Source of the DNA: a virus
Direction: 5' to 3' (one strand)
DNA: 64,000 nucleotides
Virus record (IMG/VR): IMGVR_UViG_3300044951_001887
Span: 1-64,000 of that record
This document shows, one piece after another, positions 1-64,000 of this stretch (its first letter is position 1; each line of letters starts with the position of its first letter). Made by a program: the position numbers and the translations under genes. A model generated the notes under the pieces. The model searched no databases. It saw only the letters and a program-made list of their open reading frames with translations, and had not been told where the DNA came from.

Positions 1-2
1 TT

Positions 3-1739
3 ATACGAATGAATAGATCGGCTGACGTTATTGCTTATGAAGGTGTATTTGTAACAGGCACTTCAACTCCTGTATTTACGCAAGAAACTGCTGCTGCCGC
101 AGTCACTCCAGACATTGGTTTGAACTATGCTGGTTCTAGAGGCTATACGGGTGGTGGTGAAATGCGTAATCAGGGAATAATCCTTAATGGTTCTTCCAAT
201 TTAATATGGAATACATGGTGTATTGGTACTGATCCTGACTTTGTACCAAATAAAGAAAATATTTTGTATTGGAACGCTGGCGCAACACCATTCTTTGTAT
301 TTACTACATCCTCAAATAGAAATGTATTAGAAAACGTAACACAATCTGGATGGGGTGGTGCTGTTCAGTTAGCCTTTAACTTATCTGCATCAAGTTCAGA
401 TAACTATATTCGTAATATTGATCTGAAACTAGGTACTGGGTATTCCAATGGTACTTTAGCTAATATAGATATTCAACTTGATTCAAACAGAAACCGTTTT
501 AAGAATATTCAAATAGATGGTAATATGGTGAGAGGAGCTTCTAATCCAGTTGTTTATGCACTGAATACTGCAAATGATACAGTTTTGGAAAACATCAGAA
601 CTGAGTTTGGAAGTGCTGCGTTATATACTTATAATAACGGAATGATATTCAAAGGTGTAGGAGGTGGTAATGCGTCTAAAGCAGATGGAGCAGCTGCTAC
701 ACCAAATTGGACAATTAATAACAATATAGATGGATTATTACAAGGTGGTTCAGGGGTATTTGACACTCACTTTGCAGAGATGTATCACACCCAGACTACT
801 GGTGCGTTAGGTATAGTATTTACTGCTTCTACTCTACCAGTCAAGCCTTATGAACTAACTGGCCTTGCTACCTTTTCAAACACTGGAAGACTATATCTTC
901 AGCAAGCTGGTGACTCAGTAACATATACGTGGCCACACAAGATTTATGGTGTAACTGGGTTTAGAGAAATTCTACCTAAGGTTCTTACATCAGACCTTGA
1001 GTATTCAACTGTTTATGTTGATTCTCCTCAAGCTCTACTGATTGAAGTTCAAATTGATACTGGCTCAGGTTATGGAAGTTGGATTGAAGCTATACCTGCT
1101 AATCTTGTGGCATTGTCTGTATCAGCAACAACTGGATTTAATCTCAAGATTAAGCTAACTGCACGCCAGTTTCTCCGTTATAGTGGGCGGACTAATAATT
1201 TTGTAGTTGGTGAAACAATTCGTCAGCCCACCTCAGGAGCTACAGCTCGTGTAGTTGCTGTTTATGATTTAGGTACTACAGGTGTCTGTGTAATTGACAC
1301 AGTAACTGGCACATGGACAGCAACAACAACTCTTGACATCGTAAGGGACTCTGACAGTCAAATACGATGTACGGACATTGTGCTGGTCAATACATCCTTC
1401 GCTCTAGGCCCATCGTTCAATAGTTACATCCAAGGTCTGTACCTCTGGACCACGGTAGATCAGACAGCTACTTATCCTGATGACATGACCACGGTGACAT
1501 TCACTGGCTTGCCGTCTGGTTGTGACATTGTGATTCTGACCGCTGGCACGAACACCATCATTGATCAGGTTGATCAGAACGTAGGGACTTCCTACGCCTA
1601 TGCCTACGCAGGCACGCCCACGATTGATGTGGGATTCATTAAGCCAGGGTATCAGGTGCAATTCATTCGCAATCTGACGCTAGGGCTGACCAGTTCCAGC
1701 ATTCCTGTTTCTCTCTCCCAAGACCGTAACTATCAGTAA
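3..1739 (+). CDS. Tail fibre or receptor-binding protein, C-terminal part (runs off left edge)
   Basis: The frame is open to the window edge, so the first ATG (position 9) is probably internal and the protein is truncated here. The first 440 or so residues are rich in N, S, T and G, with recurring short strands such as NVLENVT, NRFKNIQID and TVLENIRT. This is the look of a right-handed beta-helix fibre or depolymerase; no catalytic residues could be assigned. Up to about position 1340 the DNA is clearly AT-rich, and after that it changes abruptly to the GC-richer composition of the following virion genes, as expected of a mosaic fibre whose distal part has been swapped. The next gene begins 12 bases downstream, so it lies in a late virion operon. 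Virion role is inferred from composition and position; the exact role is unknown. Confidence 0.6.
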   Translation: MRMNRSADVIAYEGVFVTGTSTPVFTQETAAAAVTPDIGLNYAGSRGYTGGGEMRNQGIILNGSSNLIWNTWCIGTDPDFVPNKENILYWNAGATPFFVFTTSSNRNVLENVTQSGWGGAVQLAFNLSASSSDNYIRNIDLKLGTGYSNGTLANIDIQLDSNRNRFKNIQIDGNMVRGASNPVVYALNTANDTVLENIRTEFGSAALYTYNNGMIFKGVGGGNASKADGAAATPNWTINNNIDGLLQGGSGVFDTHFAEMYHTQTTGALGIVFTASTLPVKPYELTGLATFSNTGRLYLQQAGDSVTYTWPHKIYGVTGFREILPKVLTSDLEYSTVYVDSPQALLIEVQIDTGSGYGSWIEAIPANLVALSVSATTGFNLKIKLTARQFLRYSGRTNNFVVGETIRQPTSGATARVVAVYDLGTTGVCVIDTVTGTWTATTTLDIVRDSDSQIRCTDIVLVNTSFALGPSFNSYIQGLYLWTTVDQTATYPDDMTTVTFTGLPSGCDIVILTAGTNTIIDQVDQNVGTSYAYAYAGTPTIDVGFIKPGYQVQFIRNLTLGLTSSSIPVSLSQDRNYQ

Positions 1740-1750
1740 GGAATTACATC

Positions 1751-3142
1751 ATGGCAAAAATCACATCTAAATCATTACTTGCGGTTGGGGTCGAGGTCAC
1801 GATTGACGAACCCGGTCGCATCATTACGCTGAATGTCGCTGGCGATCTGGTCGCAAAGGATGGTGTTACTTGGCAAGCACTGTACTCATTCTTTGTGGAT
1901 CTGTGGGCTACCAGTACCTATCAAGATAGCCCGTTCCCTTTTTATGCCATTGATGCGTTGTCTGGTCAGTTCCAGATTGGTACAGATGGTGCAACTTTCT
2001 CGGGTTGGAAGTTCAGCGATACTGACTCCAACGCTACCCGCAACATGATGCGTGATGGTGGCTGGTCTGAATACTCGGCTGCTGGCGTGCTGCTGCAACA
2101 GTTCTCAGGCTTCGTGGGCCTGGGCGGTTTGACTCCTGCAACTACAGTACAGCCTTACTACCATCTGGCTTCCATTGATGCACCGACGAACTTCCCGTTT
2201 ACGGATCAGTTCAACGTGGGTATCAAGGTATTTGGTGATGCTACACATGGCAACTTCGATAAACGTACCTATGCAAAGGCATTCTGTCGTGAGTACGGCA
2301 AGAAATTCAAGTCTTCGATCCTGGCTGACACCGGGGCGACCGCACTTGGAGCGAACAAGCAGAACTTTCTGATATCGAACGAAGATGATTTGAAGCTTAC
2401 AACGCTGCTTAGTTCAGTCCAGGCAACTGCCGACGCTGCAATGTTAGGTGCGCCTTACTCCGGTATCACTGTTGCCTATTACACGGCAAATCAGACTAGA
2501 AGCATTGGCGGAAGCAACTACAACTTCAAGATCATCATCACCAACACAACCGGAACGCTTGAGCAGGTTTACGCAAAAGTCCAGTACCTTCTGCGCCAGA
2601 ACAGCGACATCAATACTGGCGGCACTGCGGGTGCCAAGGTGGGCAAGATTCAGGATGAATTGTTGAAGTTCGTCGGCGAAACACTGGTTACGAGTCAGTC
2701 GGTCTACATTGATAACGTGCTGCCGACTGACGCGAATCGAGTTGATTTCTACGACGACAGCAACAATGTCCAGCGCAATACGTACAGCGCAGCCGGCGTG
2801 ATGTCGTTCAACTCGGTGCTGGTCGGCGCTGGCTCAAGCTATCGGTTGATGTTTACCTCGCCGCCTGGTGCTGGTAACGACTATGGCGAGGCGGGCGCAA
2901 TCACCGTCAACAATGCTGCTGGCACACCCATTACCGGGGCAATCAGCAGCGTGTCGATTGGGTTTGACTACGACTATGACGGCAACGTCCAGGGTGGATA
3001 CACTGGCGGCACAGATCGTCCGGTTACGCTGATCGGGATCAAGCCCGGCACAGGTAAGTTCGCCGTTGCAACCGGCACGCTGACTCGCTCCAAGGGCATC
3101 AGCTTGTCTTTGGTGGCTGAAACGGATCGCGTCTACGCATAA
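1751..3142 (+). CDS. Phage virion structural protein (tail or fibre-associated), 463 aa
   Basis: 463 residues with beta-rich composition, no signal peptide and no membrane segment. The N-terminal part carries GVTWQALYSFFVDLW and PFPFYAIDALSGQF, a pattern of short strands and aromatic clusters repeated in weaker form in the next protein (TWTEIYSRWVDW), so the two are probably paralogous or share an assembly domain. The C-terminal part is Gly/Thr/Asn-rich. The start ATG follows the upstream stop after 11 bases. The stop overlaps the next start (TAATGG at 3140-3145). I do not recognise a named family; the structural role is inferred from gene order between a fibre gene and the lysis block. Confidence 0.6.
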   Translation: MAKITSKSLLAVGVEVTIDEPGRIITLNVAGDLVAKDGVTWQALYSFFVDLWATSTYQDSPFPFYAIDALSGQFQIGTDGATFSGWKFSDTDSNATRNMMRDGGWSEYSAAGVLLQQFSGFVGLGGLTPATTVQPYYHLASIDAPTNFPFTDQFNVGIKVFGDATHGNFDKRTYAKAFCREYGKKFKSSILADTGATALGANKQNFLISNEDDLKLTTLLSSVQATADAAMLGAPYSGITVAYYTANQTRSIGGSNYNFKIIITNTTGTLEQVYAKVQYLLRQNSDINTGGTAGAKVGKIQDELLKFVGETLVTSQSVYIDNVLPTDANRVDFYDDSNNVQRNTYSAAGVMSFNSVLVGAGSSYRLMFTSPPGAGNDYGEAGAITVNNAAGTPITGAISSVSIGFDYDYDGNVQGGYTGGTDRPVTLIGIKPGTGKFAVATGTLTRSKGISLSLVAETDRVYA

Positions 3143-3639
3143 TGGCTATCATCTTTGATCCTGCCACACGCCGGATCATTCTCGATACGGTAGCCGCCAC
3201 CTGGACTGAGATTTACTCTCGCTGGGTGGATTGGGCTGCACTGTCGGACAATGCCAAGTATGGCATGGTTGTCCGTCAGGTCGGGTCCGATGATCTGGGT
3301 GGAGGTCTATCGATCCCGCCGTACTACTTCCTTCAGGGGGCATGGCGCGTGCGGCCAATGGAGGCTGACCACGATCTGACGCTGACCGGCAACGGTTTCG
3401 TGGAGGGCGGTGGTACGCCAGTCGTTCGCACGCTTGGGCCGCATCAGGTCAACGTCAATTACACCGTGCCAGTGCAGGCGCAGGGAATCAGTACCAGCGG
3501 CTCAAGCGGCCCAAGTGCTGTCGAAATAGCAGAGGCGATTTGGGCAAAGCAAACTTCCTCGATGTCGGTTGATGGTTCTATCGGGAAATACGTCGCCACA
3601 AAACTACTTTCAATTCGAAATTATATCGGATTAAAGTAA
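3142..3639 (+). CDS. Small virion protein related to the upstream structural protein, 165 aa
   Basis: 165 residues. The N-terminus (FDPATRRIILDTVAATWTEIYSRWVDW) resembles the opening of the 463-aa protein just upstream, including the ATW-x3-YS-x4-DW pattern. The middle contains a polar, Gly-rich beta region, and the C-terminus has a short helix, AVEIAEAIWAKQTSS, similar to the tail of many phage adaptor or fibre-associated proteins. The start overlaps the previous stop by one base. The stop codon TAA forms the first bases of an AGTCA-N4-TGACT dyad. The virion role is inferred from context. Confidence 0.55.
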   Translation: MAIIFDPATRRIILDTVAATWTEIYSRWVDWAALSDNAKYGMVVRQVGSDDLGGGLSIPPYYFLQGAWRVRPMEADHDLTLTGNGFVEGGGTPVVRTLGPHQVNVNYTVPVQAQGISTSGSSGPSAVEIAEAIWAKQTSSMSVDGSIGKYVATKLLSIRNYIGLK

Positions 3640-3652
3640 GTCACGAGTGACT
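3639..3652 (+). promoter_or_regulatory. Perfect AGTCA-N4-TGACT dyad before the lysis genes
   Basis: agtca-cgag-tgact. It begins in the stop codon of the virion gene and stands 24 bases before the holin start. I see no convincing -10 next to it. Confidence 0.6.
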
Positions 3653-3675
3653 GGACATTTAAACGGATTTGAGCT

Positions 3676-4032
3676 ATGCTCCACAAAACAATTCGGGCAA
3701 AAATCATGCAAGATAAAGTGTTCTTATTCAGTCAAGTGGAGTGGGCGCATGTTTGGCTTGCTGGCTTGACTGCCATGTGGGGTGGGGCGATTTCTTACTT
3801 TCACCGAATTCAATCAGGGCTGCCTCACTCTTGGTTGTCCGTACTCGCGCACATGAGCATGTCTGGCTTTGCTGGATTTATGTGTTGGTTGGGTTGCGTT
3901 CAATTTGATGTTCCAGTTCCATTAACCGCGATATGTACCGGGCTTGCTGGTCACATGGGCGCTGAGTTTGTCAAGCTTATCGAGGCTCATTTCTCGAAAC
4001 GACTTTCAAATGGCGTATCGGAAATTAAATGA
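3676..4032 (+). CDS. Putative holin (LydA / superfamily III-like)
   Basis: 118 residues with about three hydrophobic segments: WAHVWLAGLTAMWGGAISYFH, LSVLAHMSMSGFAGFMCWLG and PLTAICTGLAGHMGAEFVKLI. The opening W-L-A-G-L-T-A-M-W-G-G-x2-S-Y-x-H-R pattern is typical of the small LydA-type holins of phages of Gram-negative bacteria. It would oligomerise in the inner membrane and release the endolysin encoded next, with which it overlaps by four bases (ATGA). An alternative ATG at 3706 gives a 108-aa form. Neither start has a strong ribosome site, and a dual start making holin and antiholin is possible but unproven. Confidence 0.7.
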   Translation: MLHKTIRAKIMQDKVFLFSQVEWAHVWLAGLTAMWGGAISYFHRIQSGLPHSWLSVLAHMSMSGFAGFMCWLGCVQFDVPVPLTAICTGLAGHMGAEFVKLIEAHFSKRLSNGVSEIK

Positions 4033-4454
4033 TTACGTCGGCTGAGTATTACAAAGGTCGCGACAAGCAATATGCCTCCGAACTGACGGAAGAAATTCGC
4101 AAAAATTCAATCGAAACAATTCGGCGCGCAAACGCTTTGCTTGAATTGTTTTACGCGACGAATCCCAACGCAAAGCGCGACAGAACCGCAACCTCGGGTT
4201 GGCGACCGCCGGCGGTGAATGCAGCCACCAAAAAAGCGGCGACTAAATCAAAACACATGCTTGGGCTGGCTATTGACATCGGTGATTCAGATGGAAAGTT
4301 GGACGCTTGGCTGATGACAATAAACGGACAAAGGGCGCTTGAAGTTATTGGCCTTTGGATGGAGCATCCATCAGCAACTCAAGGTTGGTGCCATTTGCAG
4401 ACGGTTCAAAATAGAAGTTGGAAAGATGGAAAACCGAGGGTGTTCTATCCATGA
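4029..4454 (+). CDS. Endolysin, M15-type zinc peptidase
   Basis: 141 residues. The zinc-peptidase M15 signature is visible: SGWRPPAVN, then SKHMLGLAIDIGD (S-x-H-x2-G-x-A-x-D, with zinc-binding His and Asp), a Trp-rich middle and a final GWCHLQ in which the His would be the third zinc ligand. Such enzymes cut D-Ala-D-Ala or L-Ala-D-Glu links in peptidoglycan. There is no signal peptide, so it would depend on the holin. It overlaps the holin gene by four bases and is followed by a second membrane gene and the spanins, giving a complete Gram-negative lysis cassette. Confidence 0.8.
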   Translation: MITSAEYYKGRDKQYASELTEEIRKNSIETIRRANALLELFYATNPNAKRDRTATSGWRPPAVNAATKKAATKSKHMLGLAIDIGDSDGKLDAWLMTINGQRALEVIGLWMEHPSATQGWCHLQTVQNRSWKDGKPRVFYP

Positions 4455-4469
4455 GCGCCCGCAACGATT

Positions 4470-4483
4470 AGTCACAGGTGACG
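4470..4483 (+). promoter_or_regulatory. AGTCA-N4-TGACG dyad over the translation start region
   Basis: agtca-cagg-tgacg, one mismatch. It ends one base before the ATG at 4485, where a ribosome site would be expected, so it may act at RNA level as a small hairpin or as an operator. Confidence 0.45.
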
Positions 4484-4484
4484 T

Positions 4485-4706
4485 ATGGACAGCGAAAAGC
4501 TTATTGAAGTAATCCACAAGTCGGTTCGCCCGTTGCTGACCGGCATCATTACGTTGCTATTTAATGGTGTATGTCTTTGGGCGTGGATCGAAGGTCAATT
4601 AAATATCAAGGAATACATTATGGCTATGGCTCCGGCCAATAGCATGATTCTCGGTTTTTGGTTTGGTGAGCGGGCAGCTTTGAAAACGCCCGGAGAAGCC
4701 TCGTGA
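4485..4706 (+). CDS. Small membrane protein of the lysis block, 73 aa
   Basis: 73 residues with two probable membrane spans (LLTGIITLLFNGVCLWAWI and YIMAMAPANSMILGFWFG), a charged N-terminus and a short cytoplasmic-like tail. Position between the endolysin and the spanin gene suggests a second holin or an antiholin. It overlaps the spanin start by four bases. No specific family is recognised. Confidence 0.6.
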   Translation: MDSEKLIEVIHKSVRPLLTGIITLLFNGVCLWAWIEGQLNIKEYIMAMAPANSMILGFWFGERAALKTPGEAS

Positions 4707-5233
4707 TCGACCAAGTAAAAAACATTCTAATTGCCGTCACGATCGCTTTAACTGTTGGCTTTGGAGTTGGTTTTTACACCAAAGGAAAGTTTGTTGATGC
4801 CGCCATTATCAAACAAGTCAACGTATCGCACAAAGAAAGCGCCAGCAACATTATCAAGTCAAACGAGACGTCCACAAAAATTGAATCAAAAGTTGAAAAC
4901 GTAAAAAAAGCCGGAGCTGACATCCGTCAGCAAATTGCTCGTCATATTGAAACGAAGGAAAAGAAAGATGAAGTCAGCAAGAAGCCTGATGATTGTCGGC
5001 CTGTTTGGACTCTTGATGCTCGTACTTACTGGCTGTTGCGCGCCAGTCGCGAAGCCACCACTTTTGACCCCGCCTCAATCAGCGATGATGAAGGCGAAGC
5101 CTCTACCGGAATTACCCAAGCCGAAATATTCCATAGTGCAACCGAAGTCCACGACGAATACAACGAACTCGCAATAAGGCACGGTGAGTTGGTGGATTAT
5201 GTTGATGGTTTAATTAAAGCGCAGGCTAAATGA
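4703..5233 (+). CDS. Rz: Inner-membrane spanin subunit (Rz-like)
   Basis: 176 residues with one N-terminal membrane anchor (ILIAVTIALTVGFGVGFYTKG) followed by a long polar, helical, coiled-coil-prone periplasmic part rich in K, E, S and N. This is the standard i-spanin design. The identification is strengthened by a second reading frame inside the gene that encodes a lipoprotein (see 4968-5177), exactly as in lambda Rz/Rz1. The complex would bridge the inner and outer membranes and fuse them in the last step of lysis, which implies a Gram-negative host. GTG start overlapping the previous stop. Confidence 0.8.
   Translation: MIDQVKNILIAVTIALTVGFGVGFYTKGKFVDAAIIKQVNVSHKESASNIIKSNETSTKIESKVENVKKAGADIRQQIARHIETKEKKDEVSKKPDDCRPVWTLDARTYWLLRASREATTFDPASISDDEGEASTGITQAEIFHSATEVHDEYNELAIRHGELVDYVDGLIKAQAK
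4968..5177 (+). CDS. Rz1: Outer-membrane spanin lipoprotein (Rz1-like), embedded in Rz
   Basis: 69 residues in the +2 frame of Rz. The true start is the ATG at 4968, preceded by AAGGAAAAG, rather than a TTG at 4935. A short positive N-terminus and hydrophobic core end in a lipobox, LVLTGC, so Cys would be lipidated. The mature part is short and proline-rich (APVAKPPLLTPP, PLPELPKPK), as in o-spanins. It lies wholly within the i-spanin gene. Confidence 0.8.
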   Translation: MKSARSLMIVGLFGLLMLVLTGCCAPVAKPPLLTPPQSAMMKAKPLPELPKPKYSIVQPKSTTNTTNSQ

Positions 5234-6348
5234 CAAGAGATATTTCAGTTCCGTTATCCGAATCACTGATCGACAAACTCAAGGAAGGCTCAAAAGAAGA
5301 CTGCATTGCGGACTTGGTCGAAATGGTTGAGCGGGAGCCTGAAAAGGTCATCAGCCGCAACTATTATCGAGTTCACGGCAAGTACGCAGAATCGGTTTGG
5401 AGCGCCTGGGCAGGTACATTTTCCGAATTCAAACGCCAAGCCGGCGTCGTTCTTTCCCGTCAGCAACACGCGATGGAAAGATCCATTGCAAAACATGCCT
5501 CTGTGGACCACTACAGACGCCTTACGGTCGAGCGAATGGATTATGGCGACAAGTATCTACGCGAGAATTCAAATCGCTTTAAGACCATTCTGGCGTGTTC
5601 TGATCTGCACGACGTTGAAGTAGACCCTTTCTTCCTCCGCGTACTGATCGATACCGCCCAACGCGTTCAGCCGGATGTGATTTCGCTGGTCGGTGACATC
5701 TTCGATTTGGCTGAGTTCGGCAAGTACACCGTCGATCCGCGCGATTGGGATGTGGTAGGTCGCATCAAGTTTGCCCATGACAACATCTTGAAACCGCTGC
5801 GCGAAGCTTGCCCCAATGCTCAGATTGACTTCATCGAGGGCAATCATGAAGCGAGACTGCTGCGTCAGCTTGCGGACGCGACACCAGCGCTCAGAGCGGT
5901 TCTGTCAGACCTTCACGGATTCACGGTAGGCAAGTTGCTTGGTTTGGAGCAGTTCGAAATCAACTACGTTGCAAAGTCAGACCTTGCGGCCTGGACGAAG
6001 CGTGACTTCGAAAAAGAGCTTGCCAACAACTACAAGGTTTACTGGGACACGGTCATGTGCCACCACTTTCCACACGCCCGCAACATGGGTCTGCCGGGAG
6101 TGAATGGACACCACCACCAACATCAGACTTGGGGCATGTTCAGTCCCGTTTTCGGCGCCTACGAATGGCACCAGATGGGCGCCGGCCACAAGCGTAGCGC
6201 TTCGTATTGTGAGGGTGAGAAGTGGCATAACGGCTTCGCCCTGATCAATGTCGATACGCACACCAAGGCAACCAACTTCGATTACGTCTCGGTGACTGAC
6301 TTCGCCATTTCTGGTGGCAAGTGGTATCACCGAAACTCCCTCGAATAA
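5230..6348 (+). CDS. Calcineurin-like metallophosphoesterase
   Basis: 372 residues. From about residue 120 the metallophosphatase motifs follow in order: CSDLHD (D-x-H), LVGDIFD (G-D-x2-D), EGNHEAR (G-N-H-E), MCHHFP (H) and GHHHQHQ (G-H-x-H). The first 110 residues are helical and charged, and may hold a DNA-binding or adaptor part. The substrate is unknown; in phages such proteins are often found at the end of packaging or lysis blocks as phosphodiesterases or nucleases. The start overlaps the stop of Rz by four bases. Confidence 0.75.
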   Translation: MTRDISVPLSESLIDKLKEGSKEDCIADLVEMVEREPEKVISRNYYRVHGKYAESVWSAWAGTFSEFKRQAGVVLSRQQHAMERSIAKHASVDHYRRLTVERMDYGDKYLRENSNRFKTILACSDLHDVEVDPFFLRVLIDTAQRVQPDVISLVGDIFDLAEFGKYTVDPRDWDVVGRIKFAHDNILKPLREACPNAQIDFIEGNHEARLLRQLADATPALRAVLSDLHGFTVGKLLGLEQFEINYVAKSDLAAWTKRDFEKELANNYKVYWDTVMCHHFPHARNMGLPGVNGHHHQHQTWGMFSPVFGAYEWHQMGAGHKRSASYCEGEKWHNGFALINVDTHTKATNFDYVSVTDFAISGGKWYHRNSLE

Positions 6349-6362
6349 TAGGACAAAGAATA

Positions 6363-6376
6363 AGTCACTACTGAGA
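6363..6376 (+). promoter_or_regulatory. Degenerate dyad before phoH
   Basis: agtca-ctac-tgaga, two mismatches in the right half, 38 bases before the phoH start. Weak member of the dyad family. Confidence 0.3.
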
Positions 6377-6413
6377 GTGATTTCAGATTCCCACAACCAC
6401 AGCAGGAAACCAC

Positions 6414-7184
6414 ATGGCTCGCAACAGCGGTAGAAAATTTCCCAAACGTCAACGCGGCAACGACACGTATGAGGAAATGGATCAAATTCCGGACAGAGTT
6501 GAATATCAGCAGGTAAAGCGAAGCACTTCGCCTCTCAAGCCCCTCAACGACGCGCAGGGGCGCTATCTTGACGCCATGAAGACGTTTACCCTGACCTTTG
6601 CAACCGGTTCAGCCGGCACCGGCAAAACATGGTTGTGCGCAGCCCTAGCGGCTCAAATGCTTGAGAGTGGGCAAATCAACAAGATCATCATCACCCGACC
6701 GGCGGTAGAGGCGGGCGAATCACTGGGTTTCCTGCCTGGCGAAATCGAAGAAAAATTCGATCCGTACTTGCAACCGTTCCGCGACGTTCTGAACGAGCGC
6801 TTGGGTAAGACCCATGTGGAATATTTGGTCAAGCGCGGCGTGATTGAAGCGGCACCGCTGGCGTACATGCGGGGCAAGACGTTCAAGAACGCCTTCGTAA
6901 TTCTGGACGAAGGTCAAAATACCACGCCGAGCCAAATGAAGATGTTTCTGACCCGTATCGGACACGACTGCAAGGTGGTTGTGAACGGCGACATCAGTCA
7001 GAAGGACATCATGGGCAAGTCTGGGCTTGATGATGCCGTGGAACGACTGTCTTGGATTCCGTCAATCAAGCACATCGAGTTCACCCGTTCCGACGTTGTT
7101 CGCAGCGGTTTGTGCCAAGAAATCGTGCAAGCGTATGAAGATGGCCCGGTCATCCCGCGTCGTCGGGGTGTCTCTATCGGGTAA
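6414..7184 (+). CDS. phoH: PhoH-like ATPase
   Basis: 256 residues. It has a Walker A motif (GSAGTGKTW), Walker B (AFVILDEGQNTT) and the PhoH family sequences ITRPAVEAGESLGFLPG, MRGKTFKNA and VVNGDISQKD. This is a superfamily I-type NTPase domain of normal length with a short basic N-terminal extension. PhoH is widespread in phages; a role in RNA or phosphate metabolism has been proposed but its action in infection is not settled. It is separated from the genes on both sides by dyad sites. Confidence 0.9.
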   Translation: MARNSGRKFPKRQRGNDTYEEMDQIPDRVEYQQVKRSTSPLKPLNDAQGRYLDAMKTFTLTFATGSAGTGKTWLCAALAAQMLESGQINKIIITRPAVEAGESLGFLPGEIEEKFDPYLQPFRDVLNERLGKTHVEYLVKRGVIEAAPLAYMRGKTFKNAFVILDEGQNTTPSQMKMFLTRIGHDCKVVVNGDISQKDIMGKSGLDDAVERLSWIPSIKHIEFTRSDVVRSGLCQEIVQAYEDGPVIPRRRGVSIG

Positions 7185-7244
7185 CTTGGGAATCACTTGG
7201 GCATTCCGACGCTTATCGCTATAAGTAAACTGTCTCTATAGTAA

Positions 7245-7262
7245 AGTCACTATTCACTGACT
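7245..7262 (+). promoter_or_regulatory. Dyad half-sites with 8-base spacing
   Basis: agtca and tgact are present but 8 bases apart instead of 4. Just upstream is CTATAAGTAAACTG. It stands 12 bases before the 7275 gene. Confidence 0.35.
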
Positions 7263-7274
7263 ATTGAGCGCGGA

Positions 7275-8003
7275 ATGATCCAACACCCAACATGGCTAGG
7301 GAACTTCTACGGAGGCAGATTCGGCTTCCTGAACTACGAAGTTCTGACGATCCAAAATATCCCTCACAAAGAACTGAAGCCGGAAGCAGGCTTGATGCTG
7401 TCGAAGTGGTTCGACTATCGCAAGTTGCATCCGATGCAGGCGACCTACTACTTCGTCAAGTGCTACACGGACGCGTATCGCAACTTTTGTAGAAAGGCAG
7501 TCAACTTCGAAACGGCTGACTATATAAGCTCGATCAAGGGCAAAGATTTTCTCAAGGCGAGAGAGATGCTTTCGTTTTGGCGCTTGCGTCAACTGGTCGA
7601 TCAAACCGGCATGAGGTATGACTTTTTCCTAAGCTTTGCGATGTCCTGGTTCTACCGAATGGTCAGCGTCGATGGCAAGGTCTACCCGCCGCGCCCCGCG
7701 CATCTACTGAGAAACGAGGATCTGATCGCGGAAGTCATGATCGCTTGGGAAGAGCAGTGTTCGGTATCCCTTCAAGTAGCTCGCGACCCCTACTACCGCG
7801 TCGTAAACTTCACCGGTAGCAAAAATCAGCTTGCGCATGAAGCGTTCGTGATTGGTCAGGCTAAGGCTAGACGTTTCCCCGAATATTCATTGCGGTCTTT
7901 GATTTATGAATTTGACGCCATTCGAATTGAAGAGGCGCTTCGTCGCTTTGATCAGCGTGTAGTTTTGAGTGCGATTCCTCCCGTTGAGGTTTTGCAAGAA
8001 TAA
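7275..8003 (+). CDS. Protein of unknown function, 242 aa
   Basis: 242 residues, soluble, with many aromatic residues (W, Y, F). No nucleotide-binding or metal motif is apparent. The middle and C-terminal parts look helical. It forms a short transcription unit of its own, bounded by dyads at 7245 and 8003. Its position between PhoH and the replication genes suggests an early or middle function, but I do not recognise it. Confidence 0.6.
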   Translation: MIQHPTWLGNFYGGRFGFLNYEVLTIQNIPHKELKPEAGLMLSKWFDYRKLHPMQATYYFVKCYTDAYRNFCRKAVNFETADYISSIKGKDFLKAREMLSFWRLRQLVDQTGMRYDFFLSFAMSWFYRMVSVDGKVYPPRPAHLLRNEDLIAEVMIAWEEQCSVSLQVARDPYYRVVNFTGSKNQLAHEAFVIGQAKARRFPEYSLRSLIYEFDAIRIEEALRRFDQRVVLSAIPPVEVLQE

Positions 8004-8016
8004 GTCATTGCTGACT
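8003..8016 (+). promoter_or_regulatory. Perfect dyad in promoter spacer before the helicase operon
   Basis: agtca-ttgc-tgact, beginning in the previous stop codon. TATAGT overlaps the right end (8016-8021), and TTGCAA lies 18 bases upstream of it, so the dyad fills the spacer of a plausible sigma-70 promoter. Confidence 0.7.
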
Positions 8017-8059
8017 ATAGTTCAACTGTCGTTTGACACTAACTTTTAGGAGAAGAAAA

Positions 8060-8374
8060 ATGGAACACCAACAATTTGAAGGCTACCCGAAATCGGTTTC
8101 AAGGCCCATTTTGGGCGCCGATCGCAAGCAGAAGTCTCAGGTATCCCCAAAGGGTCATGAGGCTTACCTGAAGGCTCTGGAGGCGTCTGGCGCTACCGTT
8201 ACCATCGAGAAGATGAGCAGCGGCGAGCAAATCTCAGGACAAATCAAAACAAGCGACAAATTCACCATATCCGTGAAGGTCTTCGTTCAGGGTGGCGATA
8301 GCTACATTACGCGCGTCTTATTCAAGCATGACGTTTCTGAATTCAGGGCATCCAGGCCGGAGTTCGATCAATGA
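8060..8374 (+). CDS. Hfq-like (Sm-fold) RNA-binding protein
   Basis: 104 residues. After a 35-residue polar N-terminus the sequence follows Hfq: HEAYLKALEASGATVTI matches FLNALRRERVPVSIYL; GEQISGQIKTSDKFTI matches GIKLQGQIESFDQFVI (Sm1, with the key G and D); RVLFKHDVSEF matches QMVYKHAISTV (Sm2, with FKH in place of YKH). The segment between Sm1 and Sm2 is longer by about 10 residues. Hfq forms a hexameric ring that pairs small RNAs with mRNA. ATG at 8060 is chosen because of TAGGAGAAG just before it. It overlaps the helicase start by four bases. Confidence 0.75.
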   Translation: MEHQQFEGYPKSVSRPILGADRKQKSQVSPKGHEAYLKALEASGATVTIEKMSSGEQISGQIKTSDKFTISVKVFVQGGDSYITRVLFKHDVSEFRASRPEFDQ

Positions 8375-9792
8375 GTGAGGCCGCAGAGGCAGAAAAGTCA
8401 ATCGTTGCAATGATCGGCGATAGCTATTCTGGCGTCTCTGAGCCGGTTGAAGAGGTTGAAAAGTTCGATTTCGAGGCGGACTTTCAGACGGCGGTCGCCG
8501 CTTTGGTTTGTCGCGATGGCGAGTTCATGCGTCGCGCTTCGCATCTGATCAAACCCGACTATTTCGAAAACGTCGGCGAGGCGTCTTTAGTGAATCTGGT
8601 CGTTCAGCATTACGCGAAATATCGTTGTATTCCCGACAACGTGACGACGGCCAGTTTGATACGTGACGCGGCGAAGTCTGGGGCGATCAGAAAGGACGTT
8701 TTGCCGGAACTTTTGACTGCCAGAAAGAAGATCATCAGCGACGCCTTAACCAGCCGTGAGTACGTTGAGGACAAGCTTGCGCAGTTCGTTCGTCACCAAG
8801 CGGTCGGTGCGGCGATCATGAAGTCGGTCGCTTTGCGTGAAACGGGCCAGTTCGACAAGATCGAAAAGCTGATGAAGGCCGCGATCGAAATTGGGCTGAA
8901 TGAGGATGGTGACGCGTATAGCTACTTTGACAACATCGATGAGCGAACAGAGGCACGTCTTGATATTGCGTCGGGCAAGAGACAGCCGCAGGGCATCACT
9001 ACTGGCGTTATGAAACTGGACGAATTGCTGTATCACCGGGGTTGGGGCCGCAAAGAGCTGGCTTCAATTATGGGTGGTGCAAAGTCGGGCAAAACGACGG
9101 CGCTGATCAACTTCGCAAAGGCCGCTTCGCTTGCCGGCCACAACGTTCTGTACATCACGTTGGAGGTTGGATCGGGCATTGTGTCTGACCGTATGGATGC
9201 TTCTCTGACAGAAACGCTAATGAGCGAGCTGGCCGTCAAGCTGCACCATGTTCGCGAAAAGGTCGAGTTGGCAAGAAAGAAGGCTGGAAAGCTGGAAATC
9301 TGTGAGTACGCTTCCGGCACGATGAACGGCAAGATGTTGCGTGAGCGAATCGAGTCCTACAAGTCACCGGGCCGCAACAAAGACGGCAGCGTTCGCGCTC
9401 CAATCAAGTTCGATCTGGTGGTCGTTGACTATGCAGACATCATGGCGCCAATCTTTCGAACGAACGACGCCATTGAAAATTCCAAGTCGGTCTATGTTGA
9501 CTTGCGGGCTATCGCTTTCGAGGAAGACGTAGCGATGCTGACGGCAACGCAAACGAACAGGGAAGGGCACAAGGCAACGGTTGCGCTTGCCACACACGTT
9601 TCGGATGACTTCAACAAGGTTAGGACTGTCGACTTGATGATTTCAATCAACAAGACGGAAGAAGAGGCGCGTGACGGGGTGGCTCGTCTGTACTTTGCCG
9701 CCTCGCGAAATCAGCGCTCCGGCTTTACTGTCGTGGTCAAGCAAAACTTGGAATGTATGCAGTTCATCACTGGCGTTCTGAGGATCGAATAG
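8371..9792 (+). CDS. dnaB: Replicative DNA helicase, DnaB/gp4 C-terminal type
   Basis: 473 residues. The N-terminal 190 residues are helical, as expected of the primase-interaction domain. From about residue 200 comes the RecA-type helicase core: ITTGVMKLDELL, Walker A GGAKSGKTTALINFA, ITLEVGSG, Walker B DLVVVDYADIM, TQTNREG and a final RNQRSG (arginine-finger region). It unwinds DNA at the fork with the primase encoded directly downstream, whose GTG start overlaps the helicase stop by one base. Confidence 0.88.
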   Translation: MSEAAEAEKSIVAMIGDSYSGVSEPVEEVEKFDFEADFQTAVAALVCRDGEFMRRASHLIKPDYFENVGEASLVNLVVQHYAKYRCIPDNVTTASLIRDAAKSGAIRKDVLPELLTARKKIISDALTSREYVEDKLAQFVRHQAVGAAIMKSVALRETGQFDKIEKLMKAAIEIGLNEDGDAYSYFDNIDERTEARLDIASGKRQPQGITTGVMKLDELLYHRGWGRKELASIMGGAKSGKTTALINFAKAASLAGHNVLYITLEVGSGIVSDRMDASLTETLMSELAVKLHHVREKVELARKKAGKLEICEYASGTMNGKMLRERIESYKSPGRNKDGSVRAPIKFDLVVVDYADIMAPIFRTNDAIENSKSVYVDLRAIAFEEDVAMLTATQTNREGHKATVALATHVSDDFNKVRTVDLMISINKTEEEARDGVARLYFAASRNQRSGFTVVVKQNLECMQFITGVLRIE

Positions 9793-10871
9793 TGACCGCC
9801 GGTAACGAAGAGCTTGGCGAGATTCTGGATGAGATTGATATTGAGTCGTGGCTTGACCGCGAAGGTATCAGGTATCGGGTAACTCGCGGCTCCAGAGGCA
9901 TTCAGTTGAACGTCAGGGAATGCCCCTGTTGTGGCAATTCGCACTACAAGGTCTTTCTCAATCAGGAGACGGGGCTTGGCAATTGCTTCTCTGGCGACTG
10001 CGAGCAGACTTTCAATAAGTGGAGCTTCATTCGTCACAGTCTTGGGCTGACGAATCGCCAGGTTGTCGAGCATGTCAAGGAGTTTGCGAGAGAGCAGGGT
10101 TGGAAGCCGAGACGCGTCAAGTCGGCGGCGGTGGATCTGAAAACGAATTTGGTTTTGCCCGAATCGGTTGAGCTGCCGATCGGTAACAAGAACATGAAGT
10201 ATTTGAACAATCGCGGAATCAGTGGCGAGATTACCCGCTACTTCAATCTGCGTTATTCGCAAAGCGGCAAGTTTAGCTACGTGGGCGAGGACGAGAAGGT
10301 TCGAACTCAGTCGTATGCTAAGCGAATCATCATCCCGGTGTTTGACCTTGACGGCGACCTTGTCAGCTTTCAAGGCAGGGACATTACCGGGCTTGCTGAA
10401 AAGAAGTACCTTTTTCCGCCGGGCTTTGCATCGACAGGCACGCATATTTACAACGCTCATAACGCGCATGGCGTAGAGGACGTTGTAATCGGTGAGGGTG
10501 TCTTTGACGTGATGGCAATCAAGATTGCGCTCGATGGGCAGAAAGAGCTTCGCGCCATTACGCCGCTCGGGACATTCGGCAAGCACCTTTCACACGGCGA
10601 TGACGCCAGTCAGCTTGCGAAGTTGGTGAGGCTTAGAGAGGCTGGACTGAAGCGCGTTACGTTCATGTGGGATGGCGAACCAAAGGCGATAGAAGCAGCG
10701 ATCGAATCGGCGCTGCTGCTGCGTAAATATGGCTTTGTCGCCAGAGTCGCAATTTTGCCGAAAGGGCGTGATCCAAATGAGGTTCCGGCGTCGGTTGTGC
10801 GGGATGCGTATTGGAAGGCGACGGCAATTAACGAAGGCAGTGCGGTTCGCTTGCTTTTAGCGAATAAGTAA
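9792..10871 (+). CDS. dnaG: DNA primase, DnaG type (zinc finger plus TOPRIM)
   Basis: 359 residues from the GTG at 9792, chosen because it overlaps the helicase stop and follows GAGG after 8 bases; an ATG at 9753 lies deep inside the helicase. A CHC2-like zinc-binding motif (RECPCCGNSHYK, then GNCFSGDC) is followed by a core and a TOPRIM fold with VVIGEGVFDVMA (Glu of motif I) and VTFMWDGEPKA (D-x-E-like). It makes RNA primers and should act with the helicase upstream. It is shorter than cellular DnaG and has no obvious helicase-binding C-domain. Confidence 0.85.
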   Translation: MTAGNEELGEILDEIDIESWLDREGIRYRVTRGSRGIQLNVRECPCCGNSHYKVFLNQETGLGNCFSGDCEQTFNKWSFIRHSLGLTNRQVVEHVKEFAREQGWKPRRVKSAAVDLKTNLVLPESVELPIGNKNMKYLNNRGISGEITRYFNLRYSQSGKFSYVGEDEKVRTQSYAKRIIIPVFDLDGDLVSFQGRDITGLAEKKYLFPPGFASTGTHIYNAHNAHGVEDVVIGEGVFDVMAIKIALDGQKELRAITPLGTFGKHLSHGDDASQLAKLVRLREAGLKRVTFMWDGEPKAIEAAIESALLLRKYGFVARVAILPKGRDPNEVPASVVRDAYWKATAINEGSAVRLLLANK

Positions 10872-10884
10872 GTCAATAATGACT
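10871..10884 (+). promoter_or_regulatory. Perfect dyad joined to a TATACT -10
   Basis: agtca-ataa-tgact followed at once by atactt (TATACT at 10884-10889). It starts in the primase stop codon and precedes the ligase operon. No good -35 is visible. Confidence 0.65.
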
Positions 10885-10936
10885 ATACTTATAGAAGTTA
10901 AATTGATTATGCGCTTGTGCGCTTGGGGGTTATCCG

Positions 10937-11404
10937 ATGAGTGACGTTATTATTGATTCTGCTTATTTCGGTCACGATAGCGGAACGAAGTTTTATGAAG
11001 TTAATTCGTTTGCAAACGCCAGTGAAAACACATTTATTCTGGTAAAGCGTTATGGCGCGTCAACAGCGTCAAGAAATGGTGGGGCGATAAAAATTGAGCA
11101 TGAAGTCAGTCGAGAGTATTTGAAGGTTGCCTTCAATAACGCGATAAGAGATAGGCTAAGAAGAAAGGCTGGGAATGGGGGCTTCTATGAAAAGATGGAA
11201 TCTTCAAGCCATATTAAAGGCTCGGGCGTTGCTACTGGTGATCATATAGAAGACTTGATTCAACGGCACTATAAGCCAATTGCCGCGTCTCAAGTATTGG
11301 AAGCGCTGACGATGACAAAGTCTACGAACACGGCAAAGCCGAATTTCATAGTTCAAGATCCAGTTGAAGAGCCGCTTCGCGAACCGGATTGGGGAAGTTG
11401 GTGA
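10937..11404 (+). CDS. WGR-like domain protein ending in WGSW
   Basis: 155 residues. Residues 15-85 (KFYEVNSF, NTFILVKRYGA, then a helix IRDRLRRKA-x-NGGFYE) resemble the WGR fold found in DNA-break-sensing and ligase-associated proteins: a strand pair with F/W-x-V, a K-R-Y-G turn and a C-terminal helix ending in G-Y/F. This match is tentative. The C-terminus REPDWGSW shares a G-x-W ending with several other proteins here. Downstream gene overlaps (GTGA). Position in the ligase operon fits a DNA repair role. Confidence 0.45.
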   Translation: MSDVIIDSAYFGHDSGTKFYEVNSFANASENTFILVKRYGASTASRNGGAIKIEHEVSREYLKVAFNNAIRDRLRRKAGNGGFYEKMESSSHIKGSGVATGDHIEDLIQRHYKPIAASQVLEALTMTKSTNTAKPNFIVQDPVEEPLREPDWGSW

Positions 11405-11607
11405 GTGAATTATTAACGGGGATTTCCAATATAACCGGCATTGATTGGAAGGCGCTTGTTGCAGAAGACCCAACCGCTTTTAACTCAATCCTGAACGCGG
11501 TTAGTAATATACGTTCTGAAGAAGCAAAGAAAGCGCGAGAGAAAGAACCCGCTAAGTTCTCTCGGACGCAAGACAAATCTGTCTATCCCGATTTTGGCGA
11601 TTGGTAA
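11401..11607 (+). CDS. Small protein of unknown function ending in FGDW, 68 aa
   Basis: 68 residues from the GTG that overlaps the upstream stop. Its N-terminal half is a helix-rich hydrophobic patch (ITGIDWKALVAEDPTAFNSIL); its second half is highly charged and ends in YPDFGDW. The shared G-x-W terminus with the gene just before suggests that the two bind the same partner. Confidence 0.6.
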   Translation: MSELLTGISNITGIDWKALVAEDPTAFNSILNAVSNIRSEEAKKAREKEPAKFSRTQDKSVYPDFGDW

Positions 11608-11617
11608 GGAGAATTAA

Positions 11618-12211
11618 ATGAGTCAATTTGTTGATGAAGAGGTATATCCGGTTTCTGAATCTAGCAAGGGCTACAACGCATTCAGCGTCACCAATTGCGA
11701 ATCGGCTGGTCATCAGCCAAGTTATTGCATTTGCTTGATGAAGATTGACGCAATGCGCCGCGATGGGAATTTGCGCGGCCTGTCTTGCGAGTCGGACATC
11801 TCCAATAAGACTTGTATTGCGTTGAATATGCGAGAAGAAGAAGTCACGGCGGGTAAGGCGATTTATTTTCTGAATCGCAAAAAACTCAACGAGTTCAACA
11901 ATGCGCGTGACGCCAAAATGGTCGTTAAGGTAACGCCAAGCAATAAGCCGAGAAGGGCTATTTCACCCGAAGCGGAAGCAAGAGTTGCCAGTCAGTTTGA
12001 ACATTCGCAACCCATTCAGCCAGTCATTCGAAAGTTGGAACCGGCGATCGAATCGGGTTCTTACGCTGACGCAATCAATTCGGCTATCGCTGAAAGTTTA
12101 AAACCGAAGGAACCCGCTCTTGTAAAAGAGCAAATCAATACCCCGCCACCGTCGGCGGGAATGAGTATGCGGGAATTGGCTCGATTGAGTCTTGCTGCGA
12201 AAAATCAGTAA
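11618..12211 (+). CDS. Protein of unknown function with a Cys-rich N-terminal half, 197 aa
   Basis: 197 residues. Cysteines at about 27, 37, 39, 56 and 65 (NCESAG, SYCICLM, LSCESD, KTCIAL) could bind metal or an iron-sulfur cluster, although spacing fits no standard finger. The second half is low-complexity and probably disordered, with a short final helix MRELARLSLAAKNQ. A ribosome site AAGGAG precedes the ATG. Part of the ligase operon; function unknown. Confidence 0.55.
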   Translation: MSQFVDEEVYPVSESSKGYNAFSVTNCESAGHQPSYCICLMKIDAMRRDGNLRGLSCESDISNKTCIALNMREEEVTAGKAIYFLNRKKLNEFNNARDAKMVVKVTPSNKPRRAISPEAEARVASQFEHSQPIQPVIRKLEPAIESGSYADAINSAIAESLKPKEPALVKEQINTPPPSAGMSMRELARLSLAAKNQ

Positions 12212-12225
12212 TCAAAGGAGAAACT

Positions 12226-12525
12226 ATGGAACACGAAAATATGGAAAATCCCGAAGTGGCAGAAATCGCCGCCACTTTCAAAGAATATCAATCCAAGCTG
12301 AATGAAGTCATCAGAGGTATGGTTGAGGATGGTGCAAACCCACCTATTTTGGCTTTTGCTTTGGGCTTTCAAATGGCTGAACTGGCGGCAAGCTTCATGA
12401 GCTTTCACGAATACGACGCCGACAGGGCATGTAACGCCTTCGATACGATGACGGCGGATATTCGGACGGGTTTTGTTGAAATGCTCGAATTGTCGCTGGC
12501 TCAAGTTGAAAAGGCTAAAGCATGA
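12226..12525 (+). CDS. Small helical protein of unknown function, 99 aa
   Basis: 99 residues, acidic and almost wholly helical, with no Cys-rich or nucleotide motif. It has AAGGAG before its ATG and overlaps the ligase start by four bases, so it is translated together with the ligase. Confidence 0.6.
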   Translation: MEHENMENPEVAEIAATFKEYQSKLNEVIRGMVEDGANPPILAFALGFQMAELAASFMSFHEYDADRACNAFDTMTADIRTGFVEMLELSLAQVEKAKA

Positions 12526-13913
12526 ATTCCAACGACATTTTTCAACTGATCGAAAACGTCGCTGCGACGGCCAGCAAAAACGAGAAGCAGGCTCTCGTTA
12601 CGCGGTACATGAAGGAAGACCTCTTCAAGCGCGTCTGTCAGTACGCCTATGACCCGTTCAAGACCTACGGCATTCGCAAGCGTCCAGAGACGACCCGCGA
12701 GAACGGAAACGCCGAATTTGATCCCGGCACCTGGAATCTTTTGGATGATTTGATCGCCCGTCGCCTTACCGGCAACAACGCAATCGATGCGGTACGCGGT
12801 GAAATGACGGCGCTCTCGAAAGATTCTTCCGAGTTGTTATGGCGGATCATCAGCAAGGATCTTCGCGCCGGCTTCAGCGAGTCCACGATCAACAAGGCGT
12901 CGAAAGGGCTGATACCGGACTTCCCCTACATGCGCTGTTCGTTGCCAAAAGACGCAAAGCTGGAAGAGTGGCCGTTCGATTCAATCGGCTGTCTCAGCCA
13001 AGAAAAAGCAGACGGCATGTTTGCCAACATCGATCATGAAGTTGGCGGGCTTGTGAGTATTCGCAGTCGTCAGGGTTCGGAATTCCCGATTGACAAGTTT
13101 CCTCGCATCGTCGAGGAAGTCAAAAAACGTCTGTATCCGGATCATCAACAACACGGCGAGATTGTCGTTGTTCGCGACGGTGTTGTCTGTAAGCGTGAAA
13201 TTGGCAACGGCATTCTGAACAGCGTGCTGAATGGTGGCGACTTCGCCGAAAACGAATATCCGGTGTATTTGATTTGGGATCAAATTCCACTTGAGTCGGT
13301 GGTGACTAAAGGAAAGTACGACATGCCGTACAGACACCGTCTCGCCAGCGTGATCAGACAGTTAAGCGGTCAGACTGGTGACAGCTTGATGCTGATTCCG
13401 ACAAAGGTTGTCAAGTCGCTGGCCGAAGCTTACGCACACGCCGCCGAATTGATGAAGACCGGCAAGGAAGGGTCTGTGGTCAAGAATCCCGAAGGTATTT
13501 GGAAGGACGGCACCAGCAAGCACCAAGTCAAGCTGAAATTGGAATTCGAAGTCGATCTGGTGGTAATTGGAATCGAATTGGGTCGCATCGGTTCGAAGAA
13601 TGAAGGAAGGCCGGGTGCGCTTGCTTGCGAAACGTCGGACGGTAAGCTTCGCACATCTGTTGCCGTGAAGAATGAGGCGATGCGTGACAACGTCGAGAGA
13701 GACCCGGAAGATTGGATCGATCGCATCATTCCGGTGACGGCAAACGACATCATGATGCCTGGCGGCAGCAGCGACTTTCACGCACTGTTCTTGCCGCGTA
13801 TGACTGAAGCGAACTACCGCACGGATAAAACCGAGGCGGACAGTTTGACTCGCGTCTTCAAACAAAAAGACGCCGCGATCTTCGGTAAATCCATCTTGAG
13901 CGACGCGCTGTGA
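12522..13913 (+). CDS. ATP-dependent DNA ligase
   Basis: 463 residues, similar in length to T4 gp30. The nucleotidyltransferase core is clear: motif I EKADGMF (the lysine is adenylated), a basic SIRSRQG strand, HGEIVVV (motif III, E), KEGSVVKNP (motif IV) and KLKLEFEVDLVV (motif V), followed by an OB-type C-terminal region. A helical N-terminal DNA-binding domain (about 1-140) precedes it. It seals nicks in phage DNA replication and repair. Overlapping starts and stops link it to both neighbours. Confidence 0.88.
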   Translation: MNSNDIFQLIENVAATASKNEKQALVTRYMKEDLFKRVCQYAYDPFKTYGIRKRPETTRENGNAEFDPGTWNLLDDLIARRLTGNNAIDAVRGEMTALSKDSSELLWRIISKDLRAGFSESTINKASKGLIPDFPYMRCSLPKDAKLEEWPFDSIGCLSQEKADGMFANIDHEVGGLVSIRSRQGSEFPIDKFPRIVEEVKKRLYPDHQQHGEIVVVRDGVVCKREIGNGILNSVLNGGDFAENEYPVYLIWDQIPLESVVTKGKYDMPYRHRLASVIRQLSGQTGDSLMLIPTKVVKSLAEAYAHAAELMKTGKEGSVVKNPEGIWKDGTSKHQVKLKLEFEVDLVVIGIELGRIGSKNEGRPGALACETSDGKLRTSVAVKNEAMRDNVERDPEDWIDRIIPVTANDIMMPGGSSDFHALFLPRMTEANYRTDKTEADSLTRVFKQKDAAIFGKSILSDAL

Positions 13914-14173
13914 ACCAGGCGGAGTTCGACGCCGTAAAGAGCACCTTCCCCTGGACTGAGCAAGTTCAGGTTATTGGTCCTGGCGGGTTGGTTCGGATGA
14001 TTGACCGTTACGGTAGAGAAGTGCCTATCTTTACTATGACTCAGTTCTTGATGTTGATTACAGACAAGATGCAACCGCAACCGCAACCGCAACCGCAACC
14101 GCAACCGCAACCGCAACCGCAACCGCAACCGCAACCGCAACCGCAACCGCAAGACGAAACAGTTCCGGGGTGA
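13910..14173 (+). CDS. Small protein with a (Pro-Gln)13 tail, 87 aa
   Basis: 87 residues from a GTG that overlaps the ligase stop. The first 53 residues look folded (FPWTEQVQVIGPGGLVRM). Then come 13 perfect Pro-Gln pairs and a short acidic end (DETVPG). The repeat comes from a perfect hexanucleotide array (14075-14152), which may change length by slippage without shifting frame. Function unknown; a stiff proline-rich spacer or binding arm is possible. Confidence 0.6.
   Translation: MNQAEFDAVKSTFPWTEQVQVIGPGGLVRMIDRYGREVPIFTMTQFLMLITDKMQPQPQPQPQPQPQPQPQPQPQPQPQPQDETVPG
14075..14152 (+). repeat. Perfect hexanucleotide array (CCGCAA)x13
   Basis: Thirteen identical 6-base units in frame, all using CCG and CAA codons, so it is recent or kept uniform by slippage. 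Confidence 0.95.
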
Positions 14174-14197
14174 TAGTCTTGAGTGAAGGAGAAGCAC

Positions 14198-14599
14198 ATG
14201 CCTTCACTCAAACTCTTCACAGCAGGACAGTTACGTCGAGGTCTTGAATCTCTATCAAGGCCAGCGCCAGCAGCAATCATGTTTGGCCTTGAGTCCGGGC
14301 TTGACATCGACTCCGTGGTCACTCTGACTTGGTCAGGCGCCAAAAAATATAAATCATGCGTCACATACGTTGGTCGCGTCCTTGATCTTCAGCCGATTCA
14401 CATTCGCAGCAAGTATGTTTTTTGGCGCCTTGAGTCTGATGGTTCGCCGTCTCTCTTGTTCGGAATCAACCAAGAAATCTTCGATGCTTTTGGCATGGTC
14501 TGGGGAGAACTTGATCTGGCTTACAAGACGATGCTCATGATCGATGAGGACGCAGAGGCGGCAGACCTTCTAAATCGCGTCAGTCGTCATGACTCGTAA
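14198..14599 (+). CDS. Possible remnant or accessory tyrosine-recombinase-like protein, 133 aa
   Basis: 133 residues from the ATG at 14198, which follows GAAGGAGAAG. The segment PAAIMFGLESGLDIDSVVTL resembles the region of tyrosine recombinases that leads to the first catalytic Arg (x-F-x-L-x-T-G-L-R-x-x-E-x-L-x-L-x-W), continuing with TW, but the Arg is replaced and no H-x-x-R or Tyr motif follows. It lies directly before the tRNA-Val fragment and the true integrase. It may be a degenerate integrase fragment or a small directionality protein; uncertain. Confidence 0.4.
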   Translation: MPSLKLFTAGQLRRGLESLSRPAPAAIMFGLESGLDIDSVVTLTWSGAKKYKSCVTYVGRVLDLQPIHIRSKYVFWRLESDGSPSLLFGINQEIFDAFGMVWGELDLAYKTMLMIDEDAEAADLLNRVSRHDS

Positions 14600-14614
14600 G
14601 TGTATGATTACAAA

Positions 14615-14673
14615 GGTAGAGCGTCTGCCTTACACGCAGAATGTCAGCGGTTCGAGCCCGTTAGCACCCACCA
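14615..14673 (+). other. attP: Candidate attP core: 3' part of a tRNA-Val(TAC) gene
   Basis: 59 bases match a bacterial tRNA-Val from the D-loop to the CCA end: GGTAGAGCG, anticodon arm with CTGCC-TTACACG-type loop (anticodon TAC), TTCGAGCCCG T-arm and AGCACCCACCA. The 5' acceptor strand (should be GGGTGCT) and 5' D-stem are missing, so it cannot fold as a whole tRNA. It sits 162 bases upstream of the integrase start. Integrases commonly recombine at tRNA 3' ends, and the phage copy restores the host gene. Confidence 0.8.
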
Positions 14674-14834
14674 GATATTTGTAACAAAATCAAAGACTTA
14701 GCGGAAATTCGATAGGTCTGATGATTTGTTTGACGCCTTCAACTACACTCTATCCCACTCTAAGACGCTCACAAAAACGTCAAAGACGACCGTATGACAT
14801 GCCGTTAGGCAGAATGTTGGGAAGGGGTGGTCAA

Positions 14835-15926
14835 GTGGCATCGAAAAGAGAGAAGGGCCGAGGTTGGGAATTTACGGTCAAGCGGGCGGGCTTGTTGGAG
14901 AAGCCGCTGATCTTGACGTTCGCTACTGAGGCTGAAGGTGATCTGTTTTGCAAAAACTTGGAATCGTTGCTTGATCGCGGCATTGTGCCGACCGAGTATC
15001 GACCCAAGACCCGCGTTGTTTCGTTCGGCGATTTATCTGGGCAGTATTTGCGAGACGCGCAGGTATCAACAAACGACCGGGAGATTCTGCGCAGCCTGTC
15101 AGAAATAGCCAACACGCCGCTTTTGGCGATCAACGTCGAATGGGTAGACGCACAGGTTCAGCGAATGAAGCGCGAACTACATTACCGACCAGCAACGATT
15201 CGAAAGAAGATCGGGGCAATGGCCCGGTGCTGTGACTGGGGCATTCGACGCAAGTTACTCATTCTGCCAGACGCCCCATTTCGAACGCTGCCAGAAGGTT
15301 ATGCGGCATACACCGAGACGGATGCTGCTTTGGCTGGCGGGGCGAAGTCGGACACGGAGCGCGACCGTCGCCTGGAGTCTGGGGAAGAGTTGGAGATTCG
15401 CAAAGTGTTGGAGCGCGGGGTTCTGTCAAGAAAGCAAAGAGAGTTCACCATTCCCAACCGTCAGGACATTGTTGCGCTATTTGAAGTGCTGCTTGAGACC
15501 GCCATGCGTTTGCGCGAGGCGTACACGCTGACGTCCGATCAAATCGACTTCAAAAGACAAACGATCAATCTGGACAAGACTAAAAATGGAGACAAGCGAC
15601 AGGTGCCGATGTCCTCTATTGCCGTCAAGGTGCTGCGACCGTATTCCAAAAAAGATGGGTACATATTCCCGTGGCTAGAAGAGCAGGGCGGCAACCTGAA
15701 GCTGACGACGAATTATCTCAGCAAGATGTTTGCCCAAGTCTTTGCCGACGCCGGTTGTCCGGATTTGCACACGCATGACTTGCGGCATGAGGCGACGAGT
15801 CGCCTATTTGAACGCACAGACTTTAAGGCGGAAGAGATTATGAAATGCACCGGACACAAGTCGCATCGGATGGTGATGCGCTATCTGAATCTACGCGGTT
15901 CCAATCTCGCCGCTAGACTCTGGTAG
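14835..15926 (+). CDS. int: Tyrosine-type site-specific integrase
   Basis: 363 residues from the GTG at 14835 (after GGAAGGGG, 7-base spacing); this begins with the usual basic arm-binding N-terminus ASKREKGRGWEFTVKRAG. An ATG at 14721 is possible but lacks a ribosome site. The catalytic residues can be seen: Arg in LETAMRLREA (about 225), Lys in DKTKNGDKRQVP, HDLRHEATSR (H-x-x-R, about 313), GHKSHRMVMRY (His, and the nucleophile Tyr at about 348). It would join attP next to it with the host tRNA-Val gene. Its 3' end overlaps the convergent excisionase-like gene by 14 bases. Confidence 0.9.
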   Translation: MASKREKGRGWEFTVKRAGLLEKPLILTFATEAEGDLFCKNLESLLDRGIVPTEYRPKTRVVSFGDLSGQYLRDAQVSTNDREILRSLSEIANTPLLAINVEWVDAQVQRMKRELHYRPATIRKKIGAMARCCDWGIRRKLLILPDAPFRTLPEGYAAYTETDAALAGGAKSDTERDRRLESGEELEIRKVLERGVLSRKQREFTIPNRQDIVALFEVLLETAMRLREAYTLTSDQIDFKRQTINLDKTKNGDKRQVPMSSIAVKVLRPYSKKDGYIFPWLEEQGGNLKLTTNYLSKMFAQVFADAGCPDLHTHDLRHEATSRLFERTDFKAEEIMKCTGHKSHRMVMRYLNLRGSNLAARLW

Positions 15927-16122
15927 TTCGCCCGATCCCCATTCGTGCGGCGGTCTGCTTCACGATCTGCGACGTGGCGTAACCAATCACATCGCACTCC
16001 AACATAACGTAAGCCCTGCCGATTTTTGCGGCGGGGATGTCGCCAGAATGAATCAGCTTGGCGACCGTGTTGACGTGGACGCACAAAAGCTCGGATGCGC
16101 GAAGAATATCCACGGTACTCAT
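15913..16122 (-). CDS. Excisionase-like MerR-type HTH protein
   Basis: 69 residues on the minus strand from ATG at 16122. DILRASELLCVHVNTVAKLIHSG followed by IPAAKIGRAYVMLECDVIGY is the excisionase-family (MerR-like) helix-turn-helix with its wing. The tail is basic (ARMGIGRTTRV). It converges on the integrase with overlapping ends. Likely directionality factor for excision. The ribosome site is weak; an upstream ATG at 16224 would read through the dyad region. Confidence 0.65.
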   Translation of the reverse strand: MSTVDILRASELLCVHVNTVAKLIHSGDIPAAKIGRAYVMLECDVIGYATSQIVKQTAARMGIGRTTRV

Positions 16123-16163
16123 GTTGAGGCGGGCTTTGTGGTTGATGTCATGGTTGTCCGATA

Positions 16164-16177
16164 AGTCACAGATGAGT
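16164..16177 (-). promoter_or_regulatory. Imperfect dyad upstream of the excisionase-like gene
   Basis: agtca-caga-tgagt, one mismatch. Lies 42 bases before the minus-strand start at 16122. Confidence 0.45.
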
Positions 16178-16209
16178 AATGATGGTATCGGCACATTCAG
16201 ATAAAAGCA

Positions 16210-16223
16210 AGTCACCAATGACA
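16210..16223 (-). promoter_or_regulatory. Second dyad upstream of the excisionase-like gene
   Basis: agtca-ccaa-tgaca, one mismatch, 46 bases from the previous dyad. Two sites in tandem in front of one gene are unusual for this genome. Confidence 0.5.
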
Positions 16224-16234
16224 TATCTACAGAC

Positions 16235-16261
16235 GAAAAAAAAGCCTCACTAGGAGGCTTT
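16235..16261 (-). terminator. Rho-independent terminator after the repressor gene
   Basis: Stem AAAGCCTC / GAGGCTTT with a five-base loop and a run of eight A on the plus strand, which is the U-run for minus-strand transcripts. It stands 21 bases after the repressor stop. Confidence 0.85.
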
Positions 16262-16281
16262 GGTTATGTGGTGTCGGGTGG

Positions 16282-16704
16282 TTAATTGGTGGCGTTGTCA
16301 GGCTTCAGCGTGTTGACAGCGTCAACTATTCGCTGCCGCTCATCATCGGTGCGAAGTCGTGGATTGGTGACGTCTGCGCCACGAATAGCCTCAATGATTT
16401 CAATTTCGTTCAAGGTCAGCACCGGCTGGTTGAACATCTTCTGAATCTCATTCCAGGTGTCCGGTTGGTACTCCTGCATACACATTTTGAAGAAGTGAAT
16501 GGGGTCAATCTCCAACGCCTTCGCTAGAGGCCCGATCTTTTCCATCGGAATCTTGGTGTCGCCCTTCTTGAACATCGTGATGATGTTCGGCTTGGCGAAA
16601 CCAGCCTCTAGTGCGATTTGACGTTGCGGTTTGCCGCATAGATCGATTTGCCAATCGACATACTCAGCAACGGTTTTAACTTTTTGGCGAAAACTTGCGC
16701 TCAT
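16282..16704 (-). CDS. XRE-family phage repressor (CI/C1-like candidate)
   Basis: 140 residues from ATG at 16704, which follows AAAGGAGAGTAACC; a longer reading from 16749 has no ribosome site. Residues about 28-75 are a helix-turn-helix: RQIALEAGFAKPNIITMFKKG, then IPMEKIGPLAKALEIDP. The C-terminal half is charged and helical and lacks the Ser-Lys peptidase of LexA-type repressors, so RecA-driven self-cleavage is not expected. Upstream there is a palindrome (16729-16747) and a weak dyad (16805), and downstream a terminator. It is the best candidate for the immunity repressor of this temperate phage. Confidence 0.7.
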   Translation of the reverse strand: MSASFRQKVKTVAEYVDWQIDLCGKPQRQIALEAGFAKPNIITMFKKGDTKIPMEKIGPLAKALEIDPIHFFKMCMQEYQPDTWNEIQKMFNQPVLTLNEIEIIEAIRGADVTNPRLRTDDERQRIVDAVNTLKPDNATN

Positions 16705-16728
16705 GGTTACTCTCCTTTGTTTCGAGTA

Positions 16729-16747
16729 GATTGTGTACAACACAATC
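16729..16747 (-). promoter_or_regulatory. Palindromic operator candidate in the repressor leader
   Basis: GATTGTGT-aca-ACACAATC, a perfect 8-base inverted repeat 25 bases before the repressor ATG. Its sequence is unlike the AGTCA-N4-TGACT dyad. Likely autoregulatory site of the repressor. Confidence 0.55.
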
Positions 16748-16804
16748 ATGACAGTTTGCCTATCTGCTGCCCTTGCGTCAGCTCTGAAAATAAGTATAGC
16801 GCAA

Positions 16805-16818
16805 AGTCACTAATGCGT
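16805..16818 (-). promoter_or_regulatory. Degenerate dyad near a minus-strand TATACT
   Basis: agtca-ctaa-tgcgt on the plus strand. Read on the minus strand the good half TGACT is followed after 6 bases by TATACT (16798-16793), a possible -10 for the repressor transcript. Confidence 0.4.
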
Positions 16819-16926
16819 TACTTTTTTAAAAAACGCTGTTGGCTTTTTCGATCGCCATCTATTACTAAAGATATATGAGGATGTTGAAGTATTATTTGGA
16901 TCGACAAAAAAACCCTATCGTCGGTA

Positions 16927-16940
16927 AGTCAAAGGTGACT
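16927..16940 (+). promoter_or_regulatory. Perfect dyad joined to a TATACT -10
   Basis: agtca-aagg-tgact with TATACT at 16940-16945. It precedes the 60-aa gene by 56 bases and is the first rightward promoter after the repressor, so it may be the main lytic switch. Confidence 0.65.
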
Positions 16941-16996
16941 ATACTTGTAGTGGTTTCTTGACGTTCATCGTTTTATTTACTACAAGGAGAAAGTAA

Positions 16997-17179
16997 ATGT
17001 CCGCTGGTTTGTCTTCTAAGTCAGTCACCTTTGAGGAGGGCGCTGACATACTCGAAAAGTCTGTCGTTGGGGGTCGCTTGGATTTGGGGCACTCGCTTGT
17101 TTATGATTTGCTGCATCCCGTTCTCGGAAGCATTGTACTGTTTTCGTCAACTATTGGCAAAAGCGTTGTCGTTTCGTAG
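16997..17179 (+). CDS. Small protein of unknown function next to the repressor, 60 aa
   Basis: 60 residues with CAAGGAGAAAG before the ATG and its own dyad promoter. The protein has no clear motif; the C-terminal half is hydrophobic (LVYDLLHPVLGSIVLF). A Cro-like role is suggested only by position, since no helix-turn-helix is visible. Confidence 0.55.
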   Translation: MSAGLSSKSVTFEEGADILEKSVVGGRLDLGHSLVYDLLHPVLGSIVLFSSTIGKSVVVS

Positions 17180-17246
17180 TTGAGTACGTCAGGCGGTGTG
17201 ATTAAGTCGTTGCGCTTCCTGATTCTTTTTTTTATGATAGCTCATC

Positions 17247-17260
17247 AGTCAATTGTGACT
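17247..17260 (+). promoter_or_regulatory. Perfect dyad just downstream of a sigma-70 promoter
   Basis: agtca-attg-tgact. Upstream is TTGCGC, 17 bases, TATGAT; the dyad begins 8 bases after the -10, over the transcription start, and ends 3 bases before the ribosome site AAGGAG. This is an operator geometry. Confidence 0.7.
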
Positions 17261-17275
17261 TACAAGGAGAGCTAA

Positions 17276-19219
17276 ATGAACGAACGTGTATTTCTGTTGC
17301 GTGAGGCGGTTGTAACCATCACGCAGATGCTTGCCGGTAAAGAAATTGATGTGACGCAGCGCGGAATCAGCGCCTACGTCAAGTGCGATGCCGTTGGTAA
17401 GCCCATACAAGTCAACCTGCCTTACTTGCCCGACAACGCCACAGACGAACTCTGTGTCGCGATTCAGGGTTTTTTGGACCACGAAGTTGCGCATATCCTG
17501 TTCAGCGATTTCACGCTGATTCAAGTCGCAGCGAAAGCTGGCGCTCAGCAAATGCTGAACATTCTGGAAGACGCCAGAATCGAAAAGCGCATGGCTCATC
17601 GCTTCGCGGGCAGCGGCAGCAACTTGTCGTCAACCGGAAAATTCTTTCTTGATAATTACGTCATTCCCAAAATTAAAGAGGCGGGCAGCGACACCAACAG
17701 GGTTGTTGCGTTGCTGATGGTTCCGCTAATCCGCGCAATGTCGGGCCAGACGATTTTTCAAGAGTTCATGCGGGATAAGGCCAGTCTGATGAAACCGGTG
17801 ACGGACAAGATTGCTGACCTGGCACCGAAGATGGAAGCCGCCGCATCGACTCAAGCTTGTCTGGACTTGGCACTCGAAGTGAATAAGCGTCTTCGCTCAA
17901 AAGAGACACCGGACGAAGGTGAAGAAGGCGACTCTCCGTCCACGAGAGCGAAAAAAGCACCCAAGTCCAAGCCAGCTTCGGAGAAAGCCGAAGAGAAAGA
18001 AGAGGAAGAGAAAGAAGAGGAAGAGAAAGAAGAGAAAGAAGAGAAGGGCGGCGAAGATGAAGATGAAGGCGAAGGCGAAGAGAAAGAGAAGGCCGAAGAG
18101 GAAGACGAAGAAGGCGAAGAGGAAGGTGAAGGCGAAGAGGAAGGTGAAGGCGAAGGCGAAGGTGACTCGCCGGGCGGCTCTGAACTTGAAGAATCTGATC
18201 CTGAAGATTCGGAATCGAAAACGGGCATTTCGTCGGCGATGATGGACGAAATCGACAAAGAAACGGCGAACGGGTATGACGAATCCATCAGCACCATCAT
18301 TAGTGACGGCGCTACAGAGGCGGCAAAGAATTCGAAGTATCTGGTTTTTACGAAAGAAGGCGACAAGGTTGAAAGCTTGCACGTTGGGCGAGCTTACGAT
18401 CCGGAGATGGCGGTAAGTCTTTCCAGCGCCGTTGATCACATGGTTGGCCCATTGCAGAAAGACCTTGAGCGAGCCATCGCCGCTCGTTCGTTGTCGTCAT
18501 GGGAATCTGGCCGAAAGTCTGGTCGGTTGCATCCGGCCAACTTGTCTCGACTTGCCGTTGGCGATGCGCGAGTGTTTCGCAAGCGTCACGAATCCACCAG
18601 CAAAGATGTGGCGGTCGAGTTGGTGATTGACGCCAGCGGTTCGATGCAAGGTTCGAAAATTCATCTGGCTACGCAGGCTGCGTATGCACTTTCTCAAGTG
18701 CTTGAGCGTATCGGCATCGCACATGAGGTTATTTGTTTTACGACAGGCCCGTCAGCCGCCGGCGATTCGGAGCTTGCTGCTGAATCCAAGAAGATCGGTC
18801 GTCAGTTTTCCAGAGTGGAGAGTTTGTATATGCCGATTCTGAAAGGCTACAGCGAAAGGTTGAAAACGGAAGTCCGCTCTCGGTTTGGTTGGCTTCCCCA
18901 CTCAAACATTCTGCGGAACAACGTTGATGGCGAGTGTATTGAGATTGCGGCGCGTCGTCTTTTGGCTCGTCGCGAGAGCGGCAAAGTCATGATCGTTCTG
19001 TCTGATGGTTCACCTAACGCCGCCGGCGATGGCGGTTCGTTGTCGCCGCATTTGGTGAAGGTAGTGAAGGACATCACGAAGGCTGGAGTCAATGTTGTCG
19101 GTATCGGAATCGAATCGTCCGCCGTTCAGAGGTTCTATCCAAAGAATATCGTCATCAATAACGTGAGTGAGCTGCCGAACAGAGTAATCAAGGAATTGCG
19201 TCATCTGCTGGTCGGTTAA
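17276..19219 (+). CDS. VWA-domain protein with metallopeptidase-like N-terminus (CobT-like)
   Basis: 647 residues. The N-terminal domain carries LDHEVAHILF, an H-E-x-x-H zinc-protease motif (H69, E70, H73), then EDARIEKRM, as in the putative metallopeptidase domains fused to VWA domains and in CobT-like proteins. Residues about 205-310 are an extreme Glu/Lys/Asp low-complexity linker. From about 445 follows a von Willebrand A domain with a MIDAS motif (LVIDASGSMQGS; later VLSDGSPN). It is paired with the AAA+ ATPase downstream, as with MoxR-VWA and CobS-CobT pairs; these act as metal-insertion or remodelling chaperones. The phage substrate is unknown. Confidence 0.75.
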   Translation: MNERVFLLREAVVTITQMLAGKEIDVTQRGISAYVKCDAVGKPIQVNLPYLPDNATDELCVAIQGFLDHEVAHILFSDFTLIQVAAKAGAQQMLNILEDARIEKRMAHRFAGSGSNLSSTGKFFLDNYVIPKIKEAGSDTNRVVALLMVPLIRAMSGQTIFQEFMRDKASLMKPVTDKIADLAPKMEAAASTQACLDLALEVNKRLRSKETPDEGEEGDSPSTRAKKAPKSKPASEKAEEKEEEEKEEEEKEEKEEKGGEDEDEGEGEEKEKAEEEDEEGEEEGEGEEEGEGEGEGDSPGGSELEESDPEDSESKTGISSAMMDEIDKETANGYDESISTIISDGATEAAKNSKYLVFTKEGDKVESLHVGRAYDPEMAVSLSSAVDHMVGPLQKDLERAIAARSLSSWESGRKSGRLHPANLSRLAVGDARVFRKRHESTSKDVAVELVIDASGSMQGSKIHLATQAAYALSQVLERIGIAHEVICFTTGPSAAGDSELAAESKKIGRQFSRVESLYMPILKGYSERLKTEVRSRFGWLPHSNILRNNVDGECIEIAARRLLARRESGKVMIVLSDGSPNAAGDGGSLSPHLVKVVKDITKAGVNVVGIGIESSAVQRFYPKNIVINNVSELPNRVIKELRHLLVG

Positions 19220-19234
19220 GGCGGTATAAAAATA

Positions 19235-19248
19235 AGTCATAAGTGACT
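19235..19248 (+). promoter_or_regulatory. Perfect dyad before the CobS-like gene
   Basis: agtca-taag-tgact. A partial second copy, ctca-ttcc-tgact, follows and blends into a CC-type box (19255-19276) ending in TAATAT. Confidence 0.6.
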
Positions 19249-19254
19249 ACTCAT

Positions 19255-19276
19255 TCCTGACTGACATCTGTAATAT
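19255..19276 (+). promoter_or_regulatory. CC-box promoter before the CobS-like gene
   Basis: TCCT, 12 bases, TAATAT. The segment TCATTCCTGACT-x-AC is almost the same as at 32187-32205. Confidence 0.5.
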
Positions 19277-19324
19277 CTGTTCTGTCGCAGCAAGTGTGCT
19301 GCATTGATCATCAAGGAGATTCAA

Positions 19325-20509
19325 ATGAGCGACAAAATCACCTGTAAGCTTTGTGGCGCAATGGTTCACTCCATTCAGGTACACCTGAAGAGCAACCATC
19401 CAGAAGAGACAATCGAAGGCTACATTCGACAGTTCGGCGAAGATGTGCCTTTGATGTCTGACATGGCGTTGCAAAAGCTTGCCGAGCGTCGCGCTGCAAA
19501 AGAAGCCGAGTCAAGTCAGAAGATCGAAATGTCCGGTACGAAAGATGAGATTTCCACTTCTAGCGTCATCCCCCAGGATGCGGTCGTCAAGAAGGCGTTT
19601 CATGAAGTCTTCAATCTTGGCAACGGCAAAGCAGCCAAGTCCGCTAAGGGTGAGGCGATTCCAATCTCTGTCGTAGCAAATCCCGCCATGCCCGACATGG
19701 TGCCGACCCTGTCCAATGATTACGTTTATGACATCGATGAACTCAAGAACGTCATTCTGGCGCTGGAGTTGAACATCCCCTGTTACGTTTGGGGCCACAA
19801 GGGTTCGGGCAAGTCTGAGTTGTTGGAGCAGATCGCCGCTCGTACCGGTCGCCCCTACATGCGGGTTCAACATACGGTCAACACTGAAGAGAGCCATATC
19901 GTTGGTCAGTGGACTGTTCGTGATGGTCAGACCGTATTCGAGCTTGGCCCACTTCCGTTAGCGATGATTAACGGCTGGATGTACTGCGCCGACGAATACG
20001 ATTTTTCACTGCCGAGCGTTCTGTCCGTCTATCAAGCGGTATTGGAGGGTAAGTCACTGGTGATTAAAGAGGCTGACGCCGCTAATCGCATCATCAAACC
20101 GTCTCCAAACTTTCGCTTTTGTGGAACGGGGAACACGAACGGCAGTGGCGATGAGACGGGTCTGTATCAGGGAACGTCAATTCAGAATGCCGCAAACTTC
20201 GACCGTTTTGGCGTCGTGATTCACAAGCAGTATATGAAGAAAGCGGCAGAGTCTCAGATCCTCGTGAACCGTGTCGGTTTGGTCAAAGAAGATGCGGACA
20301 AGATGGTCGATTTCGCCGGGCTGGTTCGCGAGGCGTATGACGGTGCAAAGATCAGTGATGTGATTTCGCCGCGAACCCTTATCTTCGCCGCAAAGATCGG
20401 CGTCAAGCGTGGCAGTTTCCGTCAGGGCATCGTGCTGTCATTCATCAACAAGCTTTCGAAGGTGGACCGCGAAATTGTCGACGGCTTGGCTCAAAGGGTC
20501 TTTGGCTAG
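19325..20509 (+). CDS. MoxR/CobS-like AAA+ ATPase
   Basis: 394 residues from ATG at 19325 (AAGGAGATTCAA before it). The N-terminus has a C2H2-like finger, CKLCGAMVHSIQVHLKSNH. From about 130: Walker A VWGHKGSGKSEL, the MoxR/CobS segment TVNTEESHIVGQWTVRDGQ, Walker B-like GWMYCADEYDFS, and sensor FCGTGNTNGSGDETG. It is likely to form a ring and to drive the VWA protein encoded just upstream. CobS proper powers cobalt insertion with CobT and CobN; no CobN is in this window, so another remodelling job is likelier. Confidence 0.8.
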   Translation: MSDKITCKLCGAMVHSIQVHLKSNHPEETIEGYIRQFGEDVPLMSDMALQKLAERRAAKEAESSQKIEMSGTKDEISTSSVIPQDAVVKKAFHEVFNLGNGKAAKSAKGEAIPISVVANPAMPDMVPTLSNDYVYDIDELKNVILALELNIPCYVWGHKGSGKSELLEQIAARTGRPYMRVQHTVNTEESHIVGQWTVRDGQTVFELGPLPLAMINGWMYCADEYDFSLPSVLSVYQAVLEGKSLVIKEADAANRIIKPSPNFRFCGTGNTNGSGDETGLYQGTSIQNAANFDRFGVVIHKQYMKKAAESQILVNRVGLVKEDADKMVDFAGLVREAYDGAKISDVISPRTLIFAAKIGVKRGSFRQGIVLSFINKLSKVDREIVDGLAQRVFG

Positions 20510-20521
20510 TCAGTAGTGACT
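20508..20521 (+). promoter_or_regulatory. Perfect dyad followed by an extended -10
   Basis: agtca-gtag-tgact, then after 5 bases TATAAT with TGC in front (TGCTATAAT, an extended -10). Drives the GIY-YIG/sigma unit. Confidence 0.65.
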
Positions 20522-20562
20522 TATGCTATAATCTAGCACAGCGCAAATCACTTGGAGCCAAC

Positions 20563-21414
20563 ATGAGCCTTAAAGATTCTGGAATTTACTGCATCACGCA
20601 TATCGCCTCTCAACGACGTTACGTTGGGAGTGCGGAAAACTTGGAGAGACGCTTCAAAAAACACCTAACGCAACTTCGTAGAGGCGCCCATCACTCCTAC
20701 AAGCTGCAAGAGGCTTGGGATAAGTTTGGAGAAGGGGCATTCGAAATGACTGTTGTTATCAGGTGTCCGGTCGAGAAGTTGATGGATCTGGAACAAAAGG
20801 TCATTGATAGGTTCGGTGCTGCGATTTCTGGATACAACGTGGCGAGCTTCGCAGATTCTCCAAACAAAGGAAAACATCACTCTGAAGAGTCGCTGGCGAA
20901 AATGCGGGAGTCACACAAAAAACGCAAGCCAATCTCGGAAGAAACCAGACAGCGGTTGCGTGACGCGGCGGCTGAACGCGAGCGCATGAAAAAAGAAAGT
21001 GGATTTCGCGTTTCGGACGAAACGAGAGAAAAGCTCGCCGCTGCCGCGACCGGTCGTGAAGTTTCCGAAGAGACTCGGAAGAAGATTGCTGCGGCCAACT
21101 CAGGCAAGCCTTTATCTGAAGAACATCGCCGAAAGCTGTCGGACGCTCAAAGGGCGAGAGAGAAAAACTCAGAAGCGGAAGTCGCCGGTCGCATTACCGC
21201 CGCTTTGAAAAATAAAGGAAAAGAGCGATCTGCCGAGTTCAAGGCGCTGATGTCAAGCTTGGCAAGCAACAGGTCTGAAGAACATCAGGCAAAGCTGACG
21301 GCTGCGCTTATTGGCAAGTCGCCTTCGGAAGAGTCGAGGGCAAAAATGTCAGCCTCAAGACGTGCTTATTGTGAGGCGAAAGCCGTCGCAGACTTATGTT
21401 TGGAGGGCAAATAA
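20563..21414 (+). CDS. GIY-YIG homing endonuclease with NUMOD3 repeats
   Basis: 283 residues. The catalytic domain at residues 1-95 has GIYCITH and RRYVGSAENLERR (GIY-YIG with its Arg), and ends with a Glu. Then come repeated NUMOD3-type modules: KGKHHSEESLAKM, KPISEETRQRL, REVSEETRKKI, KPLSEEHRRKLS, KSPSEESRAKMS, which bind DNA. This is the layout of T4 Seg-type free-standing homing endonucleases. Its stop overlaps the sigma factor start. Confidence 0.85.
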   Translation: MSLKDSGIYCITHIASQRRYVGSAENLERRFKKHLTQLRRGAHHSYKLQEAWDKFGEGAFEMTVVIRCPVEKLMDLEQKVIDRFGAAISGYNVASFADSPNKGKHHSEESLAKMRESHKKRKPISEETRQRLRDAAAERERMKKESGFRVSDETREKLAAAATGREVSEETRKKIAAANSGKPLSEEHRRKLSDAQRAREKNSEAEVAGRITAALKNKGKERSAEFKALMSSLASNRSEEHQAKLTAALIGKSPSEESRAKMSASRRAYCEAKAVADLCLEGK

Positions 21415-22067
21415 TGGAGCGACAGGGCTTAGACCGCTACTACGCGGATAACGTTGGGCTGATTCACTCGGTTGCCCGAAAGGGCTTCCGAAGACTTCAA
21501 GCGATTGGCGCGATAACGGATTACGACGATCTGGTTCAGGAGTTGGCCGTCACTTTCATCAAGTCCTATGATCTTTTTGATGAAAGCAAAGGCGCTTTTT
21601 CCACGTACTTTGTTCGATCCGCCTTCAACAAGGTGAACCGTATCGCCGAAGCGCATGAGATTGAGCGCTTGGAACTTCGCATTCGCTCGGTTGAGGAAAT
21701 GTCCTCATGGCAAGAAGACGGTGAGATGTCTGTCGAAGAAACCATCGCCGGAAACGAGCCGACGCCGGCGCAGCACTATGAGGCGAAAAATGTGCGCTTG
21801 GGGATTCTCGATGCGCTGTCGCCTGTAGCTGAAATGATTGTCGAGATGGCGATCGATCCACCTGACTTTATCGAGCGGGAGTTTGCCGCACAGGTCGCTC
21901 ACGCCGAGTTTGCAAGAAGCAATGGCGTTGAAAAACGTTCGCGTGGCTCGCTCAACGTGGCGTTCGTTTGTTCCGTTTTGGAGCGCACCACCGAACTGTC
22001 GTCTTCAATTTTGAGAGCGGCAAAGTTGGAAGTTCTTTCTGCTGCCGAGAGGTTAAAAAATGATTGA
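21414..22067 (+). CDS. Sigma-70-family-like factor
   Basis: 217 residues from ATG at 21414 (TGGAGGG before it; TAATG overlap with the nuclease). Residues 1-80 match sigma region 2: YYADNVGLIHSVARKGF, ITDYDDLVQELAVTFIKSYDLFDESKGAFSTYFVRSAFNKVNR (the D-D-L-x-Q-E and F-x-T-Y motifs that hold core polymerase and open the -10). The second half is helical and less conserved, so region 4 is not certain. It could direct RNA polymerase to the phage's own promoter class. Confidence 0.75.
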   Translation: MERQGLDRYYADNVGLIHSVARKGFRRLQAIGAITDYDDLVQELAVTFIKSYDLFDESKGAFSTYFVRSAFNKVNRIAEAHEIERLELRIRSVEEMSSWQEDGEMSVEETIAGNEPTPAQHYEAKNVRLGILDALSPVAEMIVEMAIDPPDFIEREFAAQVAHAEFARSNGVEKRSRGSLNVAFVCSVLERTTELSSSILRAAKLEVLSAAERLKND

Positions 22068-22713
22068 TGCTCCGTTCGATGCGCCGGCGTGTTTTGCTGC
22101 CGCCAGCGTATTTAGCCACGACTCTGATATTTGCAAGATGTGTTCGGCGTTTGAAGGTTGTGCGGCGGCTTCCGTCGTCACGCTTGAGACGATAAAGGGC
22201 ATTGTGAATGTGGAGGATCTTCTGAAAAGACACACTAAGGCGAAGAAGATCGCTCGGGTAACGGTCGCGGCGAAAGACAAGCTAGAAGCTGAAACGCGAC
22301 CGCCAGGCGCAAACCTAAGACCTTTGATGCTGCCGGTTGAGCGCCAAACGAAAGTGATTCAAGTGAAATTCGAATTGACGGAAGAAGAGCGATTGATTGT
22401 TGAGAAGCTGCCAGTCAAGTTAGTCAAGTTGGCGCCGAGTCTGATCGAACATGGTTTGATTGATCGCATGAAAAAAGACATACCCGAAGGGCGCAACACG
22501 TTCGCTACACGAGGTCCGCAATGGTTACGGGTAGCACTGACAGCGCTGCTCGCTGGAGGCTTCACTAAACCGTCTCTACGCGACTCTATGATGTCCGAGT
22601 TCACCTGGACGAGCGGAACGGCGGCATCGCACGTCAGCATGGTTTGTTCCATCTTCACAGCGTTTGGAATCACAAAAATTGTCGATGGGAAGATGGTTCC
22701 TGCGACCGCTTGA
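22060..22713 (+). CDS. Protein of unknown function with an N-terminal Cys cluster, 217 aa
   Basis: 217 residues. The N-terminus has cysteines in ACFAAAS, DICKMCSAFEGC, suggesting a zinc or iron-sulfur site. The C-terminal half (about 120-215) is helical with RGPQWLRVALTALLAGGF. The start overlaps the sigma gene by eight bases. It lies just before the polymerase gene; function unknown. Confidence 0.55.
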   Translation: MIDAPFDAPACFAAASVFSHDSDICKMCSAFEGCAAASVVTLETIKGIVNVEDLLKRHTKAKKIARVTVAAKDKLEAETRPPGANLRPLMLPVERQTKVIQVKFELTEEERLIVEKLPVKLVKLAPSLIEHGLIDRMKKDIPEGRNTFATRGPQWLRVALTALLAGGFTKPSLRDSMMSEFTWTSGTAASHVSMVCSIFTAFGITKIVDGKMVPATA

Positions 22714-22726
22714 TACAATACAGATC

Positions 22727-22740
22727 AGTCATTAGTGAAG
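22727..22740 (+). promoter_or_regulatory. Dyad downstream of a TACAAT -10
   Basis: agtca-ttag-tgaag, two mismatches. TACAAT ends 8 bases before it and the polymerase ATG is 7 bases after it. Same geometry as at 17247. Confidence 0.45.
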
Positions 22741-22747
22741 GATAAAA

Positions 22748-25700
22748 ATGAGTTTAAGACACGCGCATATCAGAAGTGATTTTTCGATTGGAAAGTCGCT
22801 TCTTCAGATTGACCACGCCATTGAAAGGGCGAAGGAGCTTGGTTACGAGTCCGTAACCCTGTGCGACGAAATGAGTCTGCACGGCATGGTCGACTTCTCC
22901 AACAAGGCCAAGAAAGCGGGAATCAAACCGATCATTGGCTGCAATTTGCGCGTCTACGATGATCCGACGTACCGCAAACCGCCAAAGAGTTCGGGTGATA
23001 AAGAAAAGCCGAATCTTTCCTATCAGATCAAGGTTTACGCGATGGATGAGCGCGGGATCAAGTCACTACTGAAGTTATTGTCGAAGGCGTATTCGGCTGA
23101 ATATTTCTACTATCACGCCAGATGCGGACTTGACGACGTAATGGCGTTGGAGGGCATCGCGGTATCCACCGGCGACTTCTATAACGTATTCATTCATCCG
23201 AACCATGATGCAATCGTCGCAACGCTTCATGCCAAATTTGCGACATTCGTTGAGCTTGTCCCTATCGATACGCCGCTGTTCGACACGCTGAACGGCAAGG
23301 CGCTAGAGACAATCGCTAAAGGAAACTATCCAGCGCTGGTCACTTACCCGACGCTCTATAAAGACATCGGCGACGGCCCAACGCTGGACGTTCTCGGGTG
23401 CATCACGACGAACACTCAGATGGATGTGTCGTATCGACCCAAGCAATTCGTGCAGGACTTTGCGTTCTTGGAGCCAAATATTCTTCTTGATCATGTCAAG
23501 AAGGCATCAAAGCGCGTTCATCAGTGGGGTTGTTTGCCAGTTACGTCAAACAGACCGGCGGTATGGGCCAACGGTCTGAAGAATATCGAAACGCTTGCCA
23601 CTATTTGTACTTACGAATTCAAGAAGCAAGACGTTTGCCTGCCGAAGATGGCGGACAACGAGTTTGTAACGCTTGGCAAGAAGTGCATTGAAGGTTGGCT
23701 CAAGCGGTTCTCGTCGTCTGTGATGGGTCATAAACCTTCGCCTCACGAACTTCAAACGCTATACAAGCCGCGTCTTGAGTTTGAGCTTGGCGTTCTGAAG
23801 AAGATGGGATTCTCTGGCTACTTTTTGCTAGTCGAGGATCTTGTGATGTGGTCGAAGAGTAACGAAATCATCGTCGGCCCCGGTCGCGGTTCCGTCGGCG
23901 GTAGTTTGGTTGCTTATTTATTAGGCATAACCGACGTTGATCCGATCCGCTTCAAGCTACTTTTCGAGCGCTTCATCAATCCAGATCGACTTGACTTGCC
24001 CGACGCCGACTTGGACTTCATGTCTTCGAAGCGGCATCTGGTCATCGAATATCTGACCAACAAATACGGCAAGGAGTACGTCGCGGGCATTTCAAACTAC
24101 TCCACGATGGCGTCGGCTTCTGCCCTGCGTGACGCTGGACGAATGTACGGACTGAGTGGTTTGGACTTGATGGCGACGAAGCTAGTGCCAAAAGAACACG
24201 GTCAATCATTCACGCTGACCGAGTCGGCAAAAGCGGTATCTGAAATCGAGCAGTTCAAAAACGATCACCCTGAAGTTTGGATACACGCGCTGAAGCTGGA
24301 AGGGGCTATGCGCTCTTTCGGTCAACACGCTGCCGGCTTGATTGTTGCGGGTGAGCCGCTAGTGGAGCGTGCAGTGGTTGAGACGCGCGGCGAATCGCCG
24401 GTTGTAAATTGGGACAAGCGCGTCGTGGAAGATTGGGGTCTGATCAAGATGGACTTGCTGGGCCTGTCGACGCTGGACGTTCTCGAAATCGCCAAGCGAT
24501 ACATCAAAGAGCGGCATGGCGTGACGGTCGATTATCTGAAGTTGCCCATTGAAGAGGCTGATGTGATGGCTGCTTTCGGTAGAGGCGACACGACGGGCGT
24601 TTTTCAGTTCGAATCGGGCGGCATGAAGGGTTTGCTACGCAACCTGGCGAAAGAATCGCCATTGACGTTCGAAGACATTACCGCCGCGACCGCGCTGTAT
24701 CGTCCTGGTCCGATGGACTCGGGCCTGATGACTGACTTTATCGCGATCAAGCAAGGGTTGAAGTCCGTCTATTACGACCATCCCAACATGGAGAACGCGC
24801 TGAAGGATACCTACGGCGTCATCGTCTATCAGGAACAGGTCATGCAGGTTGCCGTCGATCTGGCGGGCTTCACGCGGGCTGAAGCTGACCATCTTCGGAA
24901 GGCGATGGGCAAGAAGGATAAAGACAAGATGGCCGAAATGCGTCAGAAGTGGGTTGACGGATGCGGTTCAAAGTCGGGCATGAATGAAGAGCGGGCTGGA
25001 CTGCTATTCGACAAGATTGAAGCGTTCGCGGGATACGGATTCAACCGCAGCCACGCCGTCGAATATTCGATTATTTCTGTTTGGACAATGTGGGTCAGAT
25101 GTCGCTATCCCGCCGAGTATTTCGCGGCGTGCATGAGCATCGTCAAAGAAGACAAGCTGCCGGGTCTGGTAATGGATGCTCGCGAGTACGGTATCGAGGT
25201 CATGCCGCCCGACATCAACGTGTCCTGTGACCGGTTCACGATTCCAGACGACAAGCACATTCTGGCGCCGTTCTCTTCGGTAATGGGTATCTCAGAATCG
25301 ACAGCAAGGCGCATTGTCGAGCTTCGCGAGAAGAACCGAGACTGGAAGGTCATCAAGACCAAGAACAAGCGGGACGGCACCACAGAAGACATTTGGGGGC
25401 TAGATGAAGAGTCGCCAGTCAAGGGTCGCTTCGATTCGTTTGATGAGTTCACGCGGGTCGCCGCAGAACCGAAGTCCAAGGTCAATTCGCGAGTGGTGGA
25501 CAACCTGAATTTGGTGGGCGCTTTCGCGAACATCGAACCCGGCTCCAAACCGGCGCGTCACCTTGACCGTCGCAAAGTCCAAACTCAATTGATGCCGGGA
25601 TTGATCATCGATTCGGTGAAGGCAGATAGAACGACGGACGTAGCGGACAAGTTTCTTCGAACCAAGATCATCGCTTTGGCGCAAGAGTACAAGAAGTGTG

Positions 25701-26203
25701 ATGGCTGCGATTTGAGCGGTCAGCCACATCCAACCATTCGCTGCAAATCGACAGTCAAGTTCATGGTTGTCTCGGATTGTCCAAATTGGCAAGAAGAGAA
25801 AGCCGACAAGCTGCTTGAGGGTGACTCGGCTGACTATGTGAAGGCGGCAATCAAAGACGCTGGACTCAGCATCTCCGATGGCTACTTCACGACGCTGGTC
25901 AAGGCGAAGAAAAGCGACAAGTTCTTGAGCAATGCGCAGCTTAACGGTTGCCGACATTTTCTTGAGCGTGAAATCGAACTGATCAAGCCGGCGGTAATCG
26001 TTGCACTTGGGTCTGCCGCGATCAAACACTTCTTGCCCGGCACGAAGGGAAGCACGGCGGATTTGGTTGGAAAGGTTGTTTACGATCCGAACCTTGACGC
26101 CTCGATTGTCTGCGGCATCAATGCGCAGCAATGCTTTTTTGATCCAAACAAAGCAGACATTTTGGGTGGTGTTTTTGAGCGGGTTTCAGAAATTATTAAC
26201 TGA
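22748..26203 (+). CDS. dnaE: DNA polymerase III alpha (DnaE-type) fused to a UDG-like domain
   Basis: 1151 residues. The PHP domain (1-210) opens with HAHIRSDFSIGKSLLQ. The polymerase core includes GPGRGSVGGSLVAYLLG (about 378), LPDADLDF with two catalytic Asp (about 417), TTGVFQFESGGM, ALYRPGPMDSG, YQEQVM and FNRSHAVEYS. The usual beta-clamp/OB tail is replaced: from about 985 a UDG family 4-like domain begins with CDGCDLSG, then VVSDCPNWQEE, YFTTLVKAKK, C-x3-FLEREIELIKPAVIVALGSAA. The glycosylase motif A (G-E-A-P-G) is altered, so activity is doubtful. It is the main replicase of the phage. Confidence 0.88.
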   Translation: MSLRHAHIRSDFSIGKSLLQIDHAIERAKELGYESVTLCDEMSLHGMVDFSNKAKKAGIKPIIGCNLRVYDDPTYRKPPKSSGDKEKPNLSYQIKVYAMDERGIKSLLKLLSKAYSAEYFYYHARCGLDDVMALEGIAVSTGDFYNVFIHPNHDAIVATLHAKFATFVELVPIDTPLFDTLNGKALETIAKGNYPALVTYPTLYKDIGDGPTLDVLGCITTNTQMDVSYRPKQFVQDFAFLEPNILLDHVKKASKRVHQWGCLPVTSNRPAVWANGLKNIETLATICTYEFKKQDVCLPKMADNEFVTLGKKCIEGWLKRFSSSVMGHKPSPHELQTLYKPRLEFELGVLKKMGFSGYFLLVEDLVMWSKSNEIIVGPGRGSVGGSLVAYLLGITDVDPIRFKLLFERFINPDRLDLPDADLDFMSSKRHLVIEYLTNKYGKEYVAGISNYSTMASASALRDAGRMYGLSGLDLMATKLVPKEHGQSFTLTESAKAVSEIEQFKNDHPEVWIHALKLEGAMRSFGQHAAGLIVAGEPLVERAVVETRGESPVVNWDKRVVEDWGLIKMDLLGLSTLDVLEIAKRYIKERHGVTVDYLKLPIEEADVMAAFGRGDTTGVFQFESGGMKGLLRNLAKESPLTFEDITAATALYRPGPMDSGLMTDFIAIKQGLKSVYYDHPNMENALKDTYGVIVYQEQVMQVAVDLAGFTRAEADHLRKAMGKKDKDKMAEMRQKWVDGCGSKSGMNEERAGLLFDKIEAFAGYGFNRSHAVEYSIISVWTMWVRCRYPAEYFAACMSIVKEDKLPGLVMDAREYGIEVMPPDINVSCDRFTIPDDKHILAPFSSVMGISESTARRIVELREKNRDWKVIKTKNKRDGTTEDIWGLDEESPVKGRFDSFDEFTRVAAEPKSKVNSRVVDNLNLVGAFANIEPGSKPARHLDRRKVQTQLMPGLIIDSVKADRTTDVADKFLRTKIIALAQEYKKCDGCDLSGQPHPTIRCKSTVKFMVVSDCPNWQEEKADKLLEGDSADYVKAAIKDAGLSISDGYFTTLVKAKKSDKFLSNAQLNGCRHFLEREIELIKPAVIVALGSAAIKHFLPGTKGSTADLVGKVVYDPNLDASIVCGINAQQCFFDPNKADILGGVFERVSEIIN

Positions 26204-26221
26204 AGACAATCCAAAAATGTA

Positions 26222-26235
26222 AGTCAATAATGACT
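26222..26235 (+). promoter_or_regulatory. Perfect dyad joined to a TATAGT -10
   Basis: agtca-ataa-tgact, identical in its spacer to the site at 10871. TATAGT at 26235-26240. Confidence 0.65.
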
Positions 26236-26277
26236 ATAGTTTCAACGCAGCAAGCATTTATTAACAAGGAGATTCAA

Positions 26278-27048
26278 ATGAGCGATCCAAGTACAACCGA
26301 CGACGAACTTGAGGCACTGATGGCCGAACTCGAATCGCAAAACGCCGCGATTGTGGAGTCTGCGAAAGTCGCCGAACCCAAACCGGAACCCAAGCCGGAA
26401 CCCAAACCCAAACCGGAACCCAAACCGGAACCAGTCGTGACAGTCGAAAAAGAGGCGCCGGTTGAAGTGACGGAGCGGCGCATTGTCGCAAATGAAGAGG
26501 GCGATGTTATTCAGAAGCCGACATTCGAAAAGTCTATCGCTGTTCAAACGACAAGTCCCGCTGGATTGAAGCATTACGTGGATGTTGACGAGTTCCGCAA
26601 GGACACTCGCGTCAGCGAAACGAACCTGGACTCTTGCATGATGGAACAGAACGGTCTGCGCGCTTACTACGGTACGCAAGCGGCCCAAGCTGAAGCGCAG
26701 GCTGCTCGCGTCAAGGCCAAGTTCGACGTGGTTGAGGCGACGATGTACGACGAGGTTCGCAAGGGTTTTGTCGCCGCCGGCGAGAAGACGACCGAGAAGA
26801 TGATCGAAAACGCCGTCAAGATTGATCCGCGCTGGCTGAAGGCGAAAAACATGGTCATCGAGTCCGAGTCCATCGCCGCCATCAACAAGGCGCTGGTTCA
26901 ATCGTTGTCCGACCGCAAAGACATGATCGTGCAGTTGGGCGCCGACAGACGTGAAGAGTTCAAAGGAACGACACGAATTCTCGCGGAGCGAAATGAGCGT
27001 GAAGACCTTCGTCAACGAGCTTTGGAGTCAAGTCGTCGTGTTGCATGA
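26278..27048 (+). CDS. Possible UvsY-like recombination mediator, 256 aa
   Basis: 256 residues from ATG at 26278 (AAGGAGATTCAA before it, the same leader as the CobS-like gene). An acidic N-terminus is followed by an (E/K)PKPEPKP repeat hinge (about 35-55). The C-terminal 150 residues form a helix bundle with a plan like T4 UvsY (DEFRKDTRVSETNLDSCMME, KAKFDVVEATMYDEVRK, DPRWLKAKNMVIES). The neighbourhood (ssDNA-binding protein, RecA) supports this, but the resemblance is in pattern only. Confidence 0.4.
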   Translation: MSDPSTTDDELEALMAELESQNAAIVESAKVAEPKPEPKPEPKPKPEPKPEPVVTVEKEAPVEVTERRIVANEEGDVIQKPTFEKSIAVQTTSPAGLKHYVDVDEFRKDTRVSETNLDSCMMEQNGLRAYYGTQAAQAEAQAARVKAKFDVVEATMYDEVRKGFVAAGEKTTEKMIENAVKIDPRWLKAKNMVIESESIAAINKALVQSLSDRKDMIVQLGADRREEFKGTTRILAERNEREDLRQRALESSRRVA

Positions 27049-27604
27049 AGTTTGGAAGCGCGTTGTTGGGTACGAAGGTCTGTATGAGGTTTCTAATTTG
27101 GGTCGCGTGAAGCGTCTGCCTCGCGTTGTTGTGCGTGAGCAATATGGACGTACAACTTACCAGCACCTAAATGAAAAGCTTCTTACTCCAGTCTTGAGTG
27201 TGCCGTTGCCGTCCAATCAGGGGCGTTGTCGCGTTACGTTGTCGAAAGACGGCGCGGTAAAGCTTTGTTTGGTTCATGTGATGGTGCTTGAGGCGTTTGT
27301 CTGTGTGCGACCTTGCGTCGAATCGCAAGGCTGTCATAACGACAATGATCCTTTCAATAATGCGCTTTCCAATCTTCGGTGGGATACGAGACTCGGTAAT
27401 GAGAAGGATAAAATTGCACACGGCACGCTTGCAAGAGGCGAGAGAAATGGTCACGCTAAACTAAGCGAAGATGATGTTACGGCAATAAGATTGAGACTGG
27501 CTGATGGCGAAACTCAGTTGGCTATAGCAAAAGACTACGGCGTGTCGAGATCATCGATCTTGCACATTCACGTAGGTTCAACGTGGCGACACATTGCCGC
27601 ATAA
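26993..27604 (+). CDS. HNH homing endonuclease (NUMOD4 type)
   Basis: 203 residues from ATG at 26993 (GCGGAG before it); the start lies inside the upstream gene, and 26951 or GTG/TTG near 27040 are alternatives. EVWKRVVGYEGLYEVSNLGR is the NUMOD4 module; GCHNDNDPFNNALSNLRWDT is the HNH site. The end, LAIAKDYGVSRSSILHI, is a helix-turn-helix. Paralogous to the genes at 30946 and 40733. It is squeezed between two recombination genes with overlap, as expected of an invading homing gene. Confidence 0.82.
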   Translation: MSVKTFVNELWSQVVVLHEVWKRVVGYEGLYEVSNLGRVKRLPRVVVREQYGRTTYQHLNEKLLTPVLSVPLPSNQGRCRVTLSKDGAVKLCLVHVMVLEAFVCVRPCVESQGCHNDNDPFNNALSNLRWDTRLGNEKDKIAHGTLARGERNGHAKLSEDDVTAIRLRLADGETQLAIAKDYGVSRSSILHIHVGSTWRHIAA

Positions 27605-27630
27605 ATAGCTTCACAAGTGATTGATAAATA

Positions 27631-27644
27631 AGTCACTTGTGACT
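27631..27644 (+). promoter_or_regulatory. Perfect dyad in a strong sigma-70 promoter (ssb)
   Basis: agtca-cttg-tgact within TTGATA, 17 bases, TATAAT (-35 at 27621-27626, -10 at 27644-27649). A TCACAAGTGA palindrome just upstream (27611-27620) is a partial second site. One of the clearest promoters in the window. Confidence 0.75.
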
Positions 27645-27663
27645 ATAATACAAGGGCTGAAAC

Positions 27664-27702
27664 GAGACGGTGAAAGCGAATGTAGTTCGAAGCCACTGTC
27701 TC
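27664..27702 (+). promoter_or_regulatory. Leader hairpin of the ssDNA-binding protein gene
   Basis: GAGAC-g-GTG pairs with CAC-t-GTCTC around a 21-base loop in the 5' leader of the ssDNA-binding protein mRNA. T4 gp32 represses its own mRNA through a structured leader, so a similar role is possible. Confidence 0.35.
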
Positions 27703-27740
27703 TAAAAGGCACTACTTAACTTTGAAAAGGAAACACACAA

Positions 27741-28565
27741 ATGGACGCAACCAAACTGATGGCAATGATGAAGGCCAAGAAGGCTTCTCTGAAACAAAAA
27801 GCAAAGACAATCAAGCCGATTCCTGGCGAAAGTCGCTACGTGTTGTTGCCGGGCTGGCGCAAGAACGATGAAGAGACTTACTGGCATGAATTCGGTCAGC
27901 ATTACGTCAAGAATGCCGCCGGCGAAATTCAAGCCGTCTACCCTTGCCTCGACAAGACCTACGGCAATCCTTGCCCGATCTGCGACGGTCTCAGCGCTGC
28001 GATTCGCTCCACCACCGACGACGCCACCATCGATCTGCTGAAGGAAGCCGCTTCCGGCCAGTCGTACCTGCTGAACGTCTTGGTTTTGGGTACTGCCGAT
28101 GAAGTGACGCCGCAAATTCTCGAAGTTCGCAAGACAGTCTTCAGCCAGATCGTTGACATCATTGACGAATGGGGCATGGCGATTTTCGATCCCGAAGCGC
28201 CGCAGGTTATCGTCATCAATCGCGTTGGCAAGGGTCTGAGCACCAAGTACACGGTGCAGATTTCGCCCAAGAAGCACGCTCTGCCGAAGGATGTGCTGTC
28301 GAAGCTGAACGATCTGGACGACTACGTTCGTCAAGAAAGTGAAGAGCAACAGCGCCGCGCCCTGAATGCCATCAACAACGTTGCTGGTCTGCTGCCGAGT
28401 CGTGACACTCCCGCAACTTCTTCCAAGCCCGCTTACACGGCGGAAGAGATTGCTGAAGATGCCGCGATGGGTCTTGGTGCTGGCACCGTCAGCGCAAGCA
28501 AGGGTCGCCCGGACATTGCGTTGGGTGACGAGCTGGACGATTTGCTCGACGAAATGGCCGCGTAA
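27741..28565 (+). CDS. ssb: Single-stranded DNA-binding protein (gp32-like)
   Basis: 274 residues. Basic N-terminal arm (KLMAMMKAKKASLKQKAK) as in T4 gp32, a core with GNPCPICDG and an upstream H-x-F-G-x-H region that may hold zinc, and a Ser/Ala-rich hinge leading to an acidic tail DELDDLLDEMAA for protein contacts. It is the first gene of the flap nuclease and RecA run and is followed by a terminator. Confidence 0.8.
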   Translation: MDATKLMAMMKAKKASLKQKAKTIKPIPGESRYVLLPGWRKNDEETYWHEFGQHYVKNAAGEIQAVYPCLDKTYGNPCPICDGLSAAIRSTTDDATIDLLKEAASGQSYLLNVLVLGTADEVTPQILEVRKTVFSQIVDIIDEWGMAIFDPEAPQVIVINRVGKGLSTKYTVQISPKKHALPKDVLSKLNDLDDYVRQESEEQQRRALNAINNVAGLLPSRDTPATSSKPAYTAEEIAEDAAMGLGAGTVSASKGRPDIALGDELDDLLDEMAA

Positions 28566-28582
28566 GCGTTAGCGATGCCACA

Positions 28583-28610
28583 GAAGCCCCTTTTCGGAGG
28601 GGCTTCATTT
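28583..28610 (+). terminator. Rho-independent terminator after ssb
   Basis: GAAGCCCCT / AGGGGCTTC stem with a 6-base loop and ATTTC tail, 17 bases after the ssb stop. Leaky termination would adjust the ratio of ssb to downstream genes. Confidence 0.8.
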
Positions 28611-28624
28611 CTTCTGGAGTACAA

Positions 28625-29530
28625 ATGTCCAAAACAATGATTATCGACAGTAACTCTGTCGGTTATGCGGCGCACCATTCAACCAAGCTGACTTCTGGCG
28701 GTATGCAAACGCAAGCAGTCTTCGGCTTTCTGAGAACGATTCGCGACATCCACGTTGAAAACGCCGGCGCCAAAGTCATGTGCCTGTGGGATGGTCGCGC
28801 ACAGTGGCGGTTCGACCTGAACCCTGAATACAAATCCAAGCGTACTGAAGACCCCAAGAAGGTCGTCGTCAAGGACGCTTACGAAGAGCAGCGTCCCTAT
28901 ATCGGCGTCGCACTGAACGCGCTTGGCGTGCGTCAGCTTACGGTTGCTGACCGCGAAGCAGATGACATGGCAGGCTACCTCGTCAGGGTGCTTACAGTCG
29001 ATCCGACACATGAAGTTGACCTGATTACCGGTGATCAAGACTGGATTCAGCTTGTGCGCCCTAACGTGACCTGGCGTGACCATCGCGACGATTCGCGTGT
29101 CGTTACGCTAGACACCCTGATGGACAAGACCGGTTACGCCACACCTTTAGCCTTTCTGGAAGGCAAGTGTCTGCATGGCGATACGTCTGACTGTATCAGT
29201 GGCGTTGGCGGTATCGGTAAAGACGGCGCACCCCCATTTTTGGCCGAGTTCGGCTCGGTGCGGGAATTCTGGCGCCGCTGTGACTCGGGCGAATTCGTTC
29301 CGAAAAAGAAAGCGCATATCCGCCTTTGTAGTGCTGAAGGTCGAATGCTCTTTGGAAGAAACCTGCGCTTGATGCAACTGCTGAAAGTGGCACCGCCCGC
29401 AAAGAACTTGACCGACGTTGATGTTGGCAAGTTCGACAAGGACAGATTCGCACAAGTCTGCGAAGAGTTGGCTTTCGTCAGCATTCTTCGCAATCTGGAT
29501 CATTTCGTAAAACCATTTATCAAGGAGTAA
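28625..29530 (+). CDS. 5'-3' exonuclease / flap endonuclease (FEN family)
   Basis: 301 residues. Acidic residues of the FEN/PIN active site are visible: MIIDSNS (D), CLWDGRAQWR (D, R), PEYKSKR arch, ADREADDMAG (E-A-D-D) and LITGDQDWIQL (D-x-D). A helix-hairpin-helix-like segment follows (DCISGVGGIGKDGA). It would remove primers and flaps, like T4 RNase H or T5 D15. Four bases separate it from recA. Confidence 0.87.
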   Translation: MSKTMIIDSNSVGYAAHHSTKLTSGGMQTQAVFGFLRTIRDIHVENAGAKVMCLWDGRAQWRFDLNPEYKSKRTEDPKKVVVKDAYEEQRPYIGVALNALGVRQLTVADREADDMAGYLVRVLTVDPTHEVDLITGDQDWIQLVRPNVTWRDHRDDSRVVTLDTLMDKTGYATPLAFLEGKCLHGDTSDCISGVGGIGKDGAPPFLAEFGSVREFWRRCDSGEFVPKKKAHIRLCSAEGRMLFGRNLRLMQLLKVAPPAKNLTDVDVGKFDKDRFAQVCEELAFVSILRNLDHFVKPFIKE

Positions 29531-29533
29531 CAC

Positions 29534-30541
29534 ATGGGCGCAATTGAAAGTCTGGCCGACGCACTGATCAAAGGCATCGGCGAAAATCACAATGCACAAG
29601 CGGTCGAAAACTTCATCGACACCGGCTACCCGCCGCTGAACAAGATCATTTCTGGCCGCTATGACGGTGGCTTGCCGATGGGCCGTATGGTTGAAATGTT
29701 CGGTGAGTCCTCAACCGGCAAGACGGCGCTCGCTACCGAATGGATGGTGCAAGCTCAAAGAATGGGCGGCGTCGCTGGCTTCATCGATTGGGAACGTTCT
29801 TTCGATGTGCATCTGGCCGAAGGCTTTGGTCTCAATACCGATCGTCCGTATTGGATCTATGCGAAGCCGAAGACATGGGAAGAGGGCAACATGATCGCCG
29901 CCAAAGCGTGTCAGTTGATTCGCGAAGCAAAGGCCATCCCTACCGCTGCGCCGATTCTTTTCGTGTTCGACTCCATCGCGGCGGCATTACCGAAGTCGGT
30001 CTCTGAAAAAGCGCTGGACGAACTGTCAATGAACGACACGACGGCGTTGGCTCGCGTCACATCCACCACGCTGAAGTCGATGGCGCATTACTGCGAAGAA
30101 TTCAACGCCACCTTTCTGTACTTGAACCAGATGCGTCTGAAGCCGGGTGTCGTTTATGGCGATCCGCGAACCACCCCAGGTGGCAAGGCGATGGAGTTCT
30201 ACGCTTCTGCGCGTCTTGCTCTCGGTCGTCAAAAGCTGATGGATACCGTTGATGGTGACAAAGTCTTTGTCGGCCAGAACATCTCCATTCAAGCGGTGAA
30301 GTCGAAGTTCACCAAGCCGTTCGGCGAATGCTCTTTGCGCATGTCGTTTGACGAAATCGGCGTGGCTCGCTTTGACAAGATCGTGAGCTTGTTGGACTAC
30401 TTGATTGACAAGAAGTTGATTGCCTATAGCAAACCTCGCGTTACCTGGACTGACGGCAAGCAGTATTACACCAAAGCGCTTGCGGCCAAACTGACCGAAG
30501 AAAACGCATACGCTCAACTCTTGGCGCTTTTGCCGAAGTGA
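29534..30541 (+). CDS. recA: RecA/UvsX-like recombinase
   Basis: 335 residues. Walker A GESSTGKTALATEW, FIDWERSFD, Walker B ILFVFDSIAA, L2 loop region FLYLNQMRLKPGV, and TTPGGKAMEFYAS, all as in RecA/UvsX. It drives strand exchange and should cooperate with the ssDNA-binding protein and the SbcCD-like nuclease. Confidence 0.9.
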   Translation: MGAIESLADALIKGIGENHNAQAVENFIDTGYPPLNKIISGRYDGGLPMGRMVEMFGESSTGKTALATEWMVQAQRMGGVAGFIDWERSFDVHLAEGFGLNTDRPYWIYAKPKTWEEGNMIAAKACQLIREAKAIPTAAPILFVFDSIAAALPKSVSEKALDELSMNDTTALARVTSTTLKSMAHYCEEFNATFLYLNQMRLKPGVVYGDPRTTPGGKAMEFYASARLALGRQKLMDTVDGDKVFVGQNISIQAVKSKFTKPFGECSLRMSFDEIGVARFDKIVSLLDYLIDKKLIAYSKPRVTWTDGKQYYTKALAAKLTEENAYAQLLALLPK

Positions 30542-30554
30542 CGTAAGTCAGTTG

Positions 30555-30588
30555 CCTCTACACTTGATTTGTTTTTAACGTGTAGGGG
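30555..30588 (+). promoter_or_regulatory. Hairpin that covers the ribosome site of the next gene
   Basis: CCTCTACAC pairs with GTGTAGGGG (9 pairs, one wobble). The right arm contains the AGGGG ribosome site of the gene starting at 30596. A dyad half-site AGTCA stands just upstream (30546). Confidence 0.45.
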
Positions 30589-30595
30589 TAATGAA

Positions 30596-30946
30596 ATGAA
30601 AGTCACCGTGATTGGTTTTATTCCGCCCATCGTTGGTACTGAGGCTGAATTCAATACGTTTCGATTGGGTGGTTTCTATGCGAGAAACCTTTCGCCAAAT
30701 CAAGATGTCTTTCTCCTGAATGAGAAAGATAAAATTGTGTTTGGTCGGGCGGTTGTCGAATACGTTGAAAGTGGTCAGTTAGGCGAGCTGTGTTTGATCC
30801 ACGCGCACCGAAACCATACCGAATTGAATAACGATCCGACTGATGCGCCGGCGAGATTGTTCGCGTTGCTGCAAAAGATATACGGGCCGCACATTTGTCA
30901 CGCAGGAAAAAAATGCACAGTAATTCATCTTAGAAGGATTGAGTGA
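30596..30946 (+). CDS. Small protein, possible ASCH/PUA-like domain, 116 aa
   Basis: 116 residues from ATG at 30596. FNTFRLGGFYARNLSPNQDVFLLN, IVFGRAVVEYVESGQLGELC resembles the ASCH/PUA-type beta-barrel pattern (T-x-R-x-G, then turn, then F-G-x-A-x-V). If so it would bind RNA or modified nucleotides. This is a weak assignment. Its stop overlaps the HNH gene. Confidence 0.4.
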   Translation: MKVTVIGFIPPIVGTEAEFNTFRLGGFYARNLSPNQDVFLLNEKDKIVFGRAVVEYVESGQLGELCLIHAHRNHTELNNDPTDAPARLFALLQKIYGPHICHAGKKCTVIHLRRIE

Positions 30947-31476
30947 TGAGAATTGAAGTTTGGAAAGAGATTGTTGGCTTCGGTGGGGGTTACGAGGTTT
31001 CCAATCTCGGCAATGTCAGAAGTTGGCTTTCGCCGTCTGGTCGCGGCGTCAGACGAAAAGTGCCGCTTTTGCTTAAATTTCGCGAGATGCTTGGAGGCTA
31101 CGTCGGAGTCACGCTACGCGGCAAGACGCACTTGGTACACGCTCTGGTTCTGGAGGCGTTCGTCGGCGCAAGGCCAGGACATTCGCGCAAAATTCACGCC
31201 TGTCATAACGACGGAAACCCTAAGAATAACTATTCTGAAAATCTTAGGTGGGCAACGGTCAGCGAAAATCACGCAGATAAATTGCTACACGGCACAGACT
31301 TTCGCGGAGAGAGAAATCCAGCCGTTCGATTGAGTCAGTCACAAGTGAATGAAATAAAAGAGTGCCTGAAGGTTGCAAAATGGGGTGACGTATCACGACT
31401 AGCGGCAGAATATGGCGTAGATCAAACGACGATTTCCGACATTAAAACTGGCAGGTCTTGGGGAGAAGCAACATGA
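30946..31476 (+). CDS. HNH homing endonuclease (NUMOD4 type)
   Basis: 176 residues; the ATG shares its first base with the previous stop, and GTG at 30943 is an alternative. VWKEIVGFGGGYEVSNLGNV is NUMOD4; HACHNDGNPKNNYSENLRWA is the HNH site; LAAEYGVDQTTISDIKTGRS is a helix-turn-helix. Paralogue of the genes at 26993 and 40733. Inserted between two small genes with tight overlaps on both sides. Confidence 0.85.
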   Translation: MRIEVWKEIVGFGGGYEVSNLGNVRSWLSPSGRGVRRKVPLLLKFREMLGGYVGVTLRGKTHLVHALVLEAFVGARPGHSRKIHACHNDGNPKNNYSENLRWATVSENHADKLLHGTDFRGERNPAVRLSQSQVNEIKECLKVAKWGDVSRLAAEYGVDQTTISDIKTGRSWGEAT

Positions 31477-31814
31477 GCATCAAACTGAATGACTTTATGC
31501 CCTTTGGCAAATACAAAGGGCAAAGCGTCGAATACATTCTTGCTTCCGATCCCGGCTATCTGTGCTGGCTTCGCGAAGACAAGAAAAAGTCGGACACGAT
31601 TGCTGGCACTAGACTATTCAGCGTGGCGACAAATGCAACGATCGATGCTGCAATTCTTGCTTCTCCCAATTTGAGCAGAAAATACAAAGCTTGGAATCTA
31701 ACGCAAGCAGATGTGCCTAAAGCGATCAGCCGCCAAGTCAAAATAATCGAGGATCTTGTCGCAGCAAACGCCGGCAGGGAGATTTCTTACGCCGATAGTT
31801 GGGGTTCGTTTTGA
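31473..31814 (+). CDS. DUF3820-like protein ending in WGSF, 113 aa
   Basis: 113 residues from ATG at 31473 (GGGAGAAGCAAC before it). FMPFGKYKGQSVEYILASD and YLCWLRE form the DUF3820-type domain, which is often found beside or fused to exonucleases. The C-terminus SYADSWGSF is a near match to the G-x-W endings of other proteins here. Confidence 0.65.
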   Translation: MSIKLNDFMPFGKYKGQSVEYILASDPGYLCWLREDKKKSDTIAGTRLFSVATNATIDAAILASPNLSRKYKAWNLTQADVPKAISRQVKIIEDLVAANAGREISYADSWGSF

Positions 31815-32188
31815 TAATTCGAACGCCGCTTTCCGTAAATCGTAAAAAGAAAGGCATGTTTTACGACGTCGACGGCAAATGTCTGTTTCTGTCCTGGCAG
31901 TTCGGCGAGCGGGCAAAGGGGCTTGATTTCAAGAAGAACGCCTGGTGCATCGATATGTCCGACATTCGCGCCGCGAAACTCAAAGAGTGTGTCGCCATCG
32001 GTGTTGCTCATAAAATAGGCAAATCCGTCTTCTATTACCTGACGAATATCGAAGACATCGAAGGCGTTCAGTCGTTTGCTGGCTACAGCCGCGACCATTC
32101 CTACCAGCGGTGTCTTCCGCGCGATGCGTTCCCGGTGAACACAACCCGCAGCGCAGGCAATATCGAAAAAGCCATACGAATCAGATAG
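31811..32188 (+). CDS. Protein of unknown function, 125 aa
   Basis: 125 residues from a TTG that overlaps the previous stop (TTGA). The protein is basic, with a beta-rich look (GMFYDVDGKCLFLSWQFG, KSVFYYLTNIEDI). No family recognised. Confidence 0.5.
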   Translation: MIIRTPLSVNRKKKGMFYDVDGKCLFLSWQFGERAKGLDFKKNAWCIDMSDIRAAKLKECVAIGVAHKIGKSVFYYLTNIEDIEGVQSFAGYSRDHSYQRCLPRDAFPVNTTRSAGNIEKAIRIR

Positions 32189-32200
32189 TCATTCCTGACT
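32187..32200 (+). promoter_or_regulatory. Perfect dyad with CC-box promoter before the SbcCD operon
   Basis: agtca-ttcc-tgact, starting in the last base of the previous stop. It overlaps a CC-box (32193-32214: TCCT, 12 bases, TATAGT). Confidence 0.65.
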
Positions 32201-32227
32201 TACGTCTGTATAGTCTGTTCATCAAGA

Positions 32228-32245
32228 GGGCAAAGCGTTTTGCCC
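32228..32245 (+). other. Leader hairpin GGGCAAA / TTTGCCC
   Basis: Seven perfect pairs with a 4-base loop but no T-run, so it is more likely a leader structure than a terminator. It lies between the 32187 promoter and the gene at 32276. Confidence 0.4.
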
Positions 32246-32275
32246 TAAAAAGTAAGTCACCACTTAGGAGTCATT

Positions 32276-32704
32276 ATGGAAAATCAAGATGTTATGGTTG
32301 TGGATCACAGTGATAACGTGACGGCTGGGGATATTTTTAAGTCGAAGCAGTACGGCGATAAGTTATTCATTGCCGAAAAGGTCGTGAAAGACGGTCAGGA
32401 TGGTCAGAAAGTATGCGACGGCTGCTGGTTCATGAAAGGACTGAGAGACTGCATGGCCGCGCCGGAATGCGCCATGCCCGACTTAATTTTCAAGCGCGTG
32501 AAAAAGAAAGAAATTCACGTCTGTAACACTTGTGGATCGCCGCGTGTCTTTGTTGATGCTTATGCCTCGCTAAATACCGATGAAGTGCGGACTTACGGCG
32601 ATCATTACTGTGATGATTGCGCTGGCGGTTGTAGCGTCACGGAAGTCCAAGTCAAGATTAAATTCGACTTGGCGACCGACTACTACAAGTGGCTAAAGTT
32701 ATGA
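32276..32704 (+). CDS. Zinc-ribbon-like protein of unknown function, 142 aa
   Basis: 142 residues with many Cys: KVCDGCWFM, DCMAAPECAMP, HVCNTCGSPR, YCDDCAGGCS. At least two C-x2-C pairs (about 82-85 and 110-113) could bind zinc. ATGA overlap with the SbcD-like gene suggests coupled expression. A half dyad (AGTCA at 32255) and TAGGAG precede it. Confidence 0.55.
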   Translation: MENQDVMVVDHSDNVTAGDIFKSKQYGDKLFIAEKVVKDGQDGQKVCDGCWFMKGLRDCMAAPECAMPDLIFKRVKKKEIHVCNTCGSPRVFVDAYASLNTDEVRTYGDHYCDDCAGGCSVTEVQVKIKFDLATDYYKWLKL

Positions 32705-33795
32705 GTTCAGTCTACGGACTTATGGCTGACCTTCACGCGCACAACTGGAGCGCGTTTTCGAAGGTTGATGAAAAGGGCGTGAATTCCCGCCTCGCTGCCC
32801 TTCTTTCGGAGCTGTCTCGCTGCGCTGAAGAAACAAAGAAAGCGGGCGGCGACATGATGATCATTGCGGGCGACATCTTCCACGTTCGCGGCTCGATAGC
32901 GCCGTCCGTGCTGAACCCGGTAATGGATGCTTTGCGCGCAATCAGACAAAAGGGTCTCGGCAATATCGTCATTTTGGCGGGCAACCATGACCTTGAAGGC
33001 AAAGAGTCGGATCGCGTATCGAGCGCAATCACGGCGCTTGAAGGTGCTGGCTGCAAGGTCGTGAACTCGACACACACCGGTCTTGAGGCTTTGGAGCGGG
33101 TTGTTTTGATCCCCTGGATTCCAAAAATCGAAGACCTGAAGGCTGCAATCACGGCCGCCGCCCTTGCTGATACAAATCCAAGAGAAGTTGATCTGATCAT
33201 TCATGCGCCGGTCGATGGCGTGATCGAAGGTCTACCTGATCATGGGTTGTCGCCTGAGTGGCTGGCCCAAACGGGTTTTAGACGTGTGTTTTCGGGCCAC
33301 TACCATCATCACAAGCTTCTCTACGATGGTGAGACTGGCACTTACGGCACCGATGTCTATTCAATTGGCGCCGTTGCGCACCACACTTGGAGCGACGTAA
33401 ACAGCAAAGCGGGTTTTTTGATCGTTTCGGACGCCGGCGTGAAGTGGTTCAAAAGCCACACGCCAGAGTTTATTGAAATTAGCGGCGAAACAGATCCATC
33501 TGAAATTCCGCTGATCGTTGACGGTAACTTCGTTCGCGCAAAAATCAGTTCATCCAAGCAAAGCGAAGTTGAAGAGCTTCGATCCTACTTGATGGATTCC
33601 GGTGCGGCCGGCGTCGTTCTGATTTCTCAAAAAGAATCGTCCGTCACAGCACGAACTGGCTCCACCGTGAAGTCTGGCACTTCCGTTGAAATGAGCGTCG
33701 GTGAATTTATCAAAGCACAAAGCTACGCCAACCCAGAAGAGTTGGCGCGTCTTTGTGCGGGCATCTTGAGCGATGCAAGGAGTGTTGAAGTATGA
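32701..33795 (+). CDS. sbcD: SbcD/gp47-like nuclease subunit
   Basis: 364 residues. Metallophosphoesterase motifs: MADLHAHNW (D-x-H), IIAGDIFHVR (G-D), ILAGNHDLEG (G-N-H-D), LIIHAPV (H), FSGHYHHHK (G-H-x-H). This is the SbcD/Mre11/gp47 order, followed by a C-terminal capping part. It works with the SbcC-like ATPase two genes downstream in end processing for recombination-dependent replication. Confidence 0.87.
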   Translation: MSSVYGLMADLHAHNWSAFSKVDEKGVNSRLAALLSELSRCAEETKKAGGDMMIIAGDIFHVRGSIAPSVLNPVMDALRAIRQKGLGNIVILAGNHDLEGKESDRVSSAITALEGAGCKVVNSTHTGLEALERVVLIPWIPKIEDLKAAITAAALADTNPREVDLIIHAPVDGVIEGLPDHGLSPEWLAQTGFRRVFSGHYHHHKLLYDGETGTYGTDVYSIGAVAHHTWSDVNSKAGFLIVSDAGVKWFKSHTPEFIEISGETDPSEIPLIVDGNFVRAKISSSKQSEVEELRSYLMDSGAAGVVLISQKESSVTARTGSTVKSGTSVEMSVGEFIKAQSYANPEELARLCAGILSDARSVEV

Positions 33796-34523
33796 CCATA
33801 GAGATGAAAACAAGGACGGCTGACGTCACGAATAGCGGCCATCGCACGTCGTTTCGATTTGATGTCGAAACGTGGGATGCGCTTGATGACATCGCCATTA
33901 GCGTTGGAATGAGTTGGGATGAGTGGGCGACCGAAGCGATTGAAGCAAACCCAACAGCGACAAAGGCGGCGGCTGTGCGTTATGCGCTTCAAAGCGCGCT
34001 TCGGAATGAAGTGAGCGATGCGGTAGATGGCCCTGCGTCCGCTCCAGAGGGATTAGTGCTCGGCCGTAAAGCGGCGGCGGAATTGTTAGCGCAGCAATTT
34101 GAGGGCAGAAGTGTCAAACAATGGACATTGTATCTTTTTAACAATGCGAACAAGTCGCGTAGTGTCGGCTACCGCATTCCGGTCGAGTATGCCGTGCGCT
34201 CACCCTTTTACAGATTGGCCGAACTAGAAAAGTTTGTCGAGTTCGAGCGTCAGCGACGGGCAGGCAAAATAAATCTGACCGGGCAAGCCGCCGAAATCTT
34301 TAAGGCGTGTGTAATAAACGCCGGGAAAACGAGCAAGGGGCGGCTCTGGAAGAGCGGGAGTGTCGAATACAAAGATGGCGTCATTCAATTAGTTACGAAT
34401 GATCCGTTTATGGTTTTTGCCCTGACGCCCGAAGAGGCGATTGAATTTGGACAACAACTGATAAGGACGGTCGAAGAGGCGATTGAATTTGGACAACAAC
34501 TGATAAGGACGGTCGAAGTATGA
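33792..34523 (+). CDS. Ribbon-helix-helix protein between sbcD and sbcC, 243 aa
   Basis: 243 residues. TSFRFDVETWDALDDIAISVG, then SWDEWA, is a ribbon-helix-helix DNA-binding module (residues 18-50). A second helical region may bind DNA too. The C-terminus ends in two identical 14-residue units (EEAIEFGQQLIRTV) from a 42-base tandem duplication. Both ends overlap the nuclease subunit genes (ATGA), so the three proteins are likely made together. It could be a regulator or a partner of the nuclease. Confidence 0.6.
   Translation: MTIEMKTRTADVTNSGHRTSFRFDVETWDALDDIAISVGMSWDEWATEAIEANPTATKAAAVRYALQSALRNEVSDAVDGPASAPEGLVLGRKAAAELLAQQFEGRSVKQWTLYLFNNANKSRSVGYRIPVEYAVRSPFYRLAELEKFVEFERQRRAGKINLTGQAAEIFKACVINAGKTSKGRLWKSGSVEYKDGVIQLVTNDPFMVFALTPEEAIEFGQQLIRTVEEAIEFGQQLIRTVEV
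34431..34514 (+). repeat. Perfect 42-base tandem duplication in a coding region
   Basis: Two identical 42-base units (34431-34472 and 34473-34514), in frame, at the very end of the ribbon-helix-helix gene; identity continues four bases further. Confidence 0.95.
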
Positions 34524-36466
34524 AAATTACAGAACTGAAAATTGCCAACTTTCTGACCATCGGTAACGCCGAGCTGGAGCTTGATGATCGTGGCTTGTTG
34601 CTGATTCAAGGCGACAACGAAGACGACACATCCGCTTCGTCGAATGGCGCCGGCAAGTCTTCGCTGGTCGATGCGATTTGTTGGTCGATTTACGGCACGA
34701 CCGCCAGGGGCGTCACCGGTGACGCGGTCATCAACCGGGTGGCGAAGAAAAACTGTTCCGTCGTTGTGCGAATGGAAGACGGTGGCGACAAGTACAGCAT
34801 TCATCGCTTTCGTAAAGACTCGCTGGAAAAGAATCAAGTGCTGGTCTACCAGACGGACGCCGCCGGCGTATCTGTCGACCTGTCCAAAGGTACAGACAAA
34901 GAAACGCAGGAAGTGATCAACCGTATCATGGGATGCAGCCTTGAAGTTTTCATGGCGGCGGTTTACGCGGGTCAAGAAAGAATGCCCGATCTGCCAGGCA
35001 TGACGGACAAGATGTTGAAGGTGCTGATTGAAGAGGCTGCGGGGGTCGAAATCCTCACCGAAGCCTACTCGGTAGCCCGTAGTCGCCTAATCGGGTCAAA
35101 GGCTCTTCTTGACACTCAGAACGGCCTGCATTCGGCTGCGCTCGAACGTCAAGTTCGTCTCGATATGGAGCTGCTGGATCAGAAGCGACAATCGCAAGAG
35201 TTCGAAGATGGTCGGCGGGATCGGGCAAAAGCAGAGTTGTCCAAAGCGATCCCGCTCGGCGCCGAAGTTTCTGAACTGAAGACGAAGATTATTGGCTTGA
35301 ACGAGCCTATGGTCAAAAAAGAACTTGAAGAAATTCAAGCGCAGATGGCGAGCTTCAATGCTGATCAAGCGCACTACGACGGACTCGCAAAGCTCGCCAC
35401 CGATCTTGAGCGTGATACGGGTCGCCTGAAGACTGAGTTCAACATGATTGCGGGCCATTTGAAGACTGCGGAAGCCGCACTGTCGGACATTGACAGTCAA
35501 GTTGGAAAACCTTGTGGCGAGTGTGGCAAGGTTTACTGCGAACACGACCTTGAAGCGGCGAAGAAAGTTCGCTTGGATGGCATTGCTGAGTACAAGCGGG
35601 TTTTGAAGAGCAAAGCAACAGCGTTCAAAGTGGTTCAGGAATCGGTTGAGACTGCGATACGCGTCGCCGCGACTTACAAAGCGACACTGCCCGACGTTTC
35701 AAGCGTGGCCGCAAGACAGAGCGCCCTGACCATCGTCGTGTCAGGCATCGTCGGCATGAGAAGCGACATCGAGCTGGCTGAAAAAGAAATCAAGCAACTC
35801 AAGATCAACGCCAATACCAGACTGACCGAAGCGAACCCCTGGACGAAAGCGATAGAGGTCAAAGCTGAAGAGGCTGTCAACAACGCTGCGGACATAGTCA
35901 GACTCGCGGGAAGTGTTGCGAGTCTTGAGGGCCAAACGAATTTGCTCAGTGATGCGGCGAAGGTCTTTGGCCCCGCCGGCGTTCGAGCACACATTCTTGA
36001 CACCGTCACGCCATACCTGAACGAACGGACGCAAGAATACTTAGGCGCTCTTTCGGACGGCAACATTCACGCCACCTGGGCGACGCTCTCCAAGACCGCT
36101 AAAGGCGAGTTGCGGGAAAAGTTCAACATCGAAGTCACCAACGACAAGGGCGCCGAAAGCTTCGCCGGCATGTCGGGCGGTGAAAAGCGGAAGGTTCGCT
36201 TAGCTACCGCGATGGCGTTGCAAGACATGGTCGCCAGCAGGGCGTCGAAGCCAATAAATATCTTCATCGCGGACGAGGTCGACCATGCGCTTGATGAGTT
36301 TGGCCTTGAGCGCTTGATGGGCATTTTGGAGCGCAAAGCGAGGGATCGCGGCAGCGTGTTGGTGATAAGTCATAACAGCCTCAGTGATTGGATAGACAAC
36401 GTGATTACCGTCAAAAAGAACGGTGGTCTGGCATCAGTCTCGGGAGCGACAAGTCATGGCTTCTAG
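34520..36466 (+). CDS. sbcC: SbcC/gp46-like SMC-type ATPase subunit
   Basis: 648 residues. Walker A SNGAGKSSLVDAI near the N-terminus (A-N-F-L-T-I-G before it), long coiled-coil arms with a zinc-hook-like GKPCGECGKVYCEHD in the middle, then the signature MSGGEKRKVRLATAMALQ and Walker B NIFIADEVDHALDE, and a final ISHN switch. Length and order fit T4 gp46. It forms the nuclease with the SbcD-like protein. Confidence 0.88.
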   Translation: MKITELKIANFLTIGNAELELDDRGLLLIQGDNEDDTSASSNGAGKSSLVDAICWSIYGTTARGVTGDAVINRVAKKNCSVVVRMEDGGDKYSIHRFRKDSLEKNQVLVYQTDAAGVSVDLSKGTDKETQEVINRIMGCSLEVFMAAVYAGQERMPDLPGMTDKMLKVLIEEAAGVEILTEAYSVARSRLIGSKALLDTQNGLHSAALERQVRLDMELLDQKRQSQEFEDGRRDRAKAELSKAIPLGAEVSELKTKIIGLNEPMVKKELEEIQAQMASFNADQAHYDGLAKLATDLERDTGRLKTEFNMIAGHLKTAEAALSDIDSQVGKPCGECGKVYCEHDLEAAKKVRLDGIAEYKRVLKSKATAFKVVQESVETAIRVAATYKATLPDVSSVAARQSALTIVVSGIVGMRSDIELAEKEIKQLKINANTRLTEANPWTKAIEVKAEEAVNNAADIVRLAGSVASLEGQTNLLSDAAKVFGPAGVRAHILDTVTPYLNERTQEYLGALSDGNIHATWATLSKTAKGELREKFNIEVTNDKGAESFAGMSGGEKRKVRLATAMALQDMVASRASKPINIFIADEVDHALDEFGLERLMGILERKARDRGSVLVISHNSLSDWIDNVITVKKNGGLASVSGATSHGF

Positions 36467-37058
36467 TCGTTCGGGTAGCGGTAATTTCCCAAGCTTTCGC
36501 GATTTAATGAATACGCCGGGTCTGAATACGAGCGATCCTTCAACCTGGCCCAAGAAGCTAACCTCTATTATTCCTGCTGTAGATTTGGAGCACCTGAAAG
36601 CGTTCAATATGGCGACGGAACCGGTTGAGGAAGTGGACGCGTCTCTGGAGCATTTGCAGGATGAAATAAACGAAAAAATCGCAGAGCATCCAAGTCCAAA
36701 TCTAATGCTGACCGGCCCTGGCGCTTTGACTGTCATTTCGGGTTCGTCAAAATATTCAAAAGCAAACCACATGGGCGGCGAGGAATTTAGAGTCTCGCAC
36801 TGCTATGTTGGCAAAAGAAACAAGTTGATTTACGTCTTCACGCCGCGAGCGGTTACTTCCTACAAGAGCATGGAAATGCTTGAGATGGAAGCGAAGCAAA
36901 AGCTGGACGGCTTTACGAAGTATTTAGCCGTCATTGAGGATGGAAATTTTCAGAGAAAGAGGAATGAATTACTGAAAAATGAATCTGTGAAAAAGGTGGA
37001 AAAGGAAGTGGCAAACATGACGGAAAAGTACGAAAGTCTTGGATTTGGGAGTTGGTAA
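36456..37058 (+). CDS. Protein of unknown function ending in FGSW, 200 aa
   Basis: 200 residues from ATG at 36456 (CGGGAG before it), overlapping SbcC by 11 bases. The middle has alternating strands (LIYVFTPRAVTSY), followed by a long charged helix (FQRKRNELLKNESVKK-VEKEV) and the terminus ESLGFGSW. One of the G-x-W group; co-transcribed with SbcC and the RuvC-like resolvase, so probably a recombination partner. Confidence 0.55.
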   Translation: MASSRSGSGNFPSFRDLMNTPGLNTSDPSTWPKKLTSIIPAVDLEHLKAFNMATEPVEEVDASLEHLQDEINEKIAEHPSPNLMLTGPGALTVISGSSKYSKANHMGGEEFRVSHCYVGKRNKLIYVFTPRAVTSYKSMEMLEMEAKQKLDGFTKYLAVIEDGNFQRKRNELLKNESVKKVEKEVANMTEKYESLGFGSW

Positions 37059-37630
37059 TGAAAATACGCGTAGTGGGTTTTGATCCATCAACATCGAATT
37101 GGGGAATATGTCATGCGGTTGTTGACGCGGACACAATGGACTTTACGGTTGATGATTTCAATCTGATTCAAACGGAATCGGAGGTTAAGAAGGGCGTCCG
37201 CAAGGACTCGGATGACATTCGTCGCGCTCAAGAAGTCAGAGGCGGAATGCTGCTTGCCTGCACCGGCAAGTCGATTGCCATTTCTGAAATCCCCTTCATG
37301 AACCCCGGCGGCTATGCTTCCGCGAATTTCAATTCGGGACTGGTTACGGGCGTTTTGGCGAGTTGTCCAATTCCGCTGATTCAGGTCTTTCCGTCTGAAG
37401 TTAAATTTCAAGCAACCGGTATCAAGTCGGCCACCAAAGGCGAAATGATCGAGTGGGCCATGAACAAGTTTCCCGAAGCACCGTGGATCATGAGAAAGCT
37501 TCGCGGGAAACTGGTGCCGACCGCCGCTAATGAGCATCTTGCCGACGCGGTAGCAGCCATTCATGCCGGCATCAAATCCGACCAATTCAAATCGATGTTG
37601 GCAATGGGTCGGGCGATTAGCTCAGTCTGA
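37058..37630 (+). CDS. ruvC: RuvC-like Holliday-junction resolvase
   Basis: 190 residues; TAATG overlap with the previous gene. RVVGFDPSTSNWGICH is the RuvC first strand with its catalytic Asp; IAISEIPFMNPGG holds the Glu; EHLADAVAAIHAGI holds the last acidic residue. RNase H fold of usual length. It would cut branched recombination intermediates before packaging. Confidence 0.82.
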   Translation: MKIRVVGFDPSTSNWGICHAVVDADTMDFTVDDFNLIQTESEVKKGVRKDSDDIRRAQEVRGGMLLACTGKSIAISEIPFMNPGGYASANFNSGLVTGVLASCPIPLIQVFPSEVKFQATGIKSATKGEMIEWAMNKFPEAPWIMRKLRGKLVPTAANEHLADAVAAIHAGIKSDQFKSMLAMGRAISSV

Positions 37631-37637
37631 TAAGGTA

Positions 37638-37651
37638 AGTCAGCGATGACT
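37638..37651 (+). promoter_or_regulatory. Perfect dyad joined to TATAAT
   Basis: agtca-gcga-tgact with TATAAT at 37651-37656 and CTGATA as a weak -35, 18 bases upstream. A further half site (agtcac) follows before the ribosome site. Confidence 0.72.
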
Positions 37652-37680
37652 ATAATTTATGAGTCACCGCAGGAGTAAAA

Positions 37681-38160
37681 ATGCTGAAAAGAAGAATTGG
37701 ATCGGAAGTGTTTCAGATTTATCGTAGGGTTAATCGTAGGGATATGGTTAGTTTTAAGTCTTTAGATCCAAATGACATATTCAGGAGTGTTGCTCAAGAG
37801 TTGACCGCGTCGGTCGATAAAGCCTGCGTCGAATGCTGTAATTTTGTAATTGAGAAGCGCCAAGAGCCGGATTATTCAATGGATGCAGAAATATTCGGAC
37901 TGCGCGCCAAATGCAAAGCCTACGAGAAAAAGTCAGGCGCCAAATTCAAAGACATTTGTCCTGATTTGGTTTCTGACGACAGAATCAGAGGCAAAAGTCT
38001 CAACTGGATGATCGTTGATGAGCTTGGCGACCATACGTGGTCAGATCGGCATAATCAGCCTGATCACTTTGCTGACATCGTCGCTTACGGTCTGCAAACG
38101 AAGCGTCCAGCCGAAAAGTCAAGAGACACCCCCAAAACTGATTCAATAGAGGCGTGGTAG
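37681..38160 (+). CDS. Protein of unknown function ending in IEAW, 159 aa
   Basis: 159 residues, basic N-terminus (LKRRIGSEVFQIYRRVNRRD), cysteines in KACVECCNF and KCKAY, and a W-rich middle (LNWMIVDELGDHTWSDRHN). Final residues DSIEAW loosely resemble the G-x-W endings. It is a single-gene unit between dyads. Not recognised. Confidence 0.5.
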   Translation: MLKRRIGSEVFQIYRRVNRRDMVSFKSLDPNDIFRSVAQELTASVDKACVECCNFVIEKRQEPDYSMDAEIFGLRAKCKAYEKKSGAKFKDICPDLVSDDRIRGKSLNWMIVDELGDHTWSDRHNQPDHFADIVAYGLQTKRPAEKSRDTPKTDSIEAW

Positions 38161-38176
38161 CCTTATATTGCAAATA

Positions 38177-38190
38177 AGTCACCGGTGATG
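38177..38190 (+). promoter_or_regulatory. Dyad before the ribonucleotide reductase gene
   Basis: agtca-ccgg-tgatg (two mismatches), followed by TAATGT, a possible -10. Confidence 0.5.
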
Positions 38191-38237
38191 TAATGTCACT
38201 GTCCCATTTGTTCCACAAAACCACAAGGAGTTCCAAA

Positions 38238-40664
38238 ATGACGCCTGCGCGTTCCTACGCAAAAGGTATCGGTTTCGCTGTCGCTGATCGCACCATCAAC
38301 CGCAAAATCGTCCGTGCCGTACCTGAATACAAAAAAACAATCGAACTGCCGAGACGCGACGATATGTCTCTGGATCATGAAGTGGACGTTTGGTGTAAAT
38401 CCAATGGTCTTGTGATCGAAGGCTATACCGTCGGCTTCGGCGATGACCTGATCGTTCAGTGTGAACTGAGCGTCGTTGGCGAAACCCATACTGAAATTTG
38501 GGAAGATGTGGCAGAGCGTGTCGCTGCCGGTAACGCTTCGCTTGACCCGCGTGGACCTGAGTTTGTCGCACAAGAGTACAAGGCGATGAAGCATCACTTG
38601 CGTCAAGCCTCGACGCTGATGAGTGGTCGTCATCTTCAGCATGGCGATGAAACGCAGAGCACCCGAAACATGGAAGTTTTTACCAACTGTTCAACCAGTG
38701 CCGTCAGCTTCTTGACGTTCTATCTGCTGCTGAACGGCTCCGGTGTCGGTCGCGCCTACGATGACTCGATGATGGTTGTTGACTACAGCAACCTGCCTAT
38801 CGTTGTGCCCGTTATCGATATGTCCCACAAGGACTCTCAAAGTGGCGAAATCAAAGCGCTGGATCTTCGCAACGCGAAACATCTGTACGCCGGCAGAGAC
38901 ATTATCGACTTCCGCGTTCCTGATAGTCGCGAAGGTTGGGCAAAAGCCATTGAAGTGATCGAAATGCTGGCGTTCAAGGGCGATTACCGCGAAAGCGTTT
39001 TGTTGGTGGACTTCTCCGATGTTCGCCCGCGTGGTTCGCCGATCAAGGGTATGCAGAACCGTCCCGCCTCTGGCCCTGGCGCCATCATGGATGCGATTGC
39101 GAATGTCGCTAAGTTGCGCGACTCTGGCATGGCTACCTGGCGTGCCGCGATGTACGCCGATCATTACCTTGCTGAATGCGTTTTAGTTGGCGGTGCGCGT
39201 CGTGCTGCTCGCATGGCGACGAAGTTTTGGAAAGACGAGACCGTTCTGGACTTCATTCAAGTCAAGCGTGGCGGGTTCTTGTGGTCGTCTAACAACAGCG
39301 TCACTGTGGATGCTGAGTTCTGGCGTCACGTTGAGAATGAAACCAACGGCGTGCATAGTCATGATCCTGCTCAAGATGAAGAGCAAAGACACGCTTTCGC
39401 TGTTTTCAATGCCATTTGTGAGGCTGCGTACTACGACCAGACTGGTGAGCCTGGCCTAATCAACGTCGATAAGCTGACGTGGAACGACGAAGGTCTGGAG
39501 TCTCTTGCTGACGGTGACTTCGCCAAATCTGATCGTTACAGTCTTGAGCCGGAAACGCTGGAGCTGACCAAAGCGCTGTTTCAAGCTTGGCGCAAGTGCG
39601 CTTACAAGGTCATCACCAATCCGTGTGGCGAAATTGTTCTTGGTTCTTTGGGTGGGTATTGCGTGCTTGGAACCGTAGTGCCGTTTCATGCGGCGTTCAG
39701 ACAAGTTAAGTCTGGCAAGACTTATCTGACTGTGGTTGCTGACGATGATGCCGAAGACGCCTTCCGTGTCGTTACTCGCGCTTTGATCCGCACCAATCTG
39801 ATGAACTGTCTGTACGGCAAGGAGGTCGAGCGAACCAACCGGATTGGCGTCGGTATGACTGGATTGCATGAGTACGCCTGGACTCGATTTCATTATGGTT
39901 TTCGCGACATCATTGACGAAGAAAAATCCAAAGATTTTTGGCTGATGCTGGCCCGCTTCAAACGTGCGGTTCAGAGTGAGGCGAAAGAATATTCTGAAAT
40001 TCTTGGCGTTGCTGTTCCGCATACCAACACCACGATGAAGCCTGACGGCACAGTCGCGAAGTTATTTGGACTGACTGAAGGCGCCCACTTGGCATCCATG
40101 CGCGAATACTTGCGTTGGGTTCAGTTCCGAAACGATGACCCGCTTATCGAAGAGTACCGGGCCAAGGGCTATCCGATTCGCAACCTGCGCACTTACTCTG
40201 GCACAACTATCGTTGGCTTCCCAACAAAGCCGCTGATTTGTGATTTGGGCATGGGCGACAAGTTGGTGACTGCCGCCGAAGCTACGCCTGAAGAGCAATA
40301 TCAATACCTGCGACTGCTTGAGAAGTATTGGATCATCGGTGTTGAAGAAGATGGTGTGACCCCGCTTGAGGATCGCGGGAATCAGGTCTCTTACACGCTC
40401 AAGTACGATCCAAAGGTCGTCGGGTATGATGAATTCAAGCGCACCTTGCTTGAAGGCCAAGCGAAGATTCGTTGTTGCTCGGTGATGCCCCAAACGGACA
40501 CTTCCGCTTACGAGTACATCCCGGAGCAGATGGTGACTAAACATGAGTTTGATGTTATTTCTGCCGCCATTTCCGAATCGGGTGACGCTAAGGAGGATAT
40601 TGGAGCAGAACACGTAGATTGCGGAGGTGGAGCTTGTCCAATTTCATTTAATGAAAATAAATAA
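38238..40664 (+). CDS. nrdJ: Class II (B12-dependent) ribonucleotide reductase
   Basis: 808 residues from ATG at 38238 (CAAGGAGTTCCAAA before it). Key motifs: NMEVFTNCSTSAVSF, MQNRPASGPGAIM, GGARRAARM, the finger-loop TNPCGEIVLG (catalytic Cys and Glu), RIGVGMTGLHEYA, and TTMKPDGTVAKLFGLTEGAH (P-x-G-T). The pattern and the absence of a small radical-protein gene point to the monomeric, adenosylcobalamin-dependent type. A Cys pair near the C-terminus (DCGGGACP) would be the thioredoxin-reduced site. It makes dNTPs for phage DNA synthesis with no oxygen requirement. Confidence 0.82.
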   Translation: MTPARSYAKGIGFAVADRTINRKIVRAVPEYKKTIELPRRDDMSLDHEVDVWCKSNGLVIEGYTVGFGDDLIVQCELSVVGETHTEIWEDVAERVAAGNASLDPRGPEFVAQEYKAMKHHLRQASTLMSGRHLQHGDETQSTRNMEVFTNCSTSAVSFLTFYLLLNGSGVGRAYDDSMMVVDYSNLPIVVPVIDMSHKDSQSGEIKALDLRNAKHLYAGRDIIDFRVPDSREGWAKAIEVIEMLAFKGDYRESVLLVDFSDVRPRGSPIKGMQNRPASGPGAIMDAIANVAKLRDSGMATWRAAMYADHYLAECVLVGGARRAARMATKFWKDETVLDFIQVKRGGFLWSSNNSVTVDAEFWRHVENETNGVHSHDPAQDEEQRHAFAVFNAICEAAYYDQTGEPGLINVDKLTWNDEGLESLADGDFAKSDRYSLEPETLELTKALFQAWRKCAYKVITNPCGEIVLGSLGGYCVLGTVVPFHAAFRQVKSGKTYLTVVADDDAEDAFRVVTRALIRTNLMNCLYGKEVERTNRIGVGMTGLHEYAWTRFHYGFRDIIDEEKSKDFWLMLARFKRAVQSEAKEYSEILGVAVPHTNTTMKPDGTVAKLFGLTEGAHLASMREYLRWVQFRNDDPLIEEYRAKGYPIRNLRTYSGTTIVGFPTKPLICDLGMGDKLVTAAEATPEEQYQYLRLLEKYWIIGVEEDGVTPLEDRGNQVSYTLKYDPKVVGYDEFKRTLLEGQAKIRCCSVMPQTDTSAYEYIPEQMVTKHEFDVISAAISESGDAKEDIGAEHVDCGGGACPISFNENK

Positions 40665-40677
40665 GTCAGCGATGACT
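40664..40677 (+). promoter_or_regulatory. Perfect dyad overlapping a TTGACT -35
   Basis: agtca-gcga-tgact, starting in the reductase stop codon. TTGACT (40677-40682), 18 bases, TATATT (40701-40706) makes a sigma-70 promoter whose -35 touches the dyad. Confidence 0.68.
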
Positions 40678-40686
40678 TGACTTTGA

Positions 40687-40721
40687 GTGTCTACCTGAGT
40701 TATATTGGGTAGACACTTTTT
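40687..40721 (+). terminator. Terminator after nrdJ, overlapping a promoter
   Basis: GTGTCTACC / GGTAGACAC with a 12-base loop and TTTTT. The loop contains the TATATT -10 of the promoter above, so start and stop signals share the same bases. Confidence 0.75.
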
Positions 40722-40732
40722 ATTGAGCGAAT

Positions 40733-41347
40733 ATGAAAATTATTGATCAAACCCTTAATTTGCCAGACGAAGATTGGCTACCTGTCGTTGGTTGGGCTTC
40801 GTACTACGAGGTTTCCAACCTGGGTCGCGTGAGACGCAAAGAAGGCAGCGCATGTCGCTACAAGACGGCAAAAGTCCTTCGCCAGAAGGAGATGAAGCAC
40901 GAAACGATGAAGAGAGGCTATCTTCAAGTGACGCTAAAAAACAGCGTGCTTGGCGCCAAGACAATGTACGTTCATCGAATGGTTTGCCAGGCTTTTCATG
41001 GTTCGTCCCCCGATCCGCTGTATCAGTGCTGTCATGGCGATGGCGATTCACACAATAACAACAAGGATAACCTTCGTTGGGACACGCGAAGCGCCAATGA
41101 GAATGACCGTATTTTGCACGGCACCCACAATAGAGGTCAGCGTCATGGTTTGAGCAAACTGAAGGACGAACAGGTTATTGAAATCAAGCGCAGGCTGGTG
41201 AACGGTCAAAGCGCACGATCTTTGGCGAAGGAATACGAAGTGTCTCAGACGACGATAGGGGACATTAAGAAGGGCAGACGTTGGGTTTGGTGTGAGCTTC
41301 CAGTAGGCTCTACGTCTCCCGTTTCTTTCGGCGAAAACAACGCCTAA
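40733..41347 (+). CDS. HNH homing endonuclease (NUMOD4 type)
   Basis: 204 residues. WLPVVGWASYYEVSNLGRVR is NUMOD4; CCHGDGDSHNNNKDNLRWDT is the HNH site; LAKEYEVSQTTIGDIKKGRR is a helix-turn-helix. Third paralogue with the genes at 26993 and 30946. Inserted right after nrdJ; reductase genes are favoured targets of such elements. Confidence 0.85.
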   Translation: MKIIDQTLNLPDEDWLPVVGWASYYEVSNLGRVRRKEGSACRYKTAKVLRQKEMKHETMKRGYLQVTLKNSVLGAKTMYVHRMVCQAFHGSSPDPLYQCCHGDGDSHNNNKDNLRWDTRSANENDRILHGTHNRGQRHGLSKLKDEQVIEIKRRLVNGQSARSLAKEYEVSQTTIGDIKKGRRWVWCELPVGSTSPVSFGENNA

Positions 41348-41354
41348 CGACATA

Positions 41355-41368
41355 AGTCACAACTGACT
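41355..41368 (+). promoter_or_regulatory. Perfect dyad joined to TATAAT
   Basis: agtca-caac-tgact, TATAAT at 41368-41373, then a leader hairpin (GAAGGGTG / CACCCTTC, 41382-41407) just before the ribosome site at 41408-41413. Confidence 0.7.
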
Positions 41369-41418
41369 ATAATGTCTTCATGAAGGGTGAGAGAAATCCC
41401 ACCCTTCGAAGGAAAGAA

Positions 41419-41595
41419 ATGAACAGAAAGACGCTTTCTCCCTGTATTCAGATTTGCAGGTTGGCAAATAACGTTTGTATTGGCTGTGGAAGAACAGCAG
41501 ATGAAATTAAAAGGTGGACCACGATGACTGAGAGTGAAAAAAAGAAATGCGCTGAGTCGGCTCAAGAGAGAGTTGGCGGCTTGGCATTCTTATGA
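41419..41595 (+). CDS. DUF1289-family small zinc protein
   Basis: 58 residues from ATG at 41419 (CGAAGGAAAG before it). SPCIQICRL, then CIGCGRTADEIKRWTTM and a Glu/Lys tail are diagnostic of DUF1289, a small four-Cys protein common in Proteobacteria. Function unknown. ATGA overlap with the next small gene. Confidence 0.8.
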   Translation: MNRKTLSPCIQICRLANNVCIGCGRTADEIKRWTTMTESEKKKCAESAQERVGGLAFL

Positions 41596-41771
41596 TTAGG
41601 TGGCCCGAATTCAGCTTGCCTCCGATCAATCTTTGGAACGTTCCGTTCCAGAGGTTCATTTCCACGAGGCTGTTTATTCTTTCGAATAACGATGCCACTC
41701 AGGCTCAAGCGGTAAAGCCTAATTCTCAAGCTGTTTTGAAGCGTTATTTGGAAAGCAGAATTGCCGGTTAA
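41592..41771 (+). CDS. Small protein of unknown function, 59 aa
   Basis: 59 residues beginning MIRWPEFSLPPINLWNVPF. The start overlaps the DUF1289 stop (ATGA). W/P-rich N-terminus and a helical C-terminus (AVLKRYLESRIAG). Context and overlap support it as real; function unknown. Confidence 0.6.
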   Translation: MIRWPEFSLPPINLWNVPFQRFISTRLFILSNNDATQAQAVKPNSQAVLKRYLESRIAG

Positions 41772-41775
41772 AATA

Positions 41776-41789
41776 AGTCATCAGTGATT
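41776..41789 (+). promoter_or_regulatory. Dyad before the tRNA cluster
   Basis: agtca-tcag-tgatt, one mismatch. Immediately followed by a CC-type box (41795-41816: CCCA, 12 bases, TAATAT). Likely promoter of the tRNA/tmRNA transcript. Confidence 0.55.
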
Positions 41790-41837
41790 GCACTCCCAAT
41801 TATGACTGTGTAATATGTGTTCTGTGGTTGAAACAAG

Positions 41838-41914
41838 TGCGGGGTAGAGCAGACGGTAAGCTCGCCAGGTTCATTACCTGGAGGTCGCTGGTTCGATTCC
41901 AGCCCCCGCATCCA
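41838..41914 (+). tRNA. tRNA-Met (CAT), initiator-like sequence
   Basis: Acceptor TGCGGGG/CCCCGCA, D-arm GAGC-GCTC, anticodon stem CCAGG/CCTGG with loop TTCATTA, T-arm GCTGG-TTCGATT-CCAGC, encoded TCCA end. Much of it matches bacterial initiator tRNA, but the 1-72 pair is T-A and the three G:C pairs of the anticodon stem are not complete, so it probably serves elongation or is a hybrid. Confidence 0.85.
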
Positions 41915-41945
41915 GTTCTTTAAATGATCAAATATGGGTGTGTTG

Positions 41946-42425
41946 ATGACATTGATTGATTCTGTATCGGACGATCAGTTCGCGTTGTTTGTGAGTGAAG
42001 CGAACCGCATTTCCGATGTAACGAAAATGGTTGGGTATGCGCCGTCAAGAAAATCGGACTGCGTTGTGTCGGATAGAATAAAGAAAATGTCGCTAAGCAC
42101 CAGACATTTCAAAAATTGGAATTCGATGGCAAGCGTTCCGACAGATGAGCTTCTTGTTGTTGGGTCAGCGAGAAATAATCAGACAATCAAGAAGCGTCTG
42201 ATTAAGGAAAATGTGCTGCCGTATGTCTGTGTGATTTGTGGTAATGATGGAAAGTGGATGGGCGAAGAGCTAGTTCTTCATCTTGATCACAAGAATGGAA
42301 ATAATGATGACAATCGTTTTTCTAATTTAAGGTTTTTGTGTCCAAATTGTCACGCGCAAACTGACACATACGGCGGTAGAAATAACAAGATTATAAATGG
42401 GTGTGCGGCTACGATGGTGGAGTAG
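41946..42425 (+). CDS. HNH endonuclease within the tRNA cluster
   Basis: 159 residues (ATG at 41946; ATG at 41934 adds four). VCVICGNDGKW, LHLDHKNGNNDDNRFSNLRF, LCPNCHAQ: a classic H-N-H with two Cys pairs holding zinc. AT-rich. The stop lies 27 bases inside the tRNA-Tyr gene, so the last codons double as tRNA sequence. A homing gene placed between tRNA genes. Confidence 0.8.
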   Translation: MTLIDSVSDDQFALFVSEANRISDVTKMVGYAPSRKSDCVVSDRIKKMSLSTRHFKNWNSMASVPTDELLVVGSARNNQTIKKRLIKENVLPYVCVICGNDGKWMGEELVLHLDHKNGNNDDNRFSNLRFLCPNCHAQTDTYGGRNNKIINGCAATMVE

Positions 42426-42486
42426 CGACGGACTGTAAATCCGTTACACAGAAACACTGTTGGTTCGACTCCAACCACACCCACCA
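42399..42486 (+). tRNA. tRNA-Tyr (GTA)
   Basis: Acceptor GGGTGTG/CACACCC, anticodon stem ACGGA/TCCGT with loop CTGTAAA (anticodon GTA), a long variable arm (type II), T-arm GTTGG-TTCGACT-CCAAC, encoded ACCA. The first 27 bases overlap the end of the HNH gene. Confidence 0.85.
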
Positions 42487-42490
42487 GAAT

Positions 42491-42575
42491 TCGTCTGTGG
42501 TGAAATTGGTAAACACACCGGCTAATGGGGCCGGCGTCGAAAGACATGGGAGTTCGAGTCTCTCCGGGCGGACCA
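42491..42575 (+). tRNA. Type II, Leu-like tRNA with an abnormal anticodon loop
   Basis: Acceptor TCGTCTG/CGGGCGG (several G-T pairs), D-arm GTG-AAATTGGTAAA-CAC as in tRNA-Leu, anticodon stem CCGGC/GCCGG with loop TAATGGG, variable arm GTC-GAAA-GAC, T-arm GGGAG-TTCGAGT-CTCTC, ACCA. The loop has A at position 33 where U is nearly universal, so the anticodon cannot be assigned with confidence (ATG by position; AAT if the loop is widened). All other arms are intact. Confidence 0.65.
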
Positions 42576-42640
42576 AAATTCAAAGTTGTTGGCAACTCTG
42601 GATTGTAGTGAGAAGGACGGTGACTCTCGCAAGAGAGGAT

Positions 42641-42771
42641 CATCGAAAGTGCATGAATGGCGAATGTGCGACGAAACAGTGCCTTTGACCGGGCAAATGT
42701 CGAAGTAAACAGCGTTCCGAAAATACCCGCCCTAGTCAGGTGAGGACGATAGGTAACATGCACTTCCGATG
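42641..42771 (+). ncRNA. Structured RNA of unknown type closed by a 15-bp stem
   Basis: CATCGAAAGTGCATG (42641-42655) pairs with CATGCACTTCCGATG (42757-42771), one mismatch, enclosing 101 bases. Just before it there is GACTCTC-GCAA-GAGAG and just after ATGGTC-GAAGTT-GACCAT. No reading frame fits. It could belong to the precursor of the permuted tmRNA acceptor piece or be a separate RNA. Confidence 0.5.
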
Positions 42772-43019
42772 GTCGAAGTTGACCATGAAAGATTGTCGTA
42801 ATTCCTTCTAAGCGAAGGCATGTCGGACTCGGGGGCAGCACCCGACAGGTCCACCAAAGGGGCGTTTACTCTGTCAAATGCAGGGTGTTCAACGTTTCAG
42901 TCTTACTGAAGGGTTGGCAGGAGCGTCCCTCTGATGGGCCTGACGCAGTTTCGACGGCGTGAGATAGCAGATGAGGCGACACGTCAGGCGATCGACGTAA
43001 ATGAAGCAATCGTTTAAAT

Positions 43020-43058
43020 GCAAACGACGAGCAGTACACTGTTCTACAAGCCGCCTAA
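43020..43058 (+). other. tmRNA tag reading frame: ANDEQYTVLQAA
   Basis: Resume codon GCA at 43020, then 11 codons and TAA at 43056-43058. ANDE- is the usual start of proteobacterial tags (compare ANDENYALAA); the -AA end fits ClpXP recognition. A hairpin CTCCACC / GGTGGAG (43079-43118) follows. Confidence 0.85.
43021..43037 (+). repeat. 17-base direct repeat flanking the HNH gene, left copy
   Basis: CAAACGACGAGCAGTAC; the right copy is 43862-43878. Both lie in a tmRNA tag sequence. After the repeat the two copies diverge but keep a similar hairpin with GCTTGG-AACAGAA. Confidence 0.9.
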
Positions 43059-43140
43059 ATAACGGCCAGAACCGAGAACTCCACCACAGCGTAAGCTGCT
43101 TGGGAACAGAAGGTGGAGACATACATAAAGGGCTAATTCT

Positions 43141-43893
43141 ATGTTTTTGGATGCAATATGCACTTCTCGGTATTACAAATTAATCAACCACTATCGTACA
43201 AACGCGATTGGAGAGAAGCATCACATTATTCCGAAATCAATGGGTGGCTCAAATGACGCTACTAATTTAGTTGTCGTTCCGGAGAGGGTGCATTTCATTC
43301 TTCATTGGCTGCTTACGCGCATGACAACCGGCGATAACAAAGTAAAAATGCACCGCGCATTTTGGAGAATGATGAATCCTCAAAATGTTAAGCATAACAG
43401 GACTTATAGAGTCACTTCAAGGCAATACGAAAAGACAAGGGCTTACGTCAAAAGAATAATGATTGAGAATAACCCCATGTTTAGCGCAGAAACAAAAGCT
43501 AAAAAGACTGGCGTAAAGCGTCCAGAGCAAGCAGAAGTTGCTAGGCTGGTAAATGAAAAACGGTGGGCTGGAGAGCGGGAACCGAAAGCTTACGAACACC
43601 AGTGTAAAGAGTGTGGCTGTGACTTTAAAACGTCAACTCCGAGCAGTAAGTTTTGTACGATAAGTTGTTCTTCAACTTATTTCTCCAGAGTAAGTGAAAA
43701 CTCTCTATCAAAGGGAAATCTAGGAAAGCCGTCATGGAATGCGGGGAAGAAATGCGGTCACTCTAGCGACAATGGTAAAAATGGAGCGCTGAAGTTATCT
43801 GAAAAAGTGACTGGACGTAAGATGGCGAAGAGGCCAGACGGGTCCAGATATTGGGTTTATCCAAACGACGAGCAGTACCTTGCCGTAGCCTAA
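43141..43893 (+). CDS. HNH endonuclease inserted in the tmRNA gene
   Basis: 250 residues. HHIIPKSMGGSNDATNLVVV is the HNH site, followed by helices, HQCKECGCDFKTS and KFCTISCSS (zinc-like Cys pairs). AT-rich against its surroundings. The last residues, PNDEQYLAVA, are encoded by a displaced copy of the tmRNA tag, so the gene ends in what was RNA-gene sequence. It has no good ribosome site (AAAGGGC upstream). Confidence 0.8.
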   Translation: MFLDAICTSRYYKLINHYRTNAIGEKHHIIPKSMGGSNDATNLVVVPERVHFILHWLLTRMTTGDNKVKMHRAFWRMMNPQNVKHNRTYRVTSRQYEKTRAYVKRIMIENNPMFSAETKAKKTGVKRPEQAEVARLVNEKRWAGEREPKAYEHQCKECGCDFKTSTPSSKFCTISCSSTYFSRVSENSLSKGNLGKPSWNAGKKCGHSSDNGKNGALKLSEKVTGRKMAKRPDGSRYWVYPNDEQYLAVA

Positions 43894-43940
43894 TTCGCTA
43901 CGACTGAGTGGCCGACCAGCTTGGAAACAGAAATGGTCGG
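43862..43940 (+). pseudogene. Displaced 3' part of the tmRNA coding piece (tag NDEQYLAVA)
   Basis: Repeats CAAACGACGAGCAGTAC of the tag, continues CTTGCCGTAGCC-TAA, and has a hairpin CCGACC / GGTCGG (43912-43940) with GCTTGGAAACAGAA in its loop, like the hairpin after the first tag (GCTTGGGAACAGAA). It lacks pseudoknot 1 and the 5' acceptor strand. Probably the original end of ssrA, replaced when the HNH element brought its own end. Confidence 0.65.
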
Positions 43941-44087
43941 AACGAATTTTGTAGGTTGACGGCTGGCAAGGCTGTCTGGCTTTACCCGGTGAGATTTGCC
44001 AATCTCTAGGGCGTCAATGGCAACTACGAAGCGTCTTGCTCGGATGCAGCCCGAAAAGGCTTAGGCGTTAAACGTCAGAGCAACAAT
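43941..44087 (+). other. Structured spacer, no gene seen
   Basis: No reading frame. It contains GAGATT-TGCC-AATCTC and complementary TTGACG / CGTCAA segments that could enclose it. It may be the rest of the old tmRNA region. Confidence 0.35.
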
Positions 44088-44160
<73 letters not shown>

Positions 44161-44163
<3 letters not shown>

Positions 44164-44253
44164 TTGGTGAGTCACTTGGTTCTGCAATCGGCGCCTACCG
44201 ATGAAATAAACCTTTGAGAGCGAAAGGCGTAGCAGCAGGTGACTCACCAATGG
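44161..44253 (+). ncRNA. Long hairpin RNA directly after tRNA-Thr
   Basis: CCATTGGTGAGTCAC (44161-44175) is the exact reverse complement of GTGACTCACCAATGG (44239-44253). The loop holds two smaller hairpins, ATCGG-CGCCTA-CCGAT and CTTT-GAGAGC-GAAAG, giving a multibranched structure. The first three bases are the CCA of the tRNA. No T-run, so it is not a plain terminator. The arms contain AGTCAC/GTGACT, the core of the dyad family. Confidence 0.6.
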
Positions 44254-44281
44254 GGTTGTCCCGTTAAATATTGGAGGTCAA

Positions 44282-44593
44282 ATGAAAACAATCAATCTGC
44301 TTGACGACGGCGATGTAATGGACCCGGAAGCTTGGTGTCGTCCGCTTAAATTGGTTTCGATGTCGGGCGGAATGTCCGATTCTTACTCGTTCGCCAGTCA
44401 ATACTCAGGACGGCCTGAAAACAACGTGAAATGGTGCAAGGTCAAATATTGCATTGGCAGCGTGTGGTTCGGTCGTCCAATATCTGATTTCCACGATGCG
44501 ATGCGTAGAATGGTTAGTTATGAATTCGTCTCTGGTGACATTCCGCACGATCATCAACTGGGTATGAATAATTACCCGAAGCAAGTTTTCTGA
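44282..44593 (+). CDS. Protein of unknown function in the tRNA cluster, 103 aa
   Basis: 103 residues with TTGGAGGTC before the ATG. Sequence rich in S, W, Y and M (LVSMSGGMSDSYSFASQYSG, WFGRPISDFHDAM). No motif recognised. Lies between tRNA-Thr and tRNA-Arg. Confidence 0.6.
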   Translation: MKTINLLDDGDVMDPEAWCRPLKLVSMSGGMSDSYSFASQYSGRPENNVKWCKVKYCIGSVWFGRPISDFHDAMRRMVSYEFVSGDIPHDHQLGMNNYPKQVF

Positions 44594-44598
44594 AATAA

Positions 44599-44675
44599 CC
44601 GCCGTTAGCTCAGTGGATTAGAGCAGGGAGCTTCTACCTCTCAGGTCGGCAGTTCGAATCTGTCACGGCGGACCA
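44599..44675 (+). tRNA. tRNA-Arg (TCT)
   Basis: Acceptor CCGCCGT/ACGGCGG, D-arm GCTC-GAGC, anticodon stem GGGAG/CTCTC with loop CTTCTAC (anticodon TCT), T-arm GGCAG-TTCGAAT-CTGTC, encoded ACCA. Reads AGA/AGG codons, which are often rare in GC-rich hosts. Confidence 0.9.
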
Positions 44676-44705
44676 AAATACTTTACATTTGCCTCTGATA
44701 ACATA

Positions 44706-44719
44706 AGTCATCAGTGACT
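44706..44719 (+). promoter_or_regulatory. Perfect dyad joined to TATAAT
   Basis: agtca-tcag-tgact with TATAAT at 44719-44724 and CTGATA as a weak -35, 18 bases upstream, the same layout as at 37638. Confidence 0.72.
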
Positions 44720-44761
44720 ATAATTCAGGTCAGTTTACGATTAACCACAGAAGGAGAGTTT

Positions 44762-44968
44762 ATGAAATCGATTGTCTTATTGGCGTTTCTCAATGTTGGC
44801 GGTGTTGATTATCCGCAACAAACTCAGTTTTTTGACACGCCAGCCCAATGTGAAGCGAAAGCTGGAATCTTCAAAAGGCGCGTTGAAAGCTTGAGTTCGC
44901 CGGCGCTGACGCTGAAAGCAAAGGCGAAGTGCCACGTCGTTACTGCGGAAGTCCAGGAGGGCGAGTAA
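44762..44968 (+). CDS. Small protein of unknown function, 68 aa
   Basis: 68 residues from ATG at 44762 (GAAGGAGAGTTT before it). A short hydrophobic N-terminus (MKSIVLLAFLNVGG) could be a weak export signal; two Cys follow (AQCEAKAG, KCHVVTA), a pattern seen in small secreted or periplasmic phage proteins. TAATG overlap with the next gene. Confidence 0.55.
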   Translation: MKSIVLLAFLNVGGVDYPQQTQFFDTPAQCEAKAGIFKRRVESLSSPALTLKAKAKCHVVTAEVQEGE

Positions 44969-45165
44969 TGCCTTTACTGTTTGACTACAAGTGTCCTGAT
45001 TGCGGGCATTGGAAAGAAGAGTTGGTTGCCGTGTCTGACGCAATTATCGACTGCCCTCAGTGCGGTGGCTTGATGCAAAAACAACTGTCCGCGCCCGCTG
45101 AGTTCATCGGTAAGGGTCAGGGCTTTAACAAATCCGCGAATAACTATCGCAACAACCGTTACTAG
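44968..45165 (+). CDS. FmdB-type zinc-ribbon protein
   Basis: 65 residues from ATG at 44968. LFDYKCPDCGHWKEE and DCPQCGGLMQKQLSAP are the two C-x2-C knuckles of the FmdB family (M-P-x-Y-x-Y-x-C-x-x-C-G). Small putative regulator, common in phages; target unknown. Confidence 0.8.
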   Translation: MPLLFDYKCPDCGHWKEELVAVSDAIIDCPQCGGLMQKQLSAPAEFIGKGQGFNKSANNYRNNRY

Positions 45166-45218
45166 GACAAACATGATCGAAGCAAAAGTTGCGTTTGTCA
45201 TCTGCTTGTGATATGATC

Positions 45219-45232
45219 AGTCATCACTGACT
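45219..45232 (+). promoter_or_regulatory. Perfect dyad just downstream of a sigma-70 promoter
   Basis: agtca-tcac-tgact. TTGCGT, 17 bases, TATGAT stands directly upstream, the same -35/-10 pair and order as at 17247. Confidence 0.7.
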
Positions 45233-45241
45233 GGATATATT

Positions 45242-46003
45242 ATGACTAGAAAGAAAATAGCCGAGTATGTTTATACTGGAAAGCCCTGCAAAAATGGGCA
45301 TATTGGACCAAGGTATAAAAACGGCAATTGCGTTGAGTGCCTTCTGAATAGAGAGCGGGAAAAGCAACTTGATCCTCTCTTTGCGGAGAAAAAGAGAGAC
45401 AGGGAGGCGTCTCGGTATAACGCCGATATTGAGAAATCAAGAGAAACGCAGAGAAAGCGAAGGTATTTGCAAAAGGATGAAATCAACGAACGCTTGAAGA
45501 AAAAGTACGCTACGAATGAGGCGTATAGAGAGGAACGAATAGAGCAGGTCAAAAAGTATAGGTTGCTTAATCCCGAAGCGGTTCGCCTATCTTTGAGAGG
45601 CTACCACGAAAAAAATCGCGAAGATAGAAATCAGAAGTCGAGAAGTTATAGGCTGCGCAATATTGACAAAGTGTTAAAAGATGGAAGAATTTTTTCAAGA
45701 AATCATTACTTAATAAATAAGGAGTATTACTGGCTAAAGAAACAAAAGAGAAGGGCCGTGTGTTTGCGCGCCTCTCCGGCTTGGGCTGACGTTGAGGTTA
45801 TGACTCAAGTGAAGAAGGATGCGAAAACAGCAACAAATGCACTCGGCATTCAGTTTAGTGTCGATCACATGGTTCCACTTAGAGGCGTTGATTCGCAAGG
45901 GCAGCATATAGTTTGCGGTCTAAATTGGGAGGGAAACATGCAAGTAATACCGCTTTCCTCCAATAAATCTAAGGGGAATCGTCATTGGGAAAACATGCCG
46001 TAA
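45242..46003 (+). CDS. HNH endonuclease with a basic coiled N-terminal arm
   Basis: 253 residues. N-terminal Cys pairs (KPCKNGH, CVECLLNRE), a long Lys/Arg-rich helical stretch (45-180) and a C-terminal HNH (FSVDHMVPLRG, HIVCGLNWEGNMQVIPLSSN). AT-rich, likely free-standing homing nuclease next to thyX. No ribosome site is apparent, since the dyad occupies that place. Confidence 0.8.
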   Translation: MTRKKIAEYVYTGKPCKNGHIGPRYKNGNCVECLLNREREKQLDPLFAEKKRDREASRYNADIEKSRETQRKRRYLQKDEINERLKKKYATNEAYREERIEQVKKYRLLNPEAVRLSLRGYHEKNREDRNQKSRSYRLRNIDKVLKDGRIFSRNHYLINKEYYWLKKQKRRAVCLRASPAWADVEVMTQVKKDAKTATNALGIQFSVDHMVPLRGVDSQGQHIVCGLNWEGNMQVIPLSSNKSKGNRHWENMP

Positions 46004-46013
46004 AGGGGATTAA

Positions 46014-46862
46014 ATGATTGAAGTTAAAGTGATTAAAGACAGCGTTTCCGAAGCTGGAGTCAGGCTTACGACGTTGCAGTTAAAGTTTCACCGATATATT
46101 TTGCCGGAATTTAATACACACAGGGTTTTTTCGCGGAACTTCAGTTCGTCCCGCGCAATCCCAGTGGCTCGTCTTTTGGGTCAGGTTTGGAGTAATCCAG
46201 CGATGCCTGTTTATTGGGGGCAAAACAAAGCTGGTATGCAGGCTTCCGGTGAGCTAACCGGTCTCAAGCGCAAGCTTGCCATTGGCCTATGGCGACTATC
46301 GGCAAAAGCCGCCTGTGCCGTCGCTTGGGGCATGATGAGGGCCGGGCTTCATAAGGGGTTTTCCAATCGTGTATTGGAACCGTATGTCTGGGTAAATGGA
46401 ATCGTGACCGCAACGGAATGGGACAACTTCTTCGCCTTGCGTGACCACGAAGCTGCCGCTCCTGAAATTCAAGCGCTGGCTCGCGAAATGAAACGGGCAA
46501 TGGATCAAAGCACGCCGCTTCTTTTGCATCGCGGTGAGTGGCACTTGCCCTATGTTGGTTTTAATGAAACGGAAGCTTTGGGTTTACCAATGGCGTGTAA
46601 GGTTTCGGCTGCTCGATGCGCTCGTGTTTCTTACTTGAGGCATGACGGTAGCTCTCCAAGTTACGTTGAGGACTTGAAACTGTACGAGCGCCTGGTTGGC
46701 TCGATGCCGATTCACGCTTCACCGGTCGAACATCAAGCAACGCCTGATATTTGGATTGAGCCGGACTGCATTCGCGCAGACTGGGAGAAACCGGATCTTC
46801 ACGGCAACTTCAAGGGTTGGATTCAAAATCGCAAGTTGGTCGAATCCAGCTTCGGTTCCTGA
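46014..46862 (+). CDS. thyX: FAD-dependent thymidylate synthase ThyX
   Basis: 282 residues. PEFNTHRVFSRNFSSSRAIP is the ThyX signature region (R-H-R-x7-S in cellular enzymes; here T-H-R-x2-S-R-N-x-S-S-S-R), and the C-terminal part has MACKVSAARCARVSYL and MPIHASPVEHQA, with the histidine/serine residues for dUMP. It makes dTMP from dUMP. Close to dUTPase and a kinase in one nucleotide unit. AAAGGGG precedes the ATG. Confidence 0.85.
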   Translation: MIEVKVIKDSVSEAGVRLTTLQLKFHRYILPEFNTHRVFSRNFSSSRAIPVARLLGQVWSNPAMPVYWGQNKAGMQASGELTGLKRKLAIGLWRLSAKAACAVAWGMMRAGLHKGFSNRVLEPYVWVNGIVTATEWDNFFALRDHEAAAPEIQALAREMKRAMDQSTPLLLHRGEWHLPYVGFNETEALGLPMACKVSAARCARVSYLRHDGSSPSYVEDLKLYERLVGSMPIHASPVEHQATPDIWIEPDCIRADWEKPDLHGNFKGWIQNRKLVESSFGS

Positions 46863-46880
46863 GTTTTACCTGTAAAATTC

Positions 46881-46894
46881 ATTCATTACTGACA
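46881..46894 (+). promoter_or_regulatory. Degenerate dyad before dut
   Basis: attca-ttac-tgaca, with TGTAAAATT just upstream as a possible -10. Weak. Confidence 0.3.
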
Positions 46895-46909
46895 TATCAA
46901 GGAGTTCAA

Positions 46910-47410
46910 ATGATTTTTCAACTCAAAATTCTGGACGAGCGTGGTCGTCCTACTCGTGGCTCAGCGATGGCGGCAGGTTATGACGTTGTGGCCTGCTTGG
47001 ATGAAAAGATCACAATTCGTCGTTACGACGCAGCGCGATTCATTCCTCTCGGCTTCGCTTGCTTCATGAATGAGGCTGCTGTAGTTGGTTTCGTCCTGCC
47101 CCGAAGCGGATTGGGTCACAAGCAAGGTTTGGTTCTTGGCAACACTATTGGCGCGGTTGACGGCGATTATCAAAATCAATGGTTCGCCTCCATCTGGAAT
47201 CGCGGACAACAGGACGAAATCATCATCAATCCCGGCGACCGTATTGCTCAGGTTGTATTCATGCCGGTCATTCACCCGAACTTCCAAGAGGTTGAAGAAT
47301 TCTCGGAAGTAACGGAGCGCGGCTTGGGTGGCTTTGGCAGCACTGGCGTTGGTGCTGCGAATGTTGTGCTCTTTCCGGGCGGCGGTCTGATGACGCCGCA
47401 AGTGCATTGA
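46910..47410 (+). CDS. dut: dUTPase (dUTP pyrophosphatase)
   Basis: 166 residues from ATG at 46910 (CAAGGAGTTCAA before it). Trimeric dUTPase motifs: AAGYDVVA (1), PRSGLGHKQGL (2), GAVDGDYQNQW (3, with the catalytic Asp), PGDRIAQVVFMP (4) and RGLGGFGSTG (5). It removes dUTP and supplies dUMP to ThyX. Confidence 0.9.
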   Translation: MIFQLKILDERGRPTRGSAMAAGYDVVACLDEKITIRRYDAARFIPLGFACFMNEAAVVGFVLPRSGLGHKQGLVLGNTIGAVDGDYQNQWFASIWNRGQQDEIIINPGDRIAQVVFMPVIHPNFQEVEEFSEVTERGLGGFGSTGVGAANVVLFPGGGLMTPQVH

Positions 47411-48024
47411 TCACGGGTTTGACAGGCTCGCATCGATCCGGGAAAACCACACTGGCTCGCGTCTTCGCTGAAAAGAACGCGCTTCAATTTATCGAAACGT
47501 CTACCAGTGCGGTATTCAAGGACATGGGCCTTGACCCGGCGTTGACTTACGATTTTGAAACGCGACTGACCGTTCAGGAAGAGATTCTAAAGCGGGCCGA
47601 TGCCTTGTATGCGACCGTCAATACCAAGCCGGCAATCACCGATCGAACGCCGCTTGATATGCTTGCTTACACGATGTCTGAGGCGGTCGGCAACGCGGTT
47701 CCTGAGCGCTTACAGAGCCGTCTGGACAAATATGTGCGGGATTGCATTAGCGTGACGAACAAGCGCTTCTCCGCGATTGTCGTTGTTCAGCCGGGCATTC
47801 AGATCGTTCATGCCGAAGGTAAAGCGGCGCCAAACGTCGCCTACATGGAGCACCTGAATAGTTTGATTCTTGGCTACACCATTGACGAGCGACTGAAGGT
47901 TCCACACTTCTACATTCCCCGCCGAACAGTGGATATGGAAGAAAGACTTGGCGCCTTGAAGTACGTTATGAGTCGCGTTATCAGACGGGCGGAAGAGGAA
48001 GTAATGGGGGCATCGCTGCACTAA
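47407..48024 (+). CDS. P-loop deoxynucleotide kinase-like protein
   Basis: 205 residues from a TTG that overlaps the dut stop (TTGA). Walker A GLTGSHRSGKTTLARVFA, LID-type helices, TDRTPLDMLAYT (D-R-x-P-x-D, as in the AAA_28/NadR and dNMP kinase group). Context after ThyX and dUTPase suggests dTMP or another dNMP kinase; the substrate is not proven. Confidence 0.7.
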   Translation: MITGLTGSHRSGKTTLARVFAEKNALQFIETSTSAVFKDMGLDPALTYDFETRLTVQEEILKRADALYATVNTKPAITDRTPLDMLAYTMSEAVGNAVPERLQSRLDKYVRDCISVTNKRFSAIVVVQPGIQIVHAEGKAAPNVAYMEHLNSLILGYTIDERLKVPHFYIPRRTVDMEERLGALKYVMSRVIRRAEEEVMGASLH

Positions 48025-48030
48025 AAGGCA

Positions 48031-48070
48031 GTCTCGGGATAAGTCAGAAATGACTACAATATCCTGAGAC
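48031..48070 (+). promoter_or_regulatory. Perfect dyad inside a larger inverted repeat
   Basis: agtca-gaaa-tgact (48042-48055) with TACAAT at 48055-48060. GTCTCGGGATA (48031-48041) pairs with TATCCTGAGAC (48060-48070), so dyad and flanks could form one hairpin of about 16 pairs. Confidence 0.6.
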
Positions 48071-48127
48071 CGTCTTGTATTGTTTGTTTGTAGCGCGAAT
48101 GTTCGCGCAGTTCACAAGGAGAAAATC

Positions 48128-48685
48128 ATGGCATCTACCAAATCTCGTCGTCTTACGCAGGACATGCGTCTGGAAATTCTTCAAAGCGCTGTGACTAAAA
48201 CCTTCGAAGAGCGCAAAGTCGCCTTGAGGGTTCGGCAAAACACTATCGCCAACAAGGTGCTCGATTATGAAATCGGCGCAGAAAACCTCGTCAAAATGAA
48301 GGCTTTGCCGAATGAGTTTTTTCAAATAACCGGCAGCGTCGCGGTCTTACATAACTCCGACATGAGGGCGGTACGTCTGCCGATGACGGAGGCGCGTCGC
48401 GTTCCGGCATATCTGAATTACGGCACGATAACCTTAGACAAGAACAACGGCATGTGGAAGGAAATCAATGCCGTCAACGTTGAGAGTTCAAGCATCGATG
48501 ATGGAAAAAGGGAGCTTGAAGAAACGCTTGTCAAGTTTTTGGCCGGCTTCACTTTGGTCAGCAAACTTATCGAAGCTTGGCCCGAAGCTGAAAGTCACTT
48601 GCCGGACGAAGAAGATAAAAAGCATCTGCCGTCGCTTCGCGCCGAAGACTTGAATTCGATGATCGGCAAGTTCAGCAAGGTCTGA
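48128..48685 (+). CDS. Protein of unknown function, 185 aa
   Basis: 185 residues from ATG at 48128 (CAAGGAGAAAATC before it). Helical N-terminus (RLTQDMRLEILQSAVTKTF), a beta middle (RVPAYLNYGTITLD) and an acidic end. The general shape recalls phage proteins placed in the putative nucleotide-modification group Nmad5, but this is only an impression. Confidence 0.5.
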   Translation: MASTKSRRLTQDMRLEILQSAVTKTFEERKVALRVRQNTIANKVLDYEIGAENLVKMKALPNEFFQITGSVAVLHNSDMRAVRLPMTEARRVPAYLNYGTITLDKNNGMWKEINAVNVESSSIDDGKRELEETLVKFLAGFTLVSKLIEAWPEAESHLPDEEDKKHLPSLRAEDLNSMIGKFSKV

Positions 48686-48687
48686 TC

Positions 48688-49116
48688 ATGACTTACGAAG
48701 TGCCAGGTTATTCACCCAGAGAGGAACTTGACCGAAAGGTCATTACGACTCTTGAGTGGATGATCGCCAGTCATCAGCGCGGCGGACTTTCCGACGTTCA
48801 ACTGTCTGTCGCCGCCGATGCGTTGTTCATGGCGACGGCGGGTTTGGTTGATAAGGACTTCATGGAAATGATTTCTGGCGTGCAAGAGCTGGTGGTTGAT
48901 ATGCCGACGCCGTCCATTCGTCGGCATTTCGTAAACGACGACAAGACGCTCAGCCTTTCGTGGAAGATTGGCGACGACGAATTCGTTATCACCAAATACG
49001 AATACGGCCAGGCAACCTACGGTCGAACCAGTAAACATGAAAGCGCGTTGATTGCCAGAGATTGCATGGGCAAGTTCGCAAGTGGGCTGATCGAGAAAGG
49101 GTGGACTGAGATATGA
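48688..49116 (+). CDS. Protein of unknown function, 142 aa
   Basis: 142 residues. N-terminal helices with LSVAADALFMATAGL; C-terminal beta strands (LSLSWKIGDDEFVITKYEYG). Two bases separate it from the upstream gene, and the stop overlaps the next start. Confidence 0.5.
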   Translation: MTYEVPGYSPREELDRKVITTLEWMIASHQRGGLSDVQLSVAADALFMATAGLVDKDFMEMISGVQELVVDMPTPSIRRHFVNDDKTLSLSWKIGDDEFVITKYEYGQATYGRTSKHESALIARDCMGKFASGLIEKGWTEI

Positions 49117-49427
49117 GTTGTCATTGTCACGACGATTATTTGTGCGGCGAACACGCCGAAGAATTACGCGCCGAATTAACAAAATGCAGAGCGGAGCTTT
49201 CTAAATGGACTGATGTGTTTGGTCATTTGGGTACGCCGGATCAAGTCGGTAATCTGTGGCATGACCTGAATAACGGCAAGCACTTGAAAGACCACGAAAT
49301 TCGCGAAATGATAAACAGCCTGCGTGATATTGCCTGTCGGTTTCACAATCACCAATCGCTACGCGAGAGAATAGCGCATGTGGTTCTTGACGCGATGAAA
49401 CGAAATGCCAGTAACGATAAGAACTAG
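49113..49427 (+). CDS. Small protein with a Cys/His N-terminus, 104 aa
   Basis: 104 residues. MSCHCHDDYLCGEH could bind a metal; then a charged coiled-coil-like helix (EELRAELTKCRAELSKW). ATGA overlap with the gene before; the next gene starts 22 bases before its end. Confidence 0.5.
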   Translation: MSCHCHDDYLCGEHAEELRAELTKCRAELSKWTDVFGHLGTPDQVGNLWHDLNNGKHLKDHEIREMINSLRDIACRFHNHQSLRERIAHVVLDAMKRNASNDKN

Positions 49428-49710
49428 GTTTATTGCCTTTCACAAGGCAAACCCAGACATCTACGATTTGTTTGAGCGTTTTACGCTTGAAGCAATCGAC
49501 AGCGGAATGCCAAAAGTTGGCTCGAAATTCATCTTTGAGCGCATACGTTGGGAAATACTGGTCGGAACAAAGGGCGCTGGATATTGCGTGGCGACAAAGC
49601 GCTTGCTGAAGTTGAATAACAATTTCACCGCATGGTATGCCAGACTTTTTATGGCGAAGAACAGAATGCACATTGGCGTTTTCGAACTTCGCGTAGTCAA
49701 ATCAAAATAG
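49405..49710 (+). CDS. Conserved-type small phage protein, 101 aa
   Basis: 101 residues. RFIAFHKANPDIYDLFERFTLEA and a following LNNNFTAWYARLFM belong to a pattern I have often seen in phage proteins of unknown role. No catalytic motif. Its start overlaps the previous gene by 23 bases in another frame. Confidence 0.6.
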   Translation: MPVTIRTRFIAFHKANPDIYDLFERFTLEAIDSGMPKVGSKFIFERIRWEILVGTKGAGYCVATKRLLKLNNNFTAWYARLFMAKNRMHIGVFELRVVKSK

Positions 49711-49757
49711 GTTCGATCAAAAGTTGTCACCCCAATGACAGCGTCTTAAACTATGTA

Positions 49758-49771
49758 AGTCAGCAGTGACT
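49758..49771 (+). promoter_or_regulatory. Perfect dyad joined to TATAAT
   Basis: agtca-gcag-tgact, TATAAT at 49771-49776. No -35 of note. Confidence 0.7.
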
Positions 49772-49812
49772 ATAATTATTTAGCAGTTCAACCAACCATG
49801 AAGGAATCAAAA

Positions 49813-50187
49813 ATGAATCAATCGGGTATTGCTATGAGTAGCTCCATCAACGCCACCGTCAGTGACGTTCGCACTATTGATGAATTGGCCCAAGTTACGA
49901 GTCGCTTCGGCAAAATTGCCAAAGCTGACATTTCCGGAGCCGTCAGCAACCTGGCCGTTCAAGTCGGTCTTCTGTCTGCTAATTCGCTACTTGGTGATGA
50001 TCGAAGCGAATACGTCGAAAATATCGCCGATGTCGTCATTACCGCGATGGTTCTCGCGGCGCTTGTCGGTCTTGACGGTGAAGATGTTTCGGCGGTGATC
50101 GAGCGGCGCTTGGCTGAGCAAACCACTCAAGTCTTGCGTGATGCTTTCACTGATTTGCTGGCTGATCGCGGTGCGGTGGTAGCGTAA
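49813..50187 (+). CDS. Helical protein, possibly MazG-like, 124 aa
   Basis: 124 residues from ATG at 49813 (GAAGGAATC before it). A helix-rich protein with SEYVENIADVVITAMVLAAL, which resembles the second half of the MazG E-x-x-E / E-x-x-D metal site. MazG enzymes hydrolyse NTPs or ppGpp. The first E-x-x-E is not clear, so this is tentative. Confidence 0.4.
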   Translation: MNQSGIAMSSSINATVSDVRTIDELAQVTSRFGKIAKADISGAVSNLAVQVGLLSANSLLGDDRSEYVENIADVVITAMVLAALVGLDGEDVSAVIERRLAEQTTQVLRDAFTDLLADRGAVVA

Positions 50188-50477
50188 TGAAAGTCACTCT
50201 CCACAAATCCAGCGACGGCGTGCTGCATGAAACCTACGCCGAATTCGCCGCTGCTGAAGCGCGACTGAAGATGAAGCCGCTGTTGACGGCACTCGTCGAC
50301 GCCGAGACGAAGTCTTATGATGAAGGTGGCGTATTTCAAGCGGACGACAGAGGTGAACCCGTCCTCTACGTCGATGATGTTGTTGAATTCATCGCGGCAA
50401 ACGCCGATGCGATTCGCACCATTCTCAACGACGCCACTGTTGTTCGTCGCGGCCGTAAACCTGCGGAGGTGAAGTAA
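50187..50477 (+). CDS. Protein of unknown function, 96 aa
   Basis: 96 residues, acidic with a basic C-terminus (VVRRGRKPAEVK). One-base overlaps with both neighbours (TAATG) show an operon. Not recognised. Confidence 0.55.
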   Translation: MKVTLHKSSDGVLHETYAEFAAAEARLKMKPLLTALVDAETKSYDEGGVFQADDRGEPVLYVDDVVEFIAANADAIRTILNDATVVRRGRKPAEVK

Positions 50478-50689
50478 TGGCGGAACGTCGTCGCGAATCA
50501 ATCGGGATGTTTCCATTTGCCGTTTTGCTCTTTTGCATATTGACGGCAATGATTCTCGCTGGGTTCGGCTGGGCAATGAACATCGTCGAAATCTTCAATT
50601 CGAATTTCGAACCGTTCACCGGCGAGTTGGCAGTTCGTTTGATTGGCGTCGTCGTCTTCCCCATCGGCGTCATCATGGGTTACATCTAG
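50477..50689 (+). CDS. Small two-span membrane protein, 70 aa
   Basis: 70 residues with two hydrophobic segments (FPFAVLLFCILTAMILAGFG and LIGVVVFPIGVIMGYI). Basic N-terminus suggests N-in topology. Role unknown. Confidence 0.6.
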   Translation: MAERRRESIGMFPFAVLLFCILTAMILAGFGWAMNIVEIFNSNFEPFTGELAVRLIGVVVFPIGVIMGYI

Positions 50690-50698
50690 GAGGGCAGT

Positions 50699-51889
50699 AT
50701 GAGTGAGTTTTCATGTTCAGTGGTTCGGGTGAAGATCGTGCCACACCCCAACGCCGATTCGATTGAAATCGCTCAAGTTGGCGACTATCAGTCCATCGTC
50801 AAGAAGGGCCAGTTTCAAGATGGCGATTTGGGCATCTACATTCCCGAGCAGGCGGTCGTTCCTGAGTGGCTGCTGAAGGTGATGGGCATGTGGGACGACG
50901 ACCGCAAGAAGGGCGGTTTGGCGGGCGGTGCGGGCAACCGGGTCAAGGCGAAAAAAATCAGGGGCATCGTTTCACAGGGTTTGATGCTGAACTTTGCGGA
51001 CGATTGCGGACTGAAGCTGCTCCCGGCTCCCGGTGAGCATCCTGAACTTGGCGTGTGTTACGACTATGTGGCGTTTCCCGACTTGGCCGAAGGTCAAAAC
51101 TTCGCTGAATACCTCGGCATCGTCAAGTACGAACCGTCGTTGCCTTCTCACATGCGTGGACGCATCATCGGCGCCGCGTTCGAAGACACCCACAATTACG
51201 ACTTCGACAACCTGAAGAAAAAGCCAAGTTTGTTTGATGATGGCGAAGAAGTCGTCATTACCGAGAAGATCCACGGTACTTTGATTCAGGTCGGCGTCAT
51301 GCCAGCGAGTCGCGTCAACGAGAAGTATTACGAGGGCCGCGTCGTCATCTCCAGTAAGGGTATGGGCGGCAAAGGCTTCGTTCTGGATCACAACGACGAA
51401 ACCAACATCTACGCCCAAGCTGCCAAGAAGCACGGCTTGCTGGACAAGATGCTGACTTTGGCGAACATGGCCGACGTCTATGACATGCCGGTGTTCTTGA
51501 TCGGTGAAGTTTTCGGCAGAACGATGGGCGGTGGCGTTGTTCAGGACTTGACCTATAACGACGAAGCTTTGGCTTTTCGGGCTTTCGATATGTGTATTGG
51601 CAATCGCGGTAAGGAAACTTACCTCGGTGCGGACTCCTTCGACGTTCAGTGCGCCGTCATGGAAATTTCGACCGTGCCGATGCTGTATCGCGGCCCGTAC
51701 TCGAAGGCGGTGGTATTGGAACATACTGATGGCAACACGACGCTGACCGACAAGAAGCAAATTCGCGAAGGCGTGGTGGTGAAGTCGGCTTTCGAATCCA
51801 AGAGCGCTCACTTCGGTCGCAAGATCGCCAAGAGTGTGTCCGATGCCTATCTGTTGCGGTCGGTAAAGGATGCGACAGAATACGCATAA
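50699..51889 (+). CDS. RNA ligase, DRB0094 / Rnl5-like family
   Basis: 396 residues with AGGAGGGC before the ATG. N-terminal OB-like part (VKIVPHPNADSIEIAQVGDY, KKGQFQDGDLGIYIPE) precedes the nucleotidyltransferase core: motif I VVITEKIHGTLIQVG (Lys nucleophile), ISSKGMGG (motif Ia/III area), FLIGEVFG (motif III, E), REGVVVKS (motif IV) and GRKIAKSVS (motif V). This N-OB plus ligase layout is that of the Deinococcus DRB0094 family, which seals nicked RNA. It could repair tRNAs cut by host defences. Confidence 0.82.
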   Translation: MSEFSCSVVRVKIVPHPNADSIEIAQVGDYQSIVKKGQFQDGDLGIYIPEQAVVPEWLLKVMGMWDDDRKKGGLAGGAGNRVKAKKIRGIVSQGLMLNFADDCGLKLLPAPGEHPELGVCYDYVAFPDLAEGQNFAEYLGIVKYEPSLPSHMRGRIIGAAFEDTHNYDFDNLKKKPSLFDDGEEVVITEKIHGTLIQVGVMPASRVNEKYYEGRVVISSKGMGGKGFVLDHNDETNIYAQAAKKHGLLDKMLTLANMADVYDMPVFLIGEVFGRTMGGGVVQDLTYNDEALAFRAFDMCIGNRGKETYLGADSFDVQCAVMEISTVPMLYRGPYSKAVVLEHTDGNTTLTDKKQIREGVVVKSAFESKSAHFGRKIAKSVSDAYLLRSVKDATEYA

Positions 51890-51903
51890 CTCTTGACAAG
51901 GTA

Positions 51904-51917
51904 AGTCATTCATGAGT
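51904..51917 (+). promoter_or_regulatory. Dyad after a TTGACA -35
   Basis: agtca-ttca-tgagt, one mismatch; TTGACA lies 8 bases upstream, so the dyad fills the spacer. Confidence 0.5.
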
Positions 51918-51950
51918 TAATGCGTATCTGACGTATTTTTTGAGAAAAGC

Positions 51951-52577
51951 ATGGAACAGAAACAATCTTTGAAGAAAGATGGAAGTGTCGATAGAAGAAC
52001 TACCCGGAAGGCAAATTTTCTTCCGGGTATGTTTTTCGACCCAACAAAGGCAAAGCGCGTCGAGGTAATTCGAAGTTCTGCCGCCCGCCCGTGGAAGGTT
52101 TACGTGTATGACTGCATAAAGTGCGGCGAGAATGAAATTCGTCTGAACTTTGGCGCACTTTCCACTTCGCAGGGAACGTGCCGATCTTGCGCCGCAAAAA
52201 AGCGCCCTTATGAGTACATTTTTGGCGCATTGAAGGCGAGCGCAAGAATCAAGAAACAACCTGTATCTCTGACGTATGAGGAGTTCGTTGAGTTTATCTC
52301 CACTGAGGAGTGTCATTACTGCGGTAGTCACATCGACTGGAGACCACACGCCGTCGGCGAAAACTACCCAAAGGGTTACTACTTGGATAGAAAAGACAAT
52401 GCGTTGGGGTACTCGAAGGACAATTGCGTTCCCTGTTGTACGTCATGCAACTTCATACGCCAAGACAAATTGACGCATGAGGAAATGAACCAATTGCGCC
52501 CTGCTTTAGAGGGGATCATGAGAAGGCGTCATTTGACGGAATTAGCGAAATCGGTAGACGCTACTGAGTTCACCTGA
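51951..52577 (+). CDS. HNH endonuclease (zinc-rich)
   Basis: 208 residues. YDCIKCGENE and TCRSCAAKK form a zinc site; ECHYCGSHIDW, YYLDRKDNALGYSKDNCVPCC and SCNFIR make an HNH-type active site. Stand-alone homing nuclease between the RNA ligase and the exonuclease gene. Confidence 0.8.
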   Translation: MEQKQSLKKDGSVDRRTTRKANFLPGMFFDPTKAKRVEVIRSSAARPWKVYVYDCIKCGENEIRLNFGALSTSQGTCRSCAAKKRPYEYIFGALKASARIKKQPVSLTYEEFVEFISTEECHYCGSHIDWRPHAVGENYPKGYYLDRKDNALGYSKDNCVPCCTSCNFIRQDKLTHEEMNQLRPALEGIMRRRHLTELAKSVDATEFT

Positions 52578-52607
52578 TCCTGAGTTGATGCTTTATCATG
52601 TTGTTTC

Positions 52608-52621
52608 AGTCAGTAGTGATT
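52608..52621 (+). promoter_or_regulatory. Dyad before the exonuclease gene
   Basis: agtca-gtag-tgatt, one mismatch. TTATCATG just upstream may be the -10. Confidence 0.5.
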
Positions 52622-52659
52622 GAGACAACATCAATAATCCATCGAACAGCGAGGTAAAT

Positions 52660-53199
52660 GTGGAATTTATAGTTTTAGATACCGAGACAACTGGCCTTCA
52701 TCAAGAGAAGGGCCATCGCATCGTTGAAATCGCTTTGCTGCGTTATGACCTTGAGTCCAGAAAATTGCTCGACTCTTGGGTCAAGCGTATCGATCCAGAG
52801 CGACCTATCGATCCCGGCGCTCAAGAAGTTCATGGCATTGCTTACGAGGATCTGGTCGGTTGTCCCAAGTGGGAAGAGTTGGCGGGTGAAATCAGTCGTC
52901 GCATGGACTCGTGCGACTTGCTGGTGGCTCACAACATGGGATTCGATGGCCCGTTCATCGGGTTGGAACTGAGTCGCGTCGGCGTCATGGTTCCGCGCAC
53001 CGATACGTTCTGCACGATGGAAAACGCCCGCTGGGCTTGCCCTGATGGCAAGTTACCGAAGCTGATGGAGGTGGCTTTCGCGCTACAAGTCCCGTATGAC
53101 GCGTCCGCCGCTCATGCTGCGTCATACGATGTCTCGATTACTGCGGAGTGTTTCTTTCGCGGTTTAGAGCGCGGGTTTTATCAATTACCAAAGGGTTAA
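52660..53199 (+). CDS. DnaQ-like 3'-5' exonuclease (proofreading type)
   Basis: 179 residues from GTG at 52660 (GCGAGGTAAAT before it). DEDDh motifs: FIVLDTETTGL (D-x-E), VAHNMGFDGPFI (N-x-x-F-D) and HAASYDVSITAE (H-x4-D). The DnaE-type polymerase in this phage lacks its own exonuclease, so this is the likely proofreading subunit. Confidence 0.87.
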   Translation: MEFIVLDTETTGLHQEKGHRIVEIALLRYDLESRKLLDSWVKRIDPERPIDPGAQEVHGIAYEDLVGCPKWEELAGEISRRMDSCDLLVAHNMGFDGPFIGLELSRVGVMVPRTDTFCTMENARWACPDGKLPKLMEVAFALQVPYDASAAHAASYDVSITAECFFRGLERGFYQLPKG

Positions 53200-53201
53200 A
53201 C

Positions 53202-53651
53202 ATGAAGGGTCAAATGCTCGCAAAAATGCTGTTAATTGCCACCTTGCGCCACGCCGGCCAGTTCGACAAAGGCGGGCGTCCTTATATTTTGCATCCACTG
53301 AAGGTGATGCACTATTTGAAAACCGACGATGAGGAATTGCAGTGCATCGCTTTGGGTCACGATTTGATCGAAGACACATTTGGCGACGTAATGGCTGGAT
53401 TGCTTTTTCTGGTCGATGAAGGTTTCTCGGAGCGAGTCATTTGTGGCATTTACAACATGACCAAGATTCCAGGCGAAAGCTACGAGGATTACAAAGAGCG
53501 AGTTATGGGGAGTGAGGATGCAACGCTTGTCAAAATGGCCGACCTTCGCCACAACTCGGACATTCGTCGTCTCAAGGGAATTGGAGTCAAGGATGTCGAA
53601 AGGTTGAAACGCTACAGTGAATTTTATATGGAATTGGAGGCAAATCAATGA
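53202..53651 (+). CDS. HD-domain hydrolase, SpoT/MESH1-like
   Basis: 149 residues from ATG at 53202. RHAGQFDKGGRPYILHPLKVM (H, then H-P), LGHDLIEDTFGD (H-D and E-D) and TLVKMADLRHNSDI (K-x-A-D-x3-N) are in the order of the (p)ppGpp hydrolase domain of SpoT and MESH1. It would lower the alarmone during infection. No synthetase domain is present. Confidence 0.75.
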   Translation: MKGQMLAKMLLIATLRHAGQFDKGGRPYILHPLKVMHYLKTDDEELQCIALGHDLIEDTFGDVMAGLLFLVDEGFSERVICGIYNMTKIPGESYEDYKERVMGSEDATLVKMADLRHNSDIRRLKGIGVKDVERLKRYSEFYMELEANQ

Positions 53652-53827
53652 ACGGTTTAATCGCTTCCGCTTGGTTGGTCTTCAATCCCGTCCAGGTTGA
53701 ATTGTTGGATCTTTCTTACAAGCCGTGTATGCAAATGTTTGAGGCTGCGAAGAAGAGCGGCAATCCGCACGACATGAACAGGGTCGTTTCTCTTTGTACG
53801 GCCAAAACATTCTCGGGGGAATTGTGA
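53648..53827 (+). CDS. Small protein of unknown function, 59 aa
   Basis: 59 residues, start overlapping the HD gene (ATGA), stop overlapping the next gene (TGATG). GTVQ-type motifs absent; N-terminus hydrophobic (LIASAWLVFNPVQVELL), rest helical. Translational coupling on both sides supports it. Confidence 0.55.
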   Translation: MNGLIASAWLVFNPVQVELLDLSYKPCMQMFEAAKKSGNPHDMNRVVSLCTAKTFSGEL

Positions 53828-54126
53828 TGAAAATGAGAGTATCTGAACTGATTGGTGCTCAACTTGATTGGGCAGTGGCTAAATGTATCGGGCGAGGTTA
53901 TCCATACCCAGCATCAATTAATTGGGCAGTAGGTGGCCCGATCATCGAGAGGGAGCAAATTACCGTCGGCAGGGCGGACGTTGATGGTATTGCTTGGACC
54001 GCGTGGATGAGAACAGACATCGGTAAGTATTATGGGGATGGACCAACCCCACTCATCGCAGCCATGCGCTGCTACGTTTCGTCCAAGTTGGGCGATGAAG
54101 TTGAAATCCCGGAGGAACTACTGTGA
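53827..54126 (+). CDS. DUF2591 / NinX-like protein
   Basis: 99 residues from ATG at 53827. MRVSELIGAQLDWAVAKCIG, NWAVGGPIIEREQI and GPTPLIAAMRCYV-SSKLGDEVEIPEEL match the NinX-type phage protein closely over the full length. Function unknown, common in phages of Enterobacteria and Burkholderiales. Confidence 0.85.
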   Translation: MKMRVSELIGAQLDWAVAKCIGRGYPYPASINWAVGGPIIEREQITVGRADVDGIAWTAWMRTDIGKYYGDGPTPLIAAMRCYVSSKLGDEVEIPEELL

Positions 54127-54287
54127 ACAAATACGCCTGGTGGTACAACGTAGTTTTTCTTCTGCTGGAATTCATTCAGTCGATTATCGGGCTTTTGACA
54201 TTCACGTTCTATCAGCCAAACTTCACGACTTCTTTCGCTCGATGGTTCGCCAGACACGTTGTTCAAAAATTCCATGCCAGTCTATAA
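54123..54287 (+). CDS. Small membrane protein, 54 aa
   Basis: 54 residues from GTG at 54123 with GGAGG upstream and GTGA overlap. One membrane span (VVFLLLEFIQSIIGLLTFTF), then a basic tail (RWFARHVVQKFH). Overlaps the next small membrane gene. Confidence 0.55.
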   Translation: MNKYAWWYNVVFLLLEFIQSIIGLLTFTFYQPNFTTSFARWFARHVVQKFHASL

Positions 54288-54537
54288 GCGCATTTGGTTT
54301 CCAAACGCCACATCTATTGCCATCGTAAGGCAGTCGAAAGAATATTACTTTCATTCGGTATTTGTTGGCATCACGGCGCCGATTCTAAATCTGCCATACA
54401 TGATTTGGAATTCGATTCTAATTCCTTTGGTTGAAGGCATTACTGTAGTGGCTATATCGGTACTTAGTACCTTCATTGCTGGAATTCGTGGAGATGTCGC
54501 CGGCATTGAAGAGGTCGAAGAAGGTTTGGACGAATAA
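54274..54537 (+). CDS. Small membrane protein, 87 aa
   Basis: 87 residues from ATG at 54274 (an in-frame TTG at 54259 is an alternative). Two hydrophobic segments (SVFVGITAPILNLPYMIW and ITVVAISVLSTFIAGI) and an acidic end. Together with its neighbour it may form a membrane complex. The stop begins the 54537 dyad. Confidence 0.5.
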   Translation: MPVYKRIWFPNATSIAIVRQSKEYYFHSVFVGITAPILNLPYMIWNSILIPLVEGITVVAISVLSTFIAGIRGDVAGIEEVEEGLDE

Positions 54538-54573
54538 GTCACTACTGACAATCCTACGTCAGACTGAAATAAT
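54537..54573 (+). promoter_or_regulatory. Dyad whose right half is a -35, plus CC-box
   Basis: agtca-ctac-tgaca (54537-54550), one mismatch. CTGACA (54545-54550), 17 bases, AATAAT (54568-54573) is a sigma-70-like promoter, and TCCT at 54552 gives the CC-box spacing. Confidence 0.6.
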
Positions 54574-54608
54574 GCGGTTGTCGCAACGAATGTGTGAAGG
54601 GGAATTAA

Positions 54609-55214
54609 ATGAGCCGTGTTATTTTGAGGTTGGATAATTGGAGTGTGAAGCGGGCGAGAAATCATCCGTTGTTGGTTGGGAAGAAGCATTTTGCGCGAGG
54701 CGCATTTTCTGCAATATTTGACGGAACGCGCAAGAATACCGTTTTGAAAATGACGGTTGATCCAATTTCTTACGGGATGTTGAATTGGTCATTTCCATAC
54801 GTCAATCACCGTCACTTTCCGCGTGTCGTTAAAAACCACAGCGACATTGGCGAAGTCAGAATTAATGGCGAGAACTATCCCATTTTTCTGTACGAAATCG
54901 AGCGCTTGGAAAAGTTGAAGGTGGGCGGTGAGGCGAGAGCAACGGCCAAGCTCATTAAGACTTCGCTAATGCTGGCGAGCAATAGCACTCCGCTTTGGCA
55001 AAGAATTAATATTCCATATACAGAAATTGAAGCGGTTGCTCAAGATCGCGCTTTGCCAAAATCCATTCGCAATGCGATGGATCAGTTGTCTACATTTTGT
55101 TCGAACATCGGCGACGCTTTTTTCATCGATATGCACATGGCAAATTTCATGCAACGAAAGAATGGCGAACTGGTAATCAGCGACCCGTTGGCGAGCAAGG
55201 CGCTTTTGAAGTAA
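54609..55214 (+). CDS. Protein-kinase-fold protein
   Basis: 201 residues. HFARGAFSAIFDGTRKNTVLKMT looks like a Gly-rich loop and the phosphate-anchoring Lys (VLK); NYPIFLYEIERL fits the hinge; DAFFIDMHMANFMQRK matches the catalytic loop (H/D-x4-N) and LVISDPLA the D-F-G position. Shorter than standard kinases. It may phosphorylate host proteins or small molecules. AAGGGG precedes the ATG. Confidence 0.6.
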   Translation: MSRVILRLDNWSVKRARNHPLLVGKKHFARGAFSAIFDGTRKNTVLKMTVDPISYGMLNWSFPYVNHRHFPRVVKNHSDIGEVRINGENYPIFLYEIERLEKLKVGGEARATAKLIKTSLMLASNSTPLWQRINIPYTEIEAVAQDRALPKSIRNAMDQLSTFCSNIGDAFFIDMHMANFMQRKNGELVISDPLASKALLK

Positions 55215-55223
55215 GGGCAACGC

Positions 55224-55245
55224 CCCAAACGTGAGGTCTTACAAT
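55224..55245 (+). promoter_or_regulatory. CC-box promoter
   Basis: CCCA, 12 bases, TTACAAT-type -10 ending at 55245, followed by TCATCGAAAC, like the leaders of other right-arm genes. No dyad here. Confidence 0.45.
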
Positions 55246-55275
55246 ACGTCATCGAAACTTTGAAAGGGCAAAATC

Positions 55276-55710
55276 ATGAACAAAACAGAAGCGACAAAAG
55301 CACTCTCCAGCACTGATGGTTTCTTTCGTCACTGGATGCCGTACTCGCAGCGAGTAGCGCTGACGCAGGCGCTAAAAGGCGAAGAGAGCAACTATTTCGT
55401 GAAACTGCTTTCCGTCCTCAAAGAGCAAATCGAAACCATGCCGAAGACTTACGATACTGACGGCACTGGTGATAATGCAGCGATTCATCTGCATTACTTT
55501 AGAGGCAGTGTTGATGCTTGGATTACCGAGAAAGATGTAGGTGATGCTGCAGATCCGTTCACGCAGCACCAGGCGTTCGGCAAGATCACGCTCACCGGCG
55601 ACAAAGAAGATGCTGAGTTTGGCTATATCTCGATTCAAGAACTGATCGACAACGGGGTGGAGCTGGATCTTCACTGGACGCCGATGACGCTGGCAGACCT
55701 TCATGACTGA
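55276..55710 (+). CDS. DUF2958-like protein, 144 aa
   Basis: 144 residues with AAAGGGC before the ATG. The second half (AWITEKDVG, FGYISIQELIDNGVELDLHWTP) resembles DUF2958: W-x-x-T-E, then G-Y-x-S-L-x-E-L, then E-x-D-x-x-x-x-P. Function unknown; such proteins occur on plasmids and phages. Confidence 0.55.
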   Translation: MNKTEATKALSSTDGFFRHWMPYSQRVALTQALKGEESNYFVKLLSVLKEQIETMPKTYDTDGTGDNAAIHLHYFRGSVDAWITEKDVGDAADPFTQHQAFGKITLTGDKEDAEFGYISIQELIDNGVELDLHWTPMTLADLHD

Positions 55711-55855
55711 GCAAGATCGCGAAGAATTCATCCTTTACTTACGCGCTTGCACTGATGCGCAACTTCAAGGCGTTCTCGAAAAAGAAAGAAAGGCAGCGAG
55801 ACATGAGTGTGTAAGTCTCGTTAAGGACGAAATTCAAAAAAGGGAATCGAAGTGA
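55703..55855 (+). CDS. Small helical protein, 50 aa
   Basis: 50 residues, ATG within the end of the preceding gene, stop overlapping the next GTG. Highly charged helix (QGVLEKERKAARHECVSLVK). Typical of small phage genes that bind nucleic acid or protein. Confidence 0.5.
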   Translation: MTEQDREEFILYLRACTDAQLQGVLEKERKAARHECVSLVKDEIQKRESK

Positions 55856-56307
55856 AAGCCAAAAATAAAGGTTATTTCGACCGTGACAACAATCCAATCA
55901 CGAAAGAAGCGTGGTTGGCTTTTCGGTTAGATCCATCTTATTTATCTATTCGTCTCTATGACAACGAAGTCGTCCATCTCGAATTGCTTTGGCATGGGGT
56001 GGTTGATAATCCGAATCTCACTTTTCCAAGTATGTATCCGCTGTTTTACATGGTCGTGATGAATTACAACGGCGAAGGGAAAGCGGTTCCCGATCCGGTT
56101 GAAAATGGCAAATCATACGCCACCATCGAACTCGGTATCGCGGCTTATGAGAAGTTTCTGGAGCGGTGGACGAATTCTTCTAAAGAGGAAGGTGTCTTTG
56201 TCGAGAAAGACAACCTGCTGACACCACCGCCACCACCGAATCCCGATGCGCCGGCGGCAAAAGCCGAATACAAGAATGTCGAGATTGACGACTGCGGCGC
56301 CTGGTGA
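55852..56307 (+). CDS. Protein of unknown function ending in CGAW, 151 aa
   Basis: 151 residues from GTG at 55852 (GGGAATC before it). Aromatic-rich N-terminal domain (FRLDPSYLSIRLYDNE), a PPPPPNPDAP linker and the final EIDDCGAW. Member of the G-x-W group. Confidence 0.5.
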   Translation: MKAKNKGYFDRDNNPITKEAWLAFRLDPSYLSIRLYDNEVVHLELLWHGVVDNPNLTFPSMYPLFYMVVMNYNGEGKAVPDPVENGKSYATIELGIAAYEKFLERWTNSSKEEGVFVEKDNLLTPPPPPNPDAPAAKAEYKNVEIDDCGAW

Positions 56308-56379
56308 TGTATGGCCGTAGTCCCGCATAGGCATGTAAACGCAAAGTTTTATGTATGGCCGTATTCCCATATAGGCGTG
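56307..56379 (+). repeat. Two direct repeats of 29 bases
   Basis: 56307-56335 and 56351-56379, beginning ATGTATGGCCGTA and ending CATAGGC(A)TG / TATAGGCGTG, four to five differences. They start in the stop codon of the preceding gene. In a gene-free stretch. Confidence 0.7.
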
Positions 56380-56759
56380 CAGGCGTAGATATAAAAGTAC
56401 GGACGAATTCAGTCCCTTCGCCTTTGCAGTTTGCGCTCCAAGGCGCAGCCTAATCCTCAGTTCAAAACAGCCTAAATAATCTATTGACACGCCAACCTGG
56501 CGTTTCTATTCGCGCATCGCGTCTATTGACAATAGGTCGCGCGGATTAGGCGGGTTATTAGGCAACCGTTAATGCCAACGGCAGTTCCTACGTGTGGTTC
56601 TCATAATGAACACATCGAAAAGCAGCGCGAGAAACAAAACGAATTAGCAAGCGGTTGAAAGGTTGCCAAGCGAATAGCTGACCATCCTCAAATCGGTTGT
56701 CAAAATTCATTCATCGCAAAGCGAAGCGATATTTCAACCACTACGAAAGGAAATGCCAA
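56380..56759 (+). promoter_or_regulatory. Gene-free control region
   Basis: About 380 bases with no gene. It has TTGACA twice (after TCTA, at about 56483 and 56526), CGCCA-ACC-TGGCG, and two CC-boxes: 56586-56607 (TCCT, 12 bases, CATAAT) and 56685-56706 (TCCT, 12 bases, CAAAAT). Likely a regulated promoter array for the gene at 56760. Confidence 0.5.
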
Positions 56760-57698
56760 ATGACCACGAAAAAATCCCGCAAGACCCCCGCCGCCAACCA
56801 GTTCAACATGCAACTGTCGGTGCCTGAAATCGATCTGAGTGCCGATGACGCAGCGCTTGCAGCGTTCTTGGCAGACGACGGGTTTGACGATCTTGGCGAA
56901 GAACTCGCAGCGCCGCCTGAGTCGATCGAAATTGACATCGATGATGAAGCGTCCATCGAAGCTGCTATCGCCGAACTCGATGCCCCCTCAATTTACGATG
57001 ACCAGCCGGCGCCCGAAGCGATCAGCGCAGCCGATGCGCCTTTGACCGAACCTGACGCCATCGACAAGAAAGCGAAAGCGCCGAAGAAAGCGAAAGCGCC
57101 GAAAGCTGCGAAAGAACCCAAAGCGCCGAAGGTTGCGAAAGAACCGAAAGAACCCAAAGCGCCGAAAGAACCCGCTGCGCCTCGCGTGACTTACGTCGGC
57201 AATGACCCGAGCGTCGTTCTTGCCAACCGTCTCGGTGCTGACATGGGTGAAATGCTGCTCTTGGAAGCGAGTGACATCGAACTCGACGCCGAAGCGATCA
57301 CCGCCAAGCAGACTGAACTCATGGCGCTGATGGACGTTCGCCCCAAAGCTGATCGCGGTACTGACCCGAGCGATGGCCCGACAACGCAGAAGAAAGTGGC
57401 AGAAAAAATTGTCATGCTCTTTGGTTGGATGCGAAAGGGTGGTTCGCTCAATGAGGTCATGCGCCGAACCTTCTCGGTTTTGGCCCGCGACGGGTTCATC
57501 ACTTCTGGCACGAAGGGCAACCTCCATGCTGAGCTTCTCGCCAAGCCGTACAGCGATGGCACTTGTCGCGCCCAAGCAGGGCAGATGTACGAAATGCTGC
57601 CGATGCTGAAAATTGCCACGCTCAGCGAAAAGGGCAAGTTCGTCGCCAATCCCGAAAGTCTGATTCTGATGAAGGTCAAGGCAGAACTCGGTCTGTAA
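56760..57698 (+). CDS. Acidic protein with Lys/Ala/Pro repeat linker, 312 aa
   Basis: 312 residues from ATG at 56760 (GAAAGGAAATGCC before it). Residues 15-105 are very acidic; about 100-140 is a KAPK/KEPK repeat like histone H1 tails; the C-terminal 150 residues are a folded helical domain (KIVMLFGWMRKGGSL, YEMLPMLKIATLSEKG). The sharp change from acidic to basic may bind DNA or the nucleoid. No family recognised. Confidence 0.5.
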   Translation: MTTKKSRKTPAANQFNMQLSVPEIDLSADDAALAAFLADDGFDDLGEELAAPPESIEIDIDDEASIEAAIAELDAPSIYDDQPAPEAISAADAPLTEPDAIDKKAKAPKKAKAPKAAKEPKAPKVAKEPKEPKAPKEPAAPRVTYVGNDPSVVLANRLGADMGEMLLLEASDIELDAEAITAKQTELMALMDVRPKADRGTDPSDGPTTQKKVAEKIVMLFGWMRKGGSLNEVMRRTFSVLARDGFITSGTKGNLHAELLAKPYSDGTCRAQAGQMYEMLPMLKIATLSEKGKFVANPESLILMKVKAELGL

Positions 57699-57773
57699 CC
57701 CAAGATGGGCGAAAGCCCATCCAAACGTGAGCTTATCAAGGTCGGCTCACTTTTGGATCAACCTGGAGATAAT

Positions 57774-58103
57774 ATGAATTTGAGCAAATTGGCTTTGTTG
57801 TCTACTGATGCGCTGACCGTCATGCAATCGGCAATCAAAGACATTCTGGCGTCTCGCTTGGACACGACGCTGCGAATCGGTCGAATTGGCAGGTTCCCGT
57901 ATGACGGCACACATCGGACGATCATGATCGAAAGAATTAATGGCAAAACGGTTTCAGGTCGCGAGATTGGAACGTCAGTCAAACCCGGTTCGAAATGGCG
58001 GGTATCGAAAAGCGTTGTCGAAATCGTCGGTGAGGAACGCAAGGTTCCCCTTCCGACTAAACCGCTGGCTGAGCATAAACCGGCTCAAGGTGGCGACTGG
58101 TAA
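57774..58103 (+). CDS. Protein of unknown function ending in GGDW, 109 aa
   Basis: 109 residues from ATG at 57774 (CTGGAGATAAT before it). Middle is beta-rich and basic (LRIGRIGRFPYDGTHRTIMI). Ends HKPAQGGDW, one of the G-x-W group. Followed by a strong terminator. Confidence 0.5.
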   Translation: MNLSKLALLSTDALTVMQSAIKDILASRLDTTLRIGRIGRFPYDGTHRTIMIERINGKTVSGREIGTSVKPGSKWRVSKSVVEIVGEERKVPLPTKPLAEHKPAQGGDW

Positions 58104-58134
58104 AAGAACTCGTAGTGGGGTGATGTTGGTCTTT

Positions 58135-58156
58135 GGGAGCTTCGGCTCCCTTTTTT
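58135..58156 (+). terminator. Strong Rho-independent terminator
   Basis: GGGAGC-TTCG-GCTCCC followed by TTTTTT: a UUCG tetraloop hairpin, textbook form. Confidence 0.95.
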
Positions 58157-58381
58157 GATTATTCGACAAAGCCAAGGCATTCGCGAATATCGAACGCCAA
58201 AGGTTCGGGTTTCGACCAGTTCGGTAAATTGAAACCATCGAAGCCCGTCTGCCTGCGACTACGATGCGCTACAGTCTATTAAATCGGTGCGGGTAAGGGT
58301 AAGGGCAGGGTAATAACGCGGAGCGCTTAAATCGCGTTATAGAGCTTCGGTTGGCAAGATTACGGACGCCTGTGAACTACC
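58157..58381 (+). other. Gene-free stretch
   Basis: No convincing gene. Notable are GGTAAGGGTAAGGG repeats near 58292 and AACGCG-GAGCGCTTAAAT-CGCGTT. It leads to the CC-box at 58389. Confidence 0.4.
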
Positions 58382-58388
58382 GACTCAA

Positions 58389-58410
58389 GCCTACAACCGG
58401 TGGTCAAAAT
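58389..58410 (+). promoter_or_regulatory. CC-box promoter before radC
   Basis: GCCT, 12 bases, TCAAAAT end; GACTCAA lies immediately before it, as at 61154. Confidence 0.5.
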
Positions 58411-58440
58411 TCATCTGTCGAAACGAACACGGAGAATCAG

Positions 58441-58935
58441 ATGAAAAACCCGAAAGTGGAAAGCGAGACTTTGGTGGAATACAAAGTCGATTTGAATGGC
58501 GAAGATCAGATCATCGCGAAAGCGTTGGAAATTCTGCATCGTCGAATGACGAAGTTTGGCGATTCGATGAGTTCGCCAACGGTTGTTCGCAATTACCTGT
58601 CGCTGAAACTGGCCGAATTGGAACATGAAGTGTTCGCCTGTATTTTCTTGAATTCGCAGAATCAGGTGATCGCCTACGAAGAAATGTTTCGCGGCACACT
58701 GACACAGGCTTCAGTCTATCCACGCGAGGTTGTCAAGCGGGCGTTGGCCCTGAATGCTTGCGGCGCGATTCTCGCCCACAATCACCCGTCAGGCGTCAAC
58801 GAACCCAGTCAAGCCGACCGTTGGCTGACCGATCAACTGAAAGCGGCGTTGGGGTTGGTGGACGTGAAGGTTTTGGACCACATCATCATCGCGGGCGCCA
58901 CCAGCTTGTCTTTTGCTGAAAGAGGCTGGGTTTAA
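58441..58935 (+). CDS. radC: RadC-like JAB/MPN protein
   Basis: 164 residues from ATG at 58441 (CACGGAGAATCAG before it). [16 protein letters not shown] is the JAMM signature (H-x-H-x7-S-x2-D) and [11 protein letters not shown] follows; E in HEVFACIFL is the first acidic ligand. The typical RadC C-terminal domain, lacking the N-terminal HhH part. Common on phages and islands; may bind or protect DNA. Confidence 0.85.
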
Positions 58936-58940
58936 GGATA

Positions 58941-58983
58941 AGTCACCGGTGACGGTCACAAGCCTGTGACTGTCGCTCACAAT
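58941..58983 (+). promoter_or_regulatory. Dyad plus CC-box promoter
   Basis: agtca-ccgg-tgacg (58941-58954), one mismatch, abutting GTCACAAGCCT; the CC-box ends in CACAAT at 58983. Confidence 0.55.
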
Positions 58984-59020
58984 ATGTTTTCGCTGTTAAA
59001 CCTCAAGGAGAAACAAAACC

Positions 59021-59560
59021 ATGTTGAAAAAACTCGCAATCGCCATCGCTTCTGCATTTGGCTTGACTCTGGTCAACAAGACTCAAGCGAAGGTCGCAAA
59101 GGTCCAAATTGCAAAGGTTGCCGAAGCGCGCGCGATCAAAATCCTGAAGCATCCAAAGCTTGCCGAAGGGCGCATCAAGCGTGAAGCATGGAGGGATAGA
59201 GGCTACGTCTATGGCCCTGAAGCGGGCGAACACATGACGGTGCGCCAATTCTTGAATCATGCAATCGGTAGACCGCTCATTGCGGCCAACCCGAAGACGG
59301 TTAATCAACTCAAAGCCAACAACGCCGGCGTGACTTTGGCGACGTGCGCTCGGCGCTTTTCTCATCGCAATGGCGTGAAAGTCAATAGTGTCAACCCTCA
59401 TTTCCGAAGCACTTTTTCTCACGTTCGGACGTACCACCCCAGCGCTTTGCGTGAGGCGTTCGAGTTCATTTACACCGGCAAGCTGACTGCTGCTGAAATT
59501 CGCGAGGCGGTTCGCTTTGACGCATCCAAGCTGACCATCGTCCCGAAATTGGCGGCGTAA
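59021..59560 (+). CDS. Protein of unknown function, 179 aa
   Basis: 179 residues with CAAGGAGAAAC before the ATG. Hydrophobic N-terminus (LAIAIASAFGLTLV) may be a signal or anchor. The rest is basic (RIKREAWRDRGYVYG, CARRFSHRNGVK). No family recognised. Confidence 0.5.
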   Translation: MLKKLAIAIASAFGLTLVNKTQAKVAKVQIAKVAEARAIKILKHPKLAEGRIKREAWRDRGYVYGPEAGEHMTVRQFLNHAIGRPLIAANPKTVNQLKANNAGVTLATCARRFSHRNGVKVNSVNPHFRSTFSHVRTYHPSALREAFEFIYTGKLTAAEIREAVRFDASKLTIVPKLAA

Positions 59561-59565
59561 AGATA

Positions 59566-59632
59566 AGTCACAAGTGACGGTCACAAGCCTACAGGTGATC
59601 GTCACAATGAAATCTCTGAAACGAAACGAAGG
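59566..59632 (+). promoter_or_regulatory. Dyad, CC-box and conserved leader
   Basis: agtca-caag-tgacg (59566-59579); CC-box GCCT to CACAAT (59587-59608); leader ATGAAATCTCTGAAACG from 59607. The leader ATG opens a 14-codon frame that ends over the true start at 59641. Confidence 0.6.
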
Positions 59633-59640
59633 GAACCAAA

Positions 59641-60072
59641 ATGTGGACTAAGGACAGCATTCAGAATCTTCTGTCTTCCAGCGACAAAGCGGTCGCTCGG
59701 GCGGTTGTTGCCATCTACGCAAGACAGACCAACGACGAACAGGCAACCGAATCGACGCGACACACGAACGGCGCTGGCTTCAATCACGCCGATGCTCAGC
59801 GTGGCAGCTACTACGCCACCTATGTTCAGCGTACCGGTCGCCTCACCGGGCGCCATCTCGAACTCGCCCGCAAGATGGTTGGCAAGTATTGGCGACAACT
59901 CGCTGAAATCGCGAACGAGAAGGCGGCGCCAGCCGTAGAGCCTGACGCGGGCAACATCGAAGAGGCGATGCTGGCCGATGCCGAAATGAACGCGATCATT
60001 CAGATGGCTGAAATCGAAGAAGAGCGTCAACGTCAAGCCTACAAGCTCGCCCGCGATGGCGTTAATTGGTAA
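59641..60072 (+). CDS. Protein of unknown function ending in GVNW, 143 aa
   Basis: 143 residues. HTNGAGFNHADAQRGSYYAT and GRLTGRHLELARKMVGKYWRQL form a module known from many phage and plasmid proteins (N-G-x-G-F-N-x2-D, then G-R-L-T-x2-Q/H-x3-A-R-K-x3-K-Y), often fused to helicases. The C-terminus is a charged helix ending DGVNW. Confidence 0.55.
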   Translation: MWTKDSIQNLLSSSDKAVARAVVAIYARQTNDEQATESTRHTNGAGFNHADAQRGSYYATYVQRTGRLTGRHLELARKMVGKYWRQLAEIANEKAAPAVEPDAGNIEEAMLADAEMNAIIQMAEIEEERQRQAYKLARDGVNW

Positions 60073-60083
60073 GTGTAAGGATA

Positions 60084-60150
60084 AGTCAGACGTGACTATA
60101 GTCCAGCCTATGTCTGACGGTCACAATGAAGTCTCTGAAACGAAACGAGG
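60084..60150 (+). promoter_or_regulatory. Perfect dyad, TATAGT, CC-box and conserved leader
   Basis: agtca-gacg-tgact (60084-60097) joined to TATAGT; then a CC-box (60106-60127) ending CACAAT, and the leader ATGAAGTCTCTGAAACG from 60126. Two promoter types in tandem. Confidence 0.65.
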
Positions 60151-60156
60151 TGGCAA

Positions 60157-60522
60157 ATGAACACGCAAAAGATGTCGAACCTGACGCCGGAAGAGGAATT
60201 CAGTCTCTTCGGACAGCTCAGTCGAGCCAATACGGAAATGCTGCTCGACTCATACGCGACGGTAGGCGAGGGTGGCGTCGACGATGTGCCGGCTCATATT
60301 CATGAGGCATTGGCGCAGTACCCCGCAGAGGATTTCCTGGCCGATGTGGTTCAGCGAATTCATGAAGTGGCGAAAAGGGTGCGTGGCGACAATCGCGCGA
60401 CTTTGATTGGAATTGCCGAAGCGCTTGATGATATTTCCATGACGACGATGAATGCCGTTGGATATGGACAAAGCGAACTTCATGTTGCGTTAAACAAGAT
60501 TGAGCCGACTTTGGCAAAGTAA
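60157..60522 (+). CDS. Protein of unknown function, 121 aa
   Basis: 121 residues, mostly helical and acidic. The leader ATG at 60126 is out of frame with this gene, and ACGAGG provides the ribosome site for 60157. No motif recognised. Confidence 0.5.
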   Translation: MNTQKMSNLTPEEEFSLFGQLSRANTEMLLDSYATVGEGGVDDVPAHIHEALAQYPAEDFLADVVQRIHEVAKRVRGDNRATLIGIAEALDDISMTTMNAVGYGQSELHVALNKIEPTLAK

Positions 60523-60538
60523 TGTTTGCATTATGCGA

Positions 60539-60560
60539 TCCTATAAACGACGGTCAAAAT
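60539..60560 (+). promoter_or_regulatory. CC-box promoter
   Basis: TCCT, 12 bases, CAAAAT; the middle CTATAAACG is shared with the boxes at 61161 and 62745. Confidence 0.45.
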
Positions 60561-60593
60561 ACCTTATCGAAACCAGAAAACGAAAGGATTGAA

Positions 60594-60782
60594 ATGTTCA
60601 AAATACTCAGACGTTATTACGCCAATGGCCGCAAACGCACTGTTAAAACCAATGTGACTTTCGCACAGGCGCAGGCGCATTGTCAAAGCTCCGAATCCGC
60701 TTCTTATACCTGCAATTCGGCAGCGGCCAAGCGCATCACAAAAACGCATGGCGTTTGGTCTGACTATTACGAAAGGATGTAA
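60594..60782 (+). CDS. Small basic protein, 62 aa
   Basis: 62 residues from ATG at 60594 (GAAAGGATTGA before it). ILRRYYANGRKRTVKTNVTFAQAQAHCQ, ending SDYYERM. Basic, one domain; I recognise the pattern from small phage or plasmid proteins of unknown role. Confidence 0.5.
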   Translation: MFKILRRYYANGRKRTVKTNVTFAQAQAHCQSSESASYTCNSAAAKRITKTHGVWSDYYERM

Positions 60783-60784
60783 TC

Positions 60785-60964
60785 ATGGAATTCAAGCTCA
60801 ATTTTTCAACCAACAATGCCGCCTTTGATGAAAACGTAAATGGCGAAATTAGCCGCATTCTGCGCGAAATCGCCGATCGAATCGAAAATGGCGAAAGTTT
60901 CGACAAGTGTCGGAACATTTTCGAGGCTAATGGCAATATCGTTGGCGTTTTCTCGCTCAAATGA
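60785..60964 (+). CDS. Small conserved-type protein, 59 aa
   Basis: 59 residues. FKLNFSTNNAAFDEN, EISRILREIADRIENGE, ANGNIVGVFSLK: this N-A-A-F / I-L-R-x-I-A / N-G-N-x-V-G pattern recurs in small phage proteins. Overlaps the next start by four bases. Confidence 0.6.
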   Translation: MEFKLNFSTNNAAFDENVNGEISRILREIADRIENGESFDKCRNIFEANGNIVGVFSLK

Positions 60965-61149
60965 AAGGACGTAATGTGCGTGAACAGCGACCGGTATATG
61001 TAACCCTATCCTGTAATCATGAATTGATGCCTGAAAGCAAGGTCGAAATTCTCGACATTGAAGAGGATATTCTTGGACAGGATCTTCTGACATTTAAATG
61101 CCCCGAATGTGGCGAAGCTCATAAGGCATATCGAATCGCGCCAAGGTAA
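60961..61149 (+). CDS. Small zinc-binding-like protein, 62 aa
   Basis: 62 residues. VTLSCNHELMP and TFKCPECGEAH could make a C-x-H / C-x2-C zinc ribbon. ATGA overlap with the gene before. Confidence 0.5.
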   Translation: MKGRNVREQRPVYVTLSCNHELMPESKVEILDIEEDILGQDLLTFKCPECGEAHKAYRIAPR

Positions 61150-61153
61150 TTCA

Positions 61154-61205
61154 GACTCAAGCCTATAAACGGCATTCATAATGAAGTCTCTGAAACGAAA
61201 CGAGG
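61154..61205 (+). promoter_or_regulatory. CC-box promoter with conserved leader
   Basis: GACTCAA-GCCT, 12 bases, CATAAT (box 61161-61182), leader ATGAAGTCTCTGAAACG from 61181. The leader ATG is in frame with the gene at 61214 (would add MKSLKRNEVNE). Confidence 0.6.
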
Positions 61206-61213
61206 TAAATGAA

Positions 61214-61468
61214 ATGGCGAATACGATCAAAGTTGCTCGCAATGGCGAGAAGCATGTCGAATTGCTCCGCCTGGCATTTAATGCAGTCTGTAACCCGAAC
61301 GATTGGAAGGCGCCCGTTGATGCGATCGTGCCTTTTGAAGCTGCGTCAATGTATTACGACGCCATTGTTTTCGTCACCGGTACGACGCCTAAGTCTGAAC
61401 GCACTGTGGATGGCAACATGAGACTGATGGCTATCGGTTATCGCGCTGGCCCTTGTGGGGATCACTGA
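61214..61468 (+). CDS. Protein of unknown function, 84 aa
   Basis: 84 residues from ATG at 61214, with GAGG 7 bases upstream. AFNAVCNPNDWKAPVDA, AIVFVTGTTP. An alpha/beta look without known motif. Its stop overlaps the next start (TGATG). Confidence 0.5.
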   Translation: MANTIKVARNGEKHVELLRLAFNAVCNPNDWKAPVDAIVPFEAASMYYDAIVFVTGTTPKSERTVDGNMRLMAIGYRAGPCGDH

Positions 61469-61617
61469 TGTCATTCCAAAGAATGTGCGCGCTCTTGGCG
61501 GCAAAGAACTGTTACGAGAGCGGGCAAAGCGTCAGACAAATTGCCGATAGCGCCAAGAAATCACCTACCACCATTCGACGCTGGCTGAAGCAGGCCGGCG
61601 CCAGGAGACAAGCATGA
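61468..61617 (+). CDS. Small helix-turn-helix protein, 49 aa
   Basis: 49 residues. SVRQIADSAKKSPTTIRRWLKQAG is a compact helix-turn-helix like that of resolvases and transposase N-termini. Overlaps on both sides. May regulate the small-gene cluster. Confidence 0.6.
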   Translation: MSFQRMCALLAAKNCYESGQSVRQIADSAKKSPTTIRRWLKQAGARRQA

Positions 61618-61913
61618 AAAGACCTTCACTTCCAAAAGCTTATGATCGATTTGGATCAAGCATGGGTCGCGACGATGGCGTTTACGAACCCGATGCCGCC
61701 ATTCAGTTCAACCTTTACAGATTGGAAATCAAGCAAGGTTATGACGCCGGCGGCGCGTACTGGGGCGATGGCAGTTACAAGACCGGCGTGATGTACCGCG
61801 CCTACGGCGACGGCCCCGAATGGCGCAACGAAATGTTCGTTCGGGCCACTTCAAGGGAAGAGGCGAAAAAGCAGGTTTTGGCGAAATTCAAAAACGCGAC
61901 ATTTTACCGCTGA
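61614..61913 (+). CDS. Protein of unknown function, 99 aa
   Basis: 99 residues with CAGGAGAC before the ATG and ATGA overlap. Beta-rich, Gly/Tyr-rich (YDAGGAYWGDGSYKTGVMYRA), then a helix (SREEAKKQVLAKF). Not recognised. Confidence 0.5.
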   Translation: MKRPSLPKAYDRFGSSMGRDDGVYEPDAAIQFNLYRLEIKQGYDAGGAYWGDGSYKTGVMYRAYGDGPEWRNEMFVRATSREEAKKQVLAKFKNATFYR

Positions 61914-61916
61914 CGC

Positions 61917-61961
61917 GCCTAAGTCAGTAGTGAATAATGAAGTCTCTGAAACGAAGCGAGG
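61917..61961 (+). promoter_or_regulatory. Fused dyad/CC-box with conserved leader
   Basis: GCCTAAGTCAGTAGTGAATAAT: here the dyad (agtca-gtag-tgaat, 61922-61935) lies inside the CC-box (61917-61938). Leader from 61937, in frame with the gene at 61970. Confidence 0.6.
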
Positions 61962-61969
61962 TAAACGAA

Positions 61970-62308
61970 ATGGCAAAGACCCCAAAAAGCGTAGTTGCAC
62001 TGATGGCGAATCAGCAAGCGCTGATGGATCACATCACTGAAGTTCTGCGCGTCAAGCGCGAAACGCCGATCGAGTATCAAGCCAGTCACGTTCGCGACAA
62101 GTCGGAAGAGTATTACATCGGCTTGGCTGACGGGACGAACTCAATGTTGGAAAACGCGCTGCACCAACACAAATGCTACGCGGGCTTTTCCTACATGGGC
62201 GCGACGAAGAAGAACTGGGATGGATCTTCGCACTGTCAATCGACCGGGCCTGGCAAGCCTGACTACGCTGAGTGGCGCCGTCTTTACTACACGAACGGGG
62301 TGGCGTGA
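61970..62308 (+). CDS. Protein of unknown function, 112 aa
   Basis: 112 residues from ATG at 61970 (GAGG 7 bases upstream). Helical start (VALMANQQALMDHITEVL), then EYYIGLADGTNSMLENAL. C-terminal SSHCQSTG and two W. Overlaps the next gene (TGATG). Confidence 0.5.
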   Translation: MAKTPKSVVALMANQQALMDHITEVLRVKRETPIEYQASHVRDKSEEYYIGLADGTNSMLENALHQHKCYAGFSYMGATKKNWDGSSHCQSTGPGKPDYAEWRRLYYTNGVA

Positions 62309-62541
62309 TGTCTGACAAGATACTCAAGATAGGCGACACCGTCGTATGGCGGGCGATGTTCGGAACCGCTTTGCCGCTTCACGCCAAGATCAAAGGAATC
62401 ACGCTTTGCGAATCGGAGCGCATGAAGTCGGGCATCGAAGTAGGCGAGGCATTTTGGAAAGAAAAGAATCGTCTTTGTGTCGGCTTGACCAATGGCAGTT
62501 GGGCCTACGGTTATCAAATATCACCCATAAGTGAGGCATAA
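62308..62541 (+). CDS. Protein of unknown function, 77 aa
   Basis: 77 residues. ILKIGDTVVWRAMFGTALPLHAKIKGI is the kind of small beta-barrel (SH3/KOW-like) often seen in phage proteins. Stop is adjacent to the next ATG. Confidence 0.5.
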   Translation: MSDKILKIGDTVVWRAMFGTALPLHAKIKGITLCESERMKSGIEVGEAFWKEKNRLCVGLTNGSWAYGYQISPISEA

Positions 62542-62724
62542 ATGAAAAGTCAAAAGCAGATTTACTACAGTGAGGCCCGCAAGTTGTCTGAAACGAACGA
62601 CTCATTTCTAGAATTGGCTAAAGACATGACGCGGGAAGAGTTGGCTCGAAACATCGAGCGTAGGCCCAGTCTTTGGGGGCGCTTCGCGAATTGGCTGAAC
62701 GTCTTACCTAGCGCAATAGGCTAA
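62542..62724 (+). CDS. Small protein of unknown function, 60 aa
   Basis: 60 residues starting on the base after the previous stop (TAAATG). Charged helix then WGRFANWLNVLPSAIG. The stop TAA overlaps the 62724 dyad. Confidence 0.5.
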   Translation: MKSQKQIYYSEARKLSETNDSFLELAKDMTREELARNIERRPSLWGRFANWLNVLPSAIG

Positions 62725-62793
62725 GTCACAAGTGACGGTCACAAGCCTATAAACGGCATTCATAATGAAGTCTCTGAAACGAAACGAAGCGAG
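62724..62793 (+). promoter_or_regulatory. Dyad, CC-box and conserved leader
   Basis: agtca-caag-tgacg (62724-62737), one mismatch; CC-box 62745-62766 ending CATAAT; leader from 62765, in frame with the gene at 62801. Confidence 0.6.
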
Positions 62794-62800
62794 AAATCAA

Positions 62801-63115
62801 ATGTACGCCAAAGCAGCGCAAGACCTGATCGACGCCATGAGCCGTATCGGTTTGGAAGTTGATGTCGCGATTTGTTGCGATACGCGCTATCGCCAAGATT
62901 CCGATGGCTTGCAGATCGCAGGCACGATCGCGGGAACGGACGGCTTCAGCATCAGCGTTTGCGAGTATTGGGCGCATCCTGGCATACCCTGCTACTTCGT
63001 CAATTGGAGCCGCAACGGTTCTTTTGAATACAACATGGGCACGCCTTTCATCGAAAAGGCGCTGTTCGACATCGGCGGGGTGGTGCATTTCGCATACTCT
63101 TGCAAGAAGTCCTAA
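62801..63115 (+). CDS. Protein of unknown function, 104 aa
   Basis: 104 residues from ATG at 62801; an in-frame leader ATG at 62765 would add 12 residues. VDVAICCDTRYRQDSDGLQIAG and SISVCEYWAHPG. Alpha/beta pattern, not recognised. Its stop is part of the 63115 dyad. Confidence 0.5.
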   Translation: MYAKAAQDLIDAMSRIGLEVDVAICCDTRYRQDSDGLQIAGTIAGTDGFSISVCEYWAHPGIPCYFVNWSRNGSFEYNMGTPFIEKALFDIGGVVHFAYSCKKS

Positions 63116-63179
63116 GTCAGTAGTGACGGGCCAATAATCCGTCATTACAATGAAGTCTCTGAAACGAAGCAAAGCGAGG
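63115..63179 (+). promoter_or_regulatory. Dyad over a -35, CC-box and conserved leader
   Basis: agtca-gtag-tgacg (63115-63128); the -35 position (63123-63128, GTGACG) is its right half; CC-box 63130-63151 ends TACAAT; leader from 63150, out of frame with the gene at 63185. Confidence 0.6.
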
Positions 63180-63184
63180 CAAAA

Positions 63185-63442
63185 ATGAACCATCTTGGAA
63201 TCGATGTCGAAACAAAGGACAAGTTCAAGGTCATCGCGCGGTTGTCCAAGCTGAAGACAACCCGAGCCGTCACTGATGGCGGGATGTATCACGAAGACCT
63301 GAGCTACAGCCAAATTCAGATCGACACCGATTGGACTGAGGCTGAGCTGGAAGATTGGCTCTATCGGACGAAGGGTATTGAGTACGTCGGCACATTCGTT
63401 CGCGACGCCTGCAAAACGGAAAACAGCCTAAGTCACAACTGA
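63185..63442 (+). CDS. Protein of unknown function, 85 aa
   Basis: 85 residues with GCGAGGCAAAA before the ATG. Mixed alpha/beta (YSQIQIDTDWTEAELEDWLY). The stop codon lies in the right half of the 63431 dyad. Confidence 0.5.
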   Translation: MNHLGIDVETKDKFKVIARLSKLKTTRAVTDGGMYHEDLSYSQIQIDTDWTEAELEDWLYRTKGIEYVGTFVRDACKTENSLSHN

Positions 63443-63490
63443 CTAGCCAACAAAGGGACTTCATAATGAAGTCTCTGAAACGAACCGAGG
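63431..63490 (+). promoter_or_regulatory. Perfect dyad over a -35, CC-box and conserved leader
   Basis: agtca-caac-tgact (63431-63444); CTGACT at 63439-63444 is the -35 position; CC-box 63446-63467 ends CATAAT; leader from 63466, out of frame with the gene at 63498. Confidence 0.65.
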
Positions 63491-63497
63491 TAACAAA

Positions 63498-63650
63498 ATG
63501 CCGAACTACACCGACCTGTCCACTGACTTTCTCGACGCGATGTTGGATGCGCGAGACGACTTCATGCCTTCTTTCGCCGAACTCCCGCTTCACACCCAAG
63601 AGCGCAAAGACATGCGCAAAGACTTTTATGGATCTTTCCTCGCAGTATGA
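63498..63650 (+). CDS. Small protein of unknown function, 50 aa
   Basis: 50 residues beginning MPNYTDLSTDFLDAMLDARDD, with CGAGGTAACAAA before the ATG. Acidic helix then a basic part (RKDMRKDFYGSF). A frame from the leader ATG (63466) runs 65 codons through this gene in another phase and is judged not real. Confidence 0.55.
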   Translation: MPNYTDLSTDFLDAMLDARDDFMPSFAELPLHTQERKDMRKDFYGSFLAV

Positions 63651-63895
63651 AACCCATTCCTGAACACATCACACCGATCAAAGTCGACGGCGCCAAACTG
63701 GTTGTTTGGCACACGCAGCTCGACGTTGCAGGCTACGAATCCCCAACCGGCGACATTCTCGCAATCAAGGGTCAGGCGGTATCTGATGAACTGCGCGACA
63801 TCGTACCGATAGGCACGCAGATTTCATCGCTTGCAAGATACGACCTGACTGAAGCCAAACTCATCGTCAAGCGCCGATACAACATCGACCTTTAA
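63647..63895 (+). CDS. Protein of unknown function, 82 aa
   Basis: 82 residues, ATGA overlap with the gene before. Beta-rich start (KVDGAKLVVWHTQLDVAGY) and a helical end. Followed by a terminator; last gene of this arm. Confidence 0.5.
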   Translation: MKPIPEHITPIKVDGAKLVVWHTQLDVAGYESPTGDILAIKGQAVSDELRDIVPIGTQISSLARYDLTEAKLIVKRRYNIDL

Positions 63896-63903
63896 AACGA
63901 TTG

Positions 63904-63930
63904 GAGGCACTAAACAAGTGCCTCAATTTT
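63904..63930 (+). terminator. Rho-independent terminator at the right end
   Basis: GAGGCACT-AAACA-AGTGCCTC followed by AATTTT, 8 perfect pairs, 8 bases after the last stop. After it, to the window end, I see no gene, only CCCTTTG-ATTC-CAAAGGG. Confidence 0.85.
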
Positions 63931-64000
63931 AAGCAACACACAGCCGAGGAATAAACCCTCGCAACCCTTTGATTCCAAAGGGAATTCTAGCGCCCGCACC

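Follow-up and report, generated by a model that had tools for sequence, protein, structure and literature searches.

In the phage genome analysed here, the gene of an HNH homing endonuclease lies between a complete, permuted ssrA (tmRNA) gene and a second, partial copy of that gene's end. Arguing by analogy with loci of the same layout in other phages, we regard it as quite probable that the nuclease gene belongs to an element that inserted in the tag of ssrA, that this element carried a replacement end for the coding piece, and that the native end now stands displaced behind the nuclease.

The window, by which we mean the whole stretch of DNA that was analysed, comprises 64,000 nt of an unclassified virus record of 69,167 nt. 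It encodes a DNA polymerase, a DnaB-like helicase, a ligase, a ribonucleotide reductase, a thymidylate synthase and an RNA ligase, and this set of replication and nucleotide-metabolism genes points to a large, tailed-phage-like genome. A tRNA cluster with many homing-type nuclease genes is located 3′ of the reductase gene, and the tmRNA gene sits within it. Further HNH-type genes occur at 40733-41347 and 41934-42425, in and before the cluster, and relatives of the window phage (L004, L005, L019 and L040; L numbers denote loci from other phages) possess a tRNA cluster without a tmRNA. Directly 5′ of the acceptor piece of the tmRNA gene is an 18-bp inverted repeat (42638-42774, spacer 101 nt), which has no Rfam match and is possibly a structured RNA of unknown kind, and directly 3′ of a tRNA-Thr gene lies a 23-nt inverted repeat (44161-44253, spacer 47 nt). 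The stretch 42491-42575 is called tRNA-His(atg) by ARAGORN; its length of 85 nt and its long variable arm suggest a class II tRNA such as Leu. An array of the hexamer CAACCG, with at least 12 copies, is present at 14071-14152.

A permuted ssrA gene, a second end and the nuclease gene between them

The tmRNA gene is of the permuted, two-piece kind, in which the acceptor piece precedes the coding piece and its tag. ARAGORN reports it (as tmRNA*) at 42764-43149 with the tag ANDEQYTVLQAA, and Rfam assigns it to the permuted tmRNA family RF04321 (133.3 bits over the whole model, gathering threshold 47) as well as to the betaproteobacterial type, RF01850 or beta_tmRNA (102.7 bits). All parts of the locus are on the plus strand: the acceptor (3′) piece, which ends in CCACCA, at 42764-42856 (the start being that of ARAGORN, with the RF04321 match beginning at 42794); the intervening sequence at 42857-42934, between CCACCA and the GGGCCTGA of the coding piece; and the coding (5′) piece with its present 3′ end at 42935-43118, as placed by RF04321, RF01850 and, for the terminal hairpin, by two covariance models, R1 and R2, that were built from the tmRNA ends of other phages with the window left out. 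The coding piece contains a tag frame with resume codon and stop, which ARAGORN reads as ANDEQYTVLQAA-stop (43020-43058). Tag codons 7-12, the stop, a helix (GTTCT/AGAAC plus GCCG/CGGC) and a hairpin at 43079-43118 together occupy 43038-43118. This upstream end (ACTGTTCTACAAGCCGCCTAA...) is complete on its own, with stop, helix and hairpin, and it is unusual in having a 12-residue tag and an extra CAGC-GTAA-GCTG hairpin. That it was borne by the element is inferred from the GIY-YIG cases described below.

The working tmRNA is not interrupted by the nuclease gene, which stands between the complete gene and the second, partial end. A preliminary description of this DNA had placed the HNH gene inside the tmRNA gene and credited the element with a new 3′ end for ssrA. 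The nuclease does lie at the tag region, behind ssrA, and a replacement end is there, but the functional gene is not split; moreover, that description did not state that the gene is permuted, so the end in question is that of the coding piece and not the CCA end.

The second end (43862-43945, plus strand) begins with the second copy of a 17-nt repeat, CAAACGACGAGCAGTAC, which is identical at 43021-43037 (left junction) and 43862-43878 (right junction). As a repeated 17-mer turned up in none of 2000 Markov-randomised regions of 1.9 kb, it is not expected by chance. The second copy reads NDEQYLAVA-TAA, with a perfect 6-bp helix (CGTAGC/GCTACG) round the stop, then CTGAGT and a terminal hairpin at 43912-43940 with a stem of 7 bp (CCGACCA..TGGTCGG) and the loop GCTTGGAAACAGAA. 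Judged by its sequence against more than 100 permuted ssrA genes of other phages, it is the standard end of a coding piece, of the common, canonical 10-residue kind: ANDE-type ssrA genes share its layout and mostly have 10-residue tags and 55–60 nt from the tag AAC to the loop, a distance that amounts to 57 nt in the second copy and 77 nt in the first. The second copy scores 33.3 bits (E 4e-7) with R1 and 33.8 bits (E 4e-6) with R2, as opposed to 17.2 and 16.0 bits for the first copy; these are the only clear matches in 64 kb, the next place reaching 9 bits. Past the repeat, little of the two ends can be aligned before the conserved loop is reached, and such identity followed by strong divergence resembles a junction rather than a uniform tandem duplication.

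A terminal hairpin with the conserved AACAGAA-type loop also follows small protein genes in L119 (1943), L310 (4329-4416) and L336 (4625-4725), and is hence not specific to ssrA; perhaps it marks RNA ends or processing sites more generally in these phages. With neither tag nor nuclease, these three loci were rejected as further cases. What carries the case made here is the repeated tag sequence together with the helix that encloses the stop, not the terminal hairpin.

The HNH gene itself (43141-43893, plus strand) encodes 250 aa. Its product matches the homing endonuclease family phrog_655 (E 2e-28) and, below the cut-off of 27.5 bits, Pfam HNH_5 (24.5 bits); an HHIIPKS..N..H motif is visible in the sequence, and an N-terminal catalytic part is followed by zinc-finger-like CxxC pairs in the middle and a NUMOD3-like C-terminal domain. 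The gene has a G+C content of 42.7%, compared with 52–54% in the ssrA parts and 50.2% in the window. It is the only long forward frame in 43038-43861, and no integrase gene was found in this inserted segment. The frame runs in frame into the second tag, and the protein consequently ends in PNDEQYLAVA at the tag stop: its C-terminal domain closes with ...RPDGSRYWVYP, and the next nine residues, NDEQYLAVA, together with the stop are those of the old tag. In the GIY-YIG nucleases of L107 and L110 the homologous domain stops at this position or no more than four residues away, which marks the tail as an addition; a role of the tail as a degradation signal for the HNH protein is speculative. The 17-nt repeat, the nature of the second copy as tag plus hairpin, and the ending of the HNH protein in former tag had each been pointed out in the preliminary description and were borne out.

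Related loci with and without a nuclease

How general is this layout? In seven other lineages (L107, L110, L152, L237, L251, L318 and L341), which came up in searches with models and motifs for loci with two ssrA ends, a GIY-YIG gene is found between a complete permuted ssrA gene and a displaced end; several of them are represented by more than one contig (L107 = L220; L110 = L325; L152 = L222; L237 = L277, L255; L318 = L331), and L270 covers only part of such a locus. Both ends were recognised, by model or loop motif, in six of the seven, the displaced end of L251 being decayed yet readable. For comparison, 188 ssrA loci without a nuclease could be followed for 700 nt or more downstream, and a second loop motif was seen in two of them, each time after a small protein gene (6/7 versus 2/188, Fisher p 3e-9; an indicative value, with related contigs counted separately). 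All seven GIY-YIG genes are on the opposite strand to ssrA, whereas the HNH gene of the window is co-directional, and this difference in nuclease and orientation weighs against our interpretation. Counted from the beginning of the loop motif in the upstream hairpin, the GIY-YIG frame of L110, L152, L237, L251 and L341 begins 16 nt further on, and the last GIY-YIG codons fall within this hairpin, an overlap that makes the new end physically part of the element.

The HNH protein of the window and the GIY-YIG proteins of L107 and L110 have a C-terminal domain of ~53 residues in common (BLASTP 2e-15 and 1e-12, respectively; alignment scores of 148 and 125, where shuffled sequences reached at most 57 and 62). 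This similarity suggests a common targeting module for ssrA, although the domain may be a general homing-enzyme module rather than one that binds ssrA. None of three related nucleases of isolated phages is encoded beside an annotated tmRNA, and the two translated ones are without the motif.

Several further observations concern these and other loci. In the displaced ends of L251, L318, L237 and L341 (e.g. GTAAAAGCAAACTTTCAAGTTCGCATTTAC in L318), the former tag start is now an inverted repeat common to the lineages, as if selected in the element. L200 (4060-4570, plus strand) and L092 (minus strand, about 100–500 nt before the tag) have HNH genes within the intervening sequence of their permuted ssrA, after CCACCA and ahead of the coding piece; this sequence is removed from the mature RNA without splicing. 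In L131, a weak R1 match at 2332-2427 was rejected, as it lies inside a protein gene; a decayed hairpin nearer the GIY-YIG-like gene of that locus may be a displaced end, and L043 is a possible further case only.

Nuclease-free sites exist in relatives of the GIY-YIG lineages. The best pair with and without nuclease is L318/L342, 98% identical over 249 nt spanning the acceptor piece, the intervening sequence and the coding piece as far as the resume codon, and 93% identical over the 1693 nt that begin with the native end. Between these matching flanks L342 has 38 nt, namely most of the tag ANDESYALAA and the stop, versus 531 nt in L318 that encode a different tag, AANDSRFALAA, and contain a new end as well as the GIY-YIG gene. 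L107 is 97.6% identical over 885 nt to L276, in which ssrA is uninterrupted; the match starts inside the displaced end, the two are alike only in short blocks just upstream, which suggests that in L107 the exchange included the ssrA body. At lower identity, L341 matches the nuclease-free L266 (74% over 3136 nt). In all three lineages the uninterrupted ssrA end corresponds to the displaced copy, as had been predicted for nuclease-free relatives, albeit relatives of GIY-YIG lineages and not of the window phage. By analogy, these cases support the earlier proposal that an element brought a new end, repaired ssrA, displaced the old end and changed the tag.

Two loci may record a later stage. L226, a nuclease-free relative of L152, has a single end of the new type, a pattern that calls for a later loss or a later exchange; it would result if the nuclease was lost once the end had been exchanged. 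L228 has two tandem ends (1586-1662 and 1679-1764) about 15 nt apart with no nuclease between them, possibly the footprint of the loss of a nuclease gene; it is the only instance of tandem ends without nuclease, an arrangement not found in the kin of the window phage.

For the window phage, no nuclease-free relative was found in DNA, protein and tag-pattern searches. Searched as DNA against phage records, the locus gave no match or tRNA-only matches; the HNH protein retrieved no relatives from viral and genome contigs, and its C-terminal peptide alone had no match in phage records. Neither ANDEQY-tag patterns in genome contigs nor ANDEQYTVLQAA patterns in viral contigs were detected, and an ANDEQY-tag match in L002 was rejected as a chance hit in a tail gene. 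The nearest relatives by ribonucleotide reductase have a tRNA cluster without a tmRNA match, and thus provide no empty site. In the absence of such a relative, the order of events in the window rests on analogy.

Order of events and competing explanations

How might such an element spread? It would consist of a replacement coding-piece end (last tag codons, stop, helix and terminal hairpin) and the HNH endonuclease gene. Because a full new end is supplied, the tmRNA would stay intact while its tag changes, presumably from ANDEQYLAVA to ANDEQYTVLQAA; the original end would be left behind the nuclease gene, whose frame it closes, giving a protein that ends in the old tag. The nuclease is predicted to cut nuclease-free ssrA near the tag start. 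Repair of the break from the element-bearing copy, in which the ssrA body would provide the left homology arm and the displaced end the right one, would then copy the new end and the nuclease gene into the recipient, and the changed, split site would no longer be cut. The homing logic behind these cut-and-repair steps is well established. The sequences directly document the anatomy of the locus, both complete ends, the recurrent layout with GIY-YIG genes and the empty sites in relatives of those lineages. Cleavage and mobility are inferred from what is established about homing, and the identity of the upstream end as the incoming one in the window phage is inferred from the analogous cases.

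That last inference might be turned round, the upstream end being native and the downstream, partial end having been brought by the HNH element as a right-hand homology arm. Nothing in the window directly separates native from incoming end, and no relative was found that could; still, we hold this reversed direction to be unlikely, given that the downstream end is the native one in the GIY-YIG cases with a close nuclease-free relative (L318/L342 and L107/L276), and that in the window, too, it is the downstream end that is of the common 10-residue type and the upstream end, with its 12 residues and extra hairpin, that is unusual. Alternatively, the ssrA end might have been duplicated locally and the HNH gene might have entered between the copies later, with nothing brought in; in favour of this, tandem ends without nuclease are seen once, in L228. 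Such a history appears very improbable: apart from the 17-nt repeat the copies in the window have diverged strongly, a single 531-nt difference between L318 and L342 holds both the new end and the nuclease gene, and the nuclease frame overlaps the new hairpin in five lineages. Scarcely credible is an intron spanning 43038-43861, whose removal from the RNA would restore the tag ANDEQYLAVA. Dropping one repeat unit would indeed restore a canonical end, but Rfam searches up to E 5 revealed no group I or II intron in 42500-44300 (the matches being tmRNA, tRNA and weak ones attributable to chance), the upstream end needs no splicing to be complete, and known tmRNA introns are group I introns in the T-loop (PMC11915505). 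An assembly chimera of two phages, which a metagenome record without reads to check and with a 17-nt repeat might invite, deserves next to no weight either, as a 17-nt repeat offers little length for a mistaken join, no break separates the HNH frame from the old tag, and seven lineages, known from separate contigs and in several cases from more than one, have the layout as well.

Relation to known mobile genes and tag turnover

Insertion of an HNH element with its own coding-piece end, the reading we prefer, has its closest known parallel in fungal mitochondria, where mobile ORFs with a foreign gene end are described in atp6 of Allomyces macrogynus and in atp6, atp9, cox2 and nad3 of Glomus (PMC3630166). 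As proposed for the window, an endonuclease gene together with a foreign 3′ end there produces a hybrid gene, the native end being displaced behind the endonuclease; and as in L318/L342 and L107/L276, the displaced end matches relatives without the element (PMC3630166). The fungal elements reside in protein-coding genes and encode LAGLIDADG or GIY-YIG enzymes, whereas the ssrA case involves a phage RNA gene, HNH or GIY-YIG enzymes and the exchange of a degradation tag, and we claim the likeness as an analogy, not as membership. Free-standing (intronless) homing endonucleases of T4-like phages resemble the window in that the gene lies beside its presumed target and is expected to spread by cutting nuclease-free relatives, but they usually sit between genes and bring no replacement end, whereas here the target gene appears to have been entered and re-ended.

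Genomic islands and prophages that enter ssrA or tRNA genes restore the 3′ end of the RNA gene and displace the old end, much as the window element would have done. They do so with integrases, whereas no integrase was found in the inserted segment of the window, and the tag of a permuted gene, the site used here, is remote from the CCA end. The use of ssrA by islands is mentioned in a tmRNA survey that reports homing genes, of the LAGLIDADG type, only inside T-loop group I introns (PMC11915505). These, too, are homing nuclease genes living in ssrA, but the introns splice out and occupy the T-loop (PMC11915505), whereas the window element is without splicing and lies in the tag. A phage-encoded two-piece tmRNA is known from the Methylophilales phage Melnitz, like the window a case of permuted ssrA in an aquatic phage; the available part of that report describes neither a nuclease nor a duplicated end (PMC9004378). 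While homing genes with a foreign gene end and two-piece phage tmRNAs are thus already known, a homing nuclease that re-ends ssrA is new, as far as the literature searched, with its incomplete coverage, contains no report of one.

Do these loci form a class of their own? We see even chances that they represent a distinct and widespread class of phage elements, in which unrelated HNH and GIY-YIG nucleases, some with a targeting domain in common at the C terminus, insert in the tag of permuted ssrA and bring a spare end, that this class is a main force in tmRNA tag turnover, and that the old tag serves as a built-in degradation signal on the window nuclease. L318/L342 and L107/L276 are natural pairs with and without the element that lend themselves to a direct study of cutting and spreading. 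If our interpretation is right, the 'spare gene end' trick of fungal mitochondrial protein genes extends to a phage RNA gene, and selfish genes would alter the degradation tag that a ribosome-rescue RNA encodes while sparing the RNA itself, which gives a tangible reason why tags are so diverse among phage tmRNAs.
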